Source of the DNA: Ferrimicrobium acidiphilum DSM 19497
GTDB taxonomy: Bacteria > Actinomycetota > Acidimicrobiia > Acidimicrobiales > Acidimicrobiaceae
Direction of reading: 5' to 3'
Assembly: GCF_000949255.1 (NCBI RefSeq)
Contig: NZ_JXUW01000003.1
Location: forward strand, 62,001-126,000
Length of the DNA stretch: 64,000 nt
Positions 1 to 64,000 of the stretch are shown here, piece by piece. The notes beneath the pieces were generated by a model. That model made no database searches and had not been told where the DNA came from. It saw nothing but the letters and a program-made list of their open reading frames with translations. The first letter of the stretch is position 1, and each line of letters begins with the position of its first letter. Both the position numbers and the translations under genes were made by a program.

Positions 1-1
1 G

Positions 2-1990
2 TACTACACCGGTAAGAATTACAAGATTGGTGAGGTTCATGAGGGCGCGGCCACCATGGACTGGATGCCTCAGGAGCAGGAGCGCGGGATCACTATCACC
101 TCCGCTGCTACCACCGCGTTTTGGAAGGATCACCGGGTCAACATCATCGACACGCCTGGTCACGTCGACTTCACCGTAGAGGTGGAGCGTTCGTTGAGAG
201 TGCTCGATGGGGCGGTTGCTGTATTCGATGCGGTCGCTGGGGTGGAGCCGCAAACAGAGACCGTTTGGCGCCAAGGCAACAAGTATGCGGTCCCTCGTAT
301 CTGCTTCATCAACAAGATGGATCGTGTTGGTGCGAACTTTGAGCGTTGTGTCGACATGATTAAGGATCGATTGGATGCTAACCCACTGGTCATACAACTT
401 CCAATAGGATCTGAGAGTGATTTTCTCGGAGTAATTGACCTTCTCCGGATGGAGGCGATCATCTGGGATGAGGGAATGGGTGATAAGTTTCACACTGAAC
501 CTATCCCCGCTAATCTTGAGGCGGCCGCCGAGAAGGCGCATCGTGACTTAATCGATGTTCTTAGCAACTTCGACGATGAGCTTATGGAGCTCTATATCGG
601 GGATATGGAGATCTCACCTGAGTTCCTCGAAAGTGCTATTCGCAAGGCGACCATCGACAACTCTCTTGTGCCTGTCCTATGTGGCTCAGCGTTCAAGAAC
701 AAGGGAGTCCAACCGTTGCTAGACGCGGTTGTAGACTATCTTCCCTCTCCGGTTGATATCGCTCCTGCGGTGGGCACTAGCTTGTCTGGTTCCGAGATGT
801 TGGAGCGTGAGCCCTCTGATGAAGCTCCGTTCTCGGCACTTGCGTTTAAGATCATGACCGATCCGTTTGTCGGAAAACTCACCTATTTCCGGGTTTACTC
901 TGGCACCCTTGAGAAGGGCGCAACGGTTTTGAACTCCACCAAGGACAAGAAGGAGCGACTTGGTCGTATTCTTCTGATGCACGCGAATCACCGTGAGGAT
1001 ATCGACACCGTAGCTGCCGGCGACATCGTCGCTGCGGTTGGTTTCAAGAACACCACCACGGGAGATACGCTGTGCGATCCGTCTAAACCAATCATCTTGG
1101 AGAGCCTAGAGTTTCCGGACCCAGTGATTCATGTCGCAGTCGAGCCAAAGACCAAGGCTGACCAGGAGAAGATGAGTCGTGCGCTGTTCGCGCTCTCCGA
1201 GGAGGATCCTACTTTTCGTGTGCGTTCAGATCAAGAGACGGGTCAGACGGTCATCTCGGGCATGGGCGAGCTCCATCTTGAGGTCCTAGTCGATCGGATG
1301 CTCCGAGAGTTCAAGGTTGATGCAAATGTGGGCAAACCACAGGTAGCCTATCGCGAGACTATTCGTAAGCCAGTGGAGCGAATAGAGGAGCGTTATATTC
1401 GTCAGACTGGTGGTCGTGGCCAGTATGGCCACGTGGTGATCAACGTTGAGCCTCTTGGGACCGGCAGTGGTTACGAGTTTGTCGACAAGATCACAGGTGG
1501 CGTAATTCCGAAAGAGTATATACCAGCCGTGGACGCCGGTATCCAAGACGCACTAGGCTCAGGTGTCTTGGCCGGTTATCCGGTCGAGGATCTTCGGGTC
1601 ACCTTAGTCTTCGGCTCCTATCACGATGTTGACTCATCAGAGATGGCGTTTCGTATTGCGGGTTCGATGGCGGTTAAGAAGGCGGTTCGGGCGGCACATC
1701 CTGTGCTTCTCGAGCCGATAATGGCGGTAGAGGTGGTAACCCCAGATGATTACATGGGGGATGTCATCGGAGATCTCTCGTCTCGGCGTGGCCGAGTCGA
1801 GGGCATGGATCAGGTCGGGAGTAACCAAGTTATCCGCGCCCTGGTTCCATTGTCGGAGATGTTTGGTTACGCCACCGACGTGCGTTCTAGGACGCAAGGT
1901 CGGGCGACGTATACCATGCAGTTCCATGCGTATCAAGAAGTCCCGGATTCAATTGCGGCGGAGATCGTTCGTAAGGTCCGAGGCGAGTAG
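2..1990 (+). CDS. fusA: Elongation factor G, 5' end cut by the window
   Basis: EF-G is the GTPase that moves tRNAs and mRNA through the ribosome during elongation and helps recycle ribosomes. The frame is open from base 2, so the ATG at 56 is internal; the residues before it ([18 protein letters not shown]) are typical EF-G. The P-loop lies upstream of the window. Visible are the switch-2 motif DTPGH, the NKMD guanine-specificity motif, the EF-Tu-like second domain and the C-terminal domains IV and V, ending at TAG 1988-1990. About 662 residues are present of the usual 690-700. It precedes tuf by 70 bases, the usual str-operon order; rpsL and rpsG should lie upstream. Family certain. Confidence 0.97.
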
Positions 1991-2060
1991 ACTACGTAGT
2001 TCTGTAATGGGTCAAGGTTGCGCCATATGGGCGCAGTGAGTAGCAACGGAGCAGGAGAAG

Positions 2061-3248
2061 ATGGCAAAGCAGAAGTTCGAGCGAAGTAAGCCTCACTTGA
2101 ACATCGGTACCATGGGTCACATTGACCATGGTAAGACGACGTTGACGGCGGCTATTACAAAGGTGTTGTCGCAGCGAAATCCAAATGTGAAGTTCAAGCC
2201 TTTCGATCAGATCGATAAGGCGCCGGAAGAGAAGGCTCGTGGTATAACCATTGCCATCTCGCACGTCGAGTATGAGACCGATAGGCGGCACTATGCCCAT
2301 GTTGATATGCCAGGTCACGCTGACTATATCAAGAACATGATCACTGGTGCGGCCCAAGTGGATGGAGCGATCCTGGTGGTTGCTGCAACTGATGGTCCTA
2401 TGCCTCAGACTCGCGAACATGTCTTGCTCGCTCGTCAGGTAGGCGTCCCTTACATCGTGGTGGCGCTTAATAAGGCCGACATGGTCGATGATGAGGAGCT
2501 TTTGGATCTGGTTGAGCTAGAGGTCCGAGAGCTGCTAAACGAGTATGAGTTCCCTGGCGATGATACCCCAATCGTTCGGGTATCTGCACTTAAGGCTCTC
2601 GAGGGCGATGCCGAGTGGGAAAACAAGATCATCGAGCTCATGGATGCCGTCGATGAGTACATTCCTGAGCCTGATCGACCGCTCGATCGACCCTTCCTAA
2701 TGCCTATCGAGGACGTGTTGACTATCCCTGGTCGAGGTACCGTCGTCACTGGTAAGGTCGAGGCTGGCAAGATCAAGGTATCTGAAGAGGTCGAGATCGT
2801 CGGACTTCGTGCTACCCAGAAGACGGTGGTTACTGGTGTTGAGATGTTCAACAAGGAGCTCGGCGAGGGTATGGCCGGAGACAACGTTGGAGTTCTCCTT
2901 CGTGGTGTGAAGAGGACAGATGTCGAGCGCGGGCAGGTTGTCTGCAAGCCTGGCAGTATTACTCCCCATACTGAGTTCGAGGCGAACGTCTACGTCCTTT
3001 CCAAAGAAGAGGGTGGACGTCACAAGCCGTTCTTCAACCATTATCGCCCGCAGTTCTACTTCAGGACTACGGACGTTACCGGAAGCATCATGCTTCCTGA
3101 AGGCACTGAGATGGCTATGCCTGGTGATAACATCACCATCAAGGTCGAACTTGGTAAGCCGATTGCGATGGACGAGGGTCTTCGGTTCGCTATCCGCGAG
3201 GGTGGTCGTACTGTTGGCGCTGGTCGCGTCGTTAAGATCATTAAGTAG
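2061..3248 (+). CDS. tuf: Elongation factor Tu
   Basis: EF-Tu delivers aminoacyl-tRNA to the ribosomal A site as a GTP complex. The 395-residue product has normal family length. The P-loop GHIDHGKT is at residues 19-26, the switch-2 motif at 82-86 and the NKAD motif follows. The switch-2 motif reads DMPGH where most bacteria have DCPGH, a Cys-to-Met change next to the GTPase site. A purine-rich GGAGCAGGAG stretch precedes the ATG. The gene ends the str operon and is followed by a strong hairpin. Confidence 0.98.
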
Positions 3249-3257
3249 TTCATCGGT

Positions 3258-3287
3258 GAATGGCCCGGAGTGCGCTCCGGGCCATTC
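3258..3287 (+). terminator. Hairpin between tuf and rpsJ
   Basis: A perfect 13-bp stem (GAATGGCCCGGAG paired with CTCCGGGCCATTC) with a TGCG loop starts nine bases after the tuf stop. The following bases are CCTGTGTTTG, so there is no clean T-run. It is probably a terminator or processing hairpin separating the str and S10 transcription units; the lack of a T-tract leaves termination efficiency uncertain. Confidence 0.7.
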
Positions 3288-3337
3288 CCTGTGTTTGGGG
3301 AGCTCGCGGTCGGTGGCCGGAGCGGAGATGGAGCAAA

Positions 3338-3658
3338 ATGAGTGATAAACAACGAATTAGAATAAGGATCAAAGGTTTCGATCATGAGATCCTGGAGGCG
3401 TCGACCCAACGTATTGTCGATACGGTGACGCGTACGCAAGGGAAGGTGGTCGGCCCAGTGCCACTGCCGACCGATATTCATCGGTATACAGTGATTCGCT
3501 CTCCTCACAAGTACAAGGACTCTCGCGAGCATTTTGAGATGCGGGTTCACAAGCGCCTACTCGATATCGTCGATCATTCGGCGAAGACGGTTGATGCGCT
3601 GAAACGATTAGAACTCCCAGCGGGTGTCGATATCGAGATCAAGATTCAAAACGTTTAA
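3338..3658 (+). CDS. rpsJ: 30S ribosomal protein S10
   Basis: S10 is a component of the 30S head and, in many bacteria, a partner of NusB in antitermination (NusE). The 106-residue product starts [15 protein letters not shown] and contains the conserved loop segment VGPVPLPT followed by [13 protein letters not shown]. The open frame extends upstream to 3260, but that part runs into the tuf hairpin and has no family match, so the ATG at 3338 with GGAG at 3325-3328 region is chosen. It is the first gene of the S10 operon, with 161 bases before rplC. Confidence 0.96.
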
Positions 3659-3819
3659 AAAGGCTCAGCTAAGATGCCTGGTCGGCGTCTTCTGAGTAGT
3701 AGTATTAGAGGGTCGTTTTATGTCCGGTTGTGCCTTTCAGGGACCCTCCGGCAGTTTCTGACCTATGGGCACCAATGCACGATTGTGTGTATGTGCCGTT
3801 GCAAAGATTGAAGGATTTC

Positions 3820-4467
3820 ATGGCTAGTAAGACAGTGGTCGGCGAGAAAATCGGCATGACCCAAATTTGGGTGGATAACGATCGTGTCGTTCCGGTTACG
3901 GTGATACGGGTTTTGCCGGCGAGAGTGCTCCGCCGCAAGACGATGGAGCGTGACGGTTATGAGGCGCTACAGGTTGCCGTAGGCGTCGTCCAACCATCCC
4001 GGTTGACCAAACCAGTTCTTGGGCAGTTCACCTCAAGAGGAGTCGAGCCCGGACGAAAGATTATGGAGTTTCGACTAGAGGGGTCGCAAGAGTTGGGAGT
4101 GGGTTCCCAGATCGACGCCTCGGCTATCAGCACCGGCGACAGGGTCGATGTTATTGGAACTAGTCGTGGTCACGGATTCTCTGGCGGTATGAAGCGTCAT
4201 AATTTCAAGGGCCAGGGCGGAAGCCACGGTAACCACAAGAAGCACCGTGCTCCTGGTTCGATCGGGGCCTGCGCCACTCCAGCGCGTGTCTTCAAGGGAA
4301 CCCGTATGGCTGGGCAGTACGGTAGTGAGCGGACGACGATCATGAACCTCGAGGTTGTGCGTTCTGAGCCTGATCGTCAACTCCTGTTGATCAAGGGTGC
4401 CGTGCCAGGTCCACGTGGTGCGATGGTTGTCATTCGCGATACGGTGAAAGGCGGGAAGCGGATATGA
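3820..4467 (+). CDS. rplC: 50S ribosomal protein L3
   Basis: L3 is an early-assembly protein whose extended loop reaches towards the peptidyl-transferase centre. The product is 215 residues from MASKTVVGEKIGMTQIW; the segment around HNFKGQGGSHGNHKKHR is the conserved central loop, including the glutamine that is methylated in E. coli L3. The open frame runs up to 3730, but the ATG at 3820 with AAGG nine bases upstream matches the family start. The 161-bp gap after rpsJ contains no gene I can see. The stop overlaps the rplD start as ATGA. Confidence 0.97.
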   Translation: MASKTVVGEKIGMTQIWVDNDRVVPVTVIRVLPARVLRRKTMERDGYEALQVAVGVVQPSRLTKPVLGQFTSRGVEPGRKIMEFRLEGSQELGVGSQIDASAISTGDRVDVIGTSRGHGFSGGMKRHNFKGQGGSHGNHKKHRAPGSIGACATPARVFKGTRMAGQYGSERTTIMNLEVVRSEPDRQLLLIKGAVPGPRGAMVVIRDTVKGGKRI

Positions 4468-5105
4468 CCCAGCAGGCAAAAGTAGTCGGTGTGACCGGCA
4501 GCCTCGAGGGCGAGATCGTCCTCGTAGATCAGGTTTTTGATGTGCCGGCTAACGTTGGCTTGTTGCATCAGGTAGTGGTGGCGGAAGAGGCTAACCGTCG
4601 ACGAGGTACTCACTCGACCAAGACACGTGCCGAGGTATCTGGTGGTGGTGCTAAGCCGTTCCGTCAGAAGGGTACCGGCAACGCACGCCAGGGCTCGACT
4701 CGCGCCCCGCAGTTCACAGGTGGTGGGATTGTCCATGGCCCTCGACCTCGCAGCTATGCGCAGGCCACTCCCAAGAAGATGGTGAGAGCTGCTCTCAGGC
4801 AGGCTCTTTCTGACAGGGCTCGTGGCGGCGCTATCTATGTTCTACGTGGCGAGCTGGAGACACCTTCGACCAAAGGCGCTGTCAACATCGTACAGGCCGC
4901 CGGACTCGTCGGTAAGAACGTCTCGCTCGTGGCGCTGCCTGCAGAGGCTGGTATCGTCAGGAGTTTTCGGAATCTACCTGAGCTCATGATCGCAACCCCA
5001 GCATCGCTTTTGACGCGTACTGTGCTCACAAGCGATGTAGTGCTCTTTACCGAGGCTGGGTTGTCCGCTATTGTTGATCGCTTAAGTGACAGGGAGAGTG
5101 AATAA
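4464..5105 (+). CDS. rplD: 50S ribosomal protein L4
   Basis: L4 lines the exit tunnel and in E. coli represses its own S10 operon. The 213-residue product shows the conserved segment RTRAEVSGGGAKPFRQKGTG-like residues (TRAEVSGGGAKPFRQKGTG at about 54-72) followed by GSTRAPQFTGGG. It overlaps rplC by four bases (ATGA) and rplW by one base (TAATG). Whether L4 autoregulation exists here cannot be judged; I did not find an obvious S10-leader-like structure upstream of rpsJ. Confidence 0.97.
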   Translation: MTQQAKVVGVTGSLEGEIVLVDQVFDVPANVGLLHQVVVAEEANRRRGTHSTKTRAEVSGGGAKPFRQKGTGNARQGSTRAPQFTGGGIVHGPRPRSYAQATPKKMVRAALRQALSDRARGGAIYVLRGELETPSTKGAVNIVQAAGLVGKNVSLVALPAEAGIVRSFRNLPELMIATPASLLTRTVLTSDVVLFTEAGLSAIVDRLSDRESE

Positions 5106-5401
5106 TGCACGCTGGGGATCGTTACCAGGTGTTGCGCAGACCACTCGTGTCTGAGAAGAGCTATAACCTTATGGATACCGGTGTCTATACCTTCGAGGTC
5201 GACACCGATGCCACGAAGATTGATGTCCGCAAGGCGGTGGAGAAGCTCTTCGAGGTCAAGGTGGCCAAGGTTAACACATTGAATCGCAAGGGCAAGTCGA
5301 CGCGAAATCGACGCACCGGTAAGGTTAGCTTTCGTCCGGATACCAAAATCGCTTACGTGACACTTCGCGAGGGTTTTGCTATTGAGTTGTTGCAGAGGTA
5401 G
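5105..5401 (+). CDS. rplW: 50S ribosomal protein L23
   Basis: L23 sits at the tunnel exit and forms the docking site for trigger factor and SRP. The 98-residue product includes the family start region YQVLRRPLVSEKSYNLMD and the KVNTLNRKGKSTRNRR basic loop. Its ATG overlaps the rplD stop by one base, suggesting translational coupling. Confidence 0.96.
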   Translation: MHAGDRYQVLRRPLVSEKSYNLMDTGVYTFEVDTDATKIDVRKAVEKLFEVKVAKVNTLNRKGKSTRNRRTGKVSFRPDTKIAYVTLREGFAIELLQR

Positions 5402-5407
5402 GTAGAT

Positions 5408-6244
5408 ATGGCGATTCGTAGACGAAAACCAACCAGTGCAGGGCGACGTTTCCAGTCGGTCTCAACTTTTGATGAACTCACCAAGAAGGCTCCTGAGAAG
5501 TCGTTGCTACAGCCGAAGTCGAGCAGTGGGGGTCGTAACTCTAAGGGCCGCAAGACGGCGCGACACCGTGGAGGGGGACACAAACAGCAGTATCGTTTGA
5601 TAGATTTCAAGCGAACCAAGGATGGAGTTCCGGCTACGGTAGCAGCGATTGAGTACGATCCGAATCGAAATGCTCGTATCGCTCTGCTTCATTATCATGA
5701 CGGTGAAAAGCGATATATTCTGGCTCCTCGAGGGTTGAAGGTCGGCGATAAGGTGCAATCGGGTGTTGGCGCCGATATTACCGTCGGCAATGCCTTGCCG
5801 TTGCGTGCTATCCCAGTCGGGTCTGTGGTTCACAACGTTGAGTTACGTCCTGGCCAGGGGGGTAAAATCGCTAGAAGTGCGGGTATGAGTGTTCAGCTCG
5901 TCGGTCGTGACGAGGTTTACGCTACGCTCCGACTCCCATCGACAGAGATGCGACGAGTTCCGGCCGACGCTCGAGCCACCATCGGCGAGGTTGGTAACGC
6001 AGAGTTCGAGCTTCTCTCTATTGGTAAGGCCGGTCGAAACCGTTGGAAGGGAGTGCGCCCACAGACCCGTGGTGTCGCCATGAACCCGGTCGATCACCCC
6101 CTTGGCGGTGGTGAAGGCAAGACTTCGGGTGGGCGCCACCCGGTCTCCCCTTGGGGTAAACCAGAGGGTCGCACTCGGCGCGCACATCGTGATTCCGATC
6201 AGTTAATTATTCGACGACGTCGCGGTCGCGGAGCCAGGAGATAG
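5408..6244 (+). CDS. rplB: 50S ribosomal protein L2
   Basis: L2 is needed for subunit association and lies close to the peptidyl-transferase centre. The 278-residue product has normal length. The C-terminal motif [18 protein letters not shown] contains the conserved histidine (HPLGGGEG) linked to activity in E. coli L2. The N-terminal part carries the [20 protein letters not shown]-binding segment. It lies six bases after rplW. Confidence 0.97.
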
Positions 6245-6247
6245 TAG

Positions 6248-6529
6248 ATGCCTAGAAGTCTTAAAAAGGGCCCATTTGTCGATGACCATCTGCTCAAGAA
6301 GGTCGATGATCTGAATGAGAAGAGCGAGAAGCGAGTCATAAAGACCTGGTCTCGGAGATCAACAATTATTCCGGATATGGTTGGACACACCATCGCGGTC
6401 CATGACGGTCGTAAGCACGTACCGGTCTATGTCACCGAGTCCATGGTCGGACACAAGCTCGGCGAGTTTGCGCCGACTCGGACCTTCCGTTACCATGCCG
6501 GTCAAGAAAAGACAGCGAGGAGACGATAG
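6248..6529 (+). CDS. rpsS: 30S ribosomal protein S19
   Basis: S19 binds 16S rRNA in the 30S head with S13. The 93-residue protein begins [19 protein letters not shown] and contains the conserved [23 protein letters not shown] core and the GEFAPTRTF segment. Family length and start are standard. Its stop codon overlaps the GTG start of rplV. Confidence 0.97.
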
Positions 6530-7317
6530 TGGCGCAGACGTTAGAGGCGAATCAGGCACGCGCGGTTCTGCGTTACTTCCGCATGAGCCCCACCAAGGCT
6601 CGACAGGTTCTCGATCTCATTCGAGGCAAGTCGGCGGTTGACGCTATTAGGGCACTTTCGTTGGTCAATCGGGAGGCCAGTGAGGTAGTTGGCAAATTGC
6701 TCGCCTCAGCAGTCGCTAATGCTACGGTTCGCTACGGCCTTGGCGCGGATGAGGTGTTTGTCGCAGCTGCTTTCGCCGACGAGGGCCCGACGATCAAGCG
6801 ATTTCGGCCGCGAGCTCGCGGTCGGGCGACGCGTATTCGCAAGCGTAGCTGCCATATAACCATCGTTGTTGAGGAGATGCCGCTCGAGATGCGGAGGGTT
6901 GAGGCGGCAAAGAGCTCTGGTCGCCAAAGCGCGCGTCGTGCTCAGAGGGTGGCCTCCTCGCGTGGTACCACACAAGCGACCGACACGCCGGCTCTTGCGA
7001 CAGGGCCAGAGAACACAGGGCCAGAGAACACAGGGCTAGCGAACGAAGACAACGTCGTGGCTGATCCAATTGTCGATAGCGTCGACACGGCTGAGGGTTG
7101 GAGTACCAGTGATGGTGCGGTAGTTGAGGCCCAGGCGCAAGAGACCGTTGTGGTTGAACCTGAGGTAGTGGACGCCGATGCCGTTGAGTCCTCGCCAGCA
7201 GATGAGGTTCCAGAACGATCGGTCGATGCCGGTGACGAGGCCGCGATCGTCGCAGAGGACGCTGGCTTAGCAGATGACGACCCAGCGGTTGTCGAAGAAG
7301 GACGGGAGGACTCATAA
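6529..7317 (+). CDS. rplV: 50S ribosomal protein L22 with long acidic C-terminal tail
   Basis: L22 binds 23S rRNA and its loop lines the exit tunnel. Residues 1-117 form a normal L22 core ([17 protein letters not shown], ending ...[11 protein letters not shown]). The product is 262 residues where most L22 proteins have about 110-120. The extra part has a basic linker (about 121-145), a short tandem TGPEN repeat (about 158-170) and an Ala/Val/Glu/Asp-rich acidic tail to the end. The GTG start at 6529 overlaps the rpsS stop, and the stop overlaps rpsC (TAATG), so the tail is not a frame error reaching into another gene. Its function is unknown. Confidence 0.95.
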
Positions 7318-8201
7318 TGGGTCAGAAGATACACCCTTATGGGTTCCGATTGGGTATTACGACCGACTGGAAGTCGCGTTGGTTTGCCGAGAAGGATTAC
7401 CAGAAGTGGGTCATTGAGGATTACAAGATCCGTTCCTGGCTACAGCGAGAGCTGGCTACGGCGGCGGTGTCGCGTATCGATATCGAACGGACTCGTGATC
7501 GTCTAAAAGTAGACATCCATACTGCTCGCCCTGGCATTGTCATCGGCAAGAAGGGTTCCGAGGTCGACCGACTGCGTAAGGCACTCGAGAAGCTGACTAG
7601 TTACCCAAGAGTGCAGTTAAATGTAGAAGAGGTTCGTAATCCAGAGCTCGACGCTACTCTCGTGGCTCAAAGCATCGCCGATCAGATCTCTCGTCGCGTG
7701 AGTTTTCGACGCGCAATGAAGCGTTCCATTCAGATCGTGATGAAGGAGGGTGGCAAGGGAGTCACAGTCCAGTGTTCAGGTCGACTGGGTGGGTCTGAGA
7801 TGGCAAGACGTGAGACGCATCGCGAAGGACGTGTTCCAAGGCATACACTTCGAGCAGACATAGATTATGGTTTGCGTGAGGCACATACGAACTCCGGCAC
7901 AGTCGGGGTCAAGGTATGGATCTACCGTGGTGACATCGTTCCTTACCAGACGGCTGTAACCGCTACTGCCAGACCAGCGTTGCCCGACCGGCCACGACGT
8001 ATTATTACAGCCGGTGGTGGCAGGCGTCGCGCCGCCGATGAGGTTGCGGTTGATGAGGCGGTTGTAACCCGTCCTCCGAAGATCGAAGAACCGGTAGTTC
8101 CTGAGGAGCTTGAACGCCTCCTTGCAGAGGAAGAGGATATCGAGCGTCGTACCAAAGAAGAGGGACACGAGGCGCCGCACTTCAAGAAGGAGGTGGATTA
8201 G
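7317..8201 (+). CDS. rpsC: 30S ribosomal protein S3 with charged C-terminal extension
   Basis: S3 lines the mRNA entry channel and contains a KH RNA-binding domain. The 294-residue product starts [15 protein letters not shown] and has the KH motif [20 protein letters not shown]-like segment ([14 protein letters not shown]) and the C-terminal [13 protein letters not shown] motif near residue 205. About 75 further residues form a tail with a basic part ([15 protein letters not shown]) and a Glu-rich helix. E. coli S3 is about 233 residues; longer actinobacterial S3 tails are common. ATG overlaps the rplV stop. Confidence 0.96.
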
Positions 8202-8204
8202 TCG

Positions 8205-8639
8205 ATGCTGATGCCCCGTAAAGTTAAGCACCGTAAGACCCATCGCGGTCGTCTTACCGGTATGGCTAAGGGTGGTACAGAGGTCAGTTTTGGTCGGTAT
8301 GGAATCCAGGCGTTAGAGCCGGGGTGGATTACGGCCAGGCAGATTGAGGCTGCTCGTGTTGCGATGACGCGTCACGTTCGTCGTGGCGGCAAGGTGTGGA
8401 TTCGTGTTTTCCCGGATAAGCCGGTCACAAAGAAGCCCGCGGAGACGCGCATGGGCTCAGGAAAGGGTAACCCCGAGTTTTGGGTTGCCGTGGTGCGCCC
8501 TGGGAAGATCCTGTTCGAGCTCGATGGTGTCAATGAGGAGCTCGGGCGTGCGGCTATGGAGCGTGCTATACAGAAGCTTCCGATCAAAGCGCGATTTGTC
8601 ATCAAGGAGGGCGTGGAAGCCATCGGAGGTTCAAGGTGA
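8205..8639 (+). CDS. rplP: 50S ribosomal protein L16
   Basis: L16 organises the A-site region of 23S rRNA. The 144-residue product begins [16 protein letters not shown] and carries the conserved MARKFKR-like basic core, [18 protein letters not shown] and [23 protein letters not shown] at 8188-8195 is a strong ribosome-binding site for the ATG at 8205; the ATG at 8211 is the alternative. The last bases overlap the GTG start of rpmC. Confidence 0.96.
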
Positions 8640-8848
8640 GCAAGGCTACCGAATATCGTGACATGCTTGATGATGAGCTAAGGACCAAGCTTGGGGAGAC
8701 AAAGGAGGAGCTTTTTAGGCTCCGATTTGCCATCGCCTCTGCCCAGGGGACTGATACGGCGAAGCTTGGATTGCTCCGTAAGGAGATCGCTCGCATCGAG
8801 ACGGTTTTGAGTGAGCGGCGAGTCGCTGCACTAGGAGGAGAATTATGA
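8636..8848 (+). CDS. rpmC: 50S ribosomal protein L29
   Basis: L29 lies near the tunnel exit beside L23. The 70-residue protein is a short two-helix product with the family pattern [21 protein letters not shown] and a C-terminal [14 protein letters not shown] helix. It starts at a GTG overlapping the rplP stop (GTGA) and ends overlapping rpsQ (ATGA). Confidence 0.95.
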
Positions 8849-9114
8849 GCGAGTCGCCCGAGGTACGCCCGCAGCGCAAGGTCCGTGAGGGTGTTGTCGC
8901 CTCTGATGCGATGAACCAGACGATTATCGTTCTGGTGAATCAAAGAGTGCGGCATCCGCGTTACATGCGTACGATTTCAAAGACGAAGAGATTGTACGTT
9001 CATGATGTGAATAACGACGCCCATGTTGGCGATACGGTCGAGGTCGAGGAGACCCGTCCGCTCTCCAAGCTGAAGCGTTGGAGGTTGGTTCGAGTTGTGG
9101 AGCGTGCAAGGTGA
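8845..9114 (+). CDS. rpsQ: 30S ribosomal protein S17
   Basis: S17 is a primary 16S rRNA-binding protein with an OB fold. The 89-residue product contains [19 protein letters not shown] and the conserved [27 protein letters not shown] signature (only short parts quoted here: [15 protein letters not shown]). It overlaps rpmC by four bases and rplN by four bases. Confidence 0.96.
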
Positions 9115-9479
9115 TTCAGCAGGAGAGTCGACTGCGTGTCGCTGATAATTCAGGCGCACGAGAGGTTTTGTGCATTCGCGTGCTCGGTGGTAGTCGGCGA
9201 CGCTACGCGGGTATTGGCGATGTCTTCATCGCGACCGTGAAGGATGCCCTTCCTGGGGCGGGTGTGAAGCGCGGTGATGTGGTTAAGTGTGTCGTCGTTA
9301 GGACTCGTAAAGAGTCGCGACGGGCTGACGGTAGCTACATCCGTTTTGATGATAATGCTGCGGTATTGATCAATGATCAGATGCAGCCACGTGGGACACG
9401 TATCTTCGGGCCTGTAGGGCGCGAGCTTCGTGATAAGCGCTTCATGCGCATCGTTTCGTTGGCACCGGAGGTGTTGTAA
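9111..9479 (+). CDS. rplN: 50S ribosomal protein L14
   Basis: L14 contributes to the intersubunit bridge. From the GTG at 9111 the product is 122 residues, the canonical L14 length, starting [18 protein letters not shown]. The frame is open upstream to 9078, but the GTG overlapping the rpsQ stop (GTGA) matches the family N-terminus exactly, so the upstream ATG is rejected. The core [17 protein letters not shown] and C-terminal [24 protein letters not shown]-like end are typical. Confidence 0.96.
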
Positions 9480-9784
9480 TGCGGTTAAAGAGTGGAGATC
9501 GAGTTCGTGTGCTTTCGGGCAAGGACCGTGGCTCCGAAGGACAGATCCTAAAGGCATTTCCGGGTGAAGGGAGAGTGCTGGTTGAGGGAGTCCATATGGT
9601 TCAACGGCATACGAAGGCTCGTGATGCCACGACTCCAGGTGGTATCATCGAGAAGTCGCTACCGATAGATGCGTCGAACGTAGCAATAGTCTGTTCGTCT
9701 TGTGGTCCTACCCGGATCGCCATGGATGTAGATGAGTTCGGAAAACGCTTTCGGGTATGCAGAAAGTGCAGGACAGCGCTATGA
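9479..9784 (+). CDS. rplX: 50S ribosomal protein L24, with four cysteines
   Basis: L24 starts 50S assembly through a KOW domain ([21 protein letters not shown]). The 101-residue product also carries CSSC and CRKC pairs near the C-terminus that could form a zinc ribbon, a feature seen in some L24 proteins but not in E. coli. ATG overlaps the rplN stop by one base and the stop overlaps rplE (ATGA). Confidence 0.95.
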
Positions 9785-10350
9785 GCACCAGTACTACTCA
9801 ACGGCCTCGGTTGAAGGTTCGCTTCGAACAAGAGGTAAGAGCTCAGTTGTTCGAGTCTCTTGGCGTGGTCAACATACACCAGGTTCCTACGCTTGACAAG
9901 ATCGTCGTCAATATGGGAGTCGGAAGGGCGACGCAACAGCAGTCACTGCTGGAGGGCGCTATTCGGGACCTCGAGACGATTACCGGTCAGAAGCCGGCGA
10001 CCCGTCGTGCACGCAAGTCTATCGCGGCCTTCAAGTTGAGGGAGGGCATGCCGATCGGTGCAATGGTGACGCTGCGAGGCGATCGCATGTGGGAGTTCTT
10101 TGATCGGTTAGTAGCTATCGCTATTCCTCGAATCCGAGACTTTCGAGGACTCAACCCACGCTCATTCGACGGGCACGGCAATTATTCGTTTGGTGTTAAT
10201 GAGCAGTTGATCTTCCCGGAGATTGACTACGACAAGATCGATGCTACTCGTGGCATGGATATCACCATCGTCACCACAGCTGAGTCTGATGCACAGGGCA
10301 AGGCTTTGTTGCTTGCCTTTGGCTTCCCATTCCGGAAGGAAGGTTTGTAA
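9781..10350 (+). CDS. rplE: 50S ribosomal protein L5
   Basis: L5 binds 5S rRNA and contacts the P-site tRNA. The product is 189 residues from the ATG at 9781, which overlaps the rplX stop; the in-frame ATG at 9757 lies within rplX and is less likely. Conserved segments include [36 protein letters not shown] and [12 protein letters not shown]. Family length is about 180. Confidence 0.96.
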
Positions 10351-10536
10351 ATGGCTACTAAGGCATTGATTGCGAAGACCAATCGTCGGCCCAAGTATCG
10401 GGTGCGTGCTTACACTCGTTGTCAGCGTTGCGGGCGTCCGCACGCGGTGTATAGGAAGTTTGGACTCTGCAGGATCTGCCTCAGAGAGATGGCGCACCTC
10501 GGGGAGATCCCTGGTGTGACTAAGGCGAGTTGGTAG
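10351..10536 (+). CDS. rpsN: 30S ribosomal protein S14, short zinc type
   Basis: S14 helps assemble the 30S head. The 61-residue product is the short zinc-binding form (type Z, also called rpsZ), with a CQRC pair and a CRIC pair framing the zinc ribbon. It starts directly after the rplE stop and lies before rpsH, the usual spc-operon position. A zinc-free paralogue could exist elsewhere, as in other actinobacteria, but none is in the window. Confidence 0.96.
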
Positions 10537-10546
10537 GAGGTTTGCG

Positions 10547-10957
10547 ATGAGTATGACTGATCCAATCGCGGATATGCTCACGCGGATCCGCAATGCCTCG
10601 CGGGTCCGACACAGTGTTGTGCGTATGCCTGGCTCGAAGATCAAGACTGAGTTAGCCAGGATTCTCAAAGAGGAGGGCTATATTGATGGCTTCTCGGTTG
10701 CACCTGCAGTTGAGGGTCCCGGGACAGTGCTTGAGATCCAGCTGCGTTATGTCGGATCCCGCAATAGAGATTGCGCCATCAATGGGATAACTCGAGTATC
10801 GAAGCCCGGCCTCCGTGTCTATACCCAGGCCGCCTCGATTCAGCGGGTATTTGGTGGTATGGGTGTAGCGGTGTTGTCGACCTCTCATGGTCTGATGACT
10901 GATCGGGATGCACGCAGGGCCGGTGTCGGTGGCGAAGTCATCTGTCATGTCTGGTAG
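10547..10957 (+). CDS. rpsH: 30S ribosomal protein S8
   Basis: S8 is a primary 16S rRNA-binding protein and represses the spc operon in E. coli. The 136-residue product begins MSMTDPIADMLTRIRNA and ends with the conserved STSHGLMTDRDARRAGVGGEVICHVW (parts: STSHGLMTDRDAR). AGGAGG at 10536-10541 precedes the ATG at 10547. Confidence 0.96.
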   Translation: MSMTDPIADMLTRIRNASRVRHSVVRMPGSKIKTELARILKEEGYIDGFSVAPAVEGPGTVLEIQLRYVGSRNRDCAINGITRVSKPGLRVYTQAASIQRVFGGMGVAVLSTSHGLMTDRDARRAGVGGEVICHVW

Positions 10958-10969
10958 AGGAGTAGAACA

Positions 10970-11509
10970 GTGTCACGTATAGGCAAGCAGCCGATCATTT
11001 TGCCCGATGGTGTGACGGTAACTATTGAGGGCACCCGAGTTAAGGTAAATGGACCTAAGGGTGTTCTCGAGCGCACGATGCCGCCGATGGTAGAGGTCGA
11101 GCTCGATGATCGTACGGTTACGGTGCAGCGAGTCGATGATTCGCGACAGGCAAGAGCCATGCACGGATTGTCGCGCACCCTGGTAAATAATATGGTCGTC
11201 GGTGTTAGCGAGGGTTATCGCAAGCAGCTCGAGATAGTGGGAGTTGGGTATCGCGCTCAACTGCGTTCGCCGAGTGAGATTGAGCTAGCACTTGGGTTTT
11301 CGCACCCGGTGATCGTCAAGGCTCCCGATGGAATTGGGTTCGAGGCACCTAGCCCGACTCGATTGGTTGTACAAGGGGTCGACAAGGAGCTCGTAGGTCA
11401 GGTCGCTGCCAACATTCGTAAGATTCGTAAGCCAGAGCCGTACAAGGGCAAGGGTGTTCGATATGAAGGTGAGAAGGTAGTGCGCAAGGTTGGAAAGGCC
11501 GGGAAGTAG
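10970..11509 (+). CDS. rplF: 50S ribosomal protein L6
   Basis: L6 lies near the factor-binding site of the 50S subunit. The 179-residue product starts at GTG ([15 protein letters not shown]) behind GAGGAG at 10957-10962. The C-terminal signature [16 protein letters not shown] is present. Length and two-domain layout are normal. Confidence 0.97.
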
Positions 11510-11515
11510 GTAGCG

Positions 11516-11875
11516 ATGTCGGTAAGCCAGTCGTACAGTCGGCAAAAGAGGCGGCATCAGCGAGTACGCCGTAAGGTTATCGGTTCGACTGATCGCCCGC
11601 GGCTCGCTGTGTATCGCTCTAACAAGCATATGTTTGTTCAGCTCATTGACGACAGTCAGGGAGTGACGCTAGTCTCTGCCTCCACGTTAGAGGCTGAGTT
11701 TGTTGGGAGTTCTACTGGTAACTGCGATGCGGCTAAGAGAGTCGGTCAGACCATAGCGCAGCGGGCAGTAGCTCACGGTGTAAGTCGTGTTGTTTTTGAC
11801 CGAGGTGGTTTTCAATATCACGGCCGAGTTGCCGCTTTAGCGGACGCGGCTCGCGAAGCCGGATTGGAGTTTTAG
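11516..11875 (+). CDS. rplR: 50S ribosomal protein L18
   Basis: L18 binds 5S rRNA together with L5 and L25. The 119-residue protein has the conserved [20 protein letters not shown] core and the [26 protein letters not shown] end (parts: [12 protein letters not shown]). It lies between rplF and rpsE as usual. Confidence 0.96.
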
Positions 11876-12418
11876 ATGGCTGAGAGTCAGTATGAGGATC
11901 GGACTATCAAGGTCAATCGAGTGTCGAAGGTGGTCAAGGGCGGACGTAGGTTCTCCTTCACCGCGTTGATGGTCGTTGGCGATGGTAACGGTCGAGTAGG
12001 CATCGGCTACGGCAAGGCCAAAGAGGCGAGCATCGCGGTTCAAAAAGGTACCGAGGAGGCGCGACGCAAGTTGATCTCGGTACCGCTTGCTGGTAGCACC
12101 ATTCCACATCCAATCATCGGACGTGCTGGAGCTGGACGAGTTTTGCTCAAGCCGGCAGCCCCCGGCACCGGTGTAATTGCTGGTGGTGCCGCACGCGCCA
12201 TCCTCGAGATGGCGGGTATCACCGATGTGTTGGCGAAGTCGTTAGGGTCTTCAAACGGCATCAATGTCGCCCATGCCACGATGGATGGGCTTGCTCATCT
12301 GCTCAGCCCTGACCAGATCGCGACTGCACGAGGCAAGTATCCAGACCAGATAGCTCCCAAGGGGATGCTCGCATCCTTCGAGGAACGAAAGCGTCAGCAG
12401 GAGAGCGCTCATGGCTAA
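11876..12418 (+). CDS. rpsE: 30S ribosomal protein S5
   Basis: S5 lies at the mRNA entry site and is linked to decoding accuracy. The 180-residue product has the double-stranded-RNA-binding N-terminal domain ([21 protein letters not shown]) and the C-terminal [19 protein letters not shown] domain. The ATG directly follows the rplR stop; the 3' end overlaps rpmD by eight bases. Confidence 0.97.
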
Positions 12419-12623
12419 AGCATCGAGTTCCAAAGCTGTTGTGAAGCAGATCAAGGTGCGACAAGTGCGTTCGCTCATAGGGTCTAAGCCGGTACATAAG
12501 GGCACGTTAAGAGCTCTTGGGCTGGGTCGTATTGGCAGGGAGCATGTGTTGCCTGATCGCCCGGAGATTCGGGGAATGTTACGCAACGTCGCCCACCTCG
12601 TGGTGGTAGAGGAGATTAAATGA
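12411..12623 (+). CDS. rpmD: 50S ribosomal protein L30
   Basis: L30 is a small 23S rRNA-binding protein. The 70-residue product carries the family pattern [29 protein letters not shown] (parts: [18 protein letters not shown]) after a short N-terminal addition. It starts inside rpsE by eight bases and ends overlapping rplO (ATGA). Confidence 0.94.
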
Positions 12624-13120
12624 TATATCTGCATGAACTGGCGCCGAACGAGGGCTCCAAGACGCGTAAGCGCCGGGTCGGTCGTGGTATAGGTGGAAAG
12701 GGAGGCAAGACAGCCGGACGCGGTACGAAGGGACAAGGCGCACGCGATACCATCCCGGTAGGATTCGAGGGTGGTCAGCTACCGCTCACACAACGAATTC
12801 CTAAGTTGCGTGGGTTCGACAATCCTTTCCGTGTCTCCTATACCGTTGTCAATCTCGATCAGTTGAGTTTGCTCGCCGAACGAGGCGCGCAGGCGATTTC
12901 ACCGGAGGTTTTGGAGACCGCTGGCGTGATTCGCAAGGGTGCCTTGGTCAAGATTTGCGCTAGGGGAGCACTCAGTTCCTCTCTTTCGGTATCGGCGCAT
13001 GGATTTTCAAAGGCCGCCAGAGAGCTGATAGAATCAGCGGGTGGAACGGTTACTGAGGTGCCGTTGCCCTACAAGTCAGGTCGTCGCCCATCGTTGGGCA
13101 ACGCCCTGATGAATCGGTAG
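12620..13120 (+). CDS. rplO: 50S ribosomal protein L15
   Basis: L15 is a late-assembly 50S protein. The 166-residue product has the glycine- and arginine-rich N-terminal GRGIGGKGGKTAGRGTKGQGAR region and the FEGGQLPLTQRIPKLRGF motif (parts: GFEGGQLPLTQRIPKLRG). The C-terminal half is the globular domain. It precedes secY by 25 bases. Confidence 0.96.
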   Translation: MIYLHELAPNEGSKTRKRRVGRGIGGKGGKTAGRGTKGQGARDTIPVGFEGGQLPLTQRIPKLRGFDNPFRVSYTVVNLDQLSLLAERGAQAISPEVLETAGVIRKGALVKICARGALSSSLSVSAHGFSKAARELIESAGGTVTEVPLPYKSGRRPSLGNALMNR

Positions 13121-13145
13121 TGAACCAGGAGCGGTTAAAAGTCAG

Positions 13146-14441
13146 ATGCTGCAAAACTTTGTGAATATTTTTCGTGTCAAGGACCTTAGGAATAAGGTCC
13201 TTTTCACGCTGCTCATCGTGGGTATCTACCAGTTGGGATCGAATATACCGGTCCCAGGGGTCAGTTATTCTGCCATCCACCAGCTTGTTACTCAGTCACA
13301 AGGTGCCGGTGTCTTTGGGTTTTTGGATTTGTTCTCCGGCGGAGCGCTGTCACGCGCGGCGCTTTTTGGGCTTGGTATTATGCCCTACATCACGTCGTCG
13401 ATTATCATCCAACTTCTCACCGGAGTGATACCGAAGCTTTCGGAGTGGCGCGACCAAGGTTCCGCGGGTGAGCGTAAGATCACTCAGACGACGAGATACC
13501 TTACAATTGGACTCGCACTTCTTCAGGCCACAGGGCTTGCATTCGTCTTTCATAGTGGCTTGGGTATTCTCTTGGCGAACCAGAAATCGCTTGATCTCAT
13601 CCCTAACTTCACCGTGCCTAGGGTATTGTTTATCGTCCTCACGTTAACGGCTGGTACTGCCTTGGTCATGTGGATGGCGGAGTCTATCACCGAACGCGGA
13701 GTTGGACAGGGGATGTCTATTCTCATCTTCGCGAATGTTGTCAGTATTATCCCCTCCGGTGGGCGGTTGATCTTCGATCAGGCCGGCGCTGCGAAGTTCT
13801 CGGTGATAGTTGTGGTTGTCCTTCTATTGCTAGTGGCGATCGTCTTTGTCGAGCAGGGTCAGCGTCGGATCCCGGTGGTGTTTGCCCGTCGGGTGGTTGG
13901 GCGTCGGATGTATGAGGGCGGAAACTCGTATATTCCGCTCAAGGTGAATCAGGCAGGGGTCATTCCGATCATCTTTGCGTCGTCGATTCTTTACTTCCCA
14001 GTGCTTTTGTCTAACATCATTCCGGTTAATAGCTTTCGTACCTTTGTCAATAACCATCTGCTCAACGCCACTAGTGGTTTTTACATCATTACCTATGGGC
14101 TCTTGATCATCGTGTTCACCTTCTTCTATGTCACCGTGGCTTTCGATCCCTATCAGCAGGCCGAGATCATACGTAAGCAAAATGGGTATATTCCTGGAGT
14201 TCGTCCAGGTCAGGCTACTCAACAGTATCTCTCACGTATTTTGAACCGAATCACGCTGCCTGGCGCACTGTTCTTAGCCGCGATCGCGGTCATCCCGTCG
14301 ATTCTGCTGTCGGCGTGGCATATAACCTCTTTCCCTTATGCTGGCACAACTATTTTGATCTCGGTTATCGTTGCACTTGAGACCGTGAAGCAGATCAACT
14401 CCCAGCTCACTATGCGCAATTACAAGGGATTCTTGAAGTAG
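13146..14441 (+). CDS. secY: Preprotein translocase subunit SecY
   Basis: SecY forms the channel through which SecA-driven preproteins and SRP-targeted membrane proteins pass the cytoplasmic membrane. The 431-residue protein has about ten hydrophobic segments. Visible motifs are IPVPGVSYSAI near the N-terminus, FSGGALSRAALFGLGIMPYI (plug/TM2 region) and RKQNGYIPGVRPGQAT in the large cytoplasmic loop. It ends the spc-type block; adk starts immediately after its stop. Confidence 0.97.
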   Translation: MLQNFVNIFRVKDLRNKVLFTLLIVGIYQLGSNIPVPGVSYSAIHQLVTQSQGAGVFGFLDLFSGGALSRAALFGLGIMPYITSSIIIQLLTGVIPKLSEWRDQGSAGERKITQTTRYLTIGLALLQATGLAFVFHSGLGILLANQKSLDLIPNFTVPRVLFIVLTLTAGTALVMWMAESITERGVGQGMSILIFANVVSIIPSGGRLIFDQAGAAKFSVIVVVVLLLLVAIVFVEQGQRRIPVVFARRVVGRRMYEGGNSYIPLKVNQAGVIPIIFASSILYFPVLLSNIIPVNSFRTFVNNHLLNATSGFYIITYGLLIIVFTFFYVTVAFDPYQQAEIIRKQNGYIPGVRPGQATQQYLSRILNRITLPGALFLAAIAVIPSILLSAWHITSFPYAGTTILISVIVALETVKQINSQLTMRNYKGFLK

Positions 14442-15122
14442 ATGGTTGCTGGTCACCCCCTCCGACTTGTGGTAGTCGGTCGACAAGGTGCTGGGAAGGG
14501 CACTCAGTGCGTGAGAGTTTCGCATCGATATGCTATTCCTCATATCTCGACGGGCGACATGCTAAGGGCGGCGGTTGCGGCAGATTCTCCCTTTGGCCAG
14601 TTGGCGAAGTCATTTATGGATCGTGGAGAGTTGGTGCCGGATTCTGTCATCAATGGCGTGATTGCCGAGAGGCTCGAACAACCAGATGCTCGCTTGCGCG
14701 GTTTTGTGCTCGATGGTTTTCCGCGGACGAGGGAACAAGCGGTGGCACTCAATGATTTGTTGGCGCCCGCCTCACTCAACATGGTGATAAACCTAGAGGT
14801 GCCTGTGGACCTCGTGCTCCGGCGCCTATCATCGCGGCGGGTGTGCTCAGTTTGTGGGAGCATATACTCCGATGAACTGCCACCTAGGACCCCTGGGATT
14901 TGCGACAACTGTGGTGGGGAGCTGATCCAACGTGAGGACGACACTGAGGCTGCGATCCTACGGCGGCTAGAGATCTATGAACAGACGACCACGCCGTTAT
15001 TGGGTTTTTATACCGAGATGAACCTTCTCGAGATCGTCGATGGTGTCGGGACGCCGGAGGTGGTGTTGGGTCGCATCAGTGAGGTACTCGCCAGCCATGG
15101 ATTCTTTGAAGGCGGTAGATAA
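14442..15122 (+). CDS. adk: Adenylate kinase, zinc-lid type
   Basis: Adenylate kinase converts ATP and AMP to two ADP in the cytosol. The 226-residue product has the P-loop GRQGAGKGT at residues 13-21 and the DGFPRT motif at 91-96. The lid carries CSVC (135-138) and CDNC (154-157), four cysteines that would bind zinc, as in many Gram-positive enzymes. ATG directly follows the secY stop, and the stop overlaps map. Confidence 0.97.
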   Translation: MVAGHPLRLVVVGRQGAGKGTQCVRVSHRYAIPHISTGDMLRAAVAADSPFGQLAKSFMDRGELVPDSVINGVIAERLEQPDARLRGFVLDGFPRTREQAVALNDLLAPASLNMVINLEVPVDLVLRRLSSRRVCSVCGSIYSDELPPRTPGICDNCGGELIQREDDTEAAILRRLEIYEQTTTPLLGFYTEMNLLEIVDGVGTPEVVLGRISEVLASHGFFEGGR

Positions 15123-15877
15123 TGATTCGCACTGAGACCGAACTTGCCTCGATGCGAAAGGCTGGTCGTGTTACTGCGGAGATGCTCGCAGCTTGTCGGG
15201 AGGCAGTCCGCCCCGGAGTTAGCACTGCTGATCTCGACAAAGTCGCTCGAGAGGTACTCGAGCGTCGCGGTGCTCGTTCGAATTTTCTTGGTTATCATGG
15301 ATTCCCCGCGGTTATATGTGCTTCGCGTAACAACGTGATTGTGCACGGGATCCCGAATGAGGAGGAGATTCTTCATGAGGGTGATATTATTTCGATCGAT
15401 GCAGGCGCCATCGTTGAGGGTTACCACGGAGATGCTGCAATCACAGTTGCGGTAGGTTCGGTGCCAAAGCGTGTCGAACGCCTGATTGAGGTTACTGAAC
15501 AGTCACTCGTGGCTGGAATTCGTGAGATGGTCGCAGGGAATCATCTCCATGACATCGGTCGCGCGGTCGAGCAGATAGCCGTGGCTGCTCATCTGGGGGT
15601 GATTCGCGACTACGTGGGCCATGGCATAGGGACGCAGATGCATGAGCCTCCGAACGTGCCTAACTACTGGCCAGGACGAGCCGGACCAAAGCTGCGAGTG
15701 CATGAGGTTTACGCCGTGGAGCCGATGTTCACACTCGGTGGTGAGGATACGGTGGTTCTACCTGATGGCTGGGGAGTAGTGACTGCGGATGGCACATGGG
15801 CGGCGCACTTCGAGCACACTATCGCGATAACCGATAGCGGCCCGGAAGTCTTTACCGTACTTGACGACATCTCTTGA
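15122..15877 (+). CDS. map: Methionine aminopeptidase, type I
   Basis: This enzyme removes the N-terminal methionine from nascent proteins. The 251-residue product is the short type-I form. The two-metal site is visible: D93, D104, H167, E200 and E231, with H75 (VHGIP) as the substrate-side histidine. The ATG overlaps the adk stop by one base. The next 129 bases hold no gene and probably the promoter of infA. Confidence 0.97.
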   Translation: MIRTETELASMRKAGRVTAEMLAACREAVRPGVSTADLDKVAREVLERRGARSNFLGYHGFPAVICASRNNVIVHGIPNEEEILHEGDIISIDAGAIVEGYHGDAAITVAVGSVPKRVERLIEVTEQSLVAGIREMVAGNHLHDIGRAVEQIAVAAHLGVIRDYVGHGIGTQMHEPPNVPNYWPGRAGPKLRVHEVYAVEPMFTLGGEDTVVLPDGWGVVTADGTWAAHFEHTIAITDSGPEVFTVLDDIS

Positions 15878-16006
15878 GATGCTTCCGATTATACTAGCAG
15901 GGTAGCTTTTTGCGCCCAGAGAGCTGGCGATCGGTCCTAGTGGCCGTATCCATTGTTAAAAGTGTGTCTGGGTACTATCAATCAGCGTGATCTGTAGGAG
16001 GATGAA

Positions 16007-16231
16007 CTGGCGAAAGGAAAAGAGGACACCATTGTCCTTGAAGGGACGGTAGTTGAGCCATTGCCTAACGCGATGTTTCGAGTTGAGTTAGAAAATGGAC
16101 TCAAGGTACTGGCCCACAGCTCTGGAAAGATGCGCATGCATCGTATCCGTATACTGCCAGGGGATAAGGTCCAAGTGGAGTTCACTCCTTACGATCTCGC
16201 TCGAGGTCGTATCACGTACCGGTACAAGTAG
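16007..16231 (+). CDS. infA: Translation initiation factor IF-1, apparent CTG start
   Basis: IF-1 binds the A site of the 30S subunit and stimulates initiation with IF-2 and IF-3. The 74-codon frame encodes a complete OB-fold IF-1: after the start, [20 protein letters not shown], then [20 protein letters not shown] and a final [12 protein letters not shown]. No ATG, GTG or TTG is available in frame at the right place: the upstream codons are GAG GAT GAA after an in-frame TAG at 15995. A perfect AGGAGG (15996-16001) ends five bases before CTG 16007, whose next codons encode the family N-terminus. The ATG at 16002 is out of frame. The family call is near certain; the CTG start is inferred but well supported. 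Confidence 0.93.
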
Positions 16232-16333
16232 GGCGCGAGTTGAAGAGGTTTTGCAGAGCCGCCTCCTAGCCGGTTTCGGTCGGAGGGTTTTGTGAAGATT
16301 AGAGTTTCGTTTGGTAATTGAGGAAGGAGCACT

Positions 16334-16447
16334 ATGAAGGTTCGACCAAGCGTCAAACCTATCTGTGAGAAGTGCAAGTTGATCCGCAGAGAAGGTAGGG
16401 TACTCGTGATTTGCGAGAATCCGCGTCATAAGCAACGGCAAGGATAG
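16334..16447 (+). CDS. rpmJ: 50S ribosomal protein L36, zinc type
   Basis: L36 is the smallest 50S protein and stabilises 23S rRNA domains near the factor-binding site. The 37-codon frame starts [17 protein letters not shown] and ends [10 protein letters not shown]11, C14, C27 and H32 form the zinc ribbon of the C+ type. GAAGGAG precedes the ATG. It lies between infA and rpsM, the classic position. Confidence 0.96.
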
Positions 16448-16449
16448 AG

Positions 16450-16827
16450 ATGGCTCGTATATCAGGTGTTGACATTCCAAGGGAGAAGCGAGTTGAGATC
16501 TCGCTTACCTATATTTTCGGCATTGGACTAACGACTTCGCAGCAGATCTGTGCTGCGACCGAGGTAAACCCGGATACCCGGGTGCGTGATCTCACCGATG
16601 ATGAGGTTTTGCGCCTTCGTACCTATATCGATCAAAACTTAAAGGTCGAGGGTGACTTGCGCCGTGATGTCGATCAGAACATTAAGCGCAAGGTCCAGAT
16701 TGGATGCTATGCAGGCATAAGGCATCGTCGTGGACTCCCGGTCCATGGTCAGCGAACCCACACCAATGCGCGTACGCGCAAGGGCCCACGCAAGACAGTG
16801 GCAGGCAAGAAGAAGGTTAAGCGTTAG
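16450..16827 (+). CDS. rpsM: 30S ribosomal protein S13
   Basis: S13 lies at the top of the 30S head and contacts S19 and the P-site tRNA. The 125-residue product begins [20 protein letters not shown] and has the C-terminal [18 protein letters not shown] signature. It starts two bases after rpmJ. The 59 bases before rpsK hold no gene. Confidence 0.97.
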
Positions 16828-16886
16828 TCCGACCGCAATGCGGTAGTTGATTTGGATACCGTGCAGCGGTTGTCGAGAGGAGTTTC

Positions 16887-17285
16887 ATGGCAAAGCCACG
16901 ACCAGGAGGTAGAAGGCCTCGTAAACGGGAGAGGAAGAATATAGCGCGAGGAGTCGCCTATATACATTCTTCGTTTAACAATACGATCGTGACGATCACA
17001 GATCCGACGGGCAATGTTCTCGCTTGGGCGAGTTCAGGGAACGTTGGATTCAAGGGCAGCAGGAAGTCGACTCCGTTCGCTGCGCAGGTGGCTGGTGAGA
17101 CCTGTGCTAAGCGCGCGATGGAGCATGGCGTTCGTGAAGTCGATGTCATGTTAAAGGGACCGGGATCTGGTCGAGAGACGGCTCACAAGGCGCTCGCGTC
17201 AGCGGGTATCGAGATCCGGTCAGTGCGCGATGTGACACCGATCCCGCATAATGGGTGTCGGCCAAAGAAGAGGAGAAGAGTTTAG
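16887..17285 (+). CDS. rpsK: 30S ribosomal protein S11
   Basis: S11 forms part of the 30S platform. The 132-residue protein has the conserved [20 protein letters not shown] motif and the C-terminal [19 protein letters not shown] signature. A GAGAGGAG site precedes the ATG. rpsD follows without a gap. Confidence 0.97.
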
Positions 17286-17912
17286 ATGGCTCGCTATACA
17301 GGGCCGGTTTGCCGGTTATGCCGACGAGAGAAGACCAAGTTGTACCTGAAGGGTCCGAAGTGCGATAGCGCAAAGTGCCCAATTACGATTGGCAGATTTC
17401 CTCCAGGCGAGCACGGGCGCGACCGCCAACGGCAACCCTCTGAGTACTCGATTCAGTTGCGTGAGAAGCAGAAGGTGCGCCGGACATACGGTGTGATGGG
17501 AAGACAGTTTGCTAAGACCTATGGCGAAGCCGCTAGACAGCGGGGCATTACCGGCGAGAGGCTGCTCCAGTTGCTGGAGTTGCGTCTAGATAATGTTGTC
17601 TATCGTGCCGGGTGGGGCTCTTCGAGAGCACAGGCGCGACAGTTAGTTCGCCACGGGCATATTCTGGTCGATGGTCGCAGGGTAGATATCCCAAGTTATC
17701 GACTACGGCCAACCCAGGAGATTTCGCTCAAGGAGAGTTCACGGTCGCTCGCTGTGATCGAATTCAACCGCGATATCGTCGCGCGATCGGCTCCAGCCTG
17801 GCTCGAGATGGCGCCAGCAGGGTTTTCGGCTCGCGTCTTGAACATCCCGCTCCGTGAACAGATTGATCTTGATGTACGAGAGCAGCTTGTCGTCGAGCTC
17901 TTCTCGAAGTAA
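17286..17912 (+). CDS. rpsD: 30S ribosomal protein S4, four-cysteine type
   Basis: S4 nucleates 30S assembly and in E. coli represses the alpha operon. The 208-residue product starts MARYTGPVCRLCRREKTKLY and carries four N-terminal cysteines (CRLC, CDSAKC) of the zinc-binding form, followed by an S4 RNA-binding domain (LELRLDNVVYRAGWGSSRAQARQ, parts quoted). 75 bases separate it from rpoA. Confidence 0.97.
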   Translation: MARYTGPVCRLCRREKTKLYLKGPKCDSAKCPITIGRFPPGEHGRDRQRQPSEYSIQLREKQKVRRTYGVMGRQFAKTYGEAARQRGITGERLLQLLELRLDNVVYRAGWGSSRAQARQLVRHGHILVDGRRVDIPSYRLRPTQEISLKESSRSLAVIEFNRDIVARSAPAWLEMAPAGFSARVLNIPLREQIDLDVREQLVVELFSK

Positions 17913-17987
17913 CGACGGGTTCGGCCCTGCTGGGGTTTTATTCCTCGGGAGTGGTGAAGTGACTAGTGAAGTAAAGAGGAACGATTA

Positions 17988-18926
17988 ATGCTCATAATTC
18001 AGCGGCCAAGAGTGGAAGAGGTAAGTGAGGAGTCGGCGAATCGCCAGGTCTTCTCTATAGGGCCACTTGAGCCGGGCTTCGGCCACTCCGTAGGGAATGC
18101 CCTGCGGCGTGTTCTGCTCTCATCGGTACCTGGTGCCGCTATCACACAGGTGCGCTTCGATGATGCACTCCATGAGTTCACGACTATCGCTGGGGTCAAG
18201 GAGGATGTCATCGACATCATCTTGAACCTGAAAGATATTGTGTTGAGGTGTTATTCGCCTGACCCTGTGACGATCCGACTCGATATCAAGGGTCCTGCCA
18301 GCGTGCATGCTGGTGATTTTATGTTGTCCTCTGATGTTGAGATCGTCAATCCAGATCTCTACTTGGCTACAGTCTCCGACAAGGGACGACTCGCGCTCGA
18401 TGTTGTGGTAGAGCAGGGGAGAGGTTACGTATCGGCGGAACGCAATAAGCGGACGAACACGATCGGTATTATCCCGATCGACGCCATCTTCTCCCCGATT
18501 CGCAACGCCAACTACGTTGTTGAGCCCGTCCGTGTTGGTCAAGCCACCGACTATGACCAGATCGTAGTCGATGTCGAGACTGACGGTTCGTTGAGTCCTC
18601 GTGAAGCGCTGGCGTCTGCCGCTGGCACGCTCACGGGTATCTTCGAGCTCGTATCTGAACTGGTGGCCGATGCTAGTCGACTGATCGTGGCCGATGAGGT
18701 TGCTGCCGAAGAGCGTTCTCCTGATTTCGATCTTCCGATCGAGGAGCTCGATTTGACCGAGCGTCCCAGGAACTGTCTCAAGCGTGCGCAGATTAACACT
18801 ATTGGTGATTTGGTAGAGCGTAGCGCCGACGATCTTTTAGCTATCACGAACTTCGGGCAGAAATCGCTCGATGAGGTTGCAGAGAAGTTGGCAGCACGGA
18901 ATATGTCGTTAAGGAGTGAGAATTAA
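17988..18926 (+). CDS. rpoA: RNA polymerase subunit alpha
   Basis: The alpha subunit dimer nucleates RNA polymerase assembly; its C-terminal domain contacts UP elements and activators. The 312-residue product has the N-terminal assembly domain ([21 protein letters not shown]) and the C-terminal helix-hairpin-helix domain ([27 protein letters not shown]). Length is normal. Its stop overlaps the rplQ start (TAATG). Confidence 0.97.
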
Positions 18927-19282
18927 TGGTACCCGGCCGACCGAAAAGGGGTAACCGCCTCGGCAGCGATGCTTCGCATCAACGTGCCATGTTGGCAAAC
19001 CTCTGTGCGTCTTTGATCGCAGCAGAGTCGATCTTGACCACGGACGCAAAGGCACGTGCTCTCCGTCCTGTGGTAGAGAAGTTGATCACCAAGGCAAAAA
19101 AGGGTGATCTTCATCAGAGGCGCCAGGTCATAGCATTTCTGCGTGATGAGGATGCTACCAAGAAGTTATTTGATGAGGTTGGTCCCAGGTATCAGAACCG
19201 TCAAGGTGGCTACGTTCGTATTCTGAAGCGCGGTCCACGCCATGGCGATGGCGCCCCTATGGTCGTTATCGAGTTCGTCTAA
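18926..19282 (+). CDS. rplQ: 50S ribosomal protein L17
   Basis: L17 is a 50S protein near the tunnel exit. The 118-residue product shows [21 protein letters not shown], the N-terminal family signature in part ([14 protein letters not shown]), and the [17 protein letters not shown] end. It closes the alpha operon and couples to truA, 10 bases downstream. Confidence 0.96.
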
Positions 19283-19292
19283 GTACCTGCTC

Positions 19293-20144
19293 ATGGGTTG
19301 GGCGATAGTGTTGGCCTACGATGGGTCACACTATCATGGGTCCGCACCACAGCCTGGGATCGCGACCGTCGTCGGTGGATTGACCCAGAGCTTGGAGAGG
19401 CTCAGGGTCGACTATCATGATCTGGCGCTAGCGGGTCGCACTGATGCGGGTGTCCATGCCCGCTTTCAGCTCGTCTCTTTGGAGGCTCCCAGTCTTACGG
19501 AGGAGCACTACCCGCGGCTGCAGGCGATACTTCCCCAAGGAGTGATGCTACGTGTAGTGATGCGTACGCCGGCTGCTTTTCATGCTCGTCATTCCGCGCA
19601 GTGGCGGCAATATCGTTACCGTATCAGGCGTGCCTCCCATGATCCTCTTTTCCCACTAAGTTGGCAGATCTCGCATCCACTTGATGTTGGGGCGATGAGC
19701 GAGGTGGCATCGTATCTGCGAACGGTGGAGAGCTTTGAGGCGCTGTGCAAGGCGGGGAGTGCGGGCGGATTCCGGAGACGGATCCACTCGATTGAGCTAG
19801 CCGAGCGGGAGGGATTCTTCGAGATTTCGGTTCTGGGTGCTAGTTTTTGTCATCAGATGGTCCGACGTATTGTGGGTGCACTGGTGCAGGTAGGTCGTCG
19901 ACGTTGGTCGCCGGAGTACGTTATAGAGGCTGTCGATGGCAGGGATAGGGCTCTGCTCAGTGAGTTGGCTCCAGCCCACGGTCTCTATCTCTGGAGAGTC
20001 GGATATAACCAGGCTTGGGAGTGGGCGGCCGAGAGGTTCCTTGAGCGAGGTTTTGAGGAAGACTGGTCAGTGATTGACAGGTTGGAGCTTCCTTTTCCTC
20101 TAGAATGGAGCGCCGAGTGTCCCCACTACCGGCACCCGAGTTGA
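19293..20144 (+). CDS. truA: tRNA pseudouridine synthase A
   Basis: TruA isomerises uridines 38-40 in the tRNA anticodon stem-loop. From the ATG at 19293 the product is 283 residues, starting MGWAIVLAYDGSHYHGSAPQPG. The catalytic aspartate is D51 in GRTDAGVHA. The open frame extends back to 19242 inside rplQ, but that part has no family match. It sits between rplQ and rplM, the common actinobacterial order. Confidence 0.95.
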   Translation: MGWAIVLAYDGSHYHGSAPQPGIATVVGGLTQSLERLRVDYHDLALAGRTDAGVHARFQLVSLEAPSLTEEHYPRLQAILPQGVMLRVVMRTPAAFHARHSAQWRQYRYRIRRASHDPLFPLSWQISHPLDVGAMSEVASYLRTVESFEALCKAGSAGGFRRRIHSIELAEREGFFEISVLGASFCHQMVRRIVGALVQVGRRRWSPEYVIEAVDGRDRALLSELAPAHGLYLWRVGYNQAWEWAAERFLERGFEEDWSVIDRLELPFPLEWSAECPHYRHPS

Positions 20145-20160
20145 ATGAGGAAGAAAAATC

Positions 20161-20610
20161 ATGAAGACGTTTGTAACCACCACCGCCACAATTGAGCGTG
20201 ACTGGTGGGTAGTAGATGCCCAGGGATTGCGCTTAGGTAGGCTCGCCACCGAAGTGGCTAGCCTACTCAAGGGGAAGCATAAGCCTTATTTTGCTCCGTA
20301 CCTCGATTGCGGTGACCATGTTGTGGTAATCAACGCGGGTGAGATTGTGCTTTCCGGATCCAAGGCTGAGAAGAAGGTCTACTACCATCACTCTGGTTAT
20401 CCTGGTGGCTTGCGTGAGTCGAAGTTTTTGGAGCTCATGGAGAGGCATCCGGAGCGCGCAGTGGAGTTGGCGATCAAGGGAATGTTGCCAAAGAACCGAC
20501 TCGGCCGACAGATGTTTCGCAAGCTCAAGGTCTATGCTGGGCCGAGTCATCCTCATGCGGCACAGCAACCGGTGGTGCTTGACCTCAATAATCGCCTCAA
20601 GACGCTGTAA
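20161..20610 (+). CDS. rplM: 50S ribosomal protein L13
   Basis: L13 is an early-assembly 50S protein. The 149-residue product has WWVVDAQGLRLGRLATEVASLLKGKHKP (parts: GLRLGRLATEVASLLKGKH) and the conserved HHSGYPGGLRE motif, then GMLPKNRLGRQMFRKLKVY. It pairs with rpsI eight bases downstream. Confidence 0.97.
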   Translation: MKTFVTTTATIERDWWVVDAQGLRLGRLATEVASLLKGKHKPYFAPYLDCGDHVVVINAGEIVLSGSKAEKKVYYHHSGYPGGLRESKFLELMERHPERAVELAIKGMLPKNRLGRQMFRKLKVYAGPSHPHAAQQPVVLDLNNRLKTL

Positions 20611-20618
20611 GGAGCGAC

Positions 20619-21011
20619 ATGACTACACCTTTGACTCAATCGACCGGACGGCGAAAGACCGCTACTGCACGTGTGCGACTTGTGCCTGGGAAGGGCGCAG
20701 TCGTCGTCAATGGCAAGGAGTTGCGCACCTACGTCACCTCGGTGTCACAACGGGGTCATCTTGTTGAACCGCTCAAGGTCGTTGAACTCGATGAGGTCTA
20801 CGATGTTTTTGCCACCGTCGATGGGGGCGGCATAGCCGGCCAGGCGGATGCCATCCGCTTAGGACTAGCTCGAGCGATCATCGAGCTTCATCCCGAGCAT
20901 CGTGCGATCCTCAAAAAGGAGGGGATGCTGACTCGAGATGCTCGCAAGAAGGAGTCGAAGAAGTACGGTCTCAAGAAGGCTCGCAAGGCACCTCAGTATT
21001 CGAAGCGGTAG
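20619..21011 (+). CDS. rpsI: 30S ribosomal protein S9
   Basis: S9 reaches the P-site tRNA with its C-terminal tail. The 130-residue protein includes GRRKTATARVRLVPGKG, GGGIAGQADAIRLGLARAI and ends KARKAPQYSKR, with the conserved terminal KR that contacts tRNA. glmM begins directly after its stop. Confidence 0.97.
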   Translation: MTTPLTQSTGRRKTATARVRLVPGKGAVVVNGKELRTYVTSVSQRGHLVEPLKVVELDEVYDVFATVDGGGIAGQADAIRLGLARAIIELHPEHRAILKKEGMLTRDARKKESKKYGLKKARKAPQYSKR

Positions 21012-22349
21012 ATGCTTCGGTTTGGTACCGATGGGATTCGCGGTAAGGCGAATCAGGAACTGACCATGGAGGTTGGCTATTGGCTGGGGGTTGGTATCGC
21101 CAAGGCGATCCAGCCCCCAGCTTTTGCCATCGGACGTGACACCCGCGAGTCTGGCTACTGGCTTGCGCATGCGGTGGGGTTGGGCATCGCCTCGCTCGGG
21201 ATTGATATCATTGACTGCGGCGTGCTCCCTACCGGGGCGCTGTCGTGGGTCGCACGGTCGCTTGCACTCCCAACCGTTGTGATCTCGGCTTCACATAATC
21301 CGTACTTTGATAACGGGATCAAGGTGTTCGATGCAGACGGTGCAAAGATCTCCGCCAACACTGAACGCGGTATCGAAGGCTACCTCGCTGAGTTCCTGGA
21401 GGGAAAACGGCCGTTCTTTGGCCCCCTCGGTGGTGTTGATCAGCGCTCCTTCGAAGATTCCTACGTCGATTGGGTACTCACTAAGTTGGGCGTGATAGAG
21501 CACCCTTTACGAGTGGTGATCGATGGAGCCAACGGTGCTGCTTGGAGACTGGGCCCAAACTTGGCTACCAGGATGGGCGCCGAGGTGGTAGCGACTATCG
21601 GAGACAAACCCGACGGCCGCAATATCAACGCTGGCGTGGGTGCATTGCACCCTGATGTGCTCGCCTCGATGGTGGTGCAACATCAGGCCGATCTAGGGCT
21701 GTGTTTTGATGGTGATGCTGATCGACTGATCGCAGTCAGCGAGTCGGGCGCCATAGTCGATGGTGATGAACTCTTGACGATGTTTGCCCTTTATCTTCAA
21801 CGTAGAGGTGCGCTCGCGCATGACTCGTTGGCAGTCACCATCATGAGTAACCTCGGTATTGAGCGGGCACTTGAACCTCATGCCATCTCGGTGGTGCGTA
21901 CCGATGTCGGTGATCGACAGATCGCTACGGCGATGACTCGAGACCAGCTCTCGTTGGGCGGAGAGCAGAGTGGCCACATCATAGTTAAGAACCTGGGTCC
22001 GACTGGGGACGGACTCGTCTCCGGTGCGCTGTTGCTACATGCGTTGTCCGACTGGGGAGGGTCGCTAGATCGCTTCAGAGCTGAGGAGGTGGTCCGGTAT
22101 CCACAGGTCCACCGACAGGTGCGTACCCAGGCCCGCGATCGAATCATCCTCGACCCTGATTTCATGGAGCTACGTGCTGACCTCGAGGCCGAACTCGGGT
22201 CCGAGGGTCGGCTCGTTTTGCGCCCGAGTGGAACTGAGCCAGTGTTTAGGATCCTGGTAGAGGCGGCCGATATATCGGTGGCGACTAGGTTGGCGGAGCA
22301 ATTGGTTACCGAAGTCGAGGCGATCTCGCGTCGCCTTACCACCGTCTAG
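21012..22349 (+). CDS. glmM: Phosphoglucosamine mutase
   Basis: GlmM converts glucosamine-6-phosphate to glucosamine-1-phosphate, feeding UDP-GlcNAc and peptidoglycan synthesis. The 445-residue product starts LRFGTDGIRG and has the phosphoserine loop ISASHNP with catalytic S94, the metal loop DGDADR, the sugar-binding GEQSGH and the phosphate-binding RPSGTEPVFR. It is followed after 12 bases by glmS, so two consecutive steps of amino-sugar synthesis are encoded together. Confidence 0.97.
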   Translation: MLRFGTDGIRGKANQELTMEVGYWLGVGIAKAIQPPAFAIGRDTRESGYWLAHAVGLGIASLGIDIIDCGVLPTGALSWVARSLALPTVVISASHNPYFDNGIKVFDADGAKISANTERGIEGYLAEFLEGKRPFFGPLGGVDQRSFEDSYVDWVLTKLGVIEHPLRVVIDGANGAAWRLGPNLATRMGAEVVATIGDKPDGRNINAGVGALHPDVLASMVVQHQADLGLCFDGDADRLIAVSESGAIVDGDELLTMFALYLQRRGALAHDSLAVTIMSNLGIERALEPHAISVVRTDVGDRQIATAMTRDQLSLGGEQSGHIIVKNLGPTGDGLVSGALLLHALSDWGGSLDRFRAEEVVRYPQVHRQVRTQARDRIILDPDFMELRADLEAELGSEGRLVLRPSGTEPVFRILVEAADISVATRLAEQLVTEVEAISRRLTTV

Positions 22350-22361
22350 AGGAGGTTAACC

Positions 22362-24200
22362 GTGTGCGGTATTGTTGGTGCGGTGGGGGCTGAGATCGAC
22401 CTGTTGGCTACCTTTGAAGGGTTGCGCCGACTTGAGTACAGGGGCTATGACTCCGCTGGAGTGGCGATTATCCATGACGGTGAACTCGAGGTAGCGCGGG
22501 CCTCGTTAGCGCGCGAATCGATGAATCAGCTAGCTGAGTGGCTAGCGGTGCAGCCATACTCTACTGGTCAGGTGATGTTGGGGCATACACGCTGGCCCAC
22601 CCATGGCGCACCTACGCTTACGAATACACACCCTCACGTCGACTGTACCGGCGATCTGGCGATCGTTCATAACGGTATCATCGAAAATTTTCGTGAGCTG
22701 AAGGTGGGACTGGTGGCCCGTGGTCATCGATTTCGTTCCGACACCGATTCCGAGGTCATTGCGCACCTATTGGAGGAGGCTCTGGCAAGTGGCCAACTAC
22801 CTGCTGATGCACTGACTGAGGTATTTACGCAGTTGAATGGACATATGGCTATCGTGGTGGCCTCTCGTGCCCATCCGGGACTTCTGCTTGGGGTTAGGCG
22901 AACTTCGCCACTCCTGGCTGCCAGCGCCGTCGACCACTTTTTTTTCGCCTCGGATGCGCCGGCGTTTCTGTCGCTCGCGGACCAGTTCTACGAGGTGCCA
23001 GAGGATGTAGTAGTTGTGCTCGGCGATTCGGTCGAGGGCGATGGCGGAGTAAGGCTAGCCGAACTAGAGCCGCTGGCGATCGCCTGGAGCTCCCAGGATG
23101 CCGTCTTGGATGGTTATGCGAGCTTTTACGAGATGGAACTCCAGCAGTCGCCATCTGCGTTTTACGATACTGTGGCTGCGTTGATGACCACCGATCATCA
23201 GGCAGTGGTCGATCAGCTCTCGATTGATCCCTATGAGCTGCAGCGAATCCGGAAGGTAGTTATCATAGGCTGTGGTACCAGCTATCACGCTGGCCTGGTA
23301 GGTCGTTACCTAATTGAACACCTCGCGCGTATTCCTGTTGAGGTCGATGTTGCCTCTGAGTATCGGTACCGAGATCCGATTCTCGATGCCGATACCTTGG
23401 TGGTCGGTATAAGTCAGTCTGGCGAGTCGCTAGAGACGATTACTGCGCTTCGTGAGTGTGTAGCGAGTGGCGCAAGGACCATCGCCATCACCAACGTCAT
23501 TGGTAGTCAGCTCAGCCGGGTCGCCGACGGCGTGCTCTACACCCGTGCGGGACCAGAGATCTCCGTGGCGTCGACCAAAACCCACCTGGCCCAGGTGGGT
23601 GCGCTTGGTATGCTTGCAATCTACCTTGGCGAATTAAAGGGTGTCCTCTACCCCGATGAGGCCAGTCGACGCCGTCAGGAGTTGATAGCGATGGCTGAGC
23701 TGCTTCGGGCTACCCTTGATCGCCAATCGCAGTGGCGTGCTGGTATCGGCGACTACCTGAGCCGAGAGCACTTCTTCTTTATCGGCCGCAACCTTCTCTA
23801 TCCTGTGGCGATGGAGGGAGCGCTAAAGATGAAGGAGCTCAGCTATATAGCGGCTGAGGCCTATCCTGCAGGTGAGCTCAAGCATGGACCCATCGCGATG
23901 TTGGACGAGCAAGCGGTCGTGGTCGCGCTCCTTGGAGACGATCGCCTCCACGAAAAGATGCTCGGCAACATAGAGGAGGTTCGGGCTAGAGGAGCTACCA
24001 TTCTCGCCGTGGCTACTGATGGCGACGCAGGGCCCGACGAGCTTGCCGATATCGTGTTGAGGGTCCCGAAGTCCGAGGCGCTATGGTCTCCGCTGCTAAT
24101 GGTCTTGCCGTTGCAGGTGATGGCTGGTTGGATGGCGCAGGCACGCGGCTATGATCTCGATAAGCCACGCAACTTGGCTAAGACCGTTACCGTAGAGTGA
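22362..24200 (+). CDS. glmS: Glutamine-fructose-6-phosphate aminotransferase
   Basis: GlmS makes glucosamine-6-phosphate from fructose-6-phosphate and glutamine. The GTG start gives MCGIVGAVG, so Cys2 is the N-terminal glutaminase nucleophile. Residues to about 230 are the class-II glutaminase domain (GHTRWPTHG, HNGIIENF); the rest holds two SIS domains (ISQSGESLET, STKTHLAQ) and the conserved end LAKTVTVE. AGAGGAGG lies just upstream. I found no obvious glmS ribozyme core in the 12-base gap, which is too short to hold one. The 3' end overlaps the convergent glycosyltransferase gene by 14 bases. Confidence 0.97.
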   Translation: MCGIVGAVGAEIDLLATFEGLRRLEYRGYDSAGVAIIHDGELEVARASLARESMNQLAEWLAVQPYSTGQVMLGHTRWPTHGAPTLTNTHPHVDCTGDLAIVHNGIIENFRELKVGLVARGHRFRSDTDSEVIAHLLEEALASGQLPADALTEVFTQLNGHMAIVVASRAHPGLLLGVRRTSPLLAASAVDHFFFASDAPAFLSLADQFYEVPEDVVVVLGDSVEGDGGVRLAELEPLAIAWSSQDAVLDGYASFYEMELQQSPSAFYDTVAALMTTDHQAVVDQLSIDPYELQRIRKVVIIGCGTSYHAGLVGRYLIEHLARIPVEVDVASEYRYRDPILDADTLVVGISQSGESLETITALRECVASGARTIAITNVIGSQLSRVADGVLYTRAGPEISVASTKTHLAQVGALGMLAIYLGELKGVLYPDEASRRRQELIAMAELLRATLDRQSQWRAGIGDYLSREHFFFIGRNLLYPVAMEGALKMKELSYIAAEAYPAGELKHGPIAMLDEQAVVVALLGDDRLHEKMLGNIEEVRARGATILAVATDGDAGPDELADIVLRVPKSEALWSPLLMVLPLQVMAGWMAQARGYDLDKPRNLAKTVTVE

Positions 24201-25209
24201 GCTGATTAAGCAGCCGTCGGAGTACATTGAGAGAGTGGTCGAGGCTAAAGTCATGGCGGACTGCTTTGGCATCTATCGCTGGTGGTGAACTCACAACGCA
24301 CTCAATGGCCGCTGCGAAGGCGTTGGCGTCGGAGGGTTCAACCTTGATCGCCCCATAGGGGATTAGTTCTTCTAATCCTCCAAGTCCACTGATCAGAGTA
24401 GGGATGCCTAAGGCGAGCGATTCCAGCGGAACTAACCCTAGACCCTCTGGCAGGGTAGATGGTGCCACCACCCCGGCAGATGCCGTCATCCGTGCGGCTA
24501 GGTCAACGCTATCTGGGATACGTGGCTCTACTATGCATCGTGACGATGCTCGTATCCGGTCCATGAGCTCTAGATGTTCTTCGTTTGGCTCGAGCCAGGG
24601 GGCGAAGTTGGCCAAGAAGACCATGCGTATCGATGGGTCAGAGACCAGGTCCATTGCCTCAATAGTCTCGACCACACCTTTCTTATTGAGCAGCCGATTC
24701 GGGAACAGGAGCGGTCCGGTTGATCGTTGCCATGACGGTCCGACGCCAAAGGCGGGGTCAATAAAGGGAGGTAGAACTTCTGGAGGCGCTGTGAGCCCGA
24801 GGTAGTGCTGTGCGTGACTGGACAGGTACTTTGATACCGTCACGACGGTGACGTTGTCGGGTAGCGACACTGGCTTGGACAACTTGTGCTCTTCTGGGCT
24901 CCAGTCCGTCAGATTCCAAGCTTCAACGGTGTTGTGAAGAACGAGCAGGGTTGGCTGCAAAAGCTCGCGTGCCCATTCAGGTCGATTGTTGATCACCATA
25001 GCGTCACACTGAGAGGCCAACTCGGCAAGCGGCCGTCGGCTGATCGCAGTCGCCGGAGTCGAGTCGTCGAAACGGGTGTAGGACGAGGTGGTATAGGTGT
25101 CCGCGAGCCCTCTTGCCCATCCTGTCACCAGCCGTTCAAGACCGCCTGCGTTTGGGAGCAGTGGCGCCAACTCGGTGCCGACGAAACCTATCCGAGGCGA
25201 CAAAGTCAT
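24187..25209 (-). CDS. Glycosyltransferase, GT4-like
   Basis: This 340-residue protein has a two-domain GT-B layout. The C-terminal half has LLFPNRLLNKKGVVETIEA (nucleotide-sugar side of the cleft) and the retaining GT4 signature PEGLGLVPLESLALGIPTLIS in part (EGLGLVPLESLALG, an E-x7-E motif). The N-terminal half has GGLERLVTGWARGLA. There is no signal peptide, so it should act in the cytosol or at the inner membrane face. Donor and acceptor are unknown. It is convergent with glmS and divergent from the LysR gene with an 81-bp shared upstream region. Confidence 0.8.
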   Translation of the reverse strand: MTLSPRIGFVGTELAPLLPNAGGLERLVTGWARGLADTYTTSSYTRFDDSTPATAISRRPLAELASQCDAMVINNRPEWARELLQPTLLVLHNTVEAWNLTDWSPEEHKLSKPVSLPDNVTVVTVSKYLSSHAQHYLGLTAPPEVLPPFIDPAFGVGPSWQRSTGPLLFPNRLLNKKGVVETIEAMDLVSDPSIRMVFLANFAPWLEPNEEHLELMDRIRASSRCIVEPRIPDSVDLAARMTASAGVVAPSTLPEGLGLVPLESLALGIPTLISGLGGLEELIPYGAIKVEPSDANAFAAAIECVVSSPPAIDAKAVRHDFSLDHSLNVLRRLLNQLTLR

Positions 25210-25290
25210 GGCTCTAGCGTAGACTCGACCGCTGGCGATCTGCAGTCTATTTCGTTAGTTATTGACGATGGCTATACACTAAGAAGGGTT

Positions 25291-26223
25291 ATGATTACTC
25301 CAGAACAGCGCCGCATCGACCCGAACTATCTCATCACGCTGGCGCTCGTCGCAGAGACCCACAACCTCTCAGACGCGGCAAAGGAGCTTGGGATCTCGCA
25401 ACCGGGCGTCTCGCAACAGCTCAAGCATCTCTCTGATGCCGTTGGACAACGACTGCATCTCCGATCCGGTCACGGTGTCGAGCTCTCTGTCGCAGGAGAG
25501 GATCTTGCTCGTCGTGCGCGCGAGGTCTATCGCGCCTATCGGGGCGTCCTCGACTATGTCGATAGCGTCGCTAAGGGGAACGATGGACTTCTCTTGATCG
25601 CAGCCTCTAACACGGTCTCTGCCTATATTCTCCCGCGCTGGTTGGTACGCTATCGCACCAAGTACCCCGGTGTTGATCTTCGTACTCGCTCGCTCAATTC
25701 ATCAGAGGTTACTGAGCTGGTGATCGCCGGTGAGTTCGAGGTTGGGGTCATCGAATCCCCCTCCGAAGAGCTACCTGAGCACATGCTCGAGATAGTGGTT
25801 GGAGGCGATCATCTCGTCTATGTGGTACGCCCAGAGCTGCTAGGAGCCTTGCCGAACCAGATGCTTGGCTGGGGAGAGGTCTCTAGGATCCCACTAATTC
25901 TCCGCGAGGCTGGTTCTGGTGTGCGGCGTGCGACTGAGCAGGCTCTGGCGTCGAGCGGGCTCTCTCCAAGGTTGGCGATTGAGTTGGCCGGTGGAGAGGC
26001 GGTAAAGGAGGCAATACTACAGGGGGTCGGGGGTGGGTTCCTCTCGTCATTAGCTGTCGTGCGAGAGATAGCATCCCAAGAGCTAGTACGAGTCGAGATC
26101 CGTGAACTTTCCCCGATCTCGCGTAGGTTTAGGATTATTTCGCGTGCTAGAGAGAGTCTCTCTACTCCAGCAGCACGGTTCGTGGAGACCGCCGAAACGG
26201 TGGGAGCACCGGAGGTCGAGTGA
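25291..26223 (+). CDS. LysR-family transcriptional regulator
   Basis: The 310-residue product has an N-terminal winged helix-turn-helix (NYLITLALVAETHNLSDAAKELGISQPGVSQQLKHL, parts quoted: DAAKELGISQPGVSQQ) and a C-terminal periplasmic-binding-protein-like effector domain (LLIAASNTVSAYILPRWL). It lacks TM segments. The frame is open upstream to 24886 but runs antisense through the glycosyltransferase, so the ATG at 25291 with AGAAGGG upstream is chosen. The shared 81-bp divergent region contains TTAGT...ACTAA arms (25255-25259 and 25278-25282) that could be an operator. Target and effector are unknown. Its stop overlaps acpS. Confidence 0.9.
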   Translation: MITPEQRRIDPNYLITLALVAETHNLSDAAKELGISQPGVSQQLKHLSDAVGQRLHLRSGHGVELSVAGEDLARRAREVYRAYRGVLDYVDSVAKGNDGLLLIAASNTVSAYILPRWLVRYRTKYPGVDLRTRSLNSSEVTELVIAGEFEVGVIESPSEELPEHMLEIVVGGDHLVYVVRPELLGALPNQMLGWGEVSRIPLILREAGSGVRRATEQALASSGLSPRLAIELAGGEAVKEAILQGVGGGFLSSLAVVREIASQELVRVEIRELSPISRRFRIISRARESLSTPAARFVETAETVGAPEVE

Positions 26224-26588
26224 ATATTCGGACCGGCATCGATGCCGTAGATCTGCCTCGTTTTCGACTCGCGCTTCAGCGAACTCCACAGATGAGCAGG
26301 CGTCTTTTCACCGACGATGAAGTCCAATCGGTGGCTGGCAGACCTGAAAGTTTGGCAGCTCGCTTCTGTGTCAAAGAGGCGACGATGAAGCTACTGGGAG
26401 TGGGTCTCGGTGCAGTCCGATTTCAAGAGATCGAGACCCTGCGCTTGGCCTCCGGTGCTCCGGTGCTCCGGCTATCTGGCACAGCAGCTCGGCTAGCTCG
26501 CGACTGTGGCTGCGTCGAGTTCGCGCTTAGCTTGACGCACACCAAGCTTCTCGCTATTGCTCACGTGGTAGCGCTAATCGAGGGGTGA
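26220..26588 (+). CDS. acpS: Holo-[acyl-carrier-protein] synthase
   Basis: AcpS transfers the 4'-phosphopantetheine arm of CoA to acyl carrier protein. The 122-residue product starts at GTG overlapping the LysR stop and shows the two family motifs: GIDAVDLPRF with D8 and ARFCVKEATMKLLG with E53, the magnesium ligands. Length is typical. It begins the run acpS-nnrD-alr, common in actinobacteria. Confidence 0.95.
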   Translation: MNIRTGIDAVDLPRFRLALQRTPQMSRRLFTDDEVQSVAGRPESLAARFCVKEATMKLLGVGLGAVRFQEIETLRLASGAPVLRLSGTAARLARDCGCVEFALSLTHTKLLAIAHVVALIEG

Positions 26589-26637
26589 TCCTCGACGGCT
26601 AGGCTCATGGTCGGTGTCGATTTTGGAGGTCGTTGTC

Positions 26638-28038
26638 GTGGAGTCGGTAGTCACGATTGCAGAAGTCGCGAATTATGATCGTGAACTGGCTCGAAGAGGC
26701 GAGACCGGTGAGGTGATTGATCGTGTCGGGTTCGCGCTTGCTCAGACAGCGGTCTCCCTCCTAGGTGGTAGCTATGGTCGCCGAGTTCTGATCGTGGCGG
26801 GTCGCGGCAATAACGGCAACGACGGTCGGAGCATGGCGATACATCTCGGCTATCTGGGTGTAGCGGTGACGGTGGTAAAGCCTGAAGAGCTCGAGAGCGT
26901 GTTGATGGGCCCAAGCCCTGACTTGATAGTGGATGCGATGGTTGGAACTGGTCTTTCCCGTCCTTTTGATCCTCCAAAGTTTCCAGAGGGCATACCAGTG
27001 CTCTCGATCGATATTCCGTCGGGGGTCGGAGGGGATACAGGAGAGATTCTTGGCGGGGCCGTTCGTGCTGACTATACCGCTGTGATCGGTGGCTTTAAGT
27101 TTGGTCACCTATTCGCTCCCGGCCGCGACTACTCAGGGCAGCTGGTGCGTGTACTCCCCACGTTGGCCCCAGCAGTTTCACAGTGCCATATCGTCACCTC
27201 TCGTGACCTGGAAGCGGTGATGCCACAGCTGCCGTCAGATAGTCATAAGTGGTCTGCTAGCGTCATGGTCGTGGGAGGATCGCCAGGCATGCGAGGCGCA
27301 GCGAGTTTTGGCTCTGCTGGCGCTATGGCTGTCGGTGCTGGCATCGTGCACCTCGTCACCCGCGCAGAGCCCACAGAATGGCTCGAACATCCAGACGAAG
27401 TCGTGGTTGACCGGTTGGAGTCCTACTTTGCCGAGCCGGTAGTGGCTGCCTCACGTAGATTCCGGGCCATGGTGGTGGGTCCTGGTCTTGGTGGCTCACT
27501 CCAGATAGGCAACTTTGTCCGCCGCCTGTTGATAGATACTGACTGCCCGGTTGTACTCGATGCCGACGGATTGACCTGTTTTCGTGATGGCTCGAATCTC
27601 GCCCGAACACTGACTCGACGTCGAGCCTCCACAGTATTGACACCTCACCGTGGCGAGTTCGAGCGTGTTTTTGGCGCTATAGAGGGATCGCCGGTAGTCG
27701 CCTGCCGGCAGGCGGCGATCGATCTTGGCGCAGTGGTTCTACTGAAGGGATCTCCAACGATTATCGCTGATCCATCCGGGGCGGTTGCGCTGTCGGCTGC
27801 CGGAACAGCAAAGCTGGCGAGCGCGGGTACCGGCGATGTGCTAGCAGGTGTTATAGCTGGTCTGCTTGCCCAAGGGATGTCGGCCTACGAGGCGGCGTGG
27901 GTCGGTGCCTATATGCACGGCGCGGCGGGCGCTGGCGTCTCAACCGGAAAGGTGACAGCCACCTCTTTGGTTGACGCCATCGCCCATTACTATGGGGGCC
28001 TCCACTGTGTTGCATCCGCTCAGGAACTGCTTCGGTGA
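26638..28038 (+). CDS. nnrD: Bifunctional NAD(P)HX epimerase/dehydratase
   Basis: This enzyme repairs hydrated NADH and NADPH: the N-terminal YjeF domain epimerises NAD(P)HX and the C-terminal domain dehydrates it using ADP or ATP. The N-terminal half has GRGNNGNDGRSMAIHL and IVDAMVGTGLSRP; the C-terminal half has VVGGSPGMRGA, LDADGLTCF, LTPHRGEFERVFG and AGTGDVLAGVIAGLLAQG. The open frame begins at GTG 26614, but GTG 26638 has GGAGGT at 26625-26630, so it is preferred (466 residues). The stop overlaps alr (GTGA). Confidence 0.94.
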   Translation: MESVVTIAEVANYDRELARRGETGEVIDRVGFALAQTAVSLLGGSYGRRVLIVAGRGNNGNDGRSMAIHLGYLGVAVTVVKPEELESVLMGPSPDLIVDAMVGTGLSRPFDPPKFPEGIPVLSIDIPSGVGGDTGEILGGAVRADYTAVIGGFKFGHLFAPGRDYSGQLVRVLPTLAPAVSQCHIVTSRDLEAVMPQLPSDSHKWSASVMVVGGSPGMRGAASFGSAGAMAVGAGIVHLVTRAEPTEWLEHPDEVVVDRLESYFAEPVVAASRRFRAMVVGPGLGGSLQIGNFVRRLLIDTDCPVVLDADGLTCFRDGSNLARTLTRRRASTVLTPHRGEFERVFGAIEGSPVVACRQAAIDLGAVVLLKGSPTIIADPSGAVALSAAGTAKLASAGTGDVLAGVIAGLLAQGMSAYEAAWVGAYMHGAAGAGVSTGKVTATSLVDAIAHYYGGLHCVASAQELLR

Positions 28039-29180
28039 TTCCATCGTTGCACCGCCCAACCTACGTTGAAGTCGATCTCGCAGCGGTGCGCGATAACGTA
28101 GCTAGAGTTCACGCCTTTGCTCGAGCCAATGTCGGGTCGTCGGTCAAACTCGGTGCAGTTGTGAAGGCAGACGCCTATGGCCATGGTGCTATCAGGATCG
28201 CAGAGGCCGCCAGTGCCGCTGGAGCCGAAGTCTTCTTTGTGGCCACCTTCGACGAGGCGATGGCCCTTCGTGAGGGCATAGATGAGCCTGCCATCGTTAT
28301 GTTAAGCGAGCCGGATCCCAGCATGTTGGGTGAGGTGATAAGGTATCGGATCACTCCAACTGTTCATACGATGACTACCCTTCGGTGCATGATCGATGTG
28401 GTCGACTCACTCTCTGGACGGGATCGTTCGCTCTATCACCCCTCACTGCAGCTCGAGATAGAGACCGGTCTTCGTCGCATGGGGAGTGATGCCTCCGCCG
28501 CGGTCGCGCTGGCACGGGGGGCGCGATCCGCTCGGATCGATGTGGCCGGCGTCTACTCACATTTTGCCAGGGCTGATGAGGGCGAGGAGGGTCGCGATAG
28601 TGTGATGAAACAGGTGAGATGTCTTAACGATGTCTACCGGCAGATCGTTGACCAACTAGACGCTCGACCTCTTCTCCATGTTGCCAACACCGCCGGCTTA
28701 GTCAACTATCCGCAGACAGGTTTCGATCTGGTTCGACTTGGGATTGGCATGTATGGTTACGGTGCACCGGAGCTATGCGTGCGACCGGCGCTTCGACTTG
28801 TAAGCCGGGTGGCCCGGATCCATGAGCTTCCAGGGGCTGGAGGTGTATCATATGGGCATCGCCAGCTGTTCCCAGAGGGGACGTCAATTGCGACGATTCC
28901 GATAGGGTACGCCGATGGCTACCGACGCGGGCTCTTTGAGGGTGGCGCTGAGGTTTTGATTCGAGGACAGCGTCATCGGTTGGCGGGCGTGGTTGCGATG
29001 GACTATGTTATGGTCGCCGTCGGTGATCCGACGGTCGAGGTCGGTGATGAGGTTGTGCTCATCGGCGATCAGGGGTCGGAGTCGATCGGTGCAGATGAAC
29101 TCGCCTCACGACTCTCGACCATCAGCTACGAGATCCTGACCGGGATCAGCGTCCGTGTGCCTAGGAACTACCGTGGTTGA
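28035..29180 (+). CDS. alr: Alanine racemase
   Basis: Alr is the PLP enzyme that makes D-alanine for peptidoglycan. The 381-residue product carries the PLP lysine K44 in VVKADAYGHG, the LRMG-like LRRMGSDAS segment and the second-base tyrosine in GGVSYGH. It starts at GTG overlapping nnrD. The C-terminal domain is complete (GDEVVLIG...EILTGISVRVPR). Confidence 0.96.
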   Translation: MIPSLHRPTYVEVDLAAVRDNVARVHAFARANVGSSVKLGAVVKADAYGHGAIRIAEAASAAGAEVFFVATFDEAMALREGIDEPAIVMLSEPDPSMLGEVIRYRITPTVHTMTTLRCMIDVVDSLSGRDRSLYHPSLQLEIETGLRRMGSDASAAVALARGARSARIDVAGVYSHFARADEGEEGRDSVMKQVRCLNDVYRQIVDQLDARPLLHVANTAGLVNYPQTGFDLVRLGIGMYGYGAPELCVRPALRLVSRVARIHELPGAGGVSYGHRQLFPEGTSIATIPIGYADGYRRGLFEGGAEVLIRGQRHRLAGVVAMDYVMVAVGDPTVEVGDEVVLIGDQGSESIGADELASRLSTISYEILTGISVRVPRNYRG

Positions 29181-29739
29181 CAATCTTGATCTGCTAATTA
29201 GGGATGCACAAGCCTGCCAGGCCTGCGCTCTCGCAGCGAGTCGTACCCAGGTGGTGGTTGGTGAGGGTTGCGTGCCTAGCGACTTGATGATCATTGGCGA
29301 AGGACCTGGTGCTCGTGAAGATGAACTTGGCCGTCCCTTCGTTGGTAGATCAGGAGGTCTACTCGATCGACTCATCGCGGAGGAGCTTGGACGCACTAGA
29401 GAGCAGATCTATATTGCCAATGTCGTGAAATGTCGCCCACCCAATAATCGCGACCCGAGGCCCGAGGAGATGGAGGCCTGTGCTTCGCTACTAGATCGCC
29501 AGTTGAAGTTGGTGGCTCCAAGAGTCGTACTTCTCCTGGAAAGGACTGCAGTTGGCCGCGTGTTGGGAACCAAAGTACCACTCGGCTCGTTGCGTGGGCG
29601 TCTCTACGATCTCGGTGGAGTGACGGTGATACCGACCTACCACCCAGCGTTTGCATTGCGAGGAGGAGCAGCCCGCCTCACGGAGATGCGGGTCGATTTT
29701 GCGAGGGTGCATCTGCTGCTCGAGGAGGGCCGGCCGTGA
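29173..29739 (+). CDS. Uracil-DNA glycosylase, family 4 (iron-sulfur)
   Basis: Family-4 enzymes excise uracil from DNA and carry a 4Fe-4S cluster. Motifs visible: the CQAC pair near the N-terminus, motif GEGPGAREDELGRPFVGRSG, the KCRPPNNRDPRPEEMEAC region with two more cysteines and the late YHPAFALRG motif. Two starts are possible: GTG 29155 inside alr, or GTG 29173 with AGGA six bases upstream, which I chose (188 residues). It overlaps alr by eight bases and tsaE by four. Heat- or acid-stable family-4 enzymes are frequent in extremophiles and actinobacteria. Confidence 0.92.
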   Translation: MVDNLDLLIRDAQACQACALAASRTQVVVGEGCVPSDLMIIGEGPGAREDELGRPFVGRSGGLLDRLIAEELGRTREQIYIANVVKCRPPNNRDPRPEEMEACASLLDRQLKLVAPRVVLLLERTAVGRVLGTKVPLGSLRGRLYDLGGVTVIPTYHPAFALRGGAARLTEMRVDFARVHLLLEEGRP

Positions 29740-30185
29740 AGCTCAGCGTTGAGACTGCGGGGGCGATGTTCGAGCTGGGACACCGACTTGGATCTGCGCT
29801 GCAACCCGGCGACCTTGTATTGTTAACCGGTGAACTCGGTGCAGGGAAGACCACCTTTACCCAGGGAGTAGCTGATGGTCTTGGAATCCAACGATCGGTG
29901 ACGTCACCAACTTTTGTCACCGTCAAGCCGTATTTGCTCGCCGGCGGTGGCGAGCTCTATCACGTTGATCTGTATCGAGTGGATGACCCTGACTACCTGT
30001 ACGAACAGGGAATTCTCGAGGAGCTGGAGCGTGGTGCAATGGTAGTTGTTGAGTGGGCAGAGCGCTCACGACTGCTCGATGAGTATGAGCGACTGTTGGT
30101 GCGGATCCAACTAGAAGGGGAGAGGCGCCGGTTGGAGGTCGAGGCAACACCTGGATGGCAGGAGCGTTTACGATGGCTGCTTTGA
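29736..30185 (+). CDS. tsaE: tRNA t6A modification ATPase TsaE
   Basis: TsaE works with TsaB and TsaD to transfer threonylcarbamoyl to A37 of ANN-decoding tRNAs. The 149-residue product has the Walker A GELGAGKTTFTQG, the SPTFVTVKPY segment and a Walker B-like VVVEWAER. It begins at GTG overlapping the udg stop. tsaB starts inside its 3' end. Confidence 0.95.
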   Translation: MKLSVETAGAMFELGHRLGSALQPGDLVLLTGELGAGKTTFTQGVADGLGIQRSVTSPTFVTVKPYLLAGGGELYHVDLYRVDDPDYLYEQGILEELERGAMVVVEWAERSRLLDEYERLLVRIQLEGERRRLEVEATPGWQERLRWLL

Positions 30186-30862
30186 ACCCGGTGGTCACCA
30201 TCTTGGTCGATTGCGCCACACGCCCTGGGCGTGTGCTTGCCCGCAGACATGGGGTAGACGCCAGCCGTGTAGTTGGCGATAGACCACTTGGGGAGCTTGC
30301 AGCTGCCGTCGCGGATCTAGCTGGCGATGAACCCATCGATCTGTTGGCACTTGTGACGGGGCCAGGGCCACTGCTGCCGCTTCGAAGTGCGGCGGCCTTT
30401 GTTCGTCTGTTGGCTTGGTCACAAGGGATAAGGGTGGTCAGCTTCCGTTCGATTGACCCAATAGCTGATCAGCTGGTTGGGCAGCTCGCCATCGGGCAAC
30501 GTGGATTGATACTTGAGCCTATTGGTCGCAAGAAGATTCTCAGAGTAGAGGTTCGTCGAGGACAGGCACACCCGATCGAGCGTGCAAGCGTTGTCGCTGG
30601 GACCGATCTTGAGCTGGGACATGAAGATCTTGTCACCGGTCAACTGAGGGAGGAGGGCCGGATTCGAGGGGCAAGCATCCTCGATAAGGAGCTGCACTCA
30701 GACGCCGAGTTGCTCGATTTCGCCGTAGCTCTGTGGAGGCGGGGAGCGTTCACGGTGCCTAGTGAGCTTCGTGTCTGGTACGTGAAGGAGTCCGGAGTCC
30801 GGCGCGGTTTTGATGTCCGGTTGGCGGATGGTTCTATCGGTAGAGTTGGGCTCGAACAATGA
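30173..30862 (+). CDS. tsaB: Divergent TsaB-like protein
   Basis: TsaB is the non-catalytic ASKHA-fold partner of TsaD. The 229-residue product sits exactly where tsaB is expected (tsaE-tsaB-rimI-tsaD). Sequence support is weak: the usual LAIDTS start is ILVDCAT and the usual GPGSFTGLRIG motif has become GPGPLLPLRSAAAFVRLLAW. The remaining C-terminal half has no motif I can name. The ATG at 30173 follows GGAG at 30161-30164 and is preferred over 30155. The assignment rests mainly on context. Confidence 0.72.
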   Translation: MAALNPVVTILVDCATRPGRVLARRHGVDASRVVGDRPLGELAAAVADLAGDEPIDLLALVTGPGPLLPLRSAAAFVRLLAWSQGIRVVSFRSIDPIADQLVGQLAIGQRGLILEPIGRKKILRVEVRRGQAHPIERASVVAGTDLELGHEDLVTGQLREEGRIRGASILDKELHSDAELLDFAVALWRRGAFTVPSELRVWYVKESGVRRGFDVRLADGSIGRVGLEQ

Positions 30863-31383
30863 AGATTCGCCTTACCCCAATGGCTGAGGAGCATCTCGAG
30901 GATGTTTTGCGGATCGAGCAGAAGATCTCTGGCATTCCTTGGAGCAGACGACTCTTCGAGGATGAGCTCGGCCGACGTGAGGATCGACGTTATCGGGTAG
31001 CTGTGGCAGAGGAGAATGATCAGCTTGTTGGCTACCTAGGAATGCTCTACATCGTCGACGAGGCCCATATCGCCACCGTGGGAGTCGATCCTGATCAATG
31101 GGGTCGCGGGGTGGCGACTCGATTGGTCCTCGACGCTCTCGAAGCGGCACACATGGAGAGGATCAAGGATTGCACGCTTGAGGTTCGATCACATAACGAA
31201 CGCGCTAAAAGACTTTATCAACGGTTTGGTTTTGCTCCTGTAGCGTTGAGGCGTGGCTATTACCATGACAATGGAGAGGACGCCATCATTATGTGGCTCT
31301 ACGATCTAGATGCTCCAACCGAGTTGGCTCGTCGTCGAGAGATTGCGGACGAACTCGATCAGGGAGGTTCTGCACGTGTCTAG
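30859..31383 (+). CDS. rimI: GNAT N-acetyltransferase, RimI-like
   Basis: RimI acetylates the N-terminal alanine of ribosomal protein S18 in E. coli. The 174-residue product has the GNAT acetyl-CoA loop in VGVDPDQWGRGVATRLV (Q/R-x-x-G-x-G/A) and the late SHNERAKRLYQRFGFAPVALRRGYY motif typical of RimI. About 25 C-terminal residues exceed the usual length. Placement between tsaB and tsaD is classical. The substrate is inferred from family and context. ATG overlaps tsaB. Confidence 0.88.
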   Translation: MKIRLTPMAEEHLEDVLRIEQKISGIPWSRRLFEDELGRREDRRYRVAVAEENDQLVGYLGMLYIVDEAHIATVGVDPDQWGRGVATRLVLDALEAAHMERIKDCTLEVRSHNERAKRLYQRFGFAPVALRRGYYHDNGEDAIIMWLYDLDAPTELARRREIADELDQGGSARV

Positions 31384-32467
31384 CAACCACCATCCGACCT
31401 CCGGGCTGGCTTCGCATACGTCGGCTGGTTTTAAGCAGGAGTTCTCGGAGTCGCAGTTGGAACTCATAGACGCAGGCGTGATCATGGGGATCGAGACCTC
31501 ATGCGACGAGACTGCAGTCGCCATACTGGCAGGAACTGATGTGGTTGCGTCTGTGATTCAATCACAGGTTGATATCCACGCATCCTTTGGCGGGGTCGTG
31601 CCTGAGCTGGCAGCGCGCGCTCATGATCAGGCGATTCTTGCTACGATCGAGGCGGCACTCGCCGAGGCCAAACTCAATCTTGGAGACCTCGACGCGATCG
31701 CTGTGACCAACGGACCTGGTCTTCCGGGGGCCCTGATGGTCGGTGTGGGGAGCGCTCAAGGATTGGCGTTAGGAGCACATCTTCCACTCTATCCAGTTGA
31801 CCATATGGAGGGTCATCTTTTCGCAGCCGCGCTTGAGGGTCCGGTTGCACTTCCGGCTTTGGTCTTACTGGTCTCCGGTGGACATACGGAGATGATTGCC
31901 GTGGATGCGCCTGGGAGTTACCGACTTGTTGGAAGAACCAAGGATGATGCAGCTGGTGAGGCTTTTGACAAGGTGGCTCGACTGCTCGATCTTGGATACC
32001 CAGGTGGACCCGCTATCGAACGAGCGGTCCGTGACGCCCCGCCCCCGGCTATAGATTTCCCTAGAGGTCTGCGCAACGAGGGCCTCGACTTCTCGTTTTC
32101 GGGACTAAAGACTGCAGTGATGTCCTTCGTCAGAACCCACCCTGAGGTGGGAGTGACTGAGATCGCCGCTGCGTTCCAGGTGGCGGCGATCGACGCGTTG
32201 GTGATCAAGGTGGAACGTGCCTTGTCGCTTGACAGCTACGCGTCGGTTGTGATCGGAGGCGGTGTCGCCGCGAACGAACTGCTGAGAACTCGGATCGGGC
32301 AGGTAGCTGCCGGGCATGGAGTCATTGCTGCCATTCCTGCGAAGCGCTACTGCACCGATAACGGAGCTATGATTGCTGCCGCGGCCGCCTTTCACCGATC
32401 GATAGGCGATATGGGTGTGGTCTGTATCGACGCTGACCCGCAGCGCACACTCATAGATCTGGCATAA
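31376..32467 (+). CDS. tsaD: tRNA t6A threonylcarbamoyltransferase TsaD
   Basis: TsaD is the catalytic subunit that attaches threonylcarbamoyl to A37. The family core begins MGIETSCDETAVAIL; metal-binding histidines are in VDHMEGHLFAA and the ASKHA motif VSGGHTEM follows, with GGVAANELLRTR near the end. I place the start at GTG 31376, which has GGAGGT at 31363-31368; this adds about 36 residues before the core. An internal ATG at the core (MGIETS) is the alternative. It overlaps rimI by eight bases. Confidence 0.94.
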   Translation: MSSNHHPTSGLASHTSAGFKQEFSESQLELIDAGVIMGIETSCDETAVAILAGTDVVASVIQSQVDIHASFGGVVPELAARAHDQAILATIEAALAEAKLNLGDLDAIAVTNGPGLPGALMVGVGSAQGLALGAHLPLYPVDHMEGHLFAAALEGPVALPALVLLVSGGHTEMIAVDAPGSYRLVGRTKDDAAGEAFDKVARLLDLGYPGGPAIERAVRDAPPPAIDFPRGLRNEGLDFSFSGLKTAVMSFVRTHPEVGVTEIAAAFQVAAIDALVIKVERALSLDSYASVVIGGGVAANELLRTRIGQVAAGHGVIAAIPAKRYCTDNGAMIAAAAAFHRSIGDMGVVCIDADPQRTLIDLA

Positions 32468-32568
32468 GATCACGACTCGATCCGACGCGAGCGTGTCCTG
32501 GTCGTCGTCTTCGCGCTTGTTCGGACGAATGTCTCGACCACTAGAAAACTTTGGCTTGTGGATGGAAG

Positions 32569-32595
32569 TTAGCACTCGAGGTATTAGAGTGCTAG
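32569..32595 (+). promoter_or_regulatory. CIRCE element (HrcA operator) before groES
   Basis: TTAGCACTC and GAGTGCTAG flank a 9-base spacer, matching the CIRCE consensus TTAGCACTC-N9-GAGTGCTAA at 17 of 18 arm positions. It lies 46 bases before the groES start. CIRCE is the binding site of the heat-shock repressor HrcA, so groESL should be derepressed on heat or folding stress. hrcA itself is not in the window. Confidence 0.93.
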
Positions 32596-32641
32596 TTGGC
32601 CAATAGGTGGCAAGTTAACTCAAACAAGGAGGCAAAGCAGA

Positions 32642-34587
<1,946 letters not shown>

Positions 34588-34619
34588 TTCATCCACCCTC
34601 TTTCTTTGCGGAAGGAACT

Positions 34620-34658
34620 ACTCTGGCGAGTGTGAATCACACTCGCCAGAGTCATTTT
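34620..34658 (+). terminator. Rho-independent terminator of groESL
   Basis: A perfect 15-bp stem (34620-34634 paired with 34638-34652; core CTCTGGCGAGTGTG) with a 3-base AAT loop is followed by CATTTTTC. It begins 33 bases after the groEL stop and is the clearest terminator in the window. Confidence 0.92.
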
Positions 34659-34720
34659 TCGACTTCAATGAGATGCTTTGGGGTTGTTAAGGAGCATGTC
34701 TGTGTCTAGGGAGGTCGCTA

Positions 34721-35374
34721 GTGACGGTGGCACATGATCTGACCGGGTACCTGCAGGCGTTACCCAACGTCGATCTCCGCGTCCCATTGACCTTCGCCCA
34801 CCTCGACTCTAGAGCTATCGCCACTCCCTCGGAGATTTTAGAACGGCTGCGAGATCGGTTGCTGGGGTTGCCAAGAATGGTCGGTGGCAATAGTGCTGCT
34901 GTTCTTCTTCTCCTCTATCCACGGGATGGGGAGATGATGGTGTTGATGACCAGACGTGCATCGTGGCTACGTAACCATCCTCGCGAGGTGTCCTTTCCGG
35001 GTGGAGCGGTCGAGCCTGGGGAGACATTGGCGGATGCGGCGTTGCGCGAGACCTTCGAGGAGGTCGGAATCCATCGATCCAACATCAAACTGCTCGGTCT
35101 TCTTGGATCAGGTGCGGTCCGTGGTAGTGGGAGGAGTTTCTCCGGAATCGTGGGCTATTGTGAGACGCCGCCGATCACTACCATGAATGCGGATGAGGTA
35201 GAGGCGGTACTGGAGGTGCCGTTGGGCCTGGTCTACACCCCGGACTACTTCTGTGAGTTCTGGTATAACAGAAGCTTTGGGTGGGGTCTTTTCCACTTTT
35301 TTGTTATGGTGCCCGATATCATTTGGGGTGCCTCAGCGCGTATGCTTGTCGAGTTACTTGCCCTACTTGAGTGA
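34721..35374 (+). CDS. Nudix hydrolase, CoA-pyrophosphatase-like
   Basis: Enzymes of this group hydrolyse nucleoside diphosphates linked to another moiety; the closest recognisable subgroup is the NudL/CoA pyrophosphatase type. The 217-residue product has the Nudix box GGAVEPGETLADAALRETFEEVG, seen here as GG-x5-E-x7-RE-x2-EE-x-G, preceded by HPREVSFPGG, which is characteristic of the CoA-type subgroup. The GTG start has GGGAGGT upstream. The substrate is inference from the NudL-like pattern. Confidence 0.85.
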   Translation: MTVAHDLTGYLQALPNVDLRVPLTFAHLDSRAIATPSEILERLRDRLLGLPRMVGGNSAAVLLLLYPRDGEMMVLMTRRASWLRNHPREVSFPGGAVEPGETLADAALRETFEEVGIHRSNIKLLGLLGSGAVRGSGRSFSGIVGYCETPPITTMNADEVEAVLEVPLGLVYTPDYFCEFWYNRSFGWGLFHFFVMVPDIIWGASARMLVELLALLE

Positions 35375-35388
35375 CTACGGGCCGGTTG

Positions 35389-36255
35389 CTAGCGATGATC
35401 GACATAGAGCGTCTGGAGCAGGTATCCGAAGCTGTGTTCGCGATCGAAGAGAGTTCCTCGTGTTGTTCCGATGCCTTCGTGGTCTATGGTCGTCCGGGCA
35501 GAGAGACCGACCTCGGTGGTGTTAGGCCTAGACCGAAGGCCGATCTCCATAACCGTTGGCAGGAAGAGGAAGTGTTTGAAGTCGAGTTCTGAGCTTATTC
35601 CATTCGCCGAGTCCGCCACCAAAAGCACGGCCTCAAGCGGCTCCATTGGTTGGAGGTCGATTAGGTTGAGGCGGGGCCTCGCCCAGACGGTTGCTGGTCC
35701 CGGCTCCGTGAAACCACCCTCAAAGAAGGCCCAGTCGATAGAGGCTCCATACGGGAACGACGCGATCGAGCTGTCGGGGTACGAGACCTCGTCACTCGGC
35801 ACCTGAAGGGTTGGCTCGACACGTGGGGCACGTTCTGCCTCTATCGCCAACCGCCAACTCCTAGCAGAGATAACTACTCGATTGTCGTCGCCATGTGCTC
35901 TGGTCTCGACGAGTTCGATGCGACGTCCCGGTCGAAGCGTAGTTGTGACGAAGGTGAGGGGTTTGAGTGGAACTTCGCCAAAGAAGTCGACATGGATCTG
36001 GCCAATTCGGCGATCTCGATCGGGTTGATGCCCGACGAGTTCGTGCACTGCGAGAGCTGACGGTGGCCCTCCGTGGCACGCCCCGGGGTTCCATGGCCCT
36101 TCGCTCGGTGGTAGTGGAAGATAGCGATGTTCATCGAGCTGGGTGAAGTAGCTGCCATGCTCAATAGAGGCGACCTTTTGCAGCTCGCTTTGACTGACGT
36201 TTTGTCTCTCTTCGATGGACTGAGGTGTGTCCGAATTATGCTGAATAAATGTCAT
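35389..36255 (-). CDS. Thioesterase-family protein (TesB-like hot-dog)
   Basis: The 288-residue product resembles the double hot-dog acyl-CoA thioesterases. WNPGACHGGPPSALAVHEL is the usual N-terminal hot-dog motif and RIGQIHVDFFGEVPLKPL the following strand; the C-terminal repeat has VGLSARTTIDHEGIGTTRGTLFDREHSFG in part (IGTTRGTLFDREHSFG). Members hydrolyse acyl-CoA, but the catalytic residues are not conserved enough to name a substrate. It is convergent with the Nudix gene, 14 bases apart. Confidence 0.8.
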   Translation of the reverse strand: MTFIQHNSDTPQSIEERQNVSQSELQKVASIEHGSYFTQLDEHRYLPLPPSEGPWNPGACHGGPPSALAVHELVGHQPDRDRRIGQIHVDFFGEVPLKPLTFVTTTLRPGRRIELVETRAHGDDNRVVISARSWRLAIEAERAPRVEPTLQVPSDEVSYPDSSIASFPYGASIDWAFFEGGFTEPGPATVWARPRLNLIDLQPMEPLEAVLLVADSANGISSELDFKHFLFLPTVMEIGLRSRPNTTEVGLSARTTIDHEGIGTTRGTLFDREHSFGYLLQTLYVDHR

Positions 36256-36380
36256 ACCAGAGTTCGAGTCTAGCGCTATCGTGCGTTCATCTAGTGGGGC
36301 CCAATTTTACTAGGCACGGGTAGATCTACACAGTGAGCAGGTATTCACGATTGAGCATGAGGCTAGAGAGTCGATGGCTA

Positions 36381-36743
36381 TCATCGCACGATATGTATTC
36401 CCAGGTAGGCAAGGATGGTTGCTGCCACCACGGTGCCCACCATGTTGAGACTGCCAAGCGCCAATGATTCGGCACCGACCAGGGAGAGAGTCTCAAAGGT
36501 GAGGGTGGAGAAGGTGGTGTAGGCGCCGATGAAACCATCTCCTATCGCGACAACCGCGTCGGTGGAGAGTAGGTTGCGAGTCGCCAGCCCAGTGACCATA
36601 CCCAGAACCAGAGCGCCGCTAAGGTTGATCATGAGGGTTCCAACCGGGAAGTCGGTTGCGAGCCGCGTCATGATGGCGCGATCGACCACATAACGGGTGA
36701 TGGCGCCAAGGGCGCCAAAGACGGCGACGAGGAACCAGTCCAT
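36381..36743 (-). CDS. crcB: Fluoride channel subunit Fluc/CrcB (first copy)
   Basis: Fluc channels export fluoride passively and protect acid-grown cells, because HF enters readily at low pH. The 120-residue protein has four hydrophobic segments, the FGALGAITRY start, TLMINLSGALVLG with the conserved Asn, and GAYTTFSTLTFETL, which keeps one Phe of the fluoride-coordinating Phe box (FST). It lies three bases after the DUF190 gene. Paired crcB genes usually encode a heterodimer of opposite orientation. Confidence 0.9.
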   Translation of the reverse strand: MDWFLVAVFGALGAITRYVVDRAIMTRLATDFPVGTLMINLSGALVLGMVTGLATRNLLSTDAVVAIGDGFIGAYTTFSTLTFETLSLVGAESLALGSLNMVGTVVAATILAYLGIHIVR

Positions 36744-36746
36744 CTA

Positions 36747-37061
36747 TTAGCCGATATGGTCCACGCTGACTGGAAGGCGCAAGGTAGCAGCCCTGACTCC
36801 AGCCGTGCTTAGTGTGCTTACCAAGTGGTTCAGCTTATCAGAGGTGTCCGAGATAAAGATCGCTACACCCTCGTCATCGGTCATCGAGAGAAGCGTCTGA
36901 TGATGGAGACGATGGTGGATCCCGTACCCATCGATGGCTCGAAAGGCAGAAGCTCCAGCCAAACCTTGATCGAGGGCTTGGCGGATTATGAAGTCAACGG
37001 CTGAGTGGTGATGTACCCGGTCCGACTCATTGACGAAGATCACTAGCAGTTCTGCGTCCAT
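36747..37061 (-). CDS. DUF190 protein (PII-like fold)
   Basis: The 104-residue product matches the DUF190/UPF0166 pattern: a LLVIFVNESDRVHHHSAVDFIIRQALDQGLAGASAFRAIDGYG run (short parts: LDQGLAGASAFRAIDGYG), then LPVSVDHIG at the end. DUF190 proteins have a ferredoxin-like PII-type fold and are often neighbours of crcB. It lies between the two crcB genes on one transcript, so a role in controlling the fluoride channel is plausible, but its ligand is unknown. Confidence 0.85.
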   Translation of the reverse strand: MDAELLVIFVNESDRVHHHSAVDFIIRQALDQGLAGASAFRAIDGYGIHHRLHHQTLLSMTDDEGVAIFISDTSDKLNHLVSTLSTAGVRAATLRLPVSVDHIG

Positions 37062-37077
37062 TTACCTATCCTCTCGC

Positions 37078-37485
37078 CTAACTCGCGAGCGACTCTTTGC
37101 GCAGGTACCATCCACGACCGATTATTCGCCCGGCGATGGCCGCAAGAACGCCCACGGCTATCGTAGCACTCGCGTAGAAAATTGCACTTGCAAAACCCAG
37201 CCGCGCGATCTGCTCGGCGAGCGAGACCGCCAGTGTGGAGAGAGTCGTGAGACCGCCACAGAAGCCAGTGGCTAGAAACATCCTGAGAAAAGGCCCAGAC
37301 CTGAGCGAGACGAGTGGGAGTAGAGTCAGCGTGATTCCGATGATAAAGGCCCCGGTGACGTTGGCGACGAAGATGCCCATTGGGAAGCGTAGTGACGTTC
37401 CCAGATGGATCTCTAACCAGTAGCGGAGAAGTGTTCCAAGAGCTCCTCCAACGGCAATCGGCGTTAGTCGTGTGAGCGGTCTCAT
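37078..37485 (-). CDS. crcB: Fluoride channel subunit Fluc/CrcB (second copy)
   Basis: The 135-residue membrane protein has the VGGALGTLLRYWLE start, FVANVTGAFIIG and GFCGGLTTLSTLAVSL. The Phe-box motif TTFST of Fluc is TTLST here, so both usual phenylalanines are replaced by Leu; in heterodimeric Flucs one subunit may lose this site. The start overlaps the stop of the upstream PstS-like gene (ATGA), indicating translational coupling. With the first copy it probably forms the working heterodimer. Confidence 0.87.
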   Translation of the reverse strand: MRPLTRLTPIAVGGALGTLLRYWLEIHLGTSLRFPMGIFVANVTGAFIIGITLTLLPLVSLRSGPFLRMFLATGFCGGLTTLSTLAVSLAEQIARLGFASAIFYASATIAVGVLAAIAGRIIGRGWYLRKESLAS

Positions 37486-38432
37486 GTGGGCGCCGGATCG
37501 TTGGCGTAGTGGGCGATCGTGAGCTGTTCAAGTAGTTTACGAAGGATAGCCAGCTCGCTCGTTCGAACCGTGGAGGAGAGGTTTCCGTCTTTGATAAGCG
37601 TCTGAGTGATCCGTACCGCCGCGATCTCTTTACGTGGGTGTGCAGGAGTTGTTGTGATGATGGCAAGTTCGTAGGTGACGAGCGGGTACTGCGCACTGCC
37701 AGGCAAGCTCGGCTGACCACTGCCGTTGTCGACAGCTAAAGGCGGAGTGGTCGGAGGGGTGAGCGAGACGTCTAGGCAGCCAGGCGTAGTCGTGCAGTGG
37801 GCAGCGTCGGTGGCCCCATAGCTCGTCGGTTGGACTGAAAGTTCATGGTCTATGATCGAGGCGCGTTGTCCGGTTGTAGGGAATGAGTTGATAGTGAGGC
37901 TCAGATTCGGTAGGACTATGTGAGGATTAGCTGCGGCGATCAAGGAGTTGTCCCAGTTGGTGATGGACCCTTCAAGGATCCCGACGAGTACGGCACTGGT
38001 AAGGGTGATGGCTTGCGACTTTCCCAGATTGGCGGAGAGGTAGAGTGTGCTGGTTGAGATCGGAACTCGCTTGATACCCCCCAGCTGACCAAGGAGGGTG
38101 GTGCCGGGGTTAACCGAGAATAGATACAAGTTGGCCGCGGCAGTGAGGCTAGCAAGGTCCATGCTTTGGGGAGTAGGGTAGGTCGCTCGGGCGACTAGGT
38201 GCGGGTAGTTAGCCGTCAGACCCGATAGTGCAGATGAAAAAGTTTGCCGCAGCGGTGTCGCAGCCATGGTGGTAAAGATGACACCGTTCAATGAGACCGG
38301 AGAGAGCTTTGATGCACTCGGACTAGGGGTGGAGGTTACGCCAGTTGTAGCTGTCGAGCCGGTACCACATCCCGCGAGCAAGCTTGGGGCCAGTGCGGCG
38401 AGCACGCCCAGGCTGAGTCGTCTTAGGTGCAT
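37482..38432 (-). CDS. PstS-like lipoprotein, coupled to crcB
   Basis: The 316-residue product has a signal peptide with a lipobox (LLAGC, Cys at about 22) and a Ser/Thr-rich linker, so it should be membrane-anchored outside the cell. The segments GSITNWDNSLIAAANPHIVLPNLSL and YPLVTYELAII (only parts quoted) match PstS-type phosphate-binding proteins, but the phosphate-loop serines are not recognisable and the protein appears shortened. No pst permease genes are nearby. It is the first gene of a minus-strand run with crcB, DUF190 and crcB. Ligand unknown. Confidence 0.7.
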   Translation of the reverse strand: MHLRRLSLGVLAALAPSLLAGCGTGSTATTGVTSTPSPSASKLSPVSLNGVIFTTMAATPLRQTFSSALSGLTANYPHLVARATYPTPQSMDLASLTAAANLYLFSVNPGTTLLGQLGGIKRVPISTSTLYLSANLGKSQAITLTSAVLVGILEGSITNWDNSLIAAANPHIVLPNLSLTINSFPTTGQRASIIDHELSVQPTSYGATDAAHCTTTPGCLDVSLTPPTTPPLAVDNGSGQPSLPGSAQYPLVTYELAIITTTPAHPRKEIAAVRITQTLIKDGNLSSTVRTSELAILRKLLEQLTIAHYANDPAPT

Positions 38433-38710
38433 TCGTATGTAGAACCTCCATGCAGGTAGTAGCTACTAGACTCTGTGATTCTAACGGTTGAGCAAGATCC
38501 GTGGATCCCGAATGAGTCGGCGGCGTAGTTTCTGTTATGGTGAAGACAAAGGTCACGACGGTGATCAGATCGCTGTGGCGTTGGTTGTAGTGCCGAGTGC
38601 CGATTCTTAGAGGTAGTTCGTGGCCTGTGTAGATGGTTGGCGGTCGGTTTGATGACCAGGGAGTGTGTCCCGGTTGATGACCGCGGTTGTGTTTTATGTT
38701 CGTCGGTCGA

Positions 38711-39886
38711 ATGGAGGAAGTTTTGGCTGAAATTGAAATTGGAATTGGCAAGTCGGGTCGGCGCGCCTACGGCTTCGATGATATCGCCATCGTCCCGTCT
38801 CGCAGGACACGAGACCCTGAGGACGTCGACATCTCATGGGAGATCGATGCGTTTCGTTTCGAGCTCCCCTTCCTCGCCTCGGCGATGGACGGAGTGGTAT
38901 CACCGGCTACGGCCATAGAGATTGGACGTCTCGGTGGAGTCGGGGTTTTGAATCTCGAAGGACTTTGGACTCGCTATGAGGATCCTGATCCCATCTTCGC
39001 TGAAATTGCCTCACTTCCTAGTGAAAAGGCTACTGCTAGGATGCAGGAGGTCTATCAGGAGCCGATCAAGGAGTCGTTGGTTACCGAGCGAATCCGTCAG
39101 ATAAAGGCTGAAGGCGTCGTCGTGGCAGCGTCGGTCACGCCGCAGCGCACGCAACCGTTGTTGCGGTCGATTCTGGCGGGTGAGCTGGATATCCTGGTTA
39201 TTCAAGGAACAGTTGTGTCCGCAGAGCATGTATCGCGCTCCGATGAACCACTCAATTTGAAAAAATTCATCCGAGAACTTGAGATCCCAGTGATCGTCGG
39301 AGGTTGTGCCTCTTACCAGGCTGCGTTGCATCTGATGCGTACCGGCGCCGTTGGCGTGTTGGTTGGAGTTGGTCCTGGTAATGCGTGCACAACACGGGCT
39401 GTTCTCGGGCTTGGTGTTCCTCAGGCGACGGCGATAGCTGATGCTGCTGCAGCGCGGATGCGCCATCTTGACGAGACCGGAGTCTACGTGCACGTTATCG
39501 CCGATGGTGGTATGTCAAAGGGCGGCGATGTCTCTAAGGCCATCGCGGTTGGTGCTGACGCTGTGATGATGGGCTCTCCTCTGGCTGCGGCGTATGAAGC
39601 TCCTGGTCGTGGCTTCCACTGGGGGATGGCAACCTTCCATCCAACCTTGCCACGTGGAACACGCGTGCGAACTGACACACGCGGATCGCTGAAGGAGATC
39701 CTCGTCGGACCGGCTCACGAGAACGACGGACGTATGAATCTTTTTGGCGCACTGCGGACATCGATGGCTACCTGTGGGTATGAGACGATCAAGGAGTTCC
39801 AGAAGGCAGAGGTCATGGTGGCCCCGGCGCTTCAGACGGAAGGAAAGGCACTCCAGCAGGCGCAGCACGTCGGCATGGGCCACTAG
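38711..39886 (+). CDS. guaB3: GuaB3-type IMP dehydrogenase family protein
   Basis: GuaB3 proteins belong to the IMP dehydrogenase family but lack the CBS insert; the cyanobacterial member is reported to be an IMP dehydrogenase. The product (about 391 residues from ATG 38711) has [15 protein letters not shown], the SAMDGVVS loop, the nucleotide-binding region [19 protein letters not shown] with the candidate catalytic Cys and [12 protein letters not shown]. The start is uncertain: TTG 38723 would give [10 protein letters not shown], typical of the family, with GGAGGA at 38713-38718. It is followed directly by guaA, fitting GMP synthesis from IMP. Confidence 0.9.
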
Positions 39887-41433
39887 TGGAGAGTTCTCGC
39901 GAATCCCCGGTAATCGTCGTTGACTTTGGTGCCCAGTATGCCCAGCTGATCGCTCGCCGGGTTCGCGAGCTGCATGTGTACTCCGAGATAGTGAGTCATA
40001 CTGTCACTGCTAATGAGCTTCGCGAGCGTGGGGCACGTGCGATAATCCTTTCGGGTGGTCCAAAGTCAGTCTGGGTGGAGGGTGCTCCGACTCTCGACGC
40101 AGAGATCTTTACGATGGGACTACCGATTCTTGGTATCTGTTATGGAGCCCAGCTCATGGCGCAGAGTCTCGGAGGACGTGTGGAACGTACTCGAGCAGGA
40201 GAGTATGGCCGCACAACCATACAGAGGTGTTCAGAAAACGGAGTCCTTCTTGAGGCGCTACCGGACACCTTTGAATCATGGATGAGCCACCAAGATACCA
40301 TGGTTCTACCGCCGGAGGGTGCGGCCGTTACAGCATCAACTGCCCAGTCGGCGGTGGCTTGTTTCGAGGATCGTGAGCGTGAGCGCTTCGGTGTGCAGTT
40401 TCACCCAGAGGTTTCGCATGGGGAGTTTGGTCGCGAAGTGCTGCACAACTTTCTTTTTCGTGCTGCCGGCCTCGAACCGAAATGGACGAACTTCTCGATC
40501 ATCGAGGAGTCGATTGCTCAAATTCGAGAGCAGGTTGGTGAGCGTAATGTGCTTTGCGCGCTCTCAGGGGGAGTGGACTCTACCGTGGCTGCGGTGCTGA
40601 CTCATGAGGCTGTTGGCGATCAACTTACCTGCGTCTTCGTTGATACCGGACTCCTGCGAGAGGGTGAGGCAGATCAAGTCGTGACCCTCTTCTCCTCCCA
40701 GTTTCATATCAAGTTGGTGGTAGTCGAAGCAGCAGAGCGTTTTCTTTCAGCACTAGCTGGTGTACTCGATCCAGAGATCAAACGCAAGATCATTGGGAAT
40801 CTCTTCATTCGAACCTTCGAGGAGGCGGCACTAGGGATCGACGCCGGTGGCTTTTTGGTGCAGGGGACACTTTACCCTGACGTAATAGAATCTGGCAGTG
40901 GTTCGGCGGCGCTTATCAAGAGTCACCATAACGTTGGTGGGCTGCCTGAAGACATGTCATTTGCCCTTGTCGAACCGCTGCGTTTCCTCTTCAAAGATGA
41001 GGTTCGGGCTGTCGGGGTTGAGCTGGGAATTCCTGAAGAGGTGGTATGGAGACAGCCGTTCCCTGGGCCTGGACTTGCCGTGCGAGTCGTTGGTGAGGTG
41101 ACCCAAGAGTCGGTTGGTCGGGTTCGCGAGGCAGATCGCATTGTCCGCGAAGAGATACTTCGTGCTGGCCTTGGTCGGTCGATGTGGCAGTACTTTGCGG
41201 TCCTTGCCCCCTCATTGCGTAGCGTTGGGGTCTCAGGTGACGAGCGAACCTATGATGCGCCGATTATCGTGCGCGCGGTTGACTCCGACGATGCCATGAC
41301 GGCTGATTGGGCTCGCATCCCTTACGAAGTTTTGGATGTGATTGCGCATCGAATCGTCGGTGAGGTGAATGGCGTCAACCGAGTGGTCTATGACATCACC
41401 TCCAAGCCTCCAGGAACGATTGAGTGGGAGTAG
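39886..41433 (+). CDS. guaA: GMP synthase (glutamine-hydrolysing)
   Basis: GuaA aminates XMP to GMP. The 515-residue product has the class-I glutamine amidotransferase domain with C85 in GICYGAQ and QFHPEVSHG, followed by the PP-loop ATPase domain SGGVDSTV and the C-terminal dimerisation domain ending [13 protein letters not shown]. The GTG start overlaps the guaB3 stop by one base. It completes the GMP branch together with its neighbour. Confidence 0.97.
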
Positions 41434-41437
41434 CTGG

Positions 41438-43579
41438 GTGGCTGAGGCTGATCAGCATATCCTCGAGGGTCTGAACGAGCGTCAGATAGAGGCTGTTTCT
41501 ACTCTCGAAGGACCGGTGCTGGTCGTGGCCGGTGCTGGTTCTGGAAAGACGAGAGTTCTCACCCGTCGCATAGCTTATCTGCTTGAGCAGGGGGTGAATC
41601 CTAGCGAGATTTTAGCGATCACGTTCACCAATAAGGCAGCACGTGAAATGGTCGAGAGAGTGCACCACCTGGTCGGCGTAGAGGCGGCCAAGGCGCTATG
41701 GATCTCCACCTTTCACTCCGCATGCAGTCGTATTCTGCGAGTCCACCCCGAACTTGGTCGACTCCGGTCAGGATTTACGATCTACGACGCCGACGATGCC
41801 CGTCGGTTGGTAGAGCGCTCCATTCGTGCGCTTGAGCTCGATACAAAGCGTTTCCCGACACGTGCGGTGATGGCCAAGATCAGCTCTGCGAAGGCTGACC
41901 TTATTACTCCTCGTGAGATGGCTTTGGATGCTCATGGAGCATACGATCGCTTGGTTGCCACTGTGTATGAAGCCTATGAAGCAGCGCTGATCGCTAACAA
42001 CGCAGTGGATTTCGACAACCTCGTTAACTCAGTAGTCACTGGACTCCGTGAGCACGCTGGAGTTCGTGAGTACTATCAGCGTCGGTTCCGGTATCTACTG
42101 GTAGATGAGTATCAGGACACCAACCGGGCCCAAAATGAACTAATAGGCCTGTTGGCTGAGCCCGAGAACAATATATTTGTTGTGGGCGACTCCGATCAGT
42201 CGATCTACGGGTTCCGTGGAGCAGATCTTGGCAACATCATCGGCTTTGCAAATAGGCTCCCCACCACCCGGACGATTGCACTCGAACAGAATTATCGCTC
42301 CACTAACGCTATTCTTGAGCTCGCCAACACCTTGATCACGCGTAACGCCGTCCGACACGATAAGACGCTATGGTCGGAGCTCGGCCAAGGTGTGTCCCCA
42401 CTCTACTTCAAGGCCCAGGACGACCGTCAAGAGGCGGAGTTCGTCGTCTCTCAGGCTCTGACCGTTTTGAGCGATGGCTACTCTCTTCGTGATGTTGCCG
42501 TCATCTATCGCACCAATGCCCAGAGCCGGGTTCTCGAGGAGGAGCTCTCCAAGGCTGGCGTTCCCTATCGGGTGGTAGGCGGAGTTCGCTTCTATGATCG
42601 TCGGGAGATACGTGACATGCTCGCATATCTCCGGATTCTTGTGAATCCAGATGACGACGTAGCACTTTCCCGGGTGATCAACACACCGCATCGCGGTATC
42701 GGTGCCGGTACGCAGGAGCAACTGGCGAGCGCGGCTCGCACACGCAACGTCTCAATGTTGCACGCGCTTGAACTGTTCTCCACTGAAGAGCTCGGACTTT
42801 CTTCGAGAGCGGCAAAGGCGCTTACTCATTTTGTCGAGATGATTGACTATCTGCGCGAACTGATCCACGAGGAGGCTCCTGCCCCGGTAGTGCTGGACGA
42901 GGTGATGACTAGGACCGAGTATCTGGAGATGATCAATGAGGAGGATCCACTTACCGCAGAGGGTCGATTAGAAAACCTGGCTGAGTTGCGACGAGTAGCT
43001 GCAGAGGCCGACTCGTTGGAGGCGTTTCTTGAGCAGACGGCACTGTTTAGCGCCATCGACGCTGAACTCGATGACTCGAGCATGACCTTGATGACTGTGC
43101 ACATGGCTAAAGGGCTTGAATTCCCAATCGTTTTTGTCGTGGGTCTCGAGGAGGGCATTTTCCCTCATATGAGATCGCTCACTACACCTGCCGAGATCGA
43201 GGAGGAGCGTAGATTGCTCTATGTTGCTGTCACTCGTGCTAAGCAGCGACTCTTGCTCTCCTCGGCACGTCGACGGAGCTTCCAGGGAAATGTCATCTAC
43301 AACCCTGAGAGTCGGTTCATAGGTGACTTGCCAGAGGGAGTCTATCGCCGCCAGGAGTCACTCGATTATCAGCCGATGCCCGAGCATGAGAGCACTAAGA
43401 AAAGGGCGAATGAGCCCGCGCCCTATCGTGTAGGTGACAGGGTATTCCATACGCGTTACGGTGAGGGTGAGGTGCGAGCCATTCGTGAACGCTCAGTCGA
43501 TCGCGAGGTGGTGGTCTACTTTGACGCTGCTGGCGAGCGTGTCTTCTTTGGATCTATGACCAAACTCAAACTGGTCTAA
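41438..43579 (+). CDS. pcrA: ATP-dependent DNA helicase PcrA/UvrD
   Basis: This superfamily-1A helicase unwinds DNA in excision repair and replication restart. From GTG 41438 the product is 713 residues, beginning MAEADQHILEGLNERQIEAV. Motifs: AGAGSGKTRVLTRR (Walker A), TFTNKAAREM, DEYQDTN (Walker B), VGDSDQSIYGFRGAD, QNYRST and VHMAKGLEFP. The C-terminal tail RVGDRVFHTRYGEGEVRA is the Tudor-like PcrA end. GGGAG at 41426-41430 precedes the GTG. The upstream open frame is antisense-free overlap with guaA and rejected. Confidence 0.95.
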   Translation: MAEADQHILEGLNERQIEAVSTLEGPVLVVAGAGSGKTRVLTRRIAYLLEQGVNPSEILAITFTNKAAREMVERVHHLVGVEAAKALWISTFHSACSRILRVHPELGRLRSGFTIYDADDARRLVERSIRALELDTKRFPTRAVMAKISSAKADLITPREMALDAHGAYDRLVATVYEAYEAALIANNAVDFDNLVNSVVTGLREHAGVREYYQRRFRYLLVDEYQDTNRAQNELIGLLAEPENNIFVVGDSDQSIYGFRGADLGNIIGFANRLPTTRTIALEQNYRSTNAILELANTLITRNAVRHDKTLWSELGQGVSPLYFKAQDDRQEAEFVVSQALTVLSDGYSLRDVAVIYRTNAQSRVLEEELSKAGVPYRVVGGVRFYDRREIRDMLAYLRILVNPDDDVALSRVINTPHRGIGAGTQEQLASAARTRNVSMLHALELFSTEELGLSSRAAKALTHFVEMIDYLRELIHEEAPAPVVLDEVMTRTEYLEMINEEDPLTAEGRLENLAELRRVAAEADSLEAFLEQTALFSAIDAELDDSSMTLMTVHMAKGLEFPIVFVVGLEEGIFPHMRSLTTPAEIEEERRLLYVAVTRAKQRLLLSSARRRSFQGNVIYNPESRFIGDLPEGVYRRQESLDYQPMPEHESTKKRANEPAPYRVGDRVFHTRYGEGEVRAIRERSVDREVVVYFDAAGERVFFGSMTKLKLV

Positions 43580-43820
43580 CGCCGGAGCATATGTAGCACC
43601 GGATGATCTCGTGAGCGCGAGAACAGTCGTCACCCAATGTTATCGATGGAGGCGATAGCGCTTGGCTCAAGTCAGGGATCGCGATCCACGGCGAGCAAGG
43701 TTCAAGGCTCCTTCAAAGAGAGGATGATGGTTTGTCGCTATCGAGTCTTTATCTAGATAAGACTGCTTTACTCGCGTGTAAAGGGTATGCCTGCTGGATG
43801 GAACAGACCGCCGAGGCTAG

Positions 43821-45494
43821 CTAGTTAGTTGTGGTTACCGCGAAGGAGCTAGCGAGTTGGTCGAGACCGACAAAACCCAATTCGAGTGCCTGATGATGAA
43901 AGCGCTTAAGGTCAAATGCTGCACCCTCTCTTCGCCGCACCTGTTCACGAATTGAGAGCCAAGCTCGTTCACCAAGCTTGTAGCTGGTGGCCTGGGCGGG
44001 CCAACCAAGATAGCGGTCGATCTCAGATGTGGCAAAAATGAGATCGATGCCTGCTATGCGCTGGAGGAAGTCAACCGCTGTCTCTCGAGTCCAGTGGTCG
44101 GGCGCCTCGGCAACAACGCCATTTGGTACCTCAAAGTGGTGATGTAAGCCAATATCAATGACTACTCTGGCTGCTCGAAAGGCTTGCGAGGCTAGCATGC
44201 CCAGGCGGTAAGCGGCCTCTTCGAAGAAGCCAAGCTCGTCCATCAGTCGCTCGGCATAGAGTGCCCAACCTTCGATATGGCCGGAGTTCCCGCCAAGGGT
44301 TCGCTGGAAGGCGTTGAGGCGGTCGCCAAGCCAGGTCGCGTAGCCGATCTGGAGGTGGTGACCCGGGACTCCTTCGTGGTACACGGTACTGAGCTCATGC
44401 CAGAGCGGGAAAACTGTCTTTCCTTGGGTCGGGTACCAGGTCCTTCCTGGTCGTGATAGGTCCATCGAGGGTGGGGTATAGTACATGGCCGCAGCACCGC
44501 CGGCAGGTGCTAACATCGCCTCAACTCGCTGGATGGTTACCGGTATATCGAAATGTACTCCATTTAAGACGGCCATTGAGCCATCGAGCACCTGTTGATT
44601 CCAGAGTCGGAACGCCTCTGCTCCTTGGATTACTAGTGAAGGATCTTGCTCGAGATGAGCGATCACAGCAGCTATACCCGCTCCAGGGAGGATCTTCTCG
44701 GCTTCGAGTTCCATCTCGTGACGAATGCGACCGAGTTCCTCAAAGCCCCAGGCGTAGGAGTCCTGCGGGTCAAAGGTTGCCCCATTAAAGAGTTGGCAAT
44801 AGAGACTCCAACGATCAGGACCCACGCCGTCGATGGTCGACGTTTTCGGAAGATACTCCTGTTCAAAGAAGGTGGCAAGATCTAAATAGGCAGCTGCTGC
44901 CTCTTGACAGGCTCTCTCTAAAAAATCCCCGATCTGTGGATGGTGGAGGTTTTGAGAAGCGATGAGCTCATCGAAGTACGAAGGACCTCCTGGTGTGCCG
45001 GTCTTTCTCGCCAATCGTGCGGCTTGGAGCACTTGACGCTGCGAGGCTACCTGCCTCTTCTCGAGACCCAAGCGTAGGCTCTGTTGGTAGCCCGACAAAG
45101 CATGAGGTACCCTTCGAAGTCGTTCGGCAATCGTCTCCCAGTCCTCGTTAGTTGCCCGAGGCATCAGGTCGATAGCCTGTTTTATCTGGTGCTGAGGAGA
45201 GGCGATCACGTTGACGTCAGCCATCCACTCACCGGCATCATGAAGAGCGAGTCGTGTGCGTAGCCGCTCTATCATCAGCTCCTTACTGATCGCCTCCGTA
45301 GCGGTAGGTGCGATCGTCTCCGCAGCCTTCAATGTGGCTCGGTCAAGATCTGCTCTTGCCGTGATTCCGTCGGCTGAGTAGTCGGGGAGCCCTGCAGGGT
45401 CATCACCCGCACCTAATTCGGTGCCGACTATCGGGTCTAGCTCTACCAATCGTGCTAGGTAGTCGTCCGCGAGCTCGTTGATGGATCGAGTCAT
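43821..45494 (-). CDS. DUF885 family protein (putative metallopeptidase)
   Basis: The 557-residue protein matches the DUF885 family: HELSTVYHEGVPGHHLQIGYA contains the HEGxPGHH motif, which resembles a zinc-peptidase site, and GGNSGHIEGWALYAERLMDELG follows. No signal peptide is seen. Members are proposed peptidases but few are characterised. It is convergent with pcrA, separated by 241 bases without a gene. The start is the ATG at 45494 preceded by GGAG in the cDNA direction (AAGGAGG upstream). Confidence 0.85.
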   Translation of the reverse strand: MTRSINELADDYLARLVELDPIVGTELGAGDDPAGLPDYSADGITARADLDRATLKAAETIAPTATEAISKELMIERLRTRLALHDAGEWMADVNVIASPQHQIKQAIDLMPRATNEDWETIAERLRRVPHALSGYQQSLRLGLEKRQVASQRQVLQAARLARKTGTPGGPSYFDELIASQNLHHPQIGDFLERACQEAAAAYLDLATFFEQEYLPKTSTIDGVGPDRWSLYCQLFNGATFDPQDSYAWGFEELGRIRHEMELEAEKILPGAGIAAVIAHLEQDPSLVIQGAEAFRLWNQQVLDGSMAVLNGVHFDIPVTIQRVEAMLAPAGGAAAMYYTPPSMDLSRPGRTWYPTQGKTVFPLWHELSTVYHEGVPGHHLQIGYATWLGDRLNAFQRTLGGNSGHIEGWALYAERLMDELGFFEEAAYRLGMLASQAFRAARVVIDIGLHHHFEVPNGVVAEAPDHWTRETAVDFLQRIAGIDLIFATSEIDRYLGWPAQATSYKLGERAWLSIREQVRRREGAAFDLKRFHHQALELGFVGLDQLASSFAVTTTN

Positions 45495-45676
45495 ATCTGC
45501 CTCCTTGGAGATGATGCCATCTGCTCTGACGCTAGCTGGCGGTCACGCTCCTCGCTGTCGTTCGTTGTCGAGTGAGTGAACCTGGTTCTCGGGGGACCAC
45601 AGTCTTGGTCGTCATCACTCAGCAGCCCGTCTAAAGTTCAGTCGAGTCCCGATTTCCGGTGACCCATTTTTGAGTT

Positions 45677-45752
45677 TGGAGCCGGTGGTCGGGCTCGAAC
45701 CGACGACCTGACGATTACAAATCGCCTGCGCTACCAGCTGCGCCACACCGGC
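45677..45752 (-). tRNA. tRNA-Thr (anticodon TGT)
   Basis: On the minus strand the sequence starts GCCGGTG at 45752 and folds into a cloverleaf: a 7-bp acceptor (GCCGGTG/CACCGGC), a D-arm with GCGC pairs, an anticodon arm GGCGA-TTTGTAA-TCGTC with anticodon TGT, a variable loop and a T-arm GTCGG-TTCGAGC-CCGAC. TCCA follows, so the CCA end is encoded (45677-45679). It reads ACA and ACG-type threonine codons. Confidence 0.95.
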
Positions 45753-46163
45753 CGACATCAGCTAGAGCCTATCGGGTAAACCAAGGTGATTAGGCGTTCT
45801 GGTTGCCGAGTTATTGGTCGTCGACCCTCTAACTCCTAGTCATCTCCCGAATCGAGCGGTTCGCGTTACTAACGGCACCCTTGAGACGCTAGGAGAACTC
45901 AAGTATCCACATCTTTTCTGACTCTTCTAAACAACTCGCATGCTTTGCGGACAAGAATCATGATGTTGAGGGCGTCGCCAATTCAGCCCCTCATAGTGAT
46001 GTCAGATTGGTCAAGCGCACCGGTTCGCGCCCGATGCTTGTGGCCAGTTCTTGTATCCGGGGTTTGTCTGTCGCTGAGGTTCAGTGCTGTCCTACTCGAG
46101 TGGTATTGGGATTAGATCCTTCCTCCGTTGTGTGGGCACCTCCCGAATCTAACTGTCGGAGTG
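45753..46163. other. 411-bp intergenic region without a supported gene
   Basis: The short open frame at 46007-46255 (+) has no start signal and no recognisable domain. The tRNA-Thr promoter should lie at its left end. I see no repeats or strong hairpins in it. Confidence 0.6.
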
Positions 46164-46506
46164 TCAACGGAGCGGGTCAGAAATGGACAGGTAGCAATCG
46201 CGAACTTGAAGATCCATCACTCTTGGGACGCCCTCAGTGTGTTCAGAGCTCATGATGACATGTACTGGGACCACCACTTCGTAATGCCCAGGTGAGAGCA
46301 GGAAGGACACACTCGGCCCAAGGTCGGCAGTTCCGACGATGAAGCTTAGCTCTCCCACGGCACCCGGTTCTAACTTCATATGCTGCAGTGATGCAGCTAT
46401 CTTCCCAGCATGACCCCCAAGAGCGACTGACCCGCCGGGTTCAGATAGCCAACCCACGGGTGCCGAGGCATCGAAAAGCAGACATGTATTGCCCATATTC
46501 TCAATA
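46164..46506 (-). pseudogene. 3' half of the gene interrupted by the composite transposon
   Basis: The frame runs from the transposon edge (46506) to a stop at 46164-46166 and encodes IENMGNTCLLFDASAPVGWL followed by a beta-rich region with a PGAVGELSFIV segment. It lacks a start. Across the transposon, at 52887-53242, lies the 5' half in the same frame: after precise excision of 46507-52886 and one copy of TTCTCAATA, the halves join as ...GRTLIENMGNTC... to give 229 codons. The C-terminal half loosely resembles DUF4232-type domains, which I would not rely on. The function is unknown. Confidence 0.8.
46498..46506. repeat. Left 9-bp target-site duplication
   Basis: TTCTCAATA abuts the left end (GGGTGC) of the composite transposon. 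The identical nine bases abut its right end at 52887-52895. Confidence 0.93.
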
Positions 46507-46530
46507 GGGTGCGGCTCCCGTAGAGGGACA

Positions 46531-48015
46531 TCATGCGGCCAGCGGGATTGTCCCATGCGCAAAGCGAGCCTCGTGCACTCGGTGCCGTTCCTTGTCGAGA
46601 TGGAACCTCCAGTACTCGTCGAAGTCGCCGTTGCTGCGTAAGGCGCGTAGCTTCAAGATCGCCTCCGCTCCGTTGAGTCCCCAACGTGCACCGGTCAAAT
46701 CGAGGCGATCCTTCACGAGATGGCGACACGCACCTTCGATCACTCCAGAGGCGATCGGCCAGCCTTCTTCGAGCGCTTGGCGGTAGTTGAGGTAATCCCG
46801 CTTGGCAAGTAGGTAGTTAGCGCAACGGTCAGCGTTCTCCCTAGAACGGGGATCGAGACCGAGACAAGTGGCCTTGCGCCGGATCGAGGCCGCGACCGTT
46901 GATGCCTGCCCTCGTAGTACTGAGAGTGCCTTCTCAGCGACCCACGCTTCTGCGGCAGAGTCACCTTCGGAGAAGAGGACCAGATGTACTCGAGCACGTG
47001 GATAAAGTCACAGACGATGCTCACCTTGACCCCACGGGTCTTTGCCTCTGCATTGATACAGTCAATCTGGTGCTTCGCACCGTCGACGAGAGCGATCCAA
47101 GTGCGCCGATGCTCTGGGTCACGACGATGTGCCTCGTCGAAGACCGCTGAGATAACGCTCGCAGTGTTATCGACCACGCTGGCTGTGAGCCACTTGTTGG
47201 CCGCCTTGGGTGCCGGGGCTCTCTCTGTGTCGGTCTCACGTCCGATAATGTCGCTAGGAGTACGGATAACCGGCGTCACATCATAGACAGCGCCAACCTC
47301 AGCCATACGTTTCCTGTTGTGCTTCTCCCCTCTGGAGAGCCTCGTCTTCAACTTTGCAGTGGCTTTCCCGGCCGCCTTTGCAGTAGCTGGCCGCAGGGCA
47401 TCGGGTCTCATGACGATCCCCTTGCCGTCTACGGAGAGGACGAGGACCTCTCCTTGGTTGCCCTGCATGCGAGGTATATTCTCATAGAAGGCCTCGAAAT
47501 CGACGACAGAACGAGCCGCCAACAGCTCCACCTGACGCTTTGCGCATCCGACACCGGTGATACGTCGAATCGCCTCGGTCGCCTCCTCGAAGCTCCCCCT
47601 TGCCGACTCTATAGCCGAGAGCTCACGCAGCCCGTGAGAATGTAGCTCCTCTGGCAGGTTCAAGGTCGCATCGCCTAGGTAGAGGTTGTCCTTACCTCGC
47701 CGACGATAGGCAAGGCGGGTGACTGAGACTTAGTGCGAAGATCGTCTGGAGCGATCGGGTATGGCCGGCCTCGACGCTCGTGTGCCTGTCTGCCTCTGCG
47801 TCGATGACATCGACGAGTCGTTCCTCGCGCGAGCTACGCAGGTCCAGGTGGTCTTGATAGAGCTGGCGGACCAGCTCACGGACATCAACGCTCAACTTCG
47901 TCTCGAGCTCCCAGTGAGTGAGGCTGCTCGCTGTCTCTCCTCCCATGAAGGAGCACGCCTGCTCGAAGCGAGAGCGACTCGCGCTGAAGGCATCATTGGT
48001 AGAGCTAGTCGGCAT
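46531..48015 (-). pseudogene. ISKra4-type transposase, broken into three frames
   Basis: Three consecutive open segments give one transposase. Segment 1 (48015 to about 47725) encodes the N-terminus up to RSLQTIFAL. Segment 2 (about 47725 to 46980) continues with VSVTRLAYRRRGKDNLYLGD, NLPEELHSHGLRELSAIE, the catalytic VDGKG and VDGAKHQID regions and HVLEYIW. Segment 3 (about 46980 to 46531) has SEGDSAAEAWVAEKALSVL and the end VIEGACRHLVKDRLDLTGARWGL with HRVHEARF. The first shift looks like one extra base; the second lies where family members have several more residues (after LEYIW), suggesting a small deletion. Programmed frameshifting is an alternative for either, but I see no classical slippery heptamer at the second. 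Confidence 0.82.
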
Positions 48016-48106
48016 GGGATCTCCTCCTGATCGGTTGCCCTACAGCGTATAGGCTGTAGGATTGGAGATGGACAGCCGAGATGCCCACTCATGAGGAGAC
48101 GATGCG

Positions 48107-48478
48107 ATGAGCAAGCCAACACAAACGCCGCCGTTCGCCGCAACGCGCAAGGCAATAGCCGAGGCCCTGGCTGAGATCGACGGGCTATTGCCCGGATCGG
48201 TAGTCGTGCGTTACATGCGCTGTGGTAAGGCTGGCTGTGGTTGTAAGGCCGACCCGCCTGTGCTGCACGGTCCCTACATCCAGTGGACCCGAACAGTTCA
48301 GGGTAAGACCGTCACGAGATACCTGAGCCAAGAGCAGCTTGAGCGCTACCGGCCGTGGTTCGACAATGCCCACCGACTCAAGGATCTCGTCACTAAGCTC
48401 GAGATCGCCTCGCTACAGGCGCTCGAGACGGTGGAGACCTCGACATCACCTCGGAGACCTCGACACACCGAGGGTTAA
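48107..48478 (+). CDS. DUF6788-type accessory protein of the IS element
   Basis: The 123-residue product has SVVVRYMRCGKAGCGCKADPP followed by LHGPYIQWTRTVQGKTVTRYLS and ERYRPWFDNAHRLKDLV, the pattern of the small cysteine-containing DUF6788 proteins that I recall next to such transposases. It lies inside the IS copy, divergent from the transposase with a 91-bp gap. The CGKAGCGC cysteines may bind metal. No function is established; a role in transposition or DNA binding is only a guess. The last 28 codons also occur at 52670-52755 in the detached right end of copy 2. Confidence 0.7.
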   Translation: MSKPTQTPPFAATRKAIAEALAEIDGLLPGSVVVRYMRCGKAGCGCKADPPVLHGPYIQWTRTVQGKTVTRYLSQEQLERYRPWFDNAHRLKDLVTKLEIASLQALETVETSTSPRRPRHTEG

Positions 48479-48639
48479 CTCAGCTCGGCTTCCGATTCCT
48501 CCCTTCACAGAGCCTCGCACTTGGCGTCCCTCAGCACTGCCAGGCTATGATACCCAGCTCCAAGCCATGATTAGTGGTGTGGTATCAACCCTCCAGAAGA
48601 GCTGCACCCATATGTAATAGACAGCAAGGGGTCTGATGG

Positions 48640-48777
48640 CTAGGGCCTTCTGCCCAAGACACGCTTACACAGCAAGAACACCACATAGCCTACGATCCCA
48701 ACCATCGCGATAGGAACCAAAACGATTAGCGGACTGGATGAGCTCAAAATATCTGATACTATCACACCAAATTCCAT
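48640..48777 (-). CDS. Possible 45-residue membrane protein in transposon cargo
   Basis: A short frame starting MEFGVIVSDILSSSSPLIVL contains one hydrophobic segment (about residues 15-36, SPLIVLVPIAMVGIVGYVVF) followed by basic residues CKRVLGRRP, a good single-pass membrane pattern. It lies 17 bases after the secreted-protein gene on the same strand. No ribosome-binding site is evident, so it may be unexpressed. No homology recognised. Confidence 0.35.
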   Translation of the reverse strand: MEFGVIVSDILSSSSPLIVLVPIAMVGIVGYVVFLLCKRVLGRRP

Positions 48778-48794
48778 TCAAGGGCATAGTCGAG

Positions 48795-49496
48795 TTAGGA
48801 CTGCACACCGCCTGAGCAAGTCGTGGGATTTGACCAGGCACCATTTCCGTACATATTGAAGTCTATCTGCGCACCAAGCTGGTCAACTGTCTCACCACCC
48901 ACAGATTGGGTAAAGAATCCACTTACTTGGGCGGTAGAGTGCCATGTATTAACTAAAGGGGTGGATGTCCTAAAGGATGATCCGTTATAGGTTATAGTTC
49001 CCAAAGCCCATCCTGTGACGTCCTCATGGTTGTTTGGAACACTTACTTGGGTCACAACCGATCCATTCGCAGAGAACCCCAGATAGCTACTGAAGGTGAC
49101 GACGGTGAACCCGTAGATATCTTTCCAGATACATCCACCATTCATTACTGGATCTCCAGGTATATCCGAGGTATCGGACGGGACTGTTGGATTAGCACTG
49201 ACGGTGACAGGAGTAGATACTAGTAGGTCTTTAACTTGACTAGGGAGATTCGGGAGAGCTGCCAACCGCTTTGCAAGAGCGTAATTATCCAGGAAGGTCC
49301 CGTGTCCCGGCAACAGAGCGTATGAGTAGGGAGCTACGTTCAACATCTTTTCAAACGTAGGGAGATGAGAAGCCAAGGATTGTGAATTGAGCCCTGTCAC
49401 ATCTTGCGCAAACGCTACACCTGAAGTCATTCCAACCCCTACCGCTAGAACTCCGAGCCCGAGTGTCAACTGACGCGCTAGCATGCCTACCTTCAT
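48795..49496 (-). CDS. Secreted protein of unknown function (transposon cargo)
   Basis: From the second ATG behind AAGGGGG the product is 233 residues with a clear Sec signal peptide (MKVGMLARQLTLGLGVLAVG..., cleavage probably after AFA). The open frame extends to 49619, but the upstream part is not signal-like. The mature part is Ser/Thr/Val/Gly-rich, has a PSDTSDIPGDP linker and two cysteines (GGCIWKD and TTCSGG) that could form a disulphide, and looks like a beta-rich extracellular domain. I recognise no family. It is the only substantial gene between the two IS copies. Confidence 0.72.
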   Translation of the reverse strand: MKVGMLARQLTLGLGVLAVGVGMTSGVAFAQDVTGLNSQSLASHLPTFEKMLNVAPYSYALLPGHGTFLDNYALAKRLAALPNLPSQVKDLLVSTPVTVSANPTVPSDTSDIPGDPVMNGGCIWKDIYGFTVVTFSSYLGFSANGSVVTQVSVPNNHEDVTGWALGTITYNGSSFRTSTPLVNTWHSTAQVSGFFTQSVGGETVDQLGAQIDFNMYGNGAWSNPTTCSGGVQS

Positions 49497-49792
49497 CATT
49501 ACCCCCTTGTGGTGATCATCATCATCAAACGTTTTGTCTGATACAAGCAACAACCTAACACATCGTGGCGAAGATTTCACGACACTTTTAGAAAGTATCG
49601 AAAATATATCGTCTATCATGGTTCTTGGCGCGTTGTCGACCGAACTTTCGAAACTCGTTCCGAATGTATGTCTGTCTCATAGACATTTGCTGGTTTGGGA
49701 GGGTTATCCACAGGGAGTGATTTGCATGTTAGTAGGTCAGTGGGGGTGAGTTGATGTCTGGCGCTGCATATAGTGCCCCTGATAATTTATTT

Positions 49793-50823
49793 GGGTGCGG
49801 CTCCCGTAGAGGGACATCATGCGGCCAGCGGGATTGTCCCATGCGCAAAGCGAGCCTCGTGCACTCGGTGCCGTTCCTTGTCGAGATGGAACCTCCAGTA
49901 CTCGTCGAAGTCGCCGTTGCTGCGTAAGGCGCGTAGCTTCAAGATCGCCTCCGCTCCGTTGAGTCCCCAACGTGCACCGGTCAAATCGAGGCGATCCTTC
50001 ACGAGATGGCGACACGCACCTTCGATCACTCCAGAGGCGATCGGCCAGCCTTCTTCGAGCGCTTGGCGGTAGTTGAGGTAATCCCGCTTGGCAAGTAGGT
50101 AGTTAGCGCAACGGTCAGCGTTCTCCCTAGAACGGGGATCGAGACCGAGACAAGTGGCCTTGCGCCGGATCGAGGCCGCGACCGTTGATGCCTGCCCTCG
50201 TAGTACTGAGAGTGCCTTCTCAGCGACCCACGCTTCTGCGGCAGAGTCACCTTCGGAGAAGAGGACCAGATGTACTCGAGCACGTGGATAAAGTCACAGA
50301 CGATGCTCACCTTGACCCCACGGGTCTTTGCCTCTGCATTGATACAGTCAATCTGGTGCTTCGCACCGTCGACGAGAGCGATCCAAGTGCGCCGATGCTC
50401 TGGGTCACGACGATGTGCCTCGTCGAAGACCGCTGAGATAACGCTCGCAGTGTTATCGACCACGCTGGCTGTGAGCCACTTGTTGGCCGCCTTGGGTGCC
50501 GGGGCTCTCTCTGTGTCGGTCTCACGTCCGATAATGTCGCTAGGAGTACGGATAACCGGCGTCACATCATAGACAGCGCCAACCTCAGCCATACGTTTCC
50601 TGTTGTGCTTCTCCCCTCTGGAGAGCCTCGTCTTCAACTTTGCAGTGGCTTTCCCGGCCGCCTTTGCAGTAGCTGGCCGCAGGGCATCGGGTCTCATGAC
50701 GATCCCCTTGCCGTCTACGGAGAGGACGAGGACCTCTCCTTGGTTGCCCTGCATGCGAGGTATATTCTCATAGAAGGCCTCGAAATCGACGACAGAACGA
50801 GCCGCCAACAGCTCCACCTGACG
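49793..50823 (-). mobile_element. ISKra4-type copy 2, left part only
   Basis: Bases 49793-50823 repeat 46507-47537 at a constant offset of 3286 and appear identical, including the lesion in the transposase after LEYIW. At 50823/50824 the match ends and IS21-type terminal repeats begin. The missing right end of this copy is found at 52670-52886, so an 855-bp internal part has been replaced by other insertion-sequence DNA. Confidence 0.88.
49817..50823 (-). pseudogene. ISKra4-type transposase fragment, copy 2
   Basis: The C-terminal two thirds of the transposase (from RQVELLAARSVVDFEAFYENI to the end HRVHEARF) is present with the same frame break as copy 1. The N-terminus is lost at the IS21 junction. 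The open frame continues 16 codons into the IS21 end (MADFSENGWQTSARIRK), which is an artefact of the junction and not a native start. Confidence 0.85.
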
Positions 50824-50831
50824 TTTGCGTA

Positions 50832-50898
50832 TTCTCGCTGAAGTTTGCCACCCATTCTCGCTGAAATCTGCCACCTGTTCTCGCTGAAGTTTGCCACC
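50832..50898. repeat. Three tandem 21-bp terminal repeats of an IS21-type element
   Basis: The unit TTCTCGCTGAAGTTTGCCACC occurs at 50832-50852, 50855-50875 (with changes) and 50878-50898, a 23-bp period. Multiple terminal repeats with this spacing, just before istA, are typical IstA-binding ends of the IS21 family. They mark the left edge of the element that interrupted ISKra4-type copy 2. Confidence 0.75.
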
Positions 50899-50994
50899 CC
50901 CTAGAGGGCGCGAGAAGGACTCAGGAACAATGGATGCAAAGAGGCCGTGGCATCCTTATGTGGTGACTGAAAACCAACCACCCAAAGGTGCCAC

Positions 50995-51996
50995 ATGCCC
51001 AATAGGAGGATACCAATGAGAAAGATCGAAGAGGTACTGCGCCTCAGTGCGCAGGACAAGAGTGCCAGGGTAATCAGCCGGGAGACGGGAGTATCTCGGC
51101 CAAGCGTGGCTACGTATCTAGAGAAGGCAGCAGAGCACGAGATCGGCTGGCCACTTCCAGCGGGCATGGATGCGAAGAGCTTGGAGCAGTTGTTGTTCGC
51201 CGCGGTTGAGACACCAAAGAGTACGCCCGTTATTCCCAACTGGCAGGAGGTGGCCACCGAGATACAGGCTCATAATCACCTGACCCTACAACTGCTCTGG
51301 TTCTAAGTACAAGGAGCGCAATCCAAATGGGCTCAGCTATTCACGGTTCTGTGCTCGCTACCGAGAATGGAAGAAGATCAATGAAGTGGTCATGCACTTT
51401 GAGCACCGAGGAGGAGAGAAGCTCTTCTGTGACTTTGCCGGTGATACGGTCCCGATCTGGGACGACCACACTGGTGAGGTAAACTTCGCAGCTCAGCTCT
51501 TCGTCGCGGTGATGGGAGCGAGCTCCTACACCTTTGCCAAGGCGTTTGCCAACCAGAAGGCTGAGTCATGGACGGCTGGGGGAACAGCGGCATTCGAGTA
51601 CATGGGAGCAGTTCCCATGTGTGTCGTTCCAGATAACCCCAAAGCGGTGGTCACCCAAGCCATCCAAGTACGACCCGGTATTCAACGAGAGCTACCTGGA
51701 GTGGGCCAGGCACTATGAGGTGACGATTCTACCAGCTAGACCCCGAAAACCTCGAGATAAGGCCGCCGTTGAAGGAGGAGTCCTGATCGTCGAACGCCAG
51801 ATTCTCGCCAGGCTTCGTCACGTCAAGTTCTTCTCCCTGTACGAGCTCAACCAGGCAATCTACGAGCTCTTAGAGGAGCTAAACGCTCAAGGGTTCCAAA
51901 GGCGAGAGGGAACCAGAAAGAGCGTGTTTGAGGCTGTGGACAAGCCAGTGATGCGTCCTCTGCCTACTACGGCGTATGAATATGCGGAGTGGAAGC
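50995..51996 (+). pseudogene. istA: IS21-family transposase istA, frameshifted and truncated
   Basis: The N-terminus MPNRRIPMRKIEEVLRLSAQ and the HTH region VSRPSVATYLEKAA are typical IstA. The frame breaks near 51303 (LQLLW then SKYKERNPNGLSYSRFCARY in the next frame), again near 51662 (VVTQ then SKYDPVFNESYLEWARHY), and continues with LPARPRKPRDKAAVEGGVLIVER (DDE domain). It ends at EYAEWKRP near 51996, where a second IS21-type fragment in the opposite orientation starts. istB is absent. Each break looks like one extra base. Non-functional. Confidence 0.85.
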
Positions 51997-52157
51997 GGCC
52001 AACACAGGCCAGCTTGCTTTGCCCGTTTGACATAGTCAGATACCGTGCTCTTTGGGAGCGAACAGGCTTGAGAGATTTCTCGTATTGAGCGGCGCTCGGA
52101 AAGTGAGAGCCTTAGTACTTCTCTGATTTGGCGCATGATGATGCGGGGACGTGACAC
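51994..52157 (-). pseudogene. istA: 5' fragment of a second istA (IS21 family)
   Basis: On the minus strand MSRPRIIMRQIREVLRLSLS starts at 52157 and continues through an HTH segment (ACSLPKSTVSDYVKRAKQAG) to CWPLP, where it meets the first istA head to head at about 51995. It is related to but clearly different from the first istA, so two distinct IS21-type elements met here. Only about 55 residues remain. Confidence 0.8.
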
Positions 52158-52222
52158 AACTACCTCCTCGGAAAACTCGTTGTCCGATTCAGTATGGCTA
52201 CCTCAGTGGCCCACCCTGTCTA

Positions 52223-52290
52223 GGTGTCCGAAAACTCCGAAACGGGTGTCCGGATTGGACCGAAACGGGTGTCCGAAAACCTCCGAAATC
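52223..52290. repeat. Terminal repeats of the second IS21-type element
   Basis: GGTGTCCG recurs at 52223, 52245 and 52268 (22-23 bp period), each followed by a related CCGAAA segment. They lie upstream of the minus-strand istA fragment, in the place and spacing of IS21-type ends. The sequence differs from the repeats at 50832-50898. Confidence 0.65.
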
Positions 52291-52292
52291 TG

Positions 52293-52642
52293 CAGTAAGG
52301 CTCTGGAAACTTGAGATTCAGAAATTGGCAGATGAGATCGGCATCCCAATCACGGTCTGCCATTTTCCGCCAGGAACTTCCAAGTGGAATAAGATTGAAC
52401 ATCGCCTGTTTTCATTTATCTCGGTGAACTGGCGAGGACAACCTCTCATTAGCCATGAAGTCATGGTCAACCTAATTGCGAATACCAGAACCAAGAGCGG
52501 ACTTAGCGTCCAAGCGGAACTGGACCCAGGGAGTTATCCCAGAGGAGTCAAGGTCTCTGACGAAGAGTTCTCCTCCATCAATCTGATACGTAGCTCTTTC
52601 CATGGAGAGTGGAATTACTCGATACACCCCAGAGAGGGCTAG
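52293..52642 (+). pseudogene. 3' fragment of an ISAzo13-family transposase
   Basis: The frame encodes AVRLWKLEIQKLADEIGIPI, CHFPPGTSKWNKIEHRLFSF, WRGQPLISHEVMVNLIANT and FHGEWNYSI, which are characteristic of the C-terminal half of ISAzo13-family transposases. It lacks the N-terminal half, cut at the IS21-type end. The upstream part of the open frame (from 52151) is IS21 terminal sequence in another context and not native. The right boundary is somewhere in 52643-52669. Confidence 0.82.
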
Positions 52643-52669
52643 GCTGTTATAGTTATTGTTTGCCGGGCC

Positions 52670-52886
52670 CTAAGCTCGAGATCGCCTCGCTACAGGCGCT
52701 CGAGACGGTGGAGACCTCGACATCACCTCGGAGACCTCGACACACCGAGGGTTAACTCAGCTCGGCTTCCGATTCCTCCCTTCACAGAGCCTCGCACTTG
52801 GCGTCCCTCAGCACTGCCAGGCTATGATACCCAGCTTCAAGCCATGATTAGTGGTGTGGTATCAGCCCTCCAGAAGAGCTGCACCC
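52670..52886. mobile_element. Detached right end of ISKra4-type copy 2
   Basis: This 217-bp segment matches 48393-48609 at a constant offset of 4277 with two substitutions and no gaps. It contains the last 28 codons of the DUF6788-type gene and the right inverted repeat ending GCTGCACCC at 52886, next to the TTCTCAATA duplication. Confidence 0.9.
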
Positions 52887-52895
52887 TTCTCAATA
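52887..52895. repeat. Right 9-bp target-site duplication
   Basis: TTCTCAATA directly follows the right inverted repeat and equals 46498-46506. Confidence 0.93.
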
Positions 52896-53242
52896 AGAGT
52901 ACGACCTGTCGTAGAGGTGCCACTTGGTAATCTCGTGGAAGTCATCGCAATGCTTGCGTGAAGGATTGACAGGGCGTCGACGACTTGAGGTGGATGGAGC
53001 GTGAGTCGAGAAGCGAAATGCACATCCAACGGAAATTTCTTACGTCCAACGGTAATATCTACCGTGGCGCCGAAAGATTCCTTCAGCTTCTCAGCCAGCT
53101 CTGCGGCATTTGGTTTAAGGCGTACCGTGATGGCTTCTTTGCCTGCACCGATGCTAAGCAAGGATCCAGGGGCCAGGCGATCAGCCAGTTCGATTACCTT
53201 GGATTTTATGGCATCCATTTCCTTCGCGTACTCTTTGCTCAC
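52887..53242 (-). pseudogene. 5' half of the gene interrupted by the composite transposon
   Basis: The gene starts at GTG 53242 with GGAG at 53248-53251. It encodes MSKEYAKEMDAIKSKVIELA, a Lys/Glu-rich N-terminal region without signal peptide, then a mixed region, to GRTLIE at the transposon edge. The open frame runs nine codons into the transposon (to 52862), which is a junction artefact. Joined to 46164-46506 it forms a 229-codon gene. Family unknown. Confidence 0.75.
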
Positions 53243-54580
53243 TCAATCTCCAGATCCAGAATATAGGAAGCGAAGAATTTGACGCTGGATCCTAGGCGCC
53301 GATCTGGTCGGCGAAATATCTGCCGCTGTAGGCTGCGTGCCTTGTGCTGGTAGCAGCTGGTCAGTGTGTGTAGCCGGAATCTACTGTCTCTATCGAGAGG
53401 CCCAAGCTATGTCGGGTTCGAAAAATTAGGAGTTACATTCACCTACAATCTTTCGACGCATTTCAACGTATAAGCGCACTTCAGAGCGTTGTGGGTCGAT
53501 CGTTCAATATATGCGGCCATAGCCTCACCTGTGAAAATATGGGCGAAAATTCGGATGGACAGGATCCCAGGTGATAATGGAGCGACCGCATTCCACCATC
53601 ATCGCCGAAGGCAAGCGAGTCCCGAATCTCCAGTGTGATCCATGGTCTCAGAGGACCGGTTTGAAGACGCGTGCTTGAAGCTTACAGATAGTGAATAATC
53701 CCGGGTTTCTTGGAGACCCAGACTTCGCCATCTCGGGTCAGTTGACTATCGCTGCTAGAACCTGCTGACTCATAGTTCGCTCAGGTGACCTATACAGTTG
53801 CGCACCGACAACCAGGTAGGGTACCTCGGTTTCGGCGATGATCGTGTGGACGGCGGGCTCGGACACCCCAAGTAAAGAACACGAGATGGCCCATGCGTGA
53901 CGAGTATCCTGCATCAGCACACATCTCTTGAGTGGCGCAGCGATAGCTTGATCGCTGTATCTGGTGGTTCCTCCCAGCGCTCGGAGCTCAGGCTGGTCCC
54001 ATCGCTACCTCGAGTAGCACCTGATGAACATACGGAGCAAAAGCCGAACGCATGGAACCGGCACCCCACCATTACCGTCAAAGAGATTGTTCCGGAGGCT
54101 CTGGCCCCACGGCAATCTAGGCAAGGGATCTCTTCGTGCAATCGCCTTGTGGAGTCCCGTCAGTAACCGCAACTGCAAGGGTCGATCCTAGCGGAGTCCA
54201 CGGGAAATGCGAGGGATAGCTCCGTTGGACCCTCACATCCCGGGTCCTACCTCCCGTTCAATATTCTGTTGTCGTAGATACTGCTCGTACCGGCACCGAG
54301 GTCTACGCCCGGACACCTTTCAGTACCCACACCGCCCGCCACGAATCCCAGCGCGAATACTGCGTAGCCGCTCGGCGATCAACAACTGCCCTTCCTATGT
54401 CCACGTAGAGGCTTACGATGTGCGTCGGGTGCCCAGTTCACGCAGGCCTCACTCTCCCCATAGCCCAGGCGTATACGTCGCGACTAATCGCAACTAGCCG
54501 TTGTCTGCACTTGGAGATAGTGACTTTCTCCGACCAGCGCGCTCTGCTAGACTCGGGCGGACTCACAGCGGAGGGAACCA
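53243..54580. other. 1.3-kb gene-poor region
   Basis: No long conserved frame is present. Overlapping short frames on both strands lack ribosome-binding sites and domains, apart from a weak helix-turn-helix candidate at 53738-53920 (minus). The region may contain decayed genes. The last 40 bases hold the ribosome-binding site (GGAGGG) of the penicillin-acylase gene. Confidence 0.6.
53738..53920 (-). CDS. Possible excisionase-type small HTH protein
   Basis: The 60-residue frame contains ISCSLLGVSEPAVHTIIAET followed by VPYLVVGAQLYR, which has the spacing of the excisionase/MerR-like HTH_17 fold (LGVS-x4-V-x-II, then a VG-x-x-LYR wing). Start and ribosome-binding site are not convincing, and composition does not set it apart from its surroundings. 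It may be a decayed remnant. Confidence 0.3.
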   Translation of the reverse strand: MLMQDTRHAWAISCSLLGVSEPAVHTIIAETEVPYLVVGAQLYRSPERTMSQQVLAAIVN

Positions 54581-57046
54581 ATGAACCGGCGTGGACTCTT
54601 GGGGACGATCACAGTACTAATTGCCCTTGTCGTGCTCGTAGTAGTTCAGACCAAGGGAATCGCGAGCGTTCCACCACTGGGGGCGACCCTCGATCCAGCC
54701 ACTGGCGCACTCAGTATTGGCTCCAGGGCGCGACTCCCACGATCTGCGACCATCCCTATCGCCCACATGCCAGGTGTCGTCACCGTCTCCTACTCCGCAC
54801 AGGGGATCCCCGATCTTCACGCCACGAACCAGAGCGCGCTCTGGTTCGCCATGGGATACCTTGAGGCACGGAATCGACTCTTCGAGATGGATCTCATCCG
54901 ACGCGAGGCCGCTGGAGAACTCGCGGCCGTCCTCGGGTCGAGCTATCTCGCCTCAGATCTGTTTGAGCTACGCCTTGGTCTAATGCGAACCGCCAAGGCG
55001 AACTTTGCCGCCCTGCCTGCAACTGACCGAAAAGTCCTAGAGATCTTCTCCAACGGCGTAAACGCGGCACGTTCCTACGATATGGGTCATCATCAGCTGC
55101 CCGTTGAGTTTCGGCTCCTCAACTATACGCCGGCGCCATGGACGCCAATCGACTCGATGCTGGTACAAGGCTATCTCACCCAGACCCTCGACTATTCGCA
55201 GAACCCGGTGGACTATTCGATCCTCGTGGGGCACCTGGGTTACCAGCGGACGATGGATCTCTTCCCTGTCATTGCGAGGAACCCTCAATCGCCCTATGAT
55301 CTTGGACCGTATCACTCACAACACCACATCCCCATAGACCCTTCTACCACCGTGAGCCCCGGACTCCTTGCCTCCTTGCAGGCGATCGCCCAGGCGAGTA
55401 CGAAGCTACCCGACACCGCGATCCACTCCTTCTCGAACTCCAACAACTGGGCGATCTCGGGATCCAAGTCATCGACCGGCAACGCCATCGTCGCCGGCGA
55501 TCCGCATCTGAATCAGACGCTCCCGGCCGTTTGGTACTGGGTCAACGCCCACGCACCCGGCATCAGCTTTGCCGGAGTGACGGTACCGGGGCTCCCGATC
55601 ATTCTGATCGGGAGGAATCAGTCGATTGCATGGAGTGAGACCGATGTCGAGAACCAATCGACCTTCTTCTACCAGGTGACCACCAACAAAGCGCACCCCG
55701 GAGACTATCTCCTCCACGGAGCTTGGGTACCATTTGGCCACATAACCTACACCGTCAAAGTCAAAGGTCAACCCGCACAACACCTGGTCATTGACACCAC
55801 CGCCGACGGCCCAATTATCTCAGTCCACGGCGTAAAGGTCGCGGTGTACTGGCTTGGTGCCCAGGTATCGAAGGACTTCGCCTCCTTGATGGGTGTGTTA
55901 CATGCCTCGAACTGGACGCAGTTCAAGGCCGCGCTCTCATCATGGAGAGCACCATCTCAGAACTTCGTATTCGGGGACCGCCACGGCAATATCGGACTCA
56001 TCTCGGCTGGCTACTACCCCATCCTGAGCGCTCGAGATCCCTGGCTTGTCATGAATGGCAACAGTGGAGATCGTATCGTTGGTTCGATTCCCTACCGTGA
56101 GATACCACAGAGTTATGACCCGAAGTCGGGCTTCGTCTTCAGCGCCAACCAACGACCTGTCGCCGCCAACTACCCGTACTACCTTGGGACCTCGTTCAAC
56201 TTCTTTTCCAATGGCTACCGTGCCGACGAGATTCACGCGGTACTGTCCGCAACGAGCAAGATCACCCCTGCCGATGTCGCGCATCTTCAGAACTCGGTGA
56301 CCGACTATCTCGCTACCCAGCTCGTGCCCTGGCTCGTCCGCCAGTTCAACGGCGTCCATGAACCTCCTGCCGTCGCAGCGGCCCTGCACACGCTCAGCCA
56401 TTGGAATGCAAGGATGGGAGCGTCCTCGACGGCAGCAAGCATCTGGTGGACCTTTCTCGGCGACGAGATTCACGACACCTTCGGTCCTTGGTTCGCAAGG
56501 TATCGCGTCCCCCAACCGACCGGGAGCTCGCTCGTGGTCAATCAGCTCAGTGCACCCCTCGTCGAAGATCTCCAATACATGGATCTATCTCAGCCGTCGA
56601 GCCCGTTCTTTACCCCGCCCGGCGATGCGCACAAGGTGACCGCGGGCACGGTTGCACGTGAAGCACTCGGCCAGGCGATCGCAACGCTGACCCACAAGTT
56701 CGGCTCCAGTCAGCAGTCCTGGCGCTGGGATCGCCTTCACTTTAGAGAATTCCCATCGTTGAGTGGAGCCGCAGGTCTTTCATATGGACCCCGGGGCTCC
56801 TCTGGGGATGCCTGGACCGTCGATGCGGCTGATGGCAACCTACTCTCTGAGGCCGGGCCGAGCTGGCGTATGATCGTAGCCTTTGGGGACCGCGGTTATG
56901 CGATCTACCCGGGCGGCCAATCGGAGAACCCGCTCTCACCCTGGTATCAGAATCAGATTCCTGACTGGTTTAGTGGCCGTTATCTGCCCTTCGGTCTCGG
57001 TGCGCAACCGGGCATCGCTACCTGGACGCTGGAGCCACGATCATGA
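54581..57046 (+). CDS. Penicillin acylase family protein (Ntn hydrolase, S45)
   Basis: This family hydrolyses amide bonds of penicillins, acyl-homoserine lactones or other N-acyl compounds. The 821-residue product has an N-terminal hydrophobic segment (about residues 6-24), so it is exported or anchored. Autocatalytic cleavage is expected before S287 in FSNSNNWAISG, giving an alpha chain ending near 286 and a beta chain starting with the nucleophile Ser; VAGDPHL and the later Asn-containing motifs fit. GGAGGG precedes the ATG. Its stop overlaps a small membrane-protein gene. The substrate is not predictable. Confidence 0.9.
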   Translation: MNRRGLLGTITVLIALVVLVVVQTKGIASVPPLGATLDPATGALSIGSRARLPRSATIPIAHMPGVVTVSYSAQGIPDLHATNQSALWFAMGYLEARNRLFEMDLIRREAAGELAAVLGSSYLASDLFELRLGLMRTAKANFAALPATDRKVLEIFSNGVNAARSYDMGHHQLPVEFRLLNYTPAPWTPIDSMLVQGYLTQTLDYSQNPVDYSILVGHLGYQRTMDLFPVIARNPQSPYDLGPYHSQHHIPIDPSTTVSPGLLASLQAIAQASTKLPDTAIHSFSNSNNWAISGSKSSTGNAIVAGDPHLNQTLPAVWYWVNAHAPGISFAGVTVPGLPIILIGRNQSIAWSETDVENQSTFFYQVTTNKAHPGDYLLHGAWVPFGHITYTVKVKGQPAQHLVIDTTADGPIISVHGVKVAVYWLGAQVSKDFASLMGVLHASNWTQFKAALSSWRAPSQNFVFGDRHGNIGLISAGYYPILSARDPWLVMNGNSGDRIVGSIPYREIPQSYDPKSGFVFSANQRPVAANYPYYLGTSFNFFSNGYRADEIHAVLSATSKITPADVAHLQNSVTDYLATQLVPWLVRQFNGVHEPPAVAAALHTLSHWNARMGASSTAASIWWTFLGDEIHDTFGPWFARYRVPQPTGSSLVVNQLSAPLVEDLQYMDLSQPSSPFFTPPGDAHKVTAGTVAREALGQAIATLTHKFGSSQQSWRWDRLHFREFPSLSGAAGLSYGPRGSSGDAWTVDAADGNLLSEAGPSWRMIVAFGDRGYAIYPGGQSENPLSPWYQNQIPDWFSGRYLPFGLGAQPGIATWTLEPRS

Positions 57047-57408
57047 CCCGGGGGTACTGGTCGATCGTCTGTGTTCTCCTCGGCGTCTTCGCCGTTGCTC
57101 TCGCCAACGCCGTTGGACTCTGGTGGCTCGGTTACCTGATAGGCGCGGTCCTCGCAATCTGGATCCGCCCAAGTCTTGCTGGCCTCGCGGTGCTGCTTGG
57201 CTGGGGCGCAGGCTTCATGCAAAGCGCCATCGGTGATAACCTCAGCGGATCCGCCCGAGTCGTCGCTCTACTCGCAGGACTACCCGCAAGCCTTGGCCCT
57301 GCGCTGGTGGCAATCGCACTGATCCTTGCCTTCCTGGAGGGGTGGCTTCCAGCCATTCTCGCTCGCCGAGTGCTCACGATTGCGAGAAGACCAAAGGCGG
57401 CCAACTAG
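57043..57408 (+). CDS. Small integral membrane protein coupled to the acylase
   Basis: The 121-residue protein has about four hydrophobic segments (VCVLLGVFAVALANAVG, WLGYLIGAVLAIW, LAGLAVLLGWGAGFM and a longer C-terminal stretch) and a basic C-terminus (RRVLTIARRPKAAN). ATG overlaps the acylase stop (ATGA), so the two are translated together. No family recognised; a role in localisation or processing of the acylase is only suggested by coupling. Confidence 0.7.
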   Translation: MTRGYWSIVCVLLGVFAVALANAVGLWWLGYLIGAVLAIWIRPSLAGLAVLLGWGAGFMQSAIGDNLSGSARVVALLAGLPASLGPALVAIALILAFLEGWLPAILARRVLTIARRPKAAN

Positions 57409-57711
57409 CAGTACCATGCGGTTCGAACACGTCGCCAGATGGCGATGTCGAGAGCACTGGCGCTGCACTGACCTCGCGCGCCACGGAGCGGGTCCGATCG
57501 GTATCCACATGAGCTACATGTCGCCATAGAAGCGCAAAGGGAAACAGCCTGATTCGCTTAGGCTCATCATGACTCACATGGCCGCTCGTCGCTCTCACGC
57601 TTGGGCGAGTCACTCGCCGCGCGAGACGAGCGCCTTCACCCAAAACACAATCATCCCTTATCTCAGCAGTGAAACCGGTGTGGCGGGGCTCTCAGGCTCC
57701 TCCATCACCTG
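57409..57711. other. Intergenic stretch without a supported gene
   Basis: Only short unlikely frames are present. A small hairpin GGCGAG-TCA-CTCGCC lies near 57604-57618 and could end the acylase transcript, but it has no T-run. Confidence 0.5.
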
Positions 57712-58109
57712 ACGCCATCGTCTGGTGCCAGCTTGGCAGGGCTGGACTTCGACAGTGCCCGAGCGTGGTCGGTGTACAACTGGATGGGTCCGTGTAAGGC
57801 TGCCCTGCGTTTGCTGAACGGGGGTTTCTTGCTCGTGACCTTGGTGTTGCGCTCTTTTGGGTCAACTTGGTCGCTGTAGGGCTCCTCCGGACCCGCTTGG
57901 CCTTAGGGATCCCTGATTTTGAGTTGCTCGTGGATCGGTGGAGCCAACAGGTACAGCTGCCCTGGGATCCAATGGATGCCTCCAGCGTAGCCGATGCGGT
58001 CTGCCTTCTCTTGTCGGATCTTGCTCGACCCATCAGCGGTGAGGTGCTGCATGTGGATGGAGGTTTCCATGCCATGGCTACCTGCTTGGGGAGTGGTTCT
58101 CCTCGGTGA
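57712..58109 (+). pseudogene. fabI: 3' remnant of fabI (enoyl-ACP reductase)
   Basis: A first frame encodes SGASLAGLDFDSARAWSVYN then WMGPCKAALRLLN, which is the FabI region containing the active-site Tyr and Lys (Y-x6-K pattern: YNWMGPCK). After a shift near 57825 the next frame encodes FLARDLGVALFWVNLVAVG, then DAVCLLLSDLARPISGEVLHVDGGFHAMA, the FabI C-terminus. The N-terminal two thirds is absent and I find no start, so this is a remnant. Its last 32 bases overlap the 3' end of the minus-strand regulator gene. Confidence 0.82.
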
Positions 58110-58470
58110 GATCCGGATGCTCGTGGATATCGGAGACGTTCTTGCCGGTTCGAAGAGGCGCTAAATTAGCGACGAGTTGTAGGAGCTCGCCGATGCTATG
58201 CGGTTGTTCGACAGGATGGCGTAATGGTTGATCGGGGTGGATCTCATAGTGGTTGCGACGGCCGATGCGTGTTCGCTTCACATAATTGCCGTCCACGAGA
58301 TCAGCGATAATTGCCTGGGCTGCGCGCTCGGTGATCCCGACCCGCGAGGCAATGTCGCGGCCGCGAATCCCGGGATCGCCGGCGATACAGACGAGGACAT
58401 GCCCGTGGTTGGTAAGGAACGTCCAGTTGGACCGTGCCGAATCTTCGGGGGTGCGATTGGAGTGAGCCAT
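58078..58470 (-). CDS. Winged-helix transcriptional regulator next to dab operon
   Basis: The protein is about 130 residues from MAHSNRTPEDSARSNWTFL. It has a winged-helix domain: GHVLVCIAGDPGIRGRDIASRVGITERAAQAIIADLVDGNYVKRTRIGRRNHYEIHPDQPLRHPVE, of which RDIASRVGITERAAQAII is the helix-turn-helix and RIGRRNHYEI the wing. Similar small MarR/ArsR-like regulators are widespread in actinobacteria. It is transcribed away from dabB, with about 180 bp between them containing palindromes. The ATG at 58494 is the alternative start. A role as repressor or activator of the dab genes is inferred from position only. Confidence 0.8.
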   Translation of the reverse strand: MAHSNRTPEDSARSNWTFLTNHGHVLVCIAGDPGIRGRDIASRVGITERAAQAIIADLVDGNYVKRTRIGRRNHYEIHPDQPLRHPVEQPHSIGELLQLVANLAPLRTGKNVSDIHEHPDLTEENHSPSR

Positions 58471-58519
58471 ATTTCTAATGGTAACTGGGTTCATGAAATG
58501 GCTGACAGGTTTTTCCCCA

Positions 58520-58537
58520 CGGGTGACCGATCACCCG
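58520..58537. promoter_or_regulatory. Palindrome in the regulator-dab intergenic region
   Basis: CGGGTGA and TCACCCG flank a 4-base centre (CCGA), a perfect 7-bp inverted repeat. It lies upstream of a TATAAT box at 58548-58553, overlapping the region where the -35 would be, which is a usual operator position. The binding protein is probably the divergent winged-helix regulator, but this is not shown by sequence. Confidence 0.55.
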
Positions 58538-58547
58538 CGGCATTGGT

Positions 58548-58553
58548 TATAAT
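58548..58553 (+). promoter_or_regulatory. Candidate -10 box of the dab operon
   Basis: A consensus TATAAT lies about 98 bases before dabB. No good -35 is found at 17 bp; GTGACC at 58523-58528 is 19 bp upstream and inside the palindrome, which may mean activator dependence or a different true start. Confidence 0.45.
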
Positions 58554-58576
58554 AACAGCGGTGTATAACTCACGAA

Positions 58577-58587
58577 ACGAAGTTCGT
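58577..58587. promoter_or_regulatory. Second palindrome before dabB
   Basis: ACGAAGTTCGT is an 11-bp perfect palindrome around a central G, about 24-34 bases downstream of the candidate -10. Another ACGAA lies five bases upstream (58572-58576). It could be a downstream operator in the 5' UTR or transcription start region. Function inferred only from position. Confidence 0.4.
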
Positions 58588-58650
58588 AAATAAGTACGGG
58601 AGGGTAGCCATGGGACTGGGGCGGACTGTATGCCATGAGGGGAGTTGTTG

Positions 58651-60255
58651 ATGGACGTCTTTACACAATCGCTTCTCGCCGCAGCGGTGCTGATGCCAAT
58701 GGTAGGGTCCGCTATCGCAGTGCTTGGTGCAAGGGTATCGAATCGTCGCCGTCGAATAGCGACGGAACTTGGTTGGATGTCAGCGCTGCTCGCCGTCGGT
58801 ACCGCTGTGGCGGTAGCACTTCGTGGATCTTTTGGGATCGCTCTAGGTGGTGCCCATGGTCAGCCATTGCTCGGCCTTTGGGCAGACCCACTCACGGCAA
58901 CGCTTCTGGTCCTCATCTGTGGGGTTGGTGCGGTGGTGCAAAGCTATGGCCTTCGGTACCTACAGGCCGACCCGAAGGCTGAGCGCTTCGTCGCTGCGGC
59001 GAACATGGTAGTGACCGCTATGGCGGTTGTGAGCACATCGATAACGCTCGCAGGCTTGGTCGCCGCTTGGGTGGTTGCAGGGATCGGCTTTGTAGCCGTG
59101 GTCGGGGCGCGACCGGATCTGCCGGGAGTGCGGACGTCTGCCCGACGTACCTTGGGAATGTTCGTCCTTGGCGACGCGGCCTTAGTGGGTGCCGCGGTCA
59201 TTATCTGGTTACGAGCAGGGAACGTCGATGTGGTCTCCTCGTATGCGGTACGCCTGGCAGCTGGAGCCATCGGTGGATTTTCAGGCGCGGTGGCACTCCT
59301 TATCGTGGTGGCAGCACTTTCGCGTTCTGCTCAGGGGCCCTTTGGTCGTTGGCTACCGGGCACTGTGTCGGCGCCGACGCCAGCATCAGCCCTGCTCCAT
59401 GCCGGGGTTGTCAACGGTGGTGGAATCCTGTTGATACGTCTCGGTGCACTAGCCGGTGACTCGATCTTCGCCATGGTAGTAGCGTTTACGGTCGCCGCAG
59501 GCACCGCAATCGTGGCGACGGCACTCATGACCCGCAAGCCAGACGTCAAGGGAGCTTTGGTGTTCTCGACGATGGGTCAGATGGGATTCATGATTGCCGA
59601 ATGTGCAGTTGGAGCTTACCTGGCGGCGTTGGTCCATCTGGTTGGCCATGGCATGTACAAGGCGACGCTGTTCTTTGGCTCTGGCTCACAAGTCTCTCGC
59701 CTTGGCGAGGAGTCTATCGCACCGGCTCGTGCGGGCTCTACCCTTGTGCGGTTACTGGCGGCGGGGACGATGACAGTTGCAACGGTCGGTGTAATGACCA
59801 CAATTCCCGGGGTTCTGGAACATCGCGGCGGTGCGGTATTGCTTGTCTTCACCGCTGCAACCGCTGCAGCAGCAGGCTGGGCATGGTGGGCGCCGCGTCC
59901 AGGCTCATTGGGTGTTACAGTCGCGTGGGTGGCCTCAATGCTTGCTGCTGGAGCACTTTATGGGCTGGTCTTGGGCGGTTTGGGTGACTGGATCGGTCCA
60001 GCACTCCCAATCACGGGTATCGGTACGCTCAGTCCCTGGTGGTTGTTGATTATGGGTGTGGGAGGACTTGCGATTGCGGGCCTTCTCCGGATCTCTAGCA
60101 TCAGGCGGCGATTGGTGGCAAGCTTGATCGCAGCTGGTGCACCGCCGGCCATAACAAGCCCGCAAAGGAGCACTCACGGCTTTGTGGATCCCTGGGTGGG
60201 GTCGCGTGGAGATGCTGTTCAGACGACTGCCATATGGATGGAGGGTGTGGCGTGA
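58651..60255 (+). CDS. dabB: DAB complex membrane subunit DabB (NuoL/NdhF-like)
   Basis: DabB is the ion-conducting membrane partner of DabA in the DAB inorganic-carbon accumulation complex. The 534-residue protein is hydrophobic throughout with many membrane segments and belongs to the proton-conducting NuoL/NdhF/MrpA superfamily: TPASALLHAGVVNGGGILLIR and LVHLVGHGMYKATLFFGSG are the conserved TM7-TM8 and TM12-like motifs. No other complex I genes are present. ATG 58651 has GAGGGGAG upstream; TTG 58645 is an alternative. The stop overlaps the dabA GTG. It should supply the proton or sodium motive force coupling. Confidence 0.9.
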   Translation: MDVFTQSLLAAAVLMPMVGSAIAVLGARVSNRRRRIATELGWMSALLAVGTAVAVALRGSFGIALGGAHGQPLLGLWADPLTATLLVLICGVGAVVQSYGLRYLQADPKAERFVAAANMVVTAMAVVSTSITLAGLVAAWVVAGIGFVAVVGARPDLPGVRTSARRTLGMFVLGDAALVGAAVIIWLRAGNVDVVSSYAVRLAAGAIGGFSGAVALLIVVAALSRSAQGPFGRWLPGTVSAPTPASALLHAGVVNGGGILLIRLGALAGDSIFAMVVAFTVAAGTAIVATALMTRKPDVKGALVFSTMGQMGFMIAECAVGAYLAALVHLVGHGMYKATLFFGSGSQVSRLGEESIAPARAGSTLVRLLAAGTMTVATVGVMTTIPGVLEHRGGAVLLVFTAATAAAAGWAWWAPRPGSLGVTVAWVASMLAAGALYGLVLGGLGDWIGPALPITGIGTLSPWWLLIMGVGGLAIAGLLRISSIRRRLVASLIAAGAPPAITSPQRSTHGFVDPWVGSRGDAVQTTAIWMEGVA

Positions 60256-62780
60256 GCGCAACTGATGAACTGCTCGCTGCTCGGACACGACTGCTCGTTC
60301 AAGTCGACGAGGCAGCCCGACTCATCGCCCCGTTGTGGCCGCTTTCAACCGTCATCGCAGTAAACCCACTGTGGGATCTCCGTCAAATGCCCTTTGCCGA
60401 AGCGGTTACCTACGCAAGCCGTGTGCTTGGCATCTGCGGATACCCGTCACGAACGCTGTTCGCCGAGGAGTATGCGAGCCAACGAATTACCAATGACGAT
60501 CTGCGAGAAGCTCTTGGGGATTGCCCAGTTGCCCATGGTGGGAAAGGAATCGATGATGTTGTGGTCCTGACGGCTACGGAGCGCCATGATTTGGCTCATG
60601 GTACCGAATTCGCGGCGACTACGGATCGGGAGGTCGCCAAGTGGAGTGCTGCATTCCTTGCAGACATGGTACCTATCCATGCAGCCGGTGGGTTCTATGC
60701 CGCCTGGCGGGCGATCATACCCTCAGACCCGGCAATCCGCAGGATCTTGGGGAAATCCGGGAGGAGCCGCCTTGCCGAGCTCCCGATCCAGCCCGAGGAT
60801 GCGATTCTGCTCGGCCTCGACCGGCTCGGCGTGCCCGAGGAGGATCGAATTGCAGAGCTCGCTCGCCAGCTGGCACGGATGCCTGGGTGGGCCGGGCACG
60901 CCAAGTGGCGCTCTAGGTGGGCTGCACCCTATCAGCCGGGTCCAGCTCTACATCTAGTTGACTACCTTGCGGTTCGTCTCAGCTATGAGGCCGCATTGTC
61001 GGTAGTGGCGACCGACGAAGAGGGAGCGATGGGTAGCTCAGCTTTCTACCAACACCACAGGGAGTTGGATGAGGCGCATCGAAGTTGTGAAGTTCGGCGA
61101 CTTGAGCCGCCACGCGTGGACGTCGAGGCTATTCCATCCGATGTGCGCGAGGAGTTGTTTGCGTTGTCCGGTGCCGAGGCCGCGCAGGTCTGGCTCAGGG
61201 CCTACGAGGGCCACTATCGTGATCGACTGCTCGACTCTTTGAACACAGAGGTTGATGGGCTTTCAACTCAGGCGCCCTCTGCCCAAGCTGTCTTTTGTAT
61301 TGATGTGCGCTCCGAGGGACTGCGCCGCCATCTCGAAGCTGTTGGTCCGTACGAGACGTTTGGGTTTGCCGGCTTCTTTGCACTGCCGATTCGCCATCAG
61401 CCCTGGGGAACGACCGAAGCGGTCGATCTTTGCCCAGTGCTGCTTCGACCCGGCTCGAAGACCATGGAGAAGCCGTATAGTGCCGACGTAACCGCGAGTC
61501 GTCACCTTCGTGGCCGCCAGGTAGAGGCTGGTGCTCGTATGATGTTCGATACCGCCAAGAAGGCGGCGGTGTCTCCGTTCATCCTCGCCGAAGCCACCGG
61601 TTTCCTGGCTGGTCCTATATCCGCCACCAAGACCTTCTTCCCGGGATCGTATGCGAAGTTGCGTAGTGCGCTGCGTGCATCGCTGGCTCCGTCAGTTGCC
61701 ACGGTGATCGAAACCGACCCCACCGATGGTGGGATGAGCGACGAAGAGCAGGCGCTGTTTGCCGAGACGGCTTTGACCACGATGGGTCTCACGCGAGATT
61801 TTGCCTCGCTGGTTCTGCTTTGTGGGCATGGCAGTACTACGGAGAACAACCCGTATGCCTCTGCGCTCGACTGCGGAGCCTGCGGAGGCAATAGGGGTGG
61901 CGCGAGCGCTCGCGCTGCAGCCTGGATCTTGAACCGGATGAGAACTCGTGAATTGCTTGCTCAACGGGGGATCTCCATACCTGGGGAGACGGTCTTTGTC
62001 GCAGGCGAGCACGACACCGCGACCGATACGGTCGCCATCTACGACCTACATCTCGTTCCACGGTCTCATCGCGACGGTATCGCTGTCTTGGTCGCAGATC
62101 TCGAGCGCGCGGGCACGGCACTAGCAAAGGAGCGTGCTCGGCTCTTGCCAGGGGTGAAGAAGGGTCGCAATGCAGTGACCCAGGTGGCCGCGCGTTCCAC
62201 AGATTGGGCCCAGGTACAACCTGAATGGGGGTTGGCCCGAAACGCCGCATTCATCGTTGCTCCGCGAAGCGTGACCGCCGGTGTCGATCTGGAGGGTCGC
62301 TGCTTCTTGCACTCCTATGATGCATCCGTGGACCCAGACGGCGTTGCCTTGGAGACGATCCTTACAGCGCCTATGGTCGTTGCCCATTGGATCAACGCGC
62401 AGTACTACTTCTCAACCGTTGATCCAGAGCTACTCTCTGCCGGAGACAAAACCGTCCACAACATCGTTGCCGGAGTAGGCGTGGTCGCCGGTGCCGGAGG
62501 CGACTTGAAGGTTGGCCTGCCCCTCCAATCGCTCTTCGAGAGTGGCCGGACTTATCATGAGCCACTTCGACTACTCACCGTTGTCCAGGCCCCACGAGTC
62601 CGCCTCGACGCGGTCATCAATCGCAACCCGGTTCTGCGCGAACTCTTCGACGGGCAGTGGGTGCATTTGGCTGCGCGTGACGACGAGCACGACACCTGGA
62701 AGATCCGTCGCAGTGACGGTAGTTGGGTCCAGTGGAGACCCGCTGCAACCTATACCGAGGAGGTAAGTACCCATGGATGA
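60252..62780 (+). CDS. dabA: DAB complex cytosolic subunit DabA (DUF2309)
   Basis: DabA carries the beta-carbonic-anhydrase-like zinc site of the DAB complex, proposed to hydrate CO2 to bicarbonate in the cytoplasm one way. The 842-residue product starts at GTG overlapping dabB, behind GGAGGG. The zinc-site residues match the known Halothiobacillus protein: C349 and D351 in FCIDVRSEGLRRHLE, H526 in CGHGSTTENNPY and C541 in LDCGACGG. The N-terminal WPLSTVIAVNPLWDL motif is the usual DUF2309 start. Length is typical (about 800-850). Confidence 0.93.
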   Translation: MSATDELLAARTRLLVQVDEAARLIAPLWPLSTVIAVNPLWDLRQMPFAEAVTYASRVLGICGYPSRTLFAEEYASQRITNDDLREALGDCPVAHGGKGIDDVVVLTATERHDLAHGTEFAATTDREVAKWSAAFLADMVPIHAAGGFYAAWRAIIPSDPAIRRILGKSGRSRLAELPIQPEDAILLGLDRLGVPEEDRIAELARQLARMPGWAGHAKWRSRWAAPYQPGPALHLVDYLAVRLSYEAALSVVATDEEGAMGSSAFYQHHRELDEAHRSCEVRRLEPPRVDVEAIPSDVREELFALSGAEAAQVWLRAYEGHYRDRLLDSLNTEVDGLSTQAPSAQAVFCIDVRSEGLRRHLEAVGPYETFGFAGFFALPIRHQPWGTTEAVDLCPVLLRPGSKTMEKPYSADVTASRHLRGRQVEAGARMMFDTAKKAAVSPFILAEATGFLAGPISATKTFFPGSYAKLRSALRASLAPSVATVIETDPTDGGMSDEEQALFAETALTTMGLTRDFASLVLLCGHGSTTENNPYASALDCGACGGNRGGASARAAAWILNRMRTRELLAQRGISIPGETVFVAGEHDTATDTVAIYDLHLVPRSHRDGIAVLVADLERAGTALAKERARLLPGVKKGRNAVTQVAARSTDWAQVQPEWGLARNAAFIVAPRSVTAGVDLEGRCFLHSYDASVDPDGVALETILTAPMVVAHWINAQYYFSTVDPELLSAGDKTVHNIVAGVGVVAGAGGDLKVGLPLQSLFESGRTYHEPLRLLTVVQAPRVRLDAVINRNPVLRELFDGQWVHLAARDDEHDTWKIRRSDGSWVQWRPAATYTEEVSTHG

Positions 62781-63099
62781 AAGCTGGGCATTGGCGCAGA
62801 TGACAAGGATCGAGGTCGTGATTGCTGGAGAGGATGTTCCCCTTGTCACTGAGCTCTTGTCCGAGGTGGGTGCAACCGGATTCACCGTGGTGTCGAACGT
62901 CTCTGGCCTTGGCCATAGCGGGTATCACCAGGGACGTCTGCTCTTCAACGACCGAAATGCGCTTTCCCTAATTACCGTGGTGCTGCCCGCCGAGAGGGTG
63001 AGGCCATTACTCGACGGTCTTCGGTCACTGCTTGCACACCGCTCAGGAGTACTCCTGGTCTCCGATACCTGGGTAAGTCGCCCGGAATACTTCCAGTGA
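62773..63099 (+). CDS. PII-like regulatory protein of the dab operon
   Basis: The 108-residue product has the ferredoxin-like PII layout: RIEVVIAGEDVPLVTELLSEVGATGFTVV, then the T-loop position occupied by NVSGLGHSGYHQGR and LITVVLPAERVRPLLDGL, with VLLVSDTWVSRPEYF at the end. The classical T-loop tyrosine context of GlnB is not present, so it belongs to the PII-like group that includes the carboxysome-associated CPII protein. ATG lies inside the dabA end (8-bp overlap), so it is co-translated with the DAB subunits and probably senses a carbon-status ligand. Confidence 0.82.
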   Translation: MDESWALAQMTRIEVVIAGEDVPLVTELLSEVGATGFTVVSNVSGLGHSGYHQGRLLFNDRNALSLITVVLPAERVRPLLDGLRSLLAHRSGVLLVSDTWVSRPEYFQ

Positions 63100-64000
63100 T
63101 CGTTGCGACGGTCAATCATGTTGTGTCAGAAGTAACCAACAGGTTCCCCCAGGACACCTCCTCGTACAGGGGAGATATTGGGGTCCGAGGACCTCAGAGA
63201 TCTGGACGCCTAGGTGGCGAGATTTTCAGAAACAAGGCTTGTCGACGCAAAGTGTTACTGAATTGAGAAGATGTATAGAAAATGTGGCAAAAACGCTGTT
63301 CAGCCGCCATCGCGTGTACTAATTCAGCCGCCATCGAAGGTCCACAAGCCATACAACTTAACTAAGATCCATGCCCACCTACGCCGGTAAATTGACGTTT
63401 CTGTGGTGAGGTACAGAGAGGGACCGGTGATGACGATGGTGCCACGTGGTTGAGCAGGATTGCGTTGATGGCCATGTTTGACTGGCCACTTGGACATCCT
63501 TTGCTATACCACCCTTGGATTTGCCCGCAGCCTGCACTTGTTCAATCTCGCGAGTATCTCTATGGTCGTCTCAGCGATAGCCCTCGTCAAGCGGTCGGGG
63601 GGCCGCCTGGTCAGTGACCTGGCGGCGAATGACTCGCAAAGAGGCCAGAAACGAGACCCGGTCCGGGTCGAGTTCGTGAACCTCCCCGCCCTTACAGACG
63701 TGGCTTCTGGCTCCGCTGTTTGGTTGAGGTTACCTGGCACCGCTCCCATCAAGCTACCGCGACCGACTGGTCTAGCACCGATGGATCGGTACTGGTAGAT
63801 GAGTTTGCTAGCTTCGGCTTGCTAGTCTGAGTTATCTCAGACAGGGCCCGGTTCTGGGCGCTACTCAAGGCTTTGGCCTTGCGGCACTGCACCATATGGT
63901 GTGCCTCGCGTTGATCGGGTGACCAACGTTGGACAGACCGGAGATACGTGACTCGGATTGTAGTATCCGGTCTTATGGGTACGTATTCCCCGTATATCGC
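63100..64000. other. 900-bp region without a supported gene
   Basis: A 106-residue plus-strand frame at 63478-63798 and an 83-residue minus-strand frame through the same bases have no domain or ribosome-binding site. A short direct repeat lies at 63299-63336. A small palindrome GGTCC-GA-GGACC lies near 63181-63194 and could be a weak end-of-operon hairpin. Confidence 0.55.
63299..63336. repeat. Two copies of TTCAGCCGCCATCG, 24 bp apart
   Basis: The unit occurs at 63299-63312 and 63323-63336, with TGTGGCAAAAACG just before it on the plus strand. The period is close to the 22-23 bp of the IS21-type terminal repeats elsewhere in the window, so it might be a relic of an IS end; no transposase frame follows within the window. 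Confidence 0.5.

Follow-up and report, generated by a model that had tools for sequence, protein, structure and literature searches.

What would a DAB-type inorganic carbon pump serve in a cell with no detectable carboxysome, and how would such a pump be controlled? The question is raised by a four-gene locus within a 64,000-nucleotide stretch of DNA (hereafter the window). On the forward strand lie dabB (58651..60255), which encodes a NuoL-like membrane subunit of 534 residues, dabA (60252..62780), which encodes a beta-carbonic-anhydrase-like zinc subunit of 842 residues, and the gene for a CPII-like PII protein of 108 residues (62773..63099), with a winged-helix transcriptional regulator gene (58078..58494) divergent from dabB on the reverse strand. 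The ATG of dabB at 58651 stands just after GGGGAG, dabB and dabA overlap by 4 bases, GTGA, that include the GTG start of dabA at 60252, and dabA and the PII gene overlap by 8 bases, ATGGATGA, the PII gene beginning with an ATG at 62773. An earlier sequence-only reading had reported this gene set, its coordinates, both overlaps and the divergent regulator, and on recheck all were as described. The 8-base junction NTGGATGA is found in 20 of 20 relatives that have the PII gene, which is beyond chance. NTGA at the dabB stop is found in all 37 relatives having both dabB and dabA, but this is a weak sign alone because little beyond a TGA stop is required; the homology-chosen dabA start uses the 4-base overlap in 26 of these 37. 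In the dab region a plain consensus scan found no promoter and a terminator scan no terminator, and no Rfam family was detected in 54000-64000.

DabA matches the Pfam DabA family PF10070 along its full length (7.3e-244, model positions 1-747 of 747), and the single solved protein that it matches is DabA2 of Halothiobacillus DAB2 (6.3e-118). DabB, whose gene adjoins dabA, matches PF00361 (1.5e-27) and DabB2 (1.3e-30), the latter ranking second behind a complex I L subunit (7.3e-32). No second dabA was found in the genome. The DAB2 structure has its zinc coordinated by Cys351, His524 and Cys539; Asp353 is one half of an Asp-Arg dyad by which the zinc-bound water is held in place (PMC13144422). 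The Cys2His zinc site (C349, H526, C541) and the dyad (D351, R353) are complete in DabA. Four zinc-site residues had been claimed earlier, C349, D351, H526 and C541; all four are at those positions, but by the DAB2 structure only the two cysteines and the histidine are ligands and D351 is a catalytic partner. The finger glutamate is kept as E447 (DabA2 Glu444), as are the proton-path residues of DabB (S246, H250, K300, S306, H329, H333 and K337). Altogether, 13 of the 14 DabA2 positions named in PMC13144422 are identical in DabA, the exception being the tunnel gate Arg653, which is replaced by Gln656, and 8 of the 11 DabB2 positions named there are identical in DabB. The DabB changes are Ile151 to Val, Arg182 of the second ion pair to Val, and Lys235 to Arg, while Asp185 is kept as D175. 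Alanine at the ion-pair residues of DAB2 is described as lowering growth yield by 30-60% with complementation retained (PMC13144422). Our residue counts across relatives include DabA2 itself and several rows from one contig that was entered twice. The Pfam matches, solved relatives and residues together support the DAB identity and operon proposed from the sequence, and from this homology we infer DAB function, substrate, direction and driving force.

The regulator is assigned by homology and model. It scores below the Pfam cut-offs for HTH_24 (21.7 bits vs 21.9) and MarR_2 (22.4 bits vs 27), and has no solved homologue that we could find by sequence. Its model is a winged helix, good only at about residues 31-90. 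The best fold matches, to MarR, AntR and ArsR proteins, have E values of 0.002-0.003, and no match reaches 0.001. A homologue is divergent from and adjoins dabB in 26 of the 35 relatives with more than 900 bases of upstream sequence (the alignment comprises the window and 23 of 27 loci, with L015, L020, L030 and L038 left out). Upstream of dabB, a hexamer TATAAC, -10-like by eye (58564..58569, forward strand), directly precedes the predicted operator TCACGAAACGAAGTTCGTAA (58570..58589, forward strand), an inverted repeat ACGAA-N6-TTCGT. The 3.09-Mb genome contains the exact form of its pattern, TCACGAW-N6-WTCGTNA, a single time. When up to 3 mismatches are allowed, the pattern is found in 19 of the 25 held-out relatives that have the regulator vs 13 of 3282 background stretches, and also in 3 of 9 loci without a visible regulator; at locus L008 the best site has 5 mismatches. 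We claim the operator for near relatives only because 17 other, mostly distant, dab loci match weakly, with up to 2 mismatches in one and 3 mismatches in seven more. Weak sites within the genome say little because they are numerous: 15 one-mismatch sites lie away from dab, and at up to 2 mismatches there are 114 forward and 118 reverse matches vs 72 and 69 for a reversed control. Near cbbLS (20 kb) there are 13 matches at up to 3 mismatches vs 13.5 expected, and none at 0 or 1. Another palindrome upstream of dabB, CGGGTGACCGATCACCCG, was considered as an operator and dropped, as it occurs only in the window and L005 of 28 upstream regions. The conserved predicted operator supports the earlier statement that the system has its own regulator. 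We found no description of such a regulator with a conserved operator in the literature searched, outside of which lay most subscription papers, all preprints and supplementary files.

What carbon demand the pump would meet had been left open from the window, with a genome search for RuBisCO and carboxysome genes proposed. That search revealed a Calvin cycle, with form I cbbR-cbbL-cbbS-cbbX, PRK, transketolase/FBPase and aldolase genes in one 20-kb stretch, where the RuBisCO large subunit is accompanied by the small subunit (RuBisCO match 5.3e-138) and cbbR encodes a CbbR-like LysR protein. The presence of RuBisCO, CbbX, the CbbR-like protein and PRK settles the demand question for this genome. 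No BMC shell protein (PF00936) was matched in the genome, which argues against a carboxysome, and the two carbonic anhydrase classes looked for, beta and alpha, also gave no match. Across 148 genomes of the order, form I-type RuBisCO occurs in 13 of the 29 genomes with DabA vs 5 of the 119 without it (Fisher p 2e-7, kinship uncorrected), a count that leaves out 10 of 28 RuBisCO-matching genomes whose matches were weak, RuBisCO-like or fragmentary (E >1e-90). Among those left out, the G006 match scored 7e-67, and G009 may have a genuine RuBisCO truncated at the end of its contig.

The protein encoded after dabA matches the Pfam P-II domain PF00543 (8.1e-18), as would an ordinary nitrogen PII (GlnB/GlnK) sitting in the operon by chance. 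We regard that explanation as very improbable, since GlnK/GlnB-type chains match far worse than CPII in both sequence and fold. Its profile matches CPII 5d4n at 4.5e-23 (identity to CPII ∼37%), its fold matches CPII 5d4o, with ADP, AMP and bicarbonate bound, at 3.5e-11 (TM 0.85), and Foldseek ranks CPII above SbtB and GlnK, the first 14 matches all being CPII chains. Also against a chance placement, 9 of the 10 matches to the PII-like profile in the 148 genomes lie directly 3' of dabA (places compared by eye), and the tenth is a contig-end fragment. In the earlier term "PII-like subunit" the word "subunit" is too strong, CPII being a protein of the sensor type. The name CPII refers to carboxysomes (title cited in PMC6458275), although the texts consulted give no target for it; the carboxysome association is absent from this genome, where the gene adjoins dabA instead; we call the protein CPII-like because its genomic association is with dabA and no carboxysome operon. 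Not every dab locus has the gene: among 34 relatives whose sequence extends more than 450 bases past dabA, 15 lack it there, and at this position neither Acidithrix nor Aciditerrimonas showed one (the PII alignment comprises the window and 19 of the 20 loci having the gene; L038, cut by a contig end, was left out). In a DabA tree of 56 rows made by a quick method, with near-copies and proteins under 500 aa left out, the two rows nearest the window DabA carry the PII gene. In the 38-row set containing the window DabA half of the rows have this gene, and the set includes none of the eight carboxysome-linked rows, although several long branches make the deep joins unsure. Order-wide, form I-type RuBisCO is absent from 6 of the 8 genomes with a dabA-CPII pair, so that autotrophy is not the general purpose of CPII-type operons. 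CPII-like genes follow dabA in this order even where form I RuBisCO and shell proteins are missing, which suggests that CPII serves DAB and not the carboxysome.

The pump itself could be read in two other ways. Its two protein families are common to MpsAB and DabAB, and a sodium-coupled bicarbonate uptake system has been proposed for Staphylococcus MpsAB homologues, MpsAB being viewed as a Na+/HCO3- symporter (introduction of PMC13144422). We consider this quite unlikely here, given the complete zinc site with its Asp-Arg dyad (compared with the residues of DAB2). Bicarbonate is scarce in acid surroundings, and little of it would be available outside the cell if the organism is acidophilic, as its relatives alone lead us to infer, the family having acid-loving members. 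Moreover, the case made for DAB2, the solved relative, is one of CO2 use and proton coupling (PMC13144422). The other possibility, which we rate at somewhat under an even chance, is that DAB mainly provides bicarbonate to carboxylases for anaplerosis and biosynthesis, standing in for the absent beta-carbonic anhydrase, and does not chiefly serve RuBisCO. The lack of beta- and alpha-class matches and the six dabA-CPII genomes without form I-type RuBisCO favor it, as does the consideration that without a carboxysome stored bicarbonate aids RuBisCO only if reconverted to CO2. A match to PF00484 (beta-carbonic anhydrase) is also rarer with DabA, at 10 of 29 genomes vs 83 of 119 others, but this contrast weakens to 10 of 21 vs 83 of 119 (p 0.077) once the 8 genomes in which a BMC gene shares a contig with RuBisCO or dabA are removed, and many of the matches span under half of the model. 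Further arguing against it are the Calvin cycle of the present genome and the association of DabA with RuBisCO in the order, where 6 of the 13 genomes having both carry dabA no more than ∼14 kb from cbbL, although those six, unlike the present genome, have a BMC gene nearby.

We favor, at a probability of roughly 0.75 and on sequence grounds, a DAB-type vectorial carbonic anhydrase that would trap bicarbonate under a CPII-like tuner and a probable repressor. CO2 would diffuse into the cell and be hydrated by DabA at its buried zinc site, and proton flow via DabB and the DabA finger would make this hydration one-way, leaving bicarbonate trapped in the cytoplasm. The pool could feed the carboxysome-free form I RuBisCO and Calvin cycle, after re-dehydration to CO2, as well as bicarbonate-using carboxylases in a cell without detected beta- or alpha-class carbonic anhydrase. 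Bicarbonate reportedly enhances ADP binding by CPII (Wheatley et al. 2016). The co-translated CPII-like protein is probably a sensor of bicarbonate and of adenine nucleotides, with DAB activity as its presumed target. The divergent winged-helix protein probably represses the operon, in response to some presumed signal, from an operator that would overlap the transcription start. A broader and more doubtful proposal is that, in carboxysome-free cells of these bacteria, DAB acts on its own as a bicarbonate supply under double control and takes the place of soluble carbonic anhydrase. The dedicated repressor with its single strong operator would then set the amount of pump, and CPII, its real partner being DAB and not the carboxysome, would gate activity by bicarbonate and energy charge; in an extremely acidophilic host the pump would also have to work from the pH gradient while the membrane potential is reversed or collapsed.

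Purified DAB2 is described as inactive without a membrane potential (PMC13144422), and with a DAB whose lineage is acid-adapted the contribution of the pH gradient could be told apart from that of the membrane potential. With a CPII-like gene translationally overlapped with dabA and no shell proteins, the simplest hypothesis, that CPII controls DAB, becomes directly testable using just two or three proteins, and the predicted operator offers a handle on the switching of CO2-uptake genes in these Actinobacteria.

Among known systems, DAB2 (DabA2-DabB2) of Halothiobacillus neapolitanus (Nat Commun 2026, PMC13144422, PDB 9rd0) is alike in its two-subunit make-up, zinc ligands, Asp-Arg dyad, Leu658, finger glutamate and the Ser, His and Lys counterparts of the DabB proton path, and unlike in its Arg653 gate and the three changed DabB positions. 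Unlike DAB2, the present system has a PII gene after dabA and a divergent winged-helix protein. The DAB2 operon of H. neapolitanus has what we take to be a LysR gene. The nuoL-ybcC-PII operons of COGNAT "clade B" (Biol Direct 2017, PMC5700660) likewise combine a NuoL homologue, COG3002/DUF2309 and a PII gene at the 3' end; the available text gives a reverse LysR gene at the 5' end for one clade and, for the clade with PII, mentions neither a winged-helix regulator nor an operator, and its authors were unable to assign a function. DAB1 at the H. neapolitanus carboxysome locus (Sci Rep 2015, PMC4633670) also groups NuoL, DUF2309 and PII/SbtB genes, but these belong to an enlarged alpha-carboxysome locus that also encodes an additional small membrane protein, whereas here there are two DAB subunits only and the genome gave no shell match. 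The solved protein closest to the PII-like protein in both sequence and fold is CPII of Thiomonas intermedia K12 (PDB 5d4l, 5d4n-p, 5drk, 5ds7), whose PDB titles name ADP, AMP and bicarbonate; the two are ∼37% identical, and CPII takes its name from carboxysomes, whereas the present genome has no BMC match. The dabB-dabA-PII order is already in print (2015, PMC4633670; 2017, PMC5700660) and the pump is of a known kind, while its switch and its carboxysome-free setting look to be little described.

The dab operon comprises dabB (58651-60255, + strand, ATG start), which matches PF00361 at 1.5e-27, dabA (60252-62780, +, GTG start), whose product is a full-length match to the DabA family (7.3e-244), and a PII-like gene (62773-63099, +) with a P-II match at 8.1e-18. 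The regulator gene (58078-58494) is divergent from dabB and its family matches fall below the cut-offs (MarR_2, 22.4 of 27 bits; HTH_24, 21.7 of 21.9). The operon layout described in the sequence-only reading is borne out. Scanning the contigs of named genomes with DabA gave 40 loci, and the divergent regulator is found in 26 of the 35 having more than 900 bases upstream and the PII gene in 19 of the 34 having more than 450 bases downstream. The octamer NTGGATGA, which forms the dabA-PII junction, is present in all 20 loci carrying the PII gene. Since identity to the window proteins drops to 59% (PII) and 57% (regulator) in the aligned sets, this junction has persisted through considerable divergence. 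NTGA occurs at the dabB stop in 37/37 loci having both genes, which alone is weak evidence, and the dabA start picked by homology uses it in 26/37. Regulator homologues are frequent near the more distant dab loci of the order, in variable orientation.

A broken enoyl-ACP reductase/SDR remnant with matches in two frames lies convergent with the regulator (57694-58106, +); locus L016 holds an intact relative, and locus L005 matches residues 96-270 only. Locus L040 lies on a contig labelled Acidobacteriota but has a regulator and a PII protein almost identical to their actinobacterial L034 counterparts; the label is possibly a binning error.

The carbon demand served by the operon had been left open, with a search for RuBisCO and carboxysome genes proposed as a check. 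This search of the genome (3.09 Mb, 97.9% complete) found one form I-type RuBisCO with Calvin-cycle genes, and no match to a carboxysome-type shell (BMC) protein or to the beta and alpha classes of carbonic anhydrase. The 20-kb RuBisCO neighbourhood contains a CbbR-like LysR gene, cbbL, cbbS, cbbX, a class I aldolase, PRK (NCBIfam phosphoribulokinase, 354 bits against a cut-off of 236) and, adjoining PRK, a single 994-aa frame fusing transketolase to a GlpX-type fructose-1,6-bisphosphatase (L002:2950-5931 on contig C5, - strand).

DabA and RuBisCO co-occur across the order, with RuBisCO in 13 of 29 DabA genomes versus 5 of 119 others. DabA is present in 10 of 11 RuBisCO genomes without a beta-carbonic anhydrase (PF00484) match as compared with 3 of 7 with one, although all of these counts ignore kinship and many PF00484 matches are partial. 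The beta-carbonic anhydrase contrast fades (p 0.077) once the eight genomes in which a BMC gene shares the RuBisCO or dabA contig are left out. In six relatives dabA lies within about 14 kb of cbbL with a BMC gene on the same contig. In the DabA tree all eight carboxysome-linked rows fall outside the 38-row set containing the window DabA. The order thus has at least two DAB settings, namely carboxysome-type loci and the regulator-dabB-dabA-CPII operon. Both occur in one genome, G092: at locus L050 (contig C38), dab is found close to RuBisCO and a BMC gene and is accompanied by a more distant PII gene; locus L055 (contig C65) is the regulator-linked operon.

A profile search with the PII-like protein ranks CPII of Thiomonas intermedia first (4.5e-23), with GlnK-type chains far behind. 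A fold search with its predicted model (mean pLDDT 84; residues 53-55 under 50) returns CPII chains at ranks 1-14, ADP, AMP and bicarbonate forms among them, ahead of SbtB and GlnK. Searched against 148 genomes of the order, the profile hits 10 places in 9 genomes. Judged by eye, nine of the hits lie directly 3' of a dabA; the tenth, in G136, is a fragment of 29 residues at the edge of a contig. Of the eight genomes with a dabA-PII pair, six lack form I-type RuBisCO, six lack a BMC match and five lack both, which speaks for DAB rather than the carboxysome as the probable partner of the CPII-like protein.

An inverted repeat, ACGAW-N6-WTCGT, is common to the near relatives upstream of dabB, often directly after a -10-like hexamer (by eye); in the window the predicted operator lies at 58570-58589. 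The pattern TCACGAWNNNNNNWTCGTNA occurs at up to 2 mismatches in 29 of the 38 upstream regions, a set that includes the window, compared with 16 of 1806 background stretches; these are the same loci from which the pattern was derived. In a held-out test, a pattern built from just three loci (the window, L005 and L006) was found, at up to 3 mismatches, in 19 of 25 other loci with a regulator. The corresponding figures are 3 of 9 for loci in which no regulator was seen and 13 of 3282 for the background. The held-out loci are related and therefore not independent. When both strands of a longer stretch were searched in 17 further dab loci, most of them more distant, only one had a site at 2 mismatches and seven had one at 3. 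Genome-wide, the dab site is the only exact match, with 15 listed rows elsewhere at one mismatch. Because the predicted operator follows a -10-like box, the natural reading is that the regulator would repress by blocking the promoter; a consensus promoter scan around this operator found nothing. A perfect palindrome with 7-base arms, CGGGTGACCGATCACCCG, lies upstream of the operator (58520-58537) and among 28 scanned regions recurs only in L005, there with longer arms. The regulator profile matches two places in the genome, the second (L046, C32:28041-28343) having an internal stop codon; its region also holds a frame resembling an intron reverse transcriptase (by eye).

We propose that CO2 would enter the cell by diffusion and that DabAB, by analogy with the argument made for the DAB2 complex of Halothiobacillus neapolitanus, would use the proton gradient to hydrate it in one direction only. 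The bicarbonate would supply carboxylases, as well as RuBisCO once dehydrated. DAB is probably tuned by the CPII-like protein in response to the state of bicarbonate and nucleotides, and operon expression would be set by the winged-helix protein. In extreme acidophiles the membrane potential is small or reversed. DAB2 is described by its authors as membrane-potential coupled (PMC13144422), so the window DAB would be a useful test of such coupling, provided that the host is indeed acidophilic, which rests on relatives; unidentified Acidimicrobiaceae with form I RuBisCO are reported from acid mine drainage (PMC8357290).

Neither DAB nor CPII is new. A 2017 study (PMC5700660) reported the dabB-dabA-PII gene order, as did a 2015 study (PMC4633670) for H. 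neapolitanus. The literature searched yielded no mention of the regulator or operator, and this regulatory part is worth following.

The residues compared with DAB2 are those given importance in its study (PMC13144422). Relative to DabA2 (PDB 9rd0), DabA keeps the zinc ligands C349, H526 and C541, the dyad D351/R353, the finger glutamate E447, and S354, A373, H587, D592, L632, W659 and L661; the sole difference is gate residue Arg653, here Gln656. All four residues earlier assigned to the zinc site are therefore present, with D351 belonging to the dyad instead of the ligands. Across 70 DabA rows (DabA2 and window included; some rows are one contig twice, as also in the 64 DabB rows), C349 is kept in 65/65, H526 in 66/66, C541 in 65/66 and E447 in 63/65 of those with a residue there. 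DabB retains D175, S246, H250, K300, S306, H329, H333 and K337 of DabB2, whereas Ile151, Arg182 and Lys235 are replaced by Val, Val and Arg. H250, K300, H329, H333 and K337 are found in 64/64 DabB rows, in contrast to Arg182, kept in only 5/64, and Lys235, which is Arg in 60/64; hence the second ion pair of DAB2 is mostly absent from the row set, whereas the proton path is retained.
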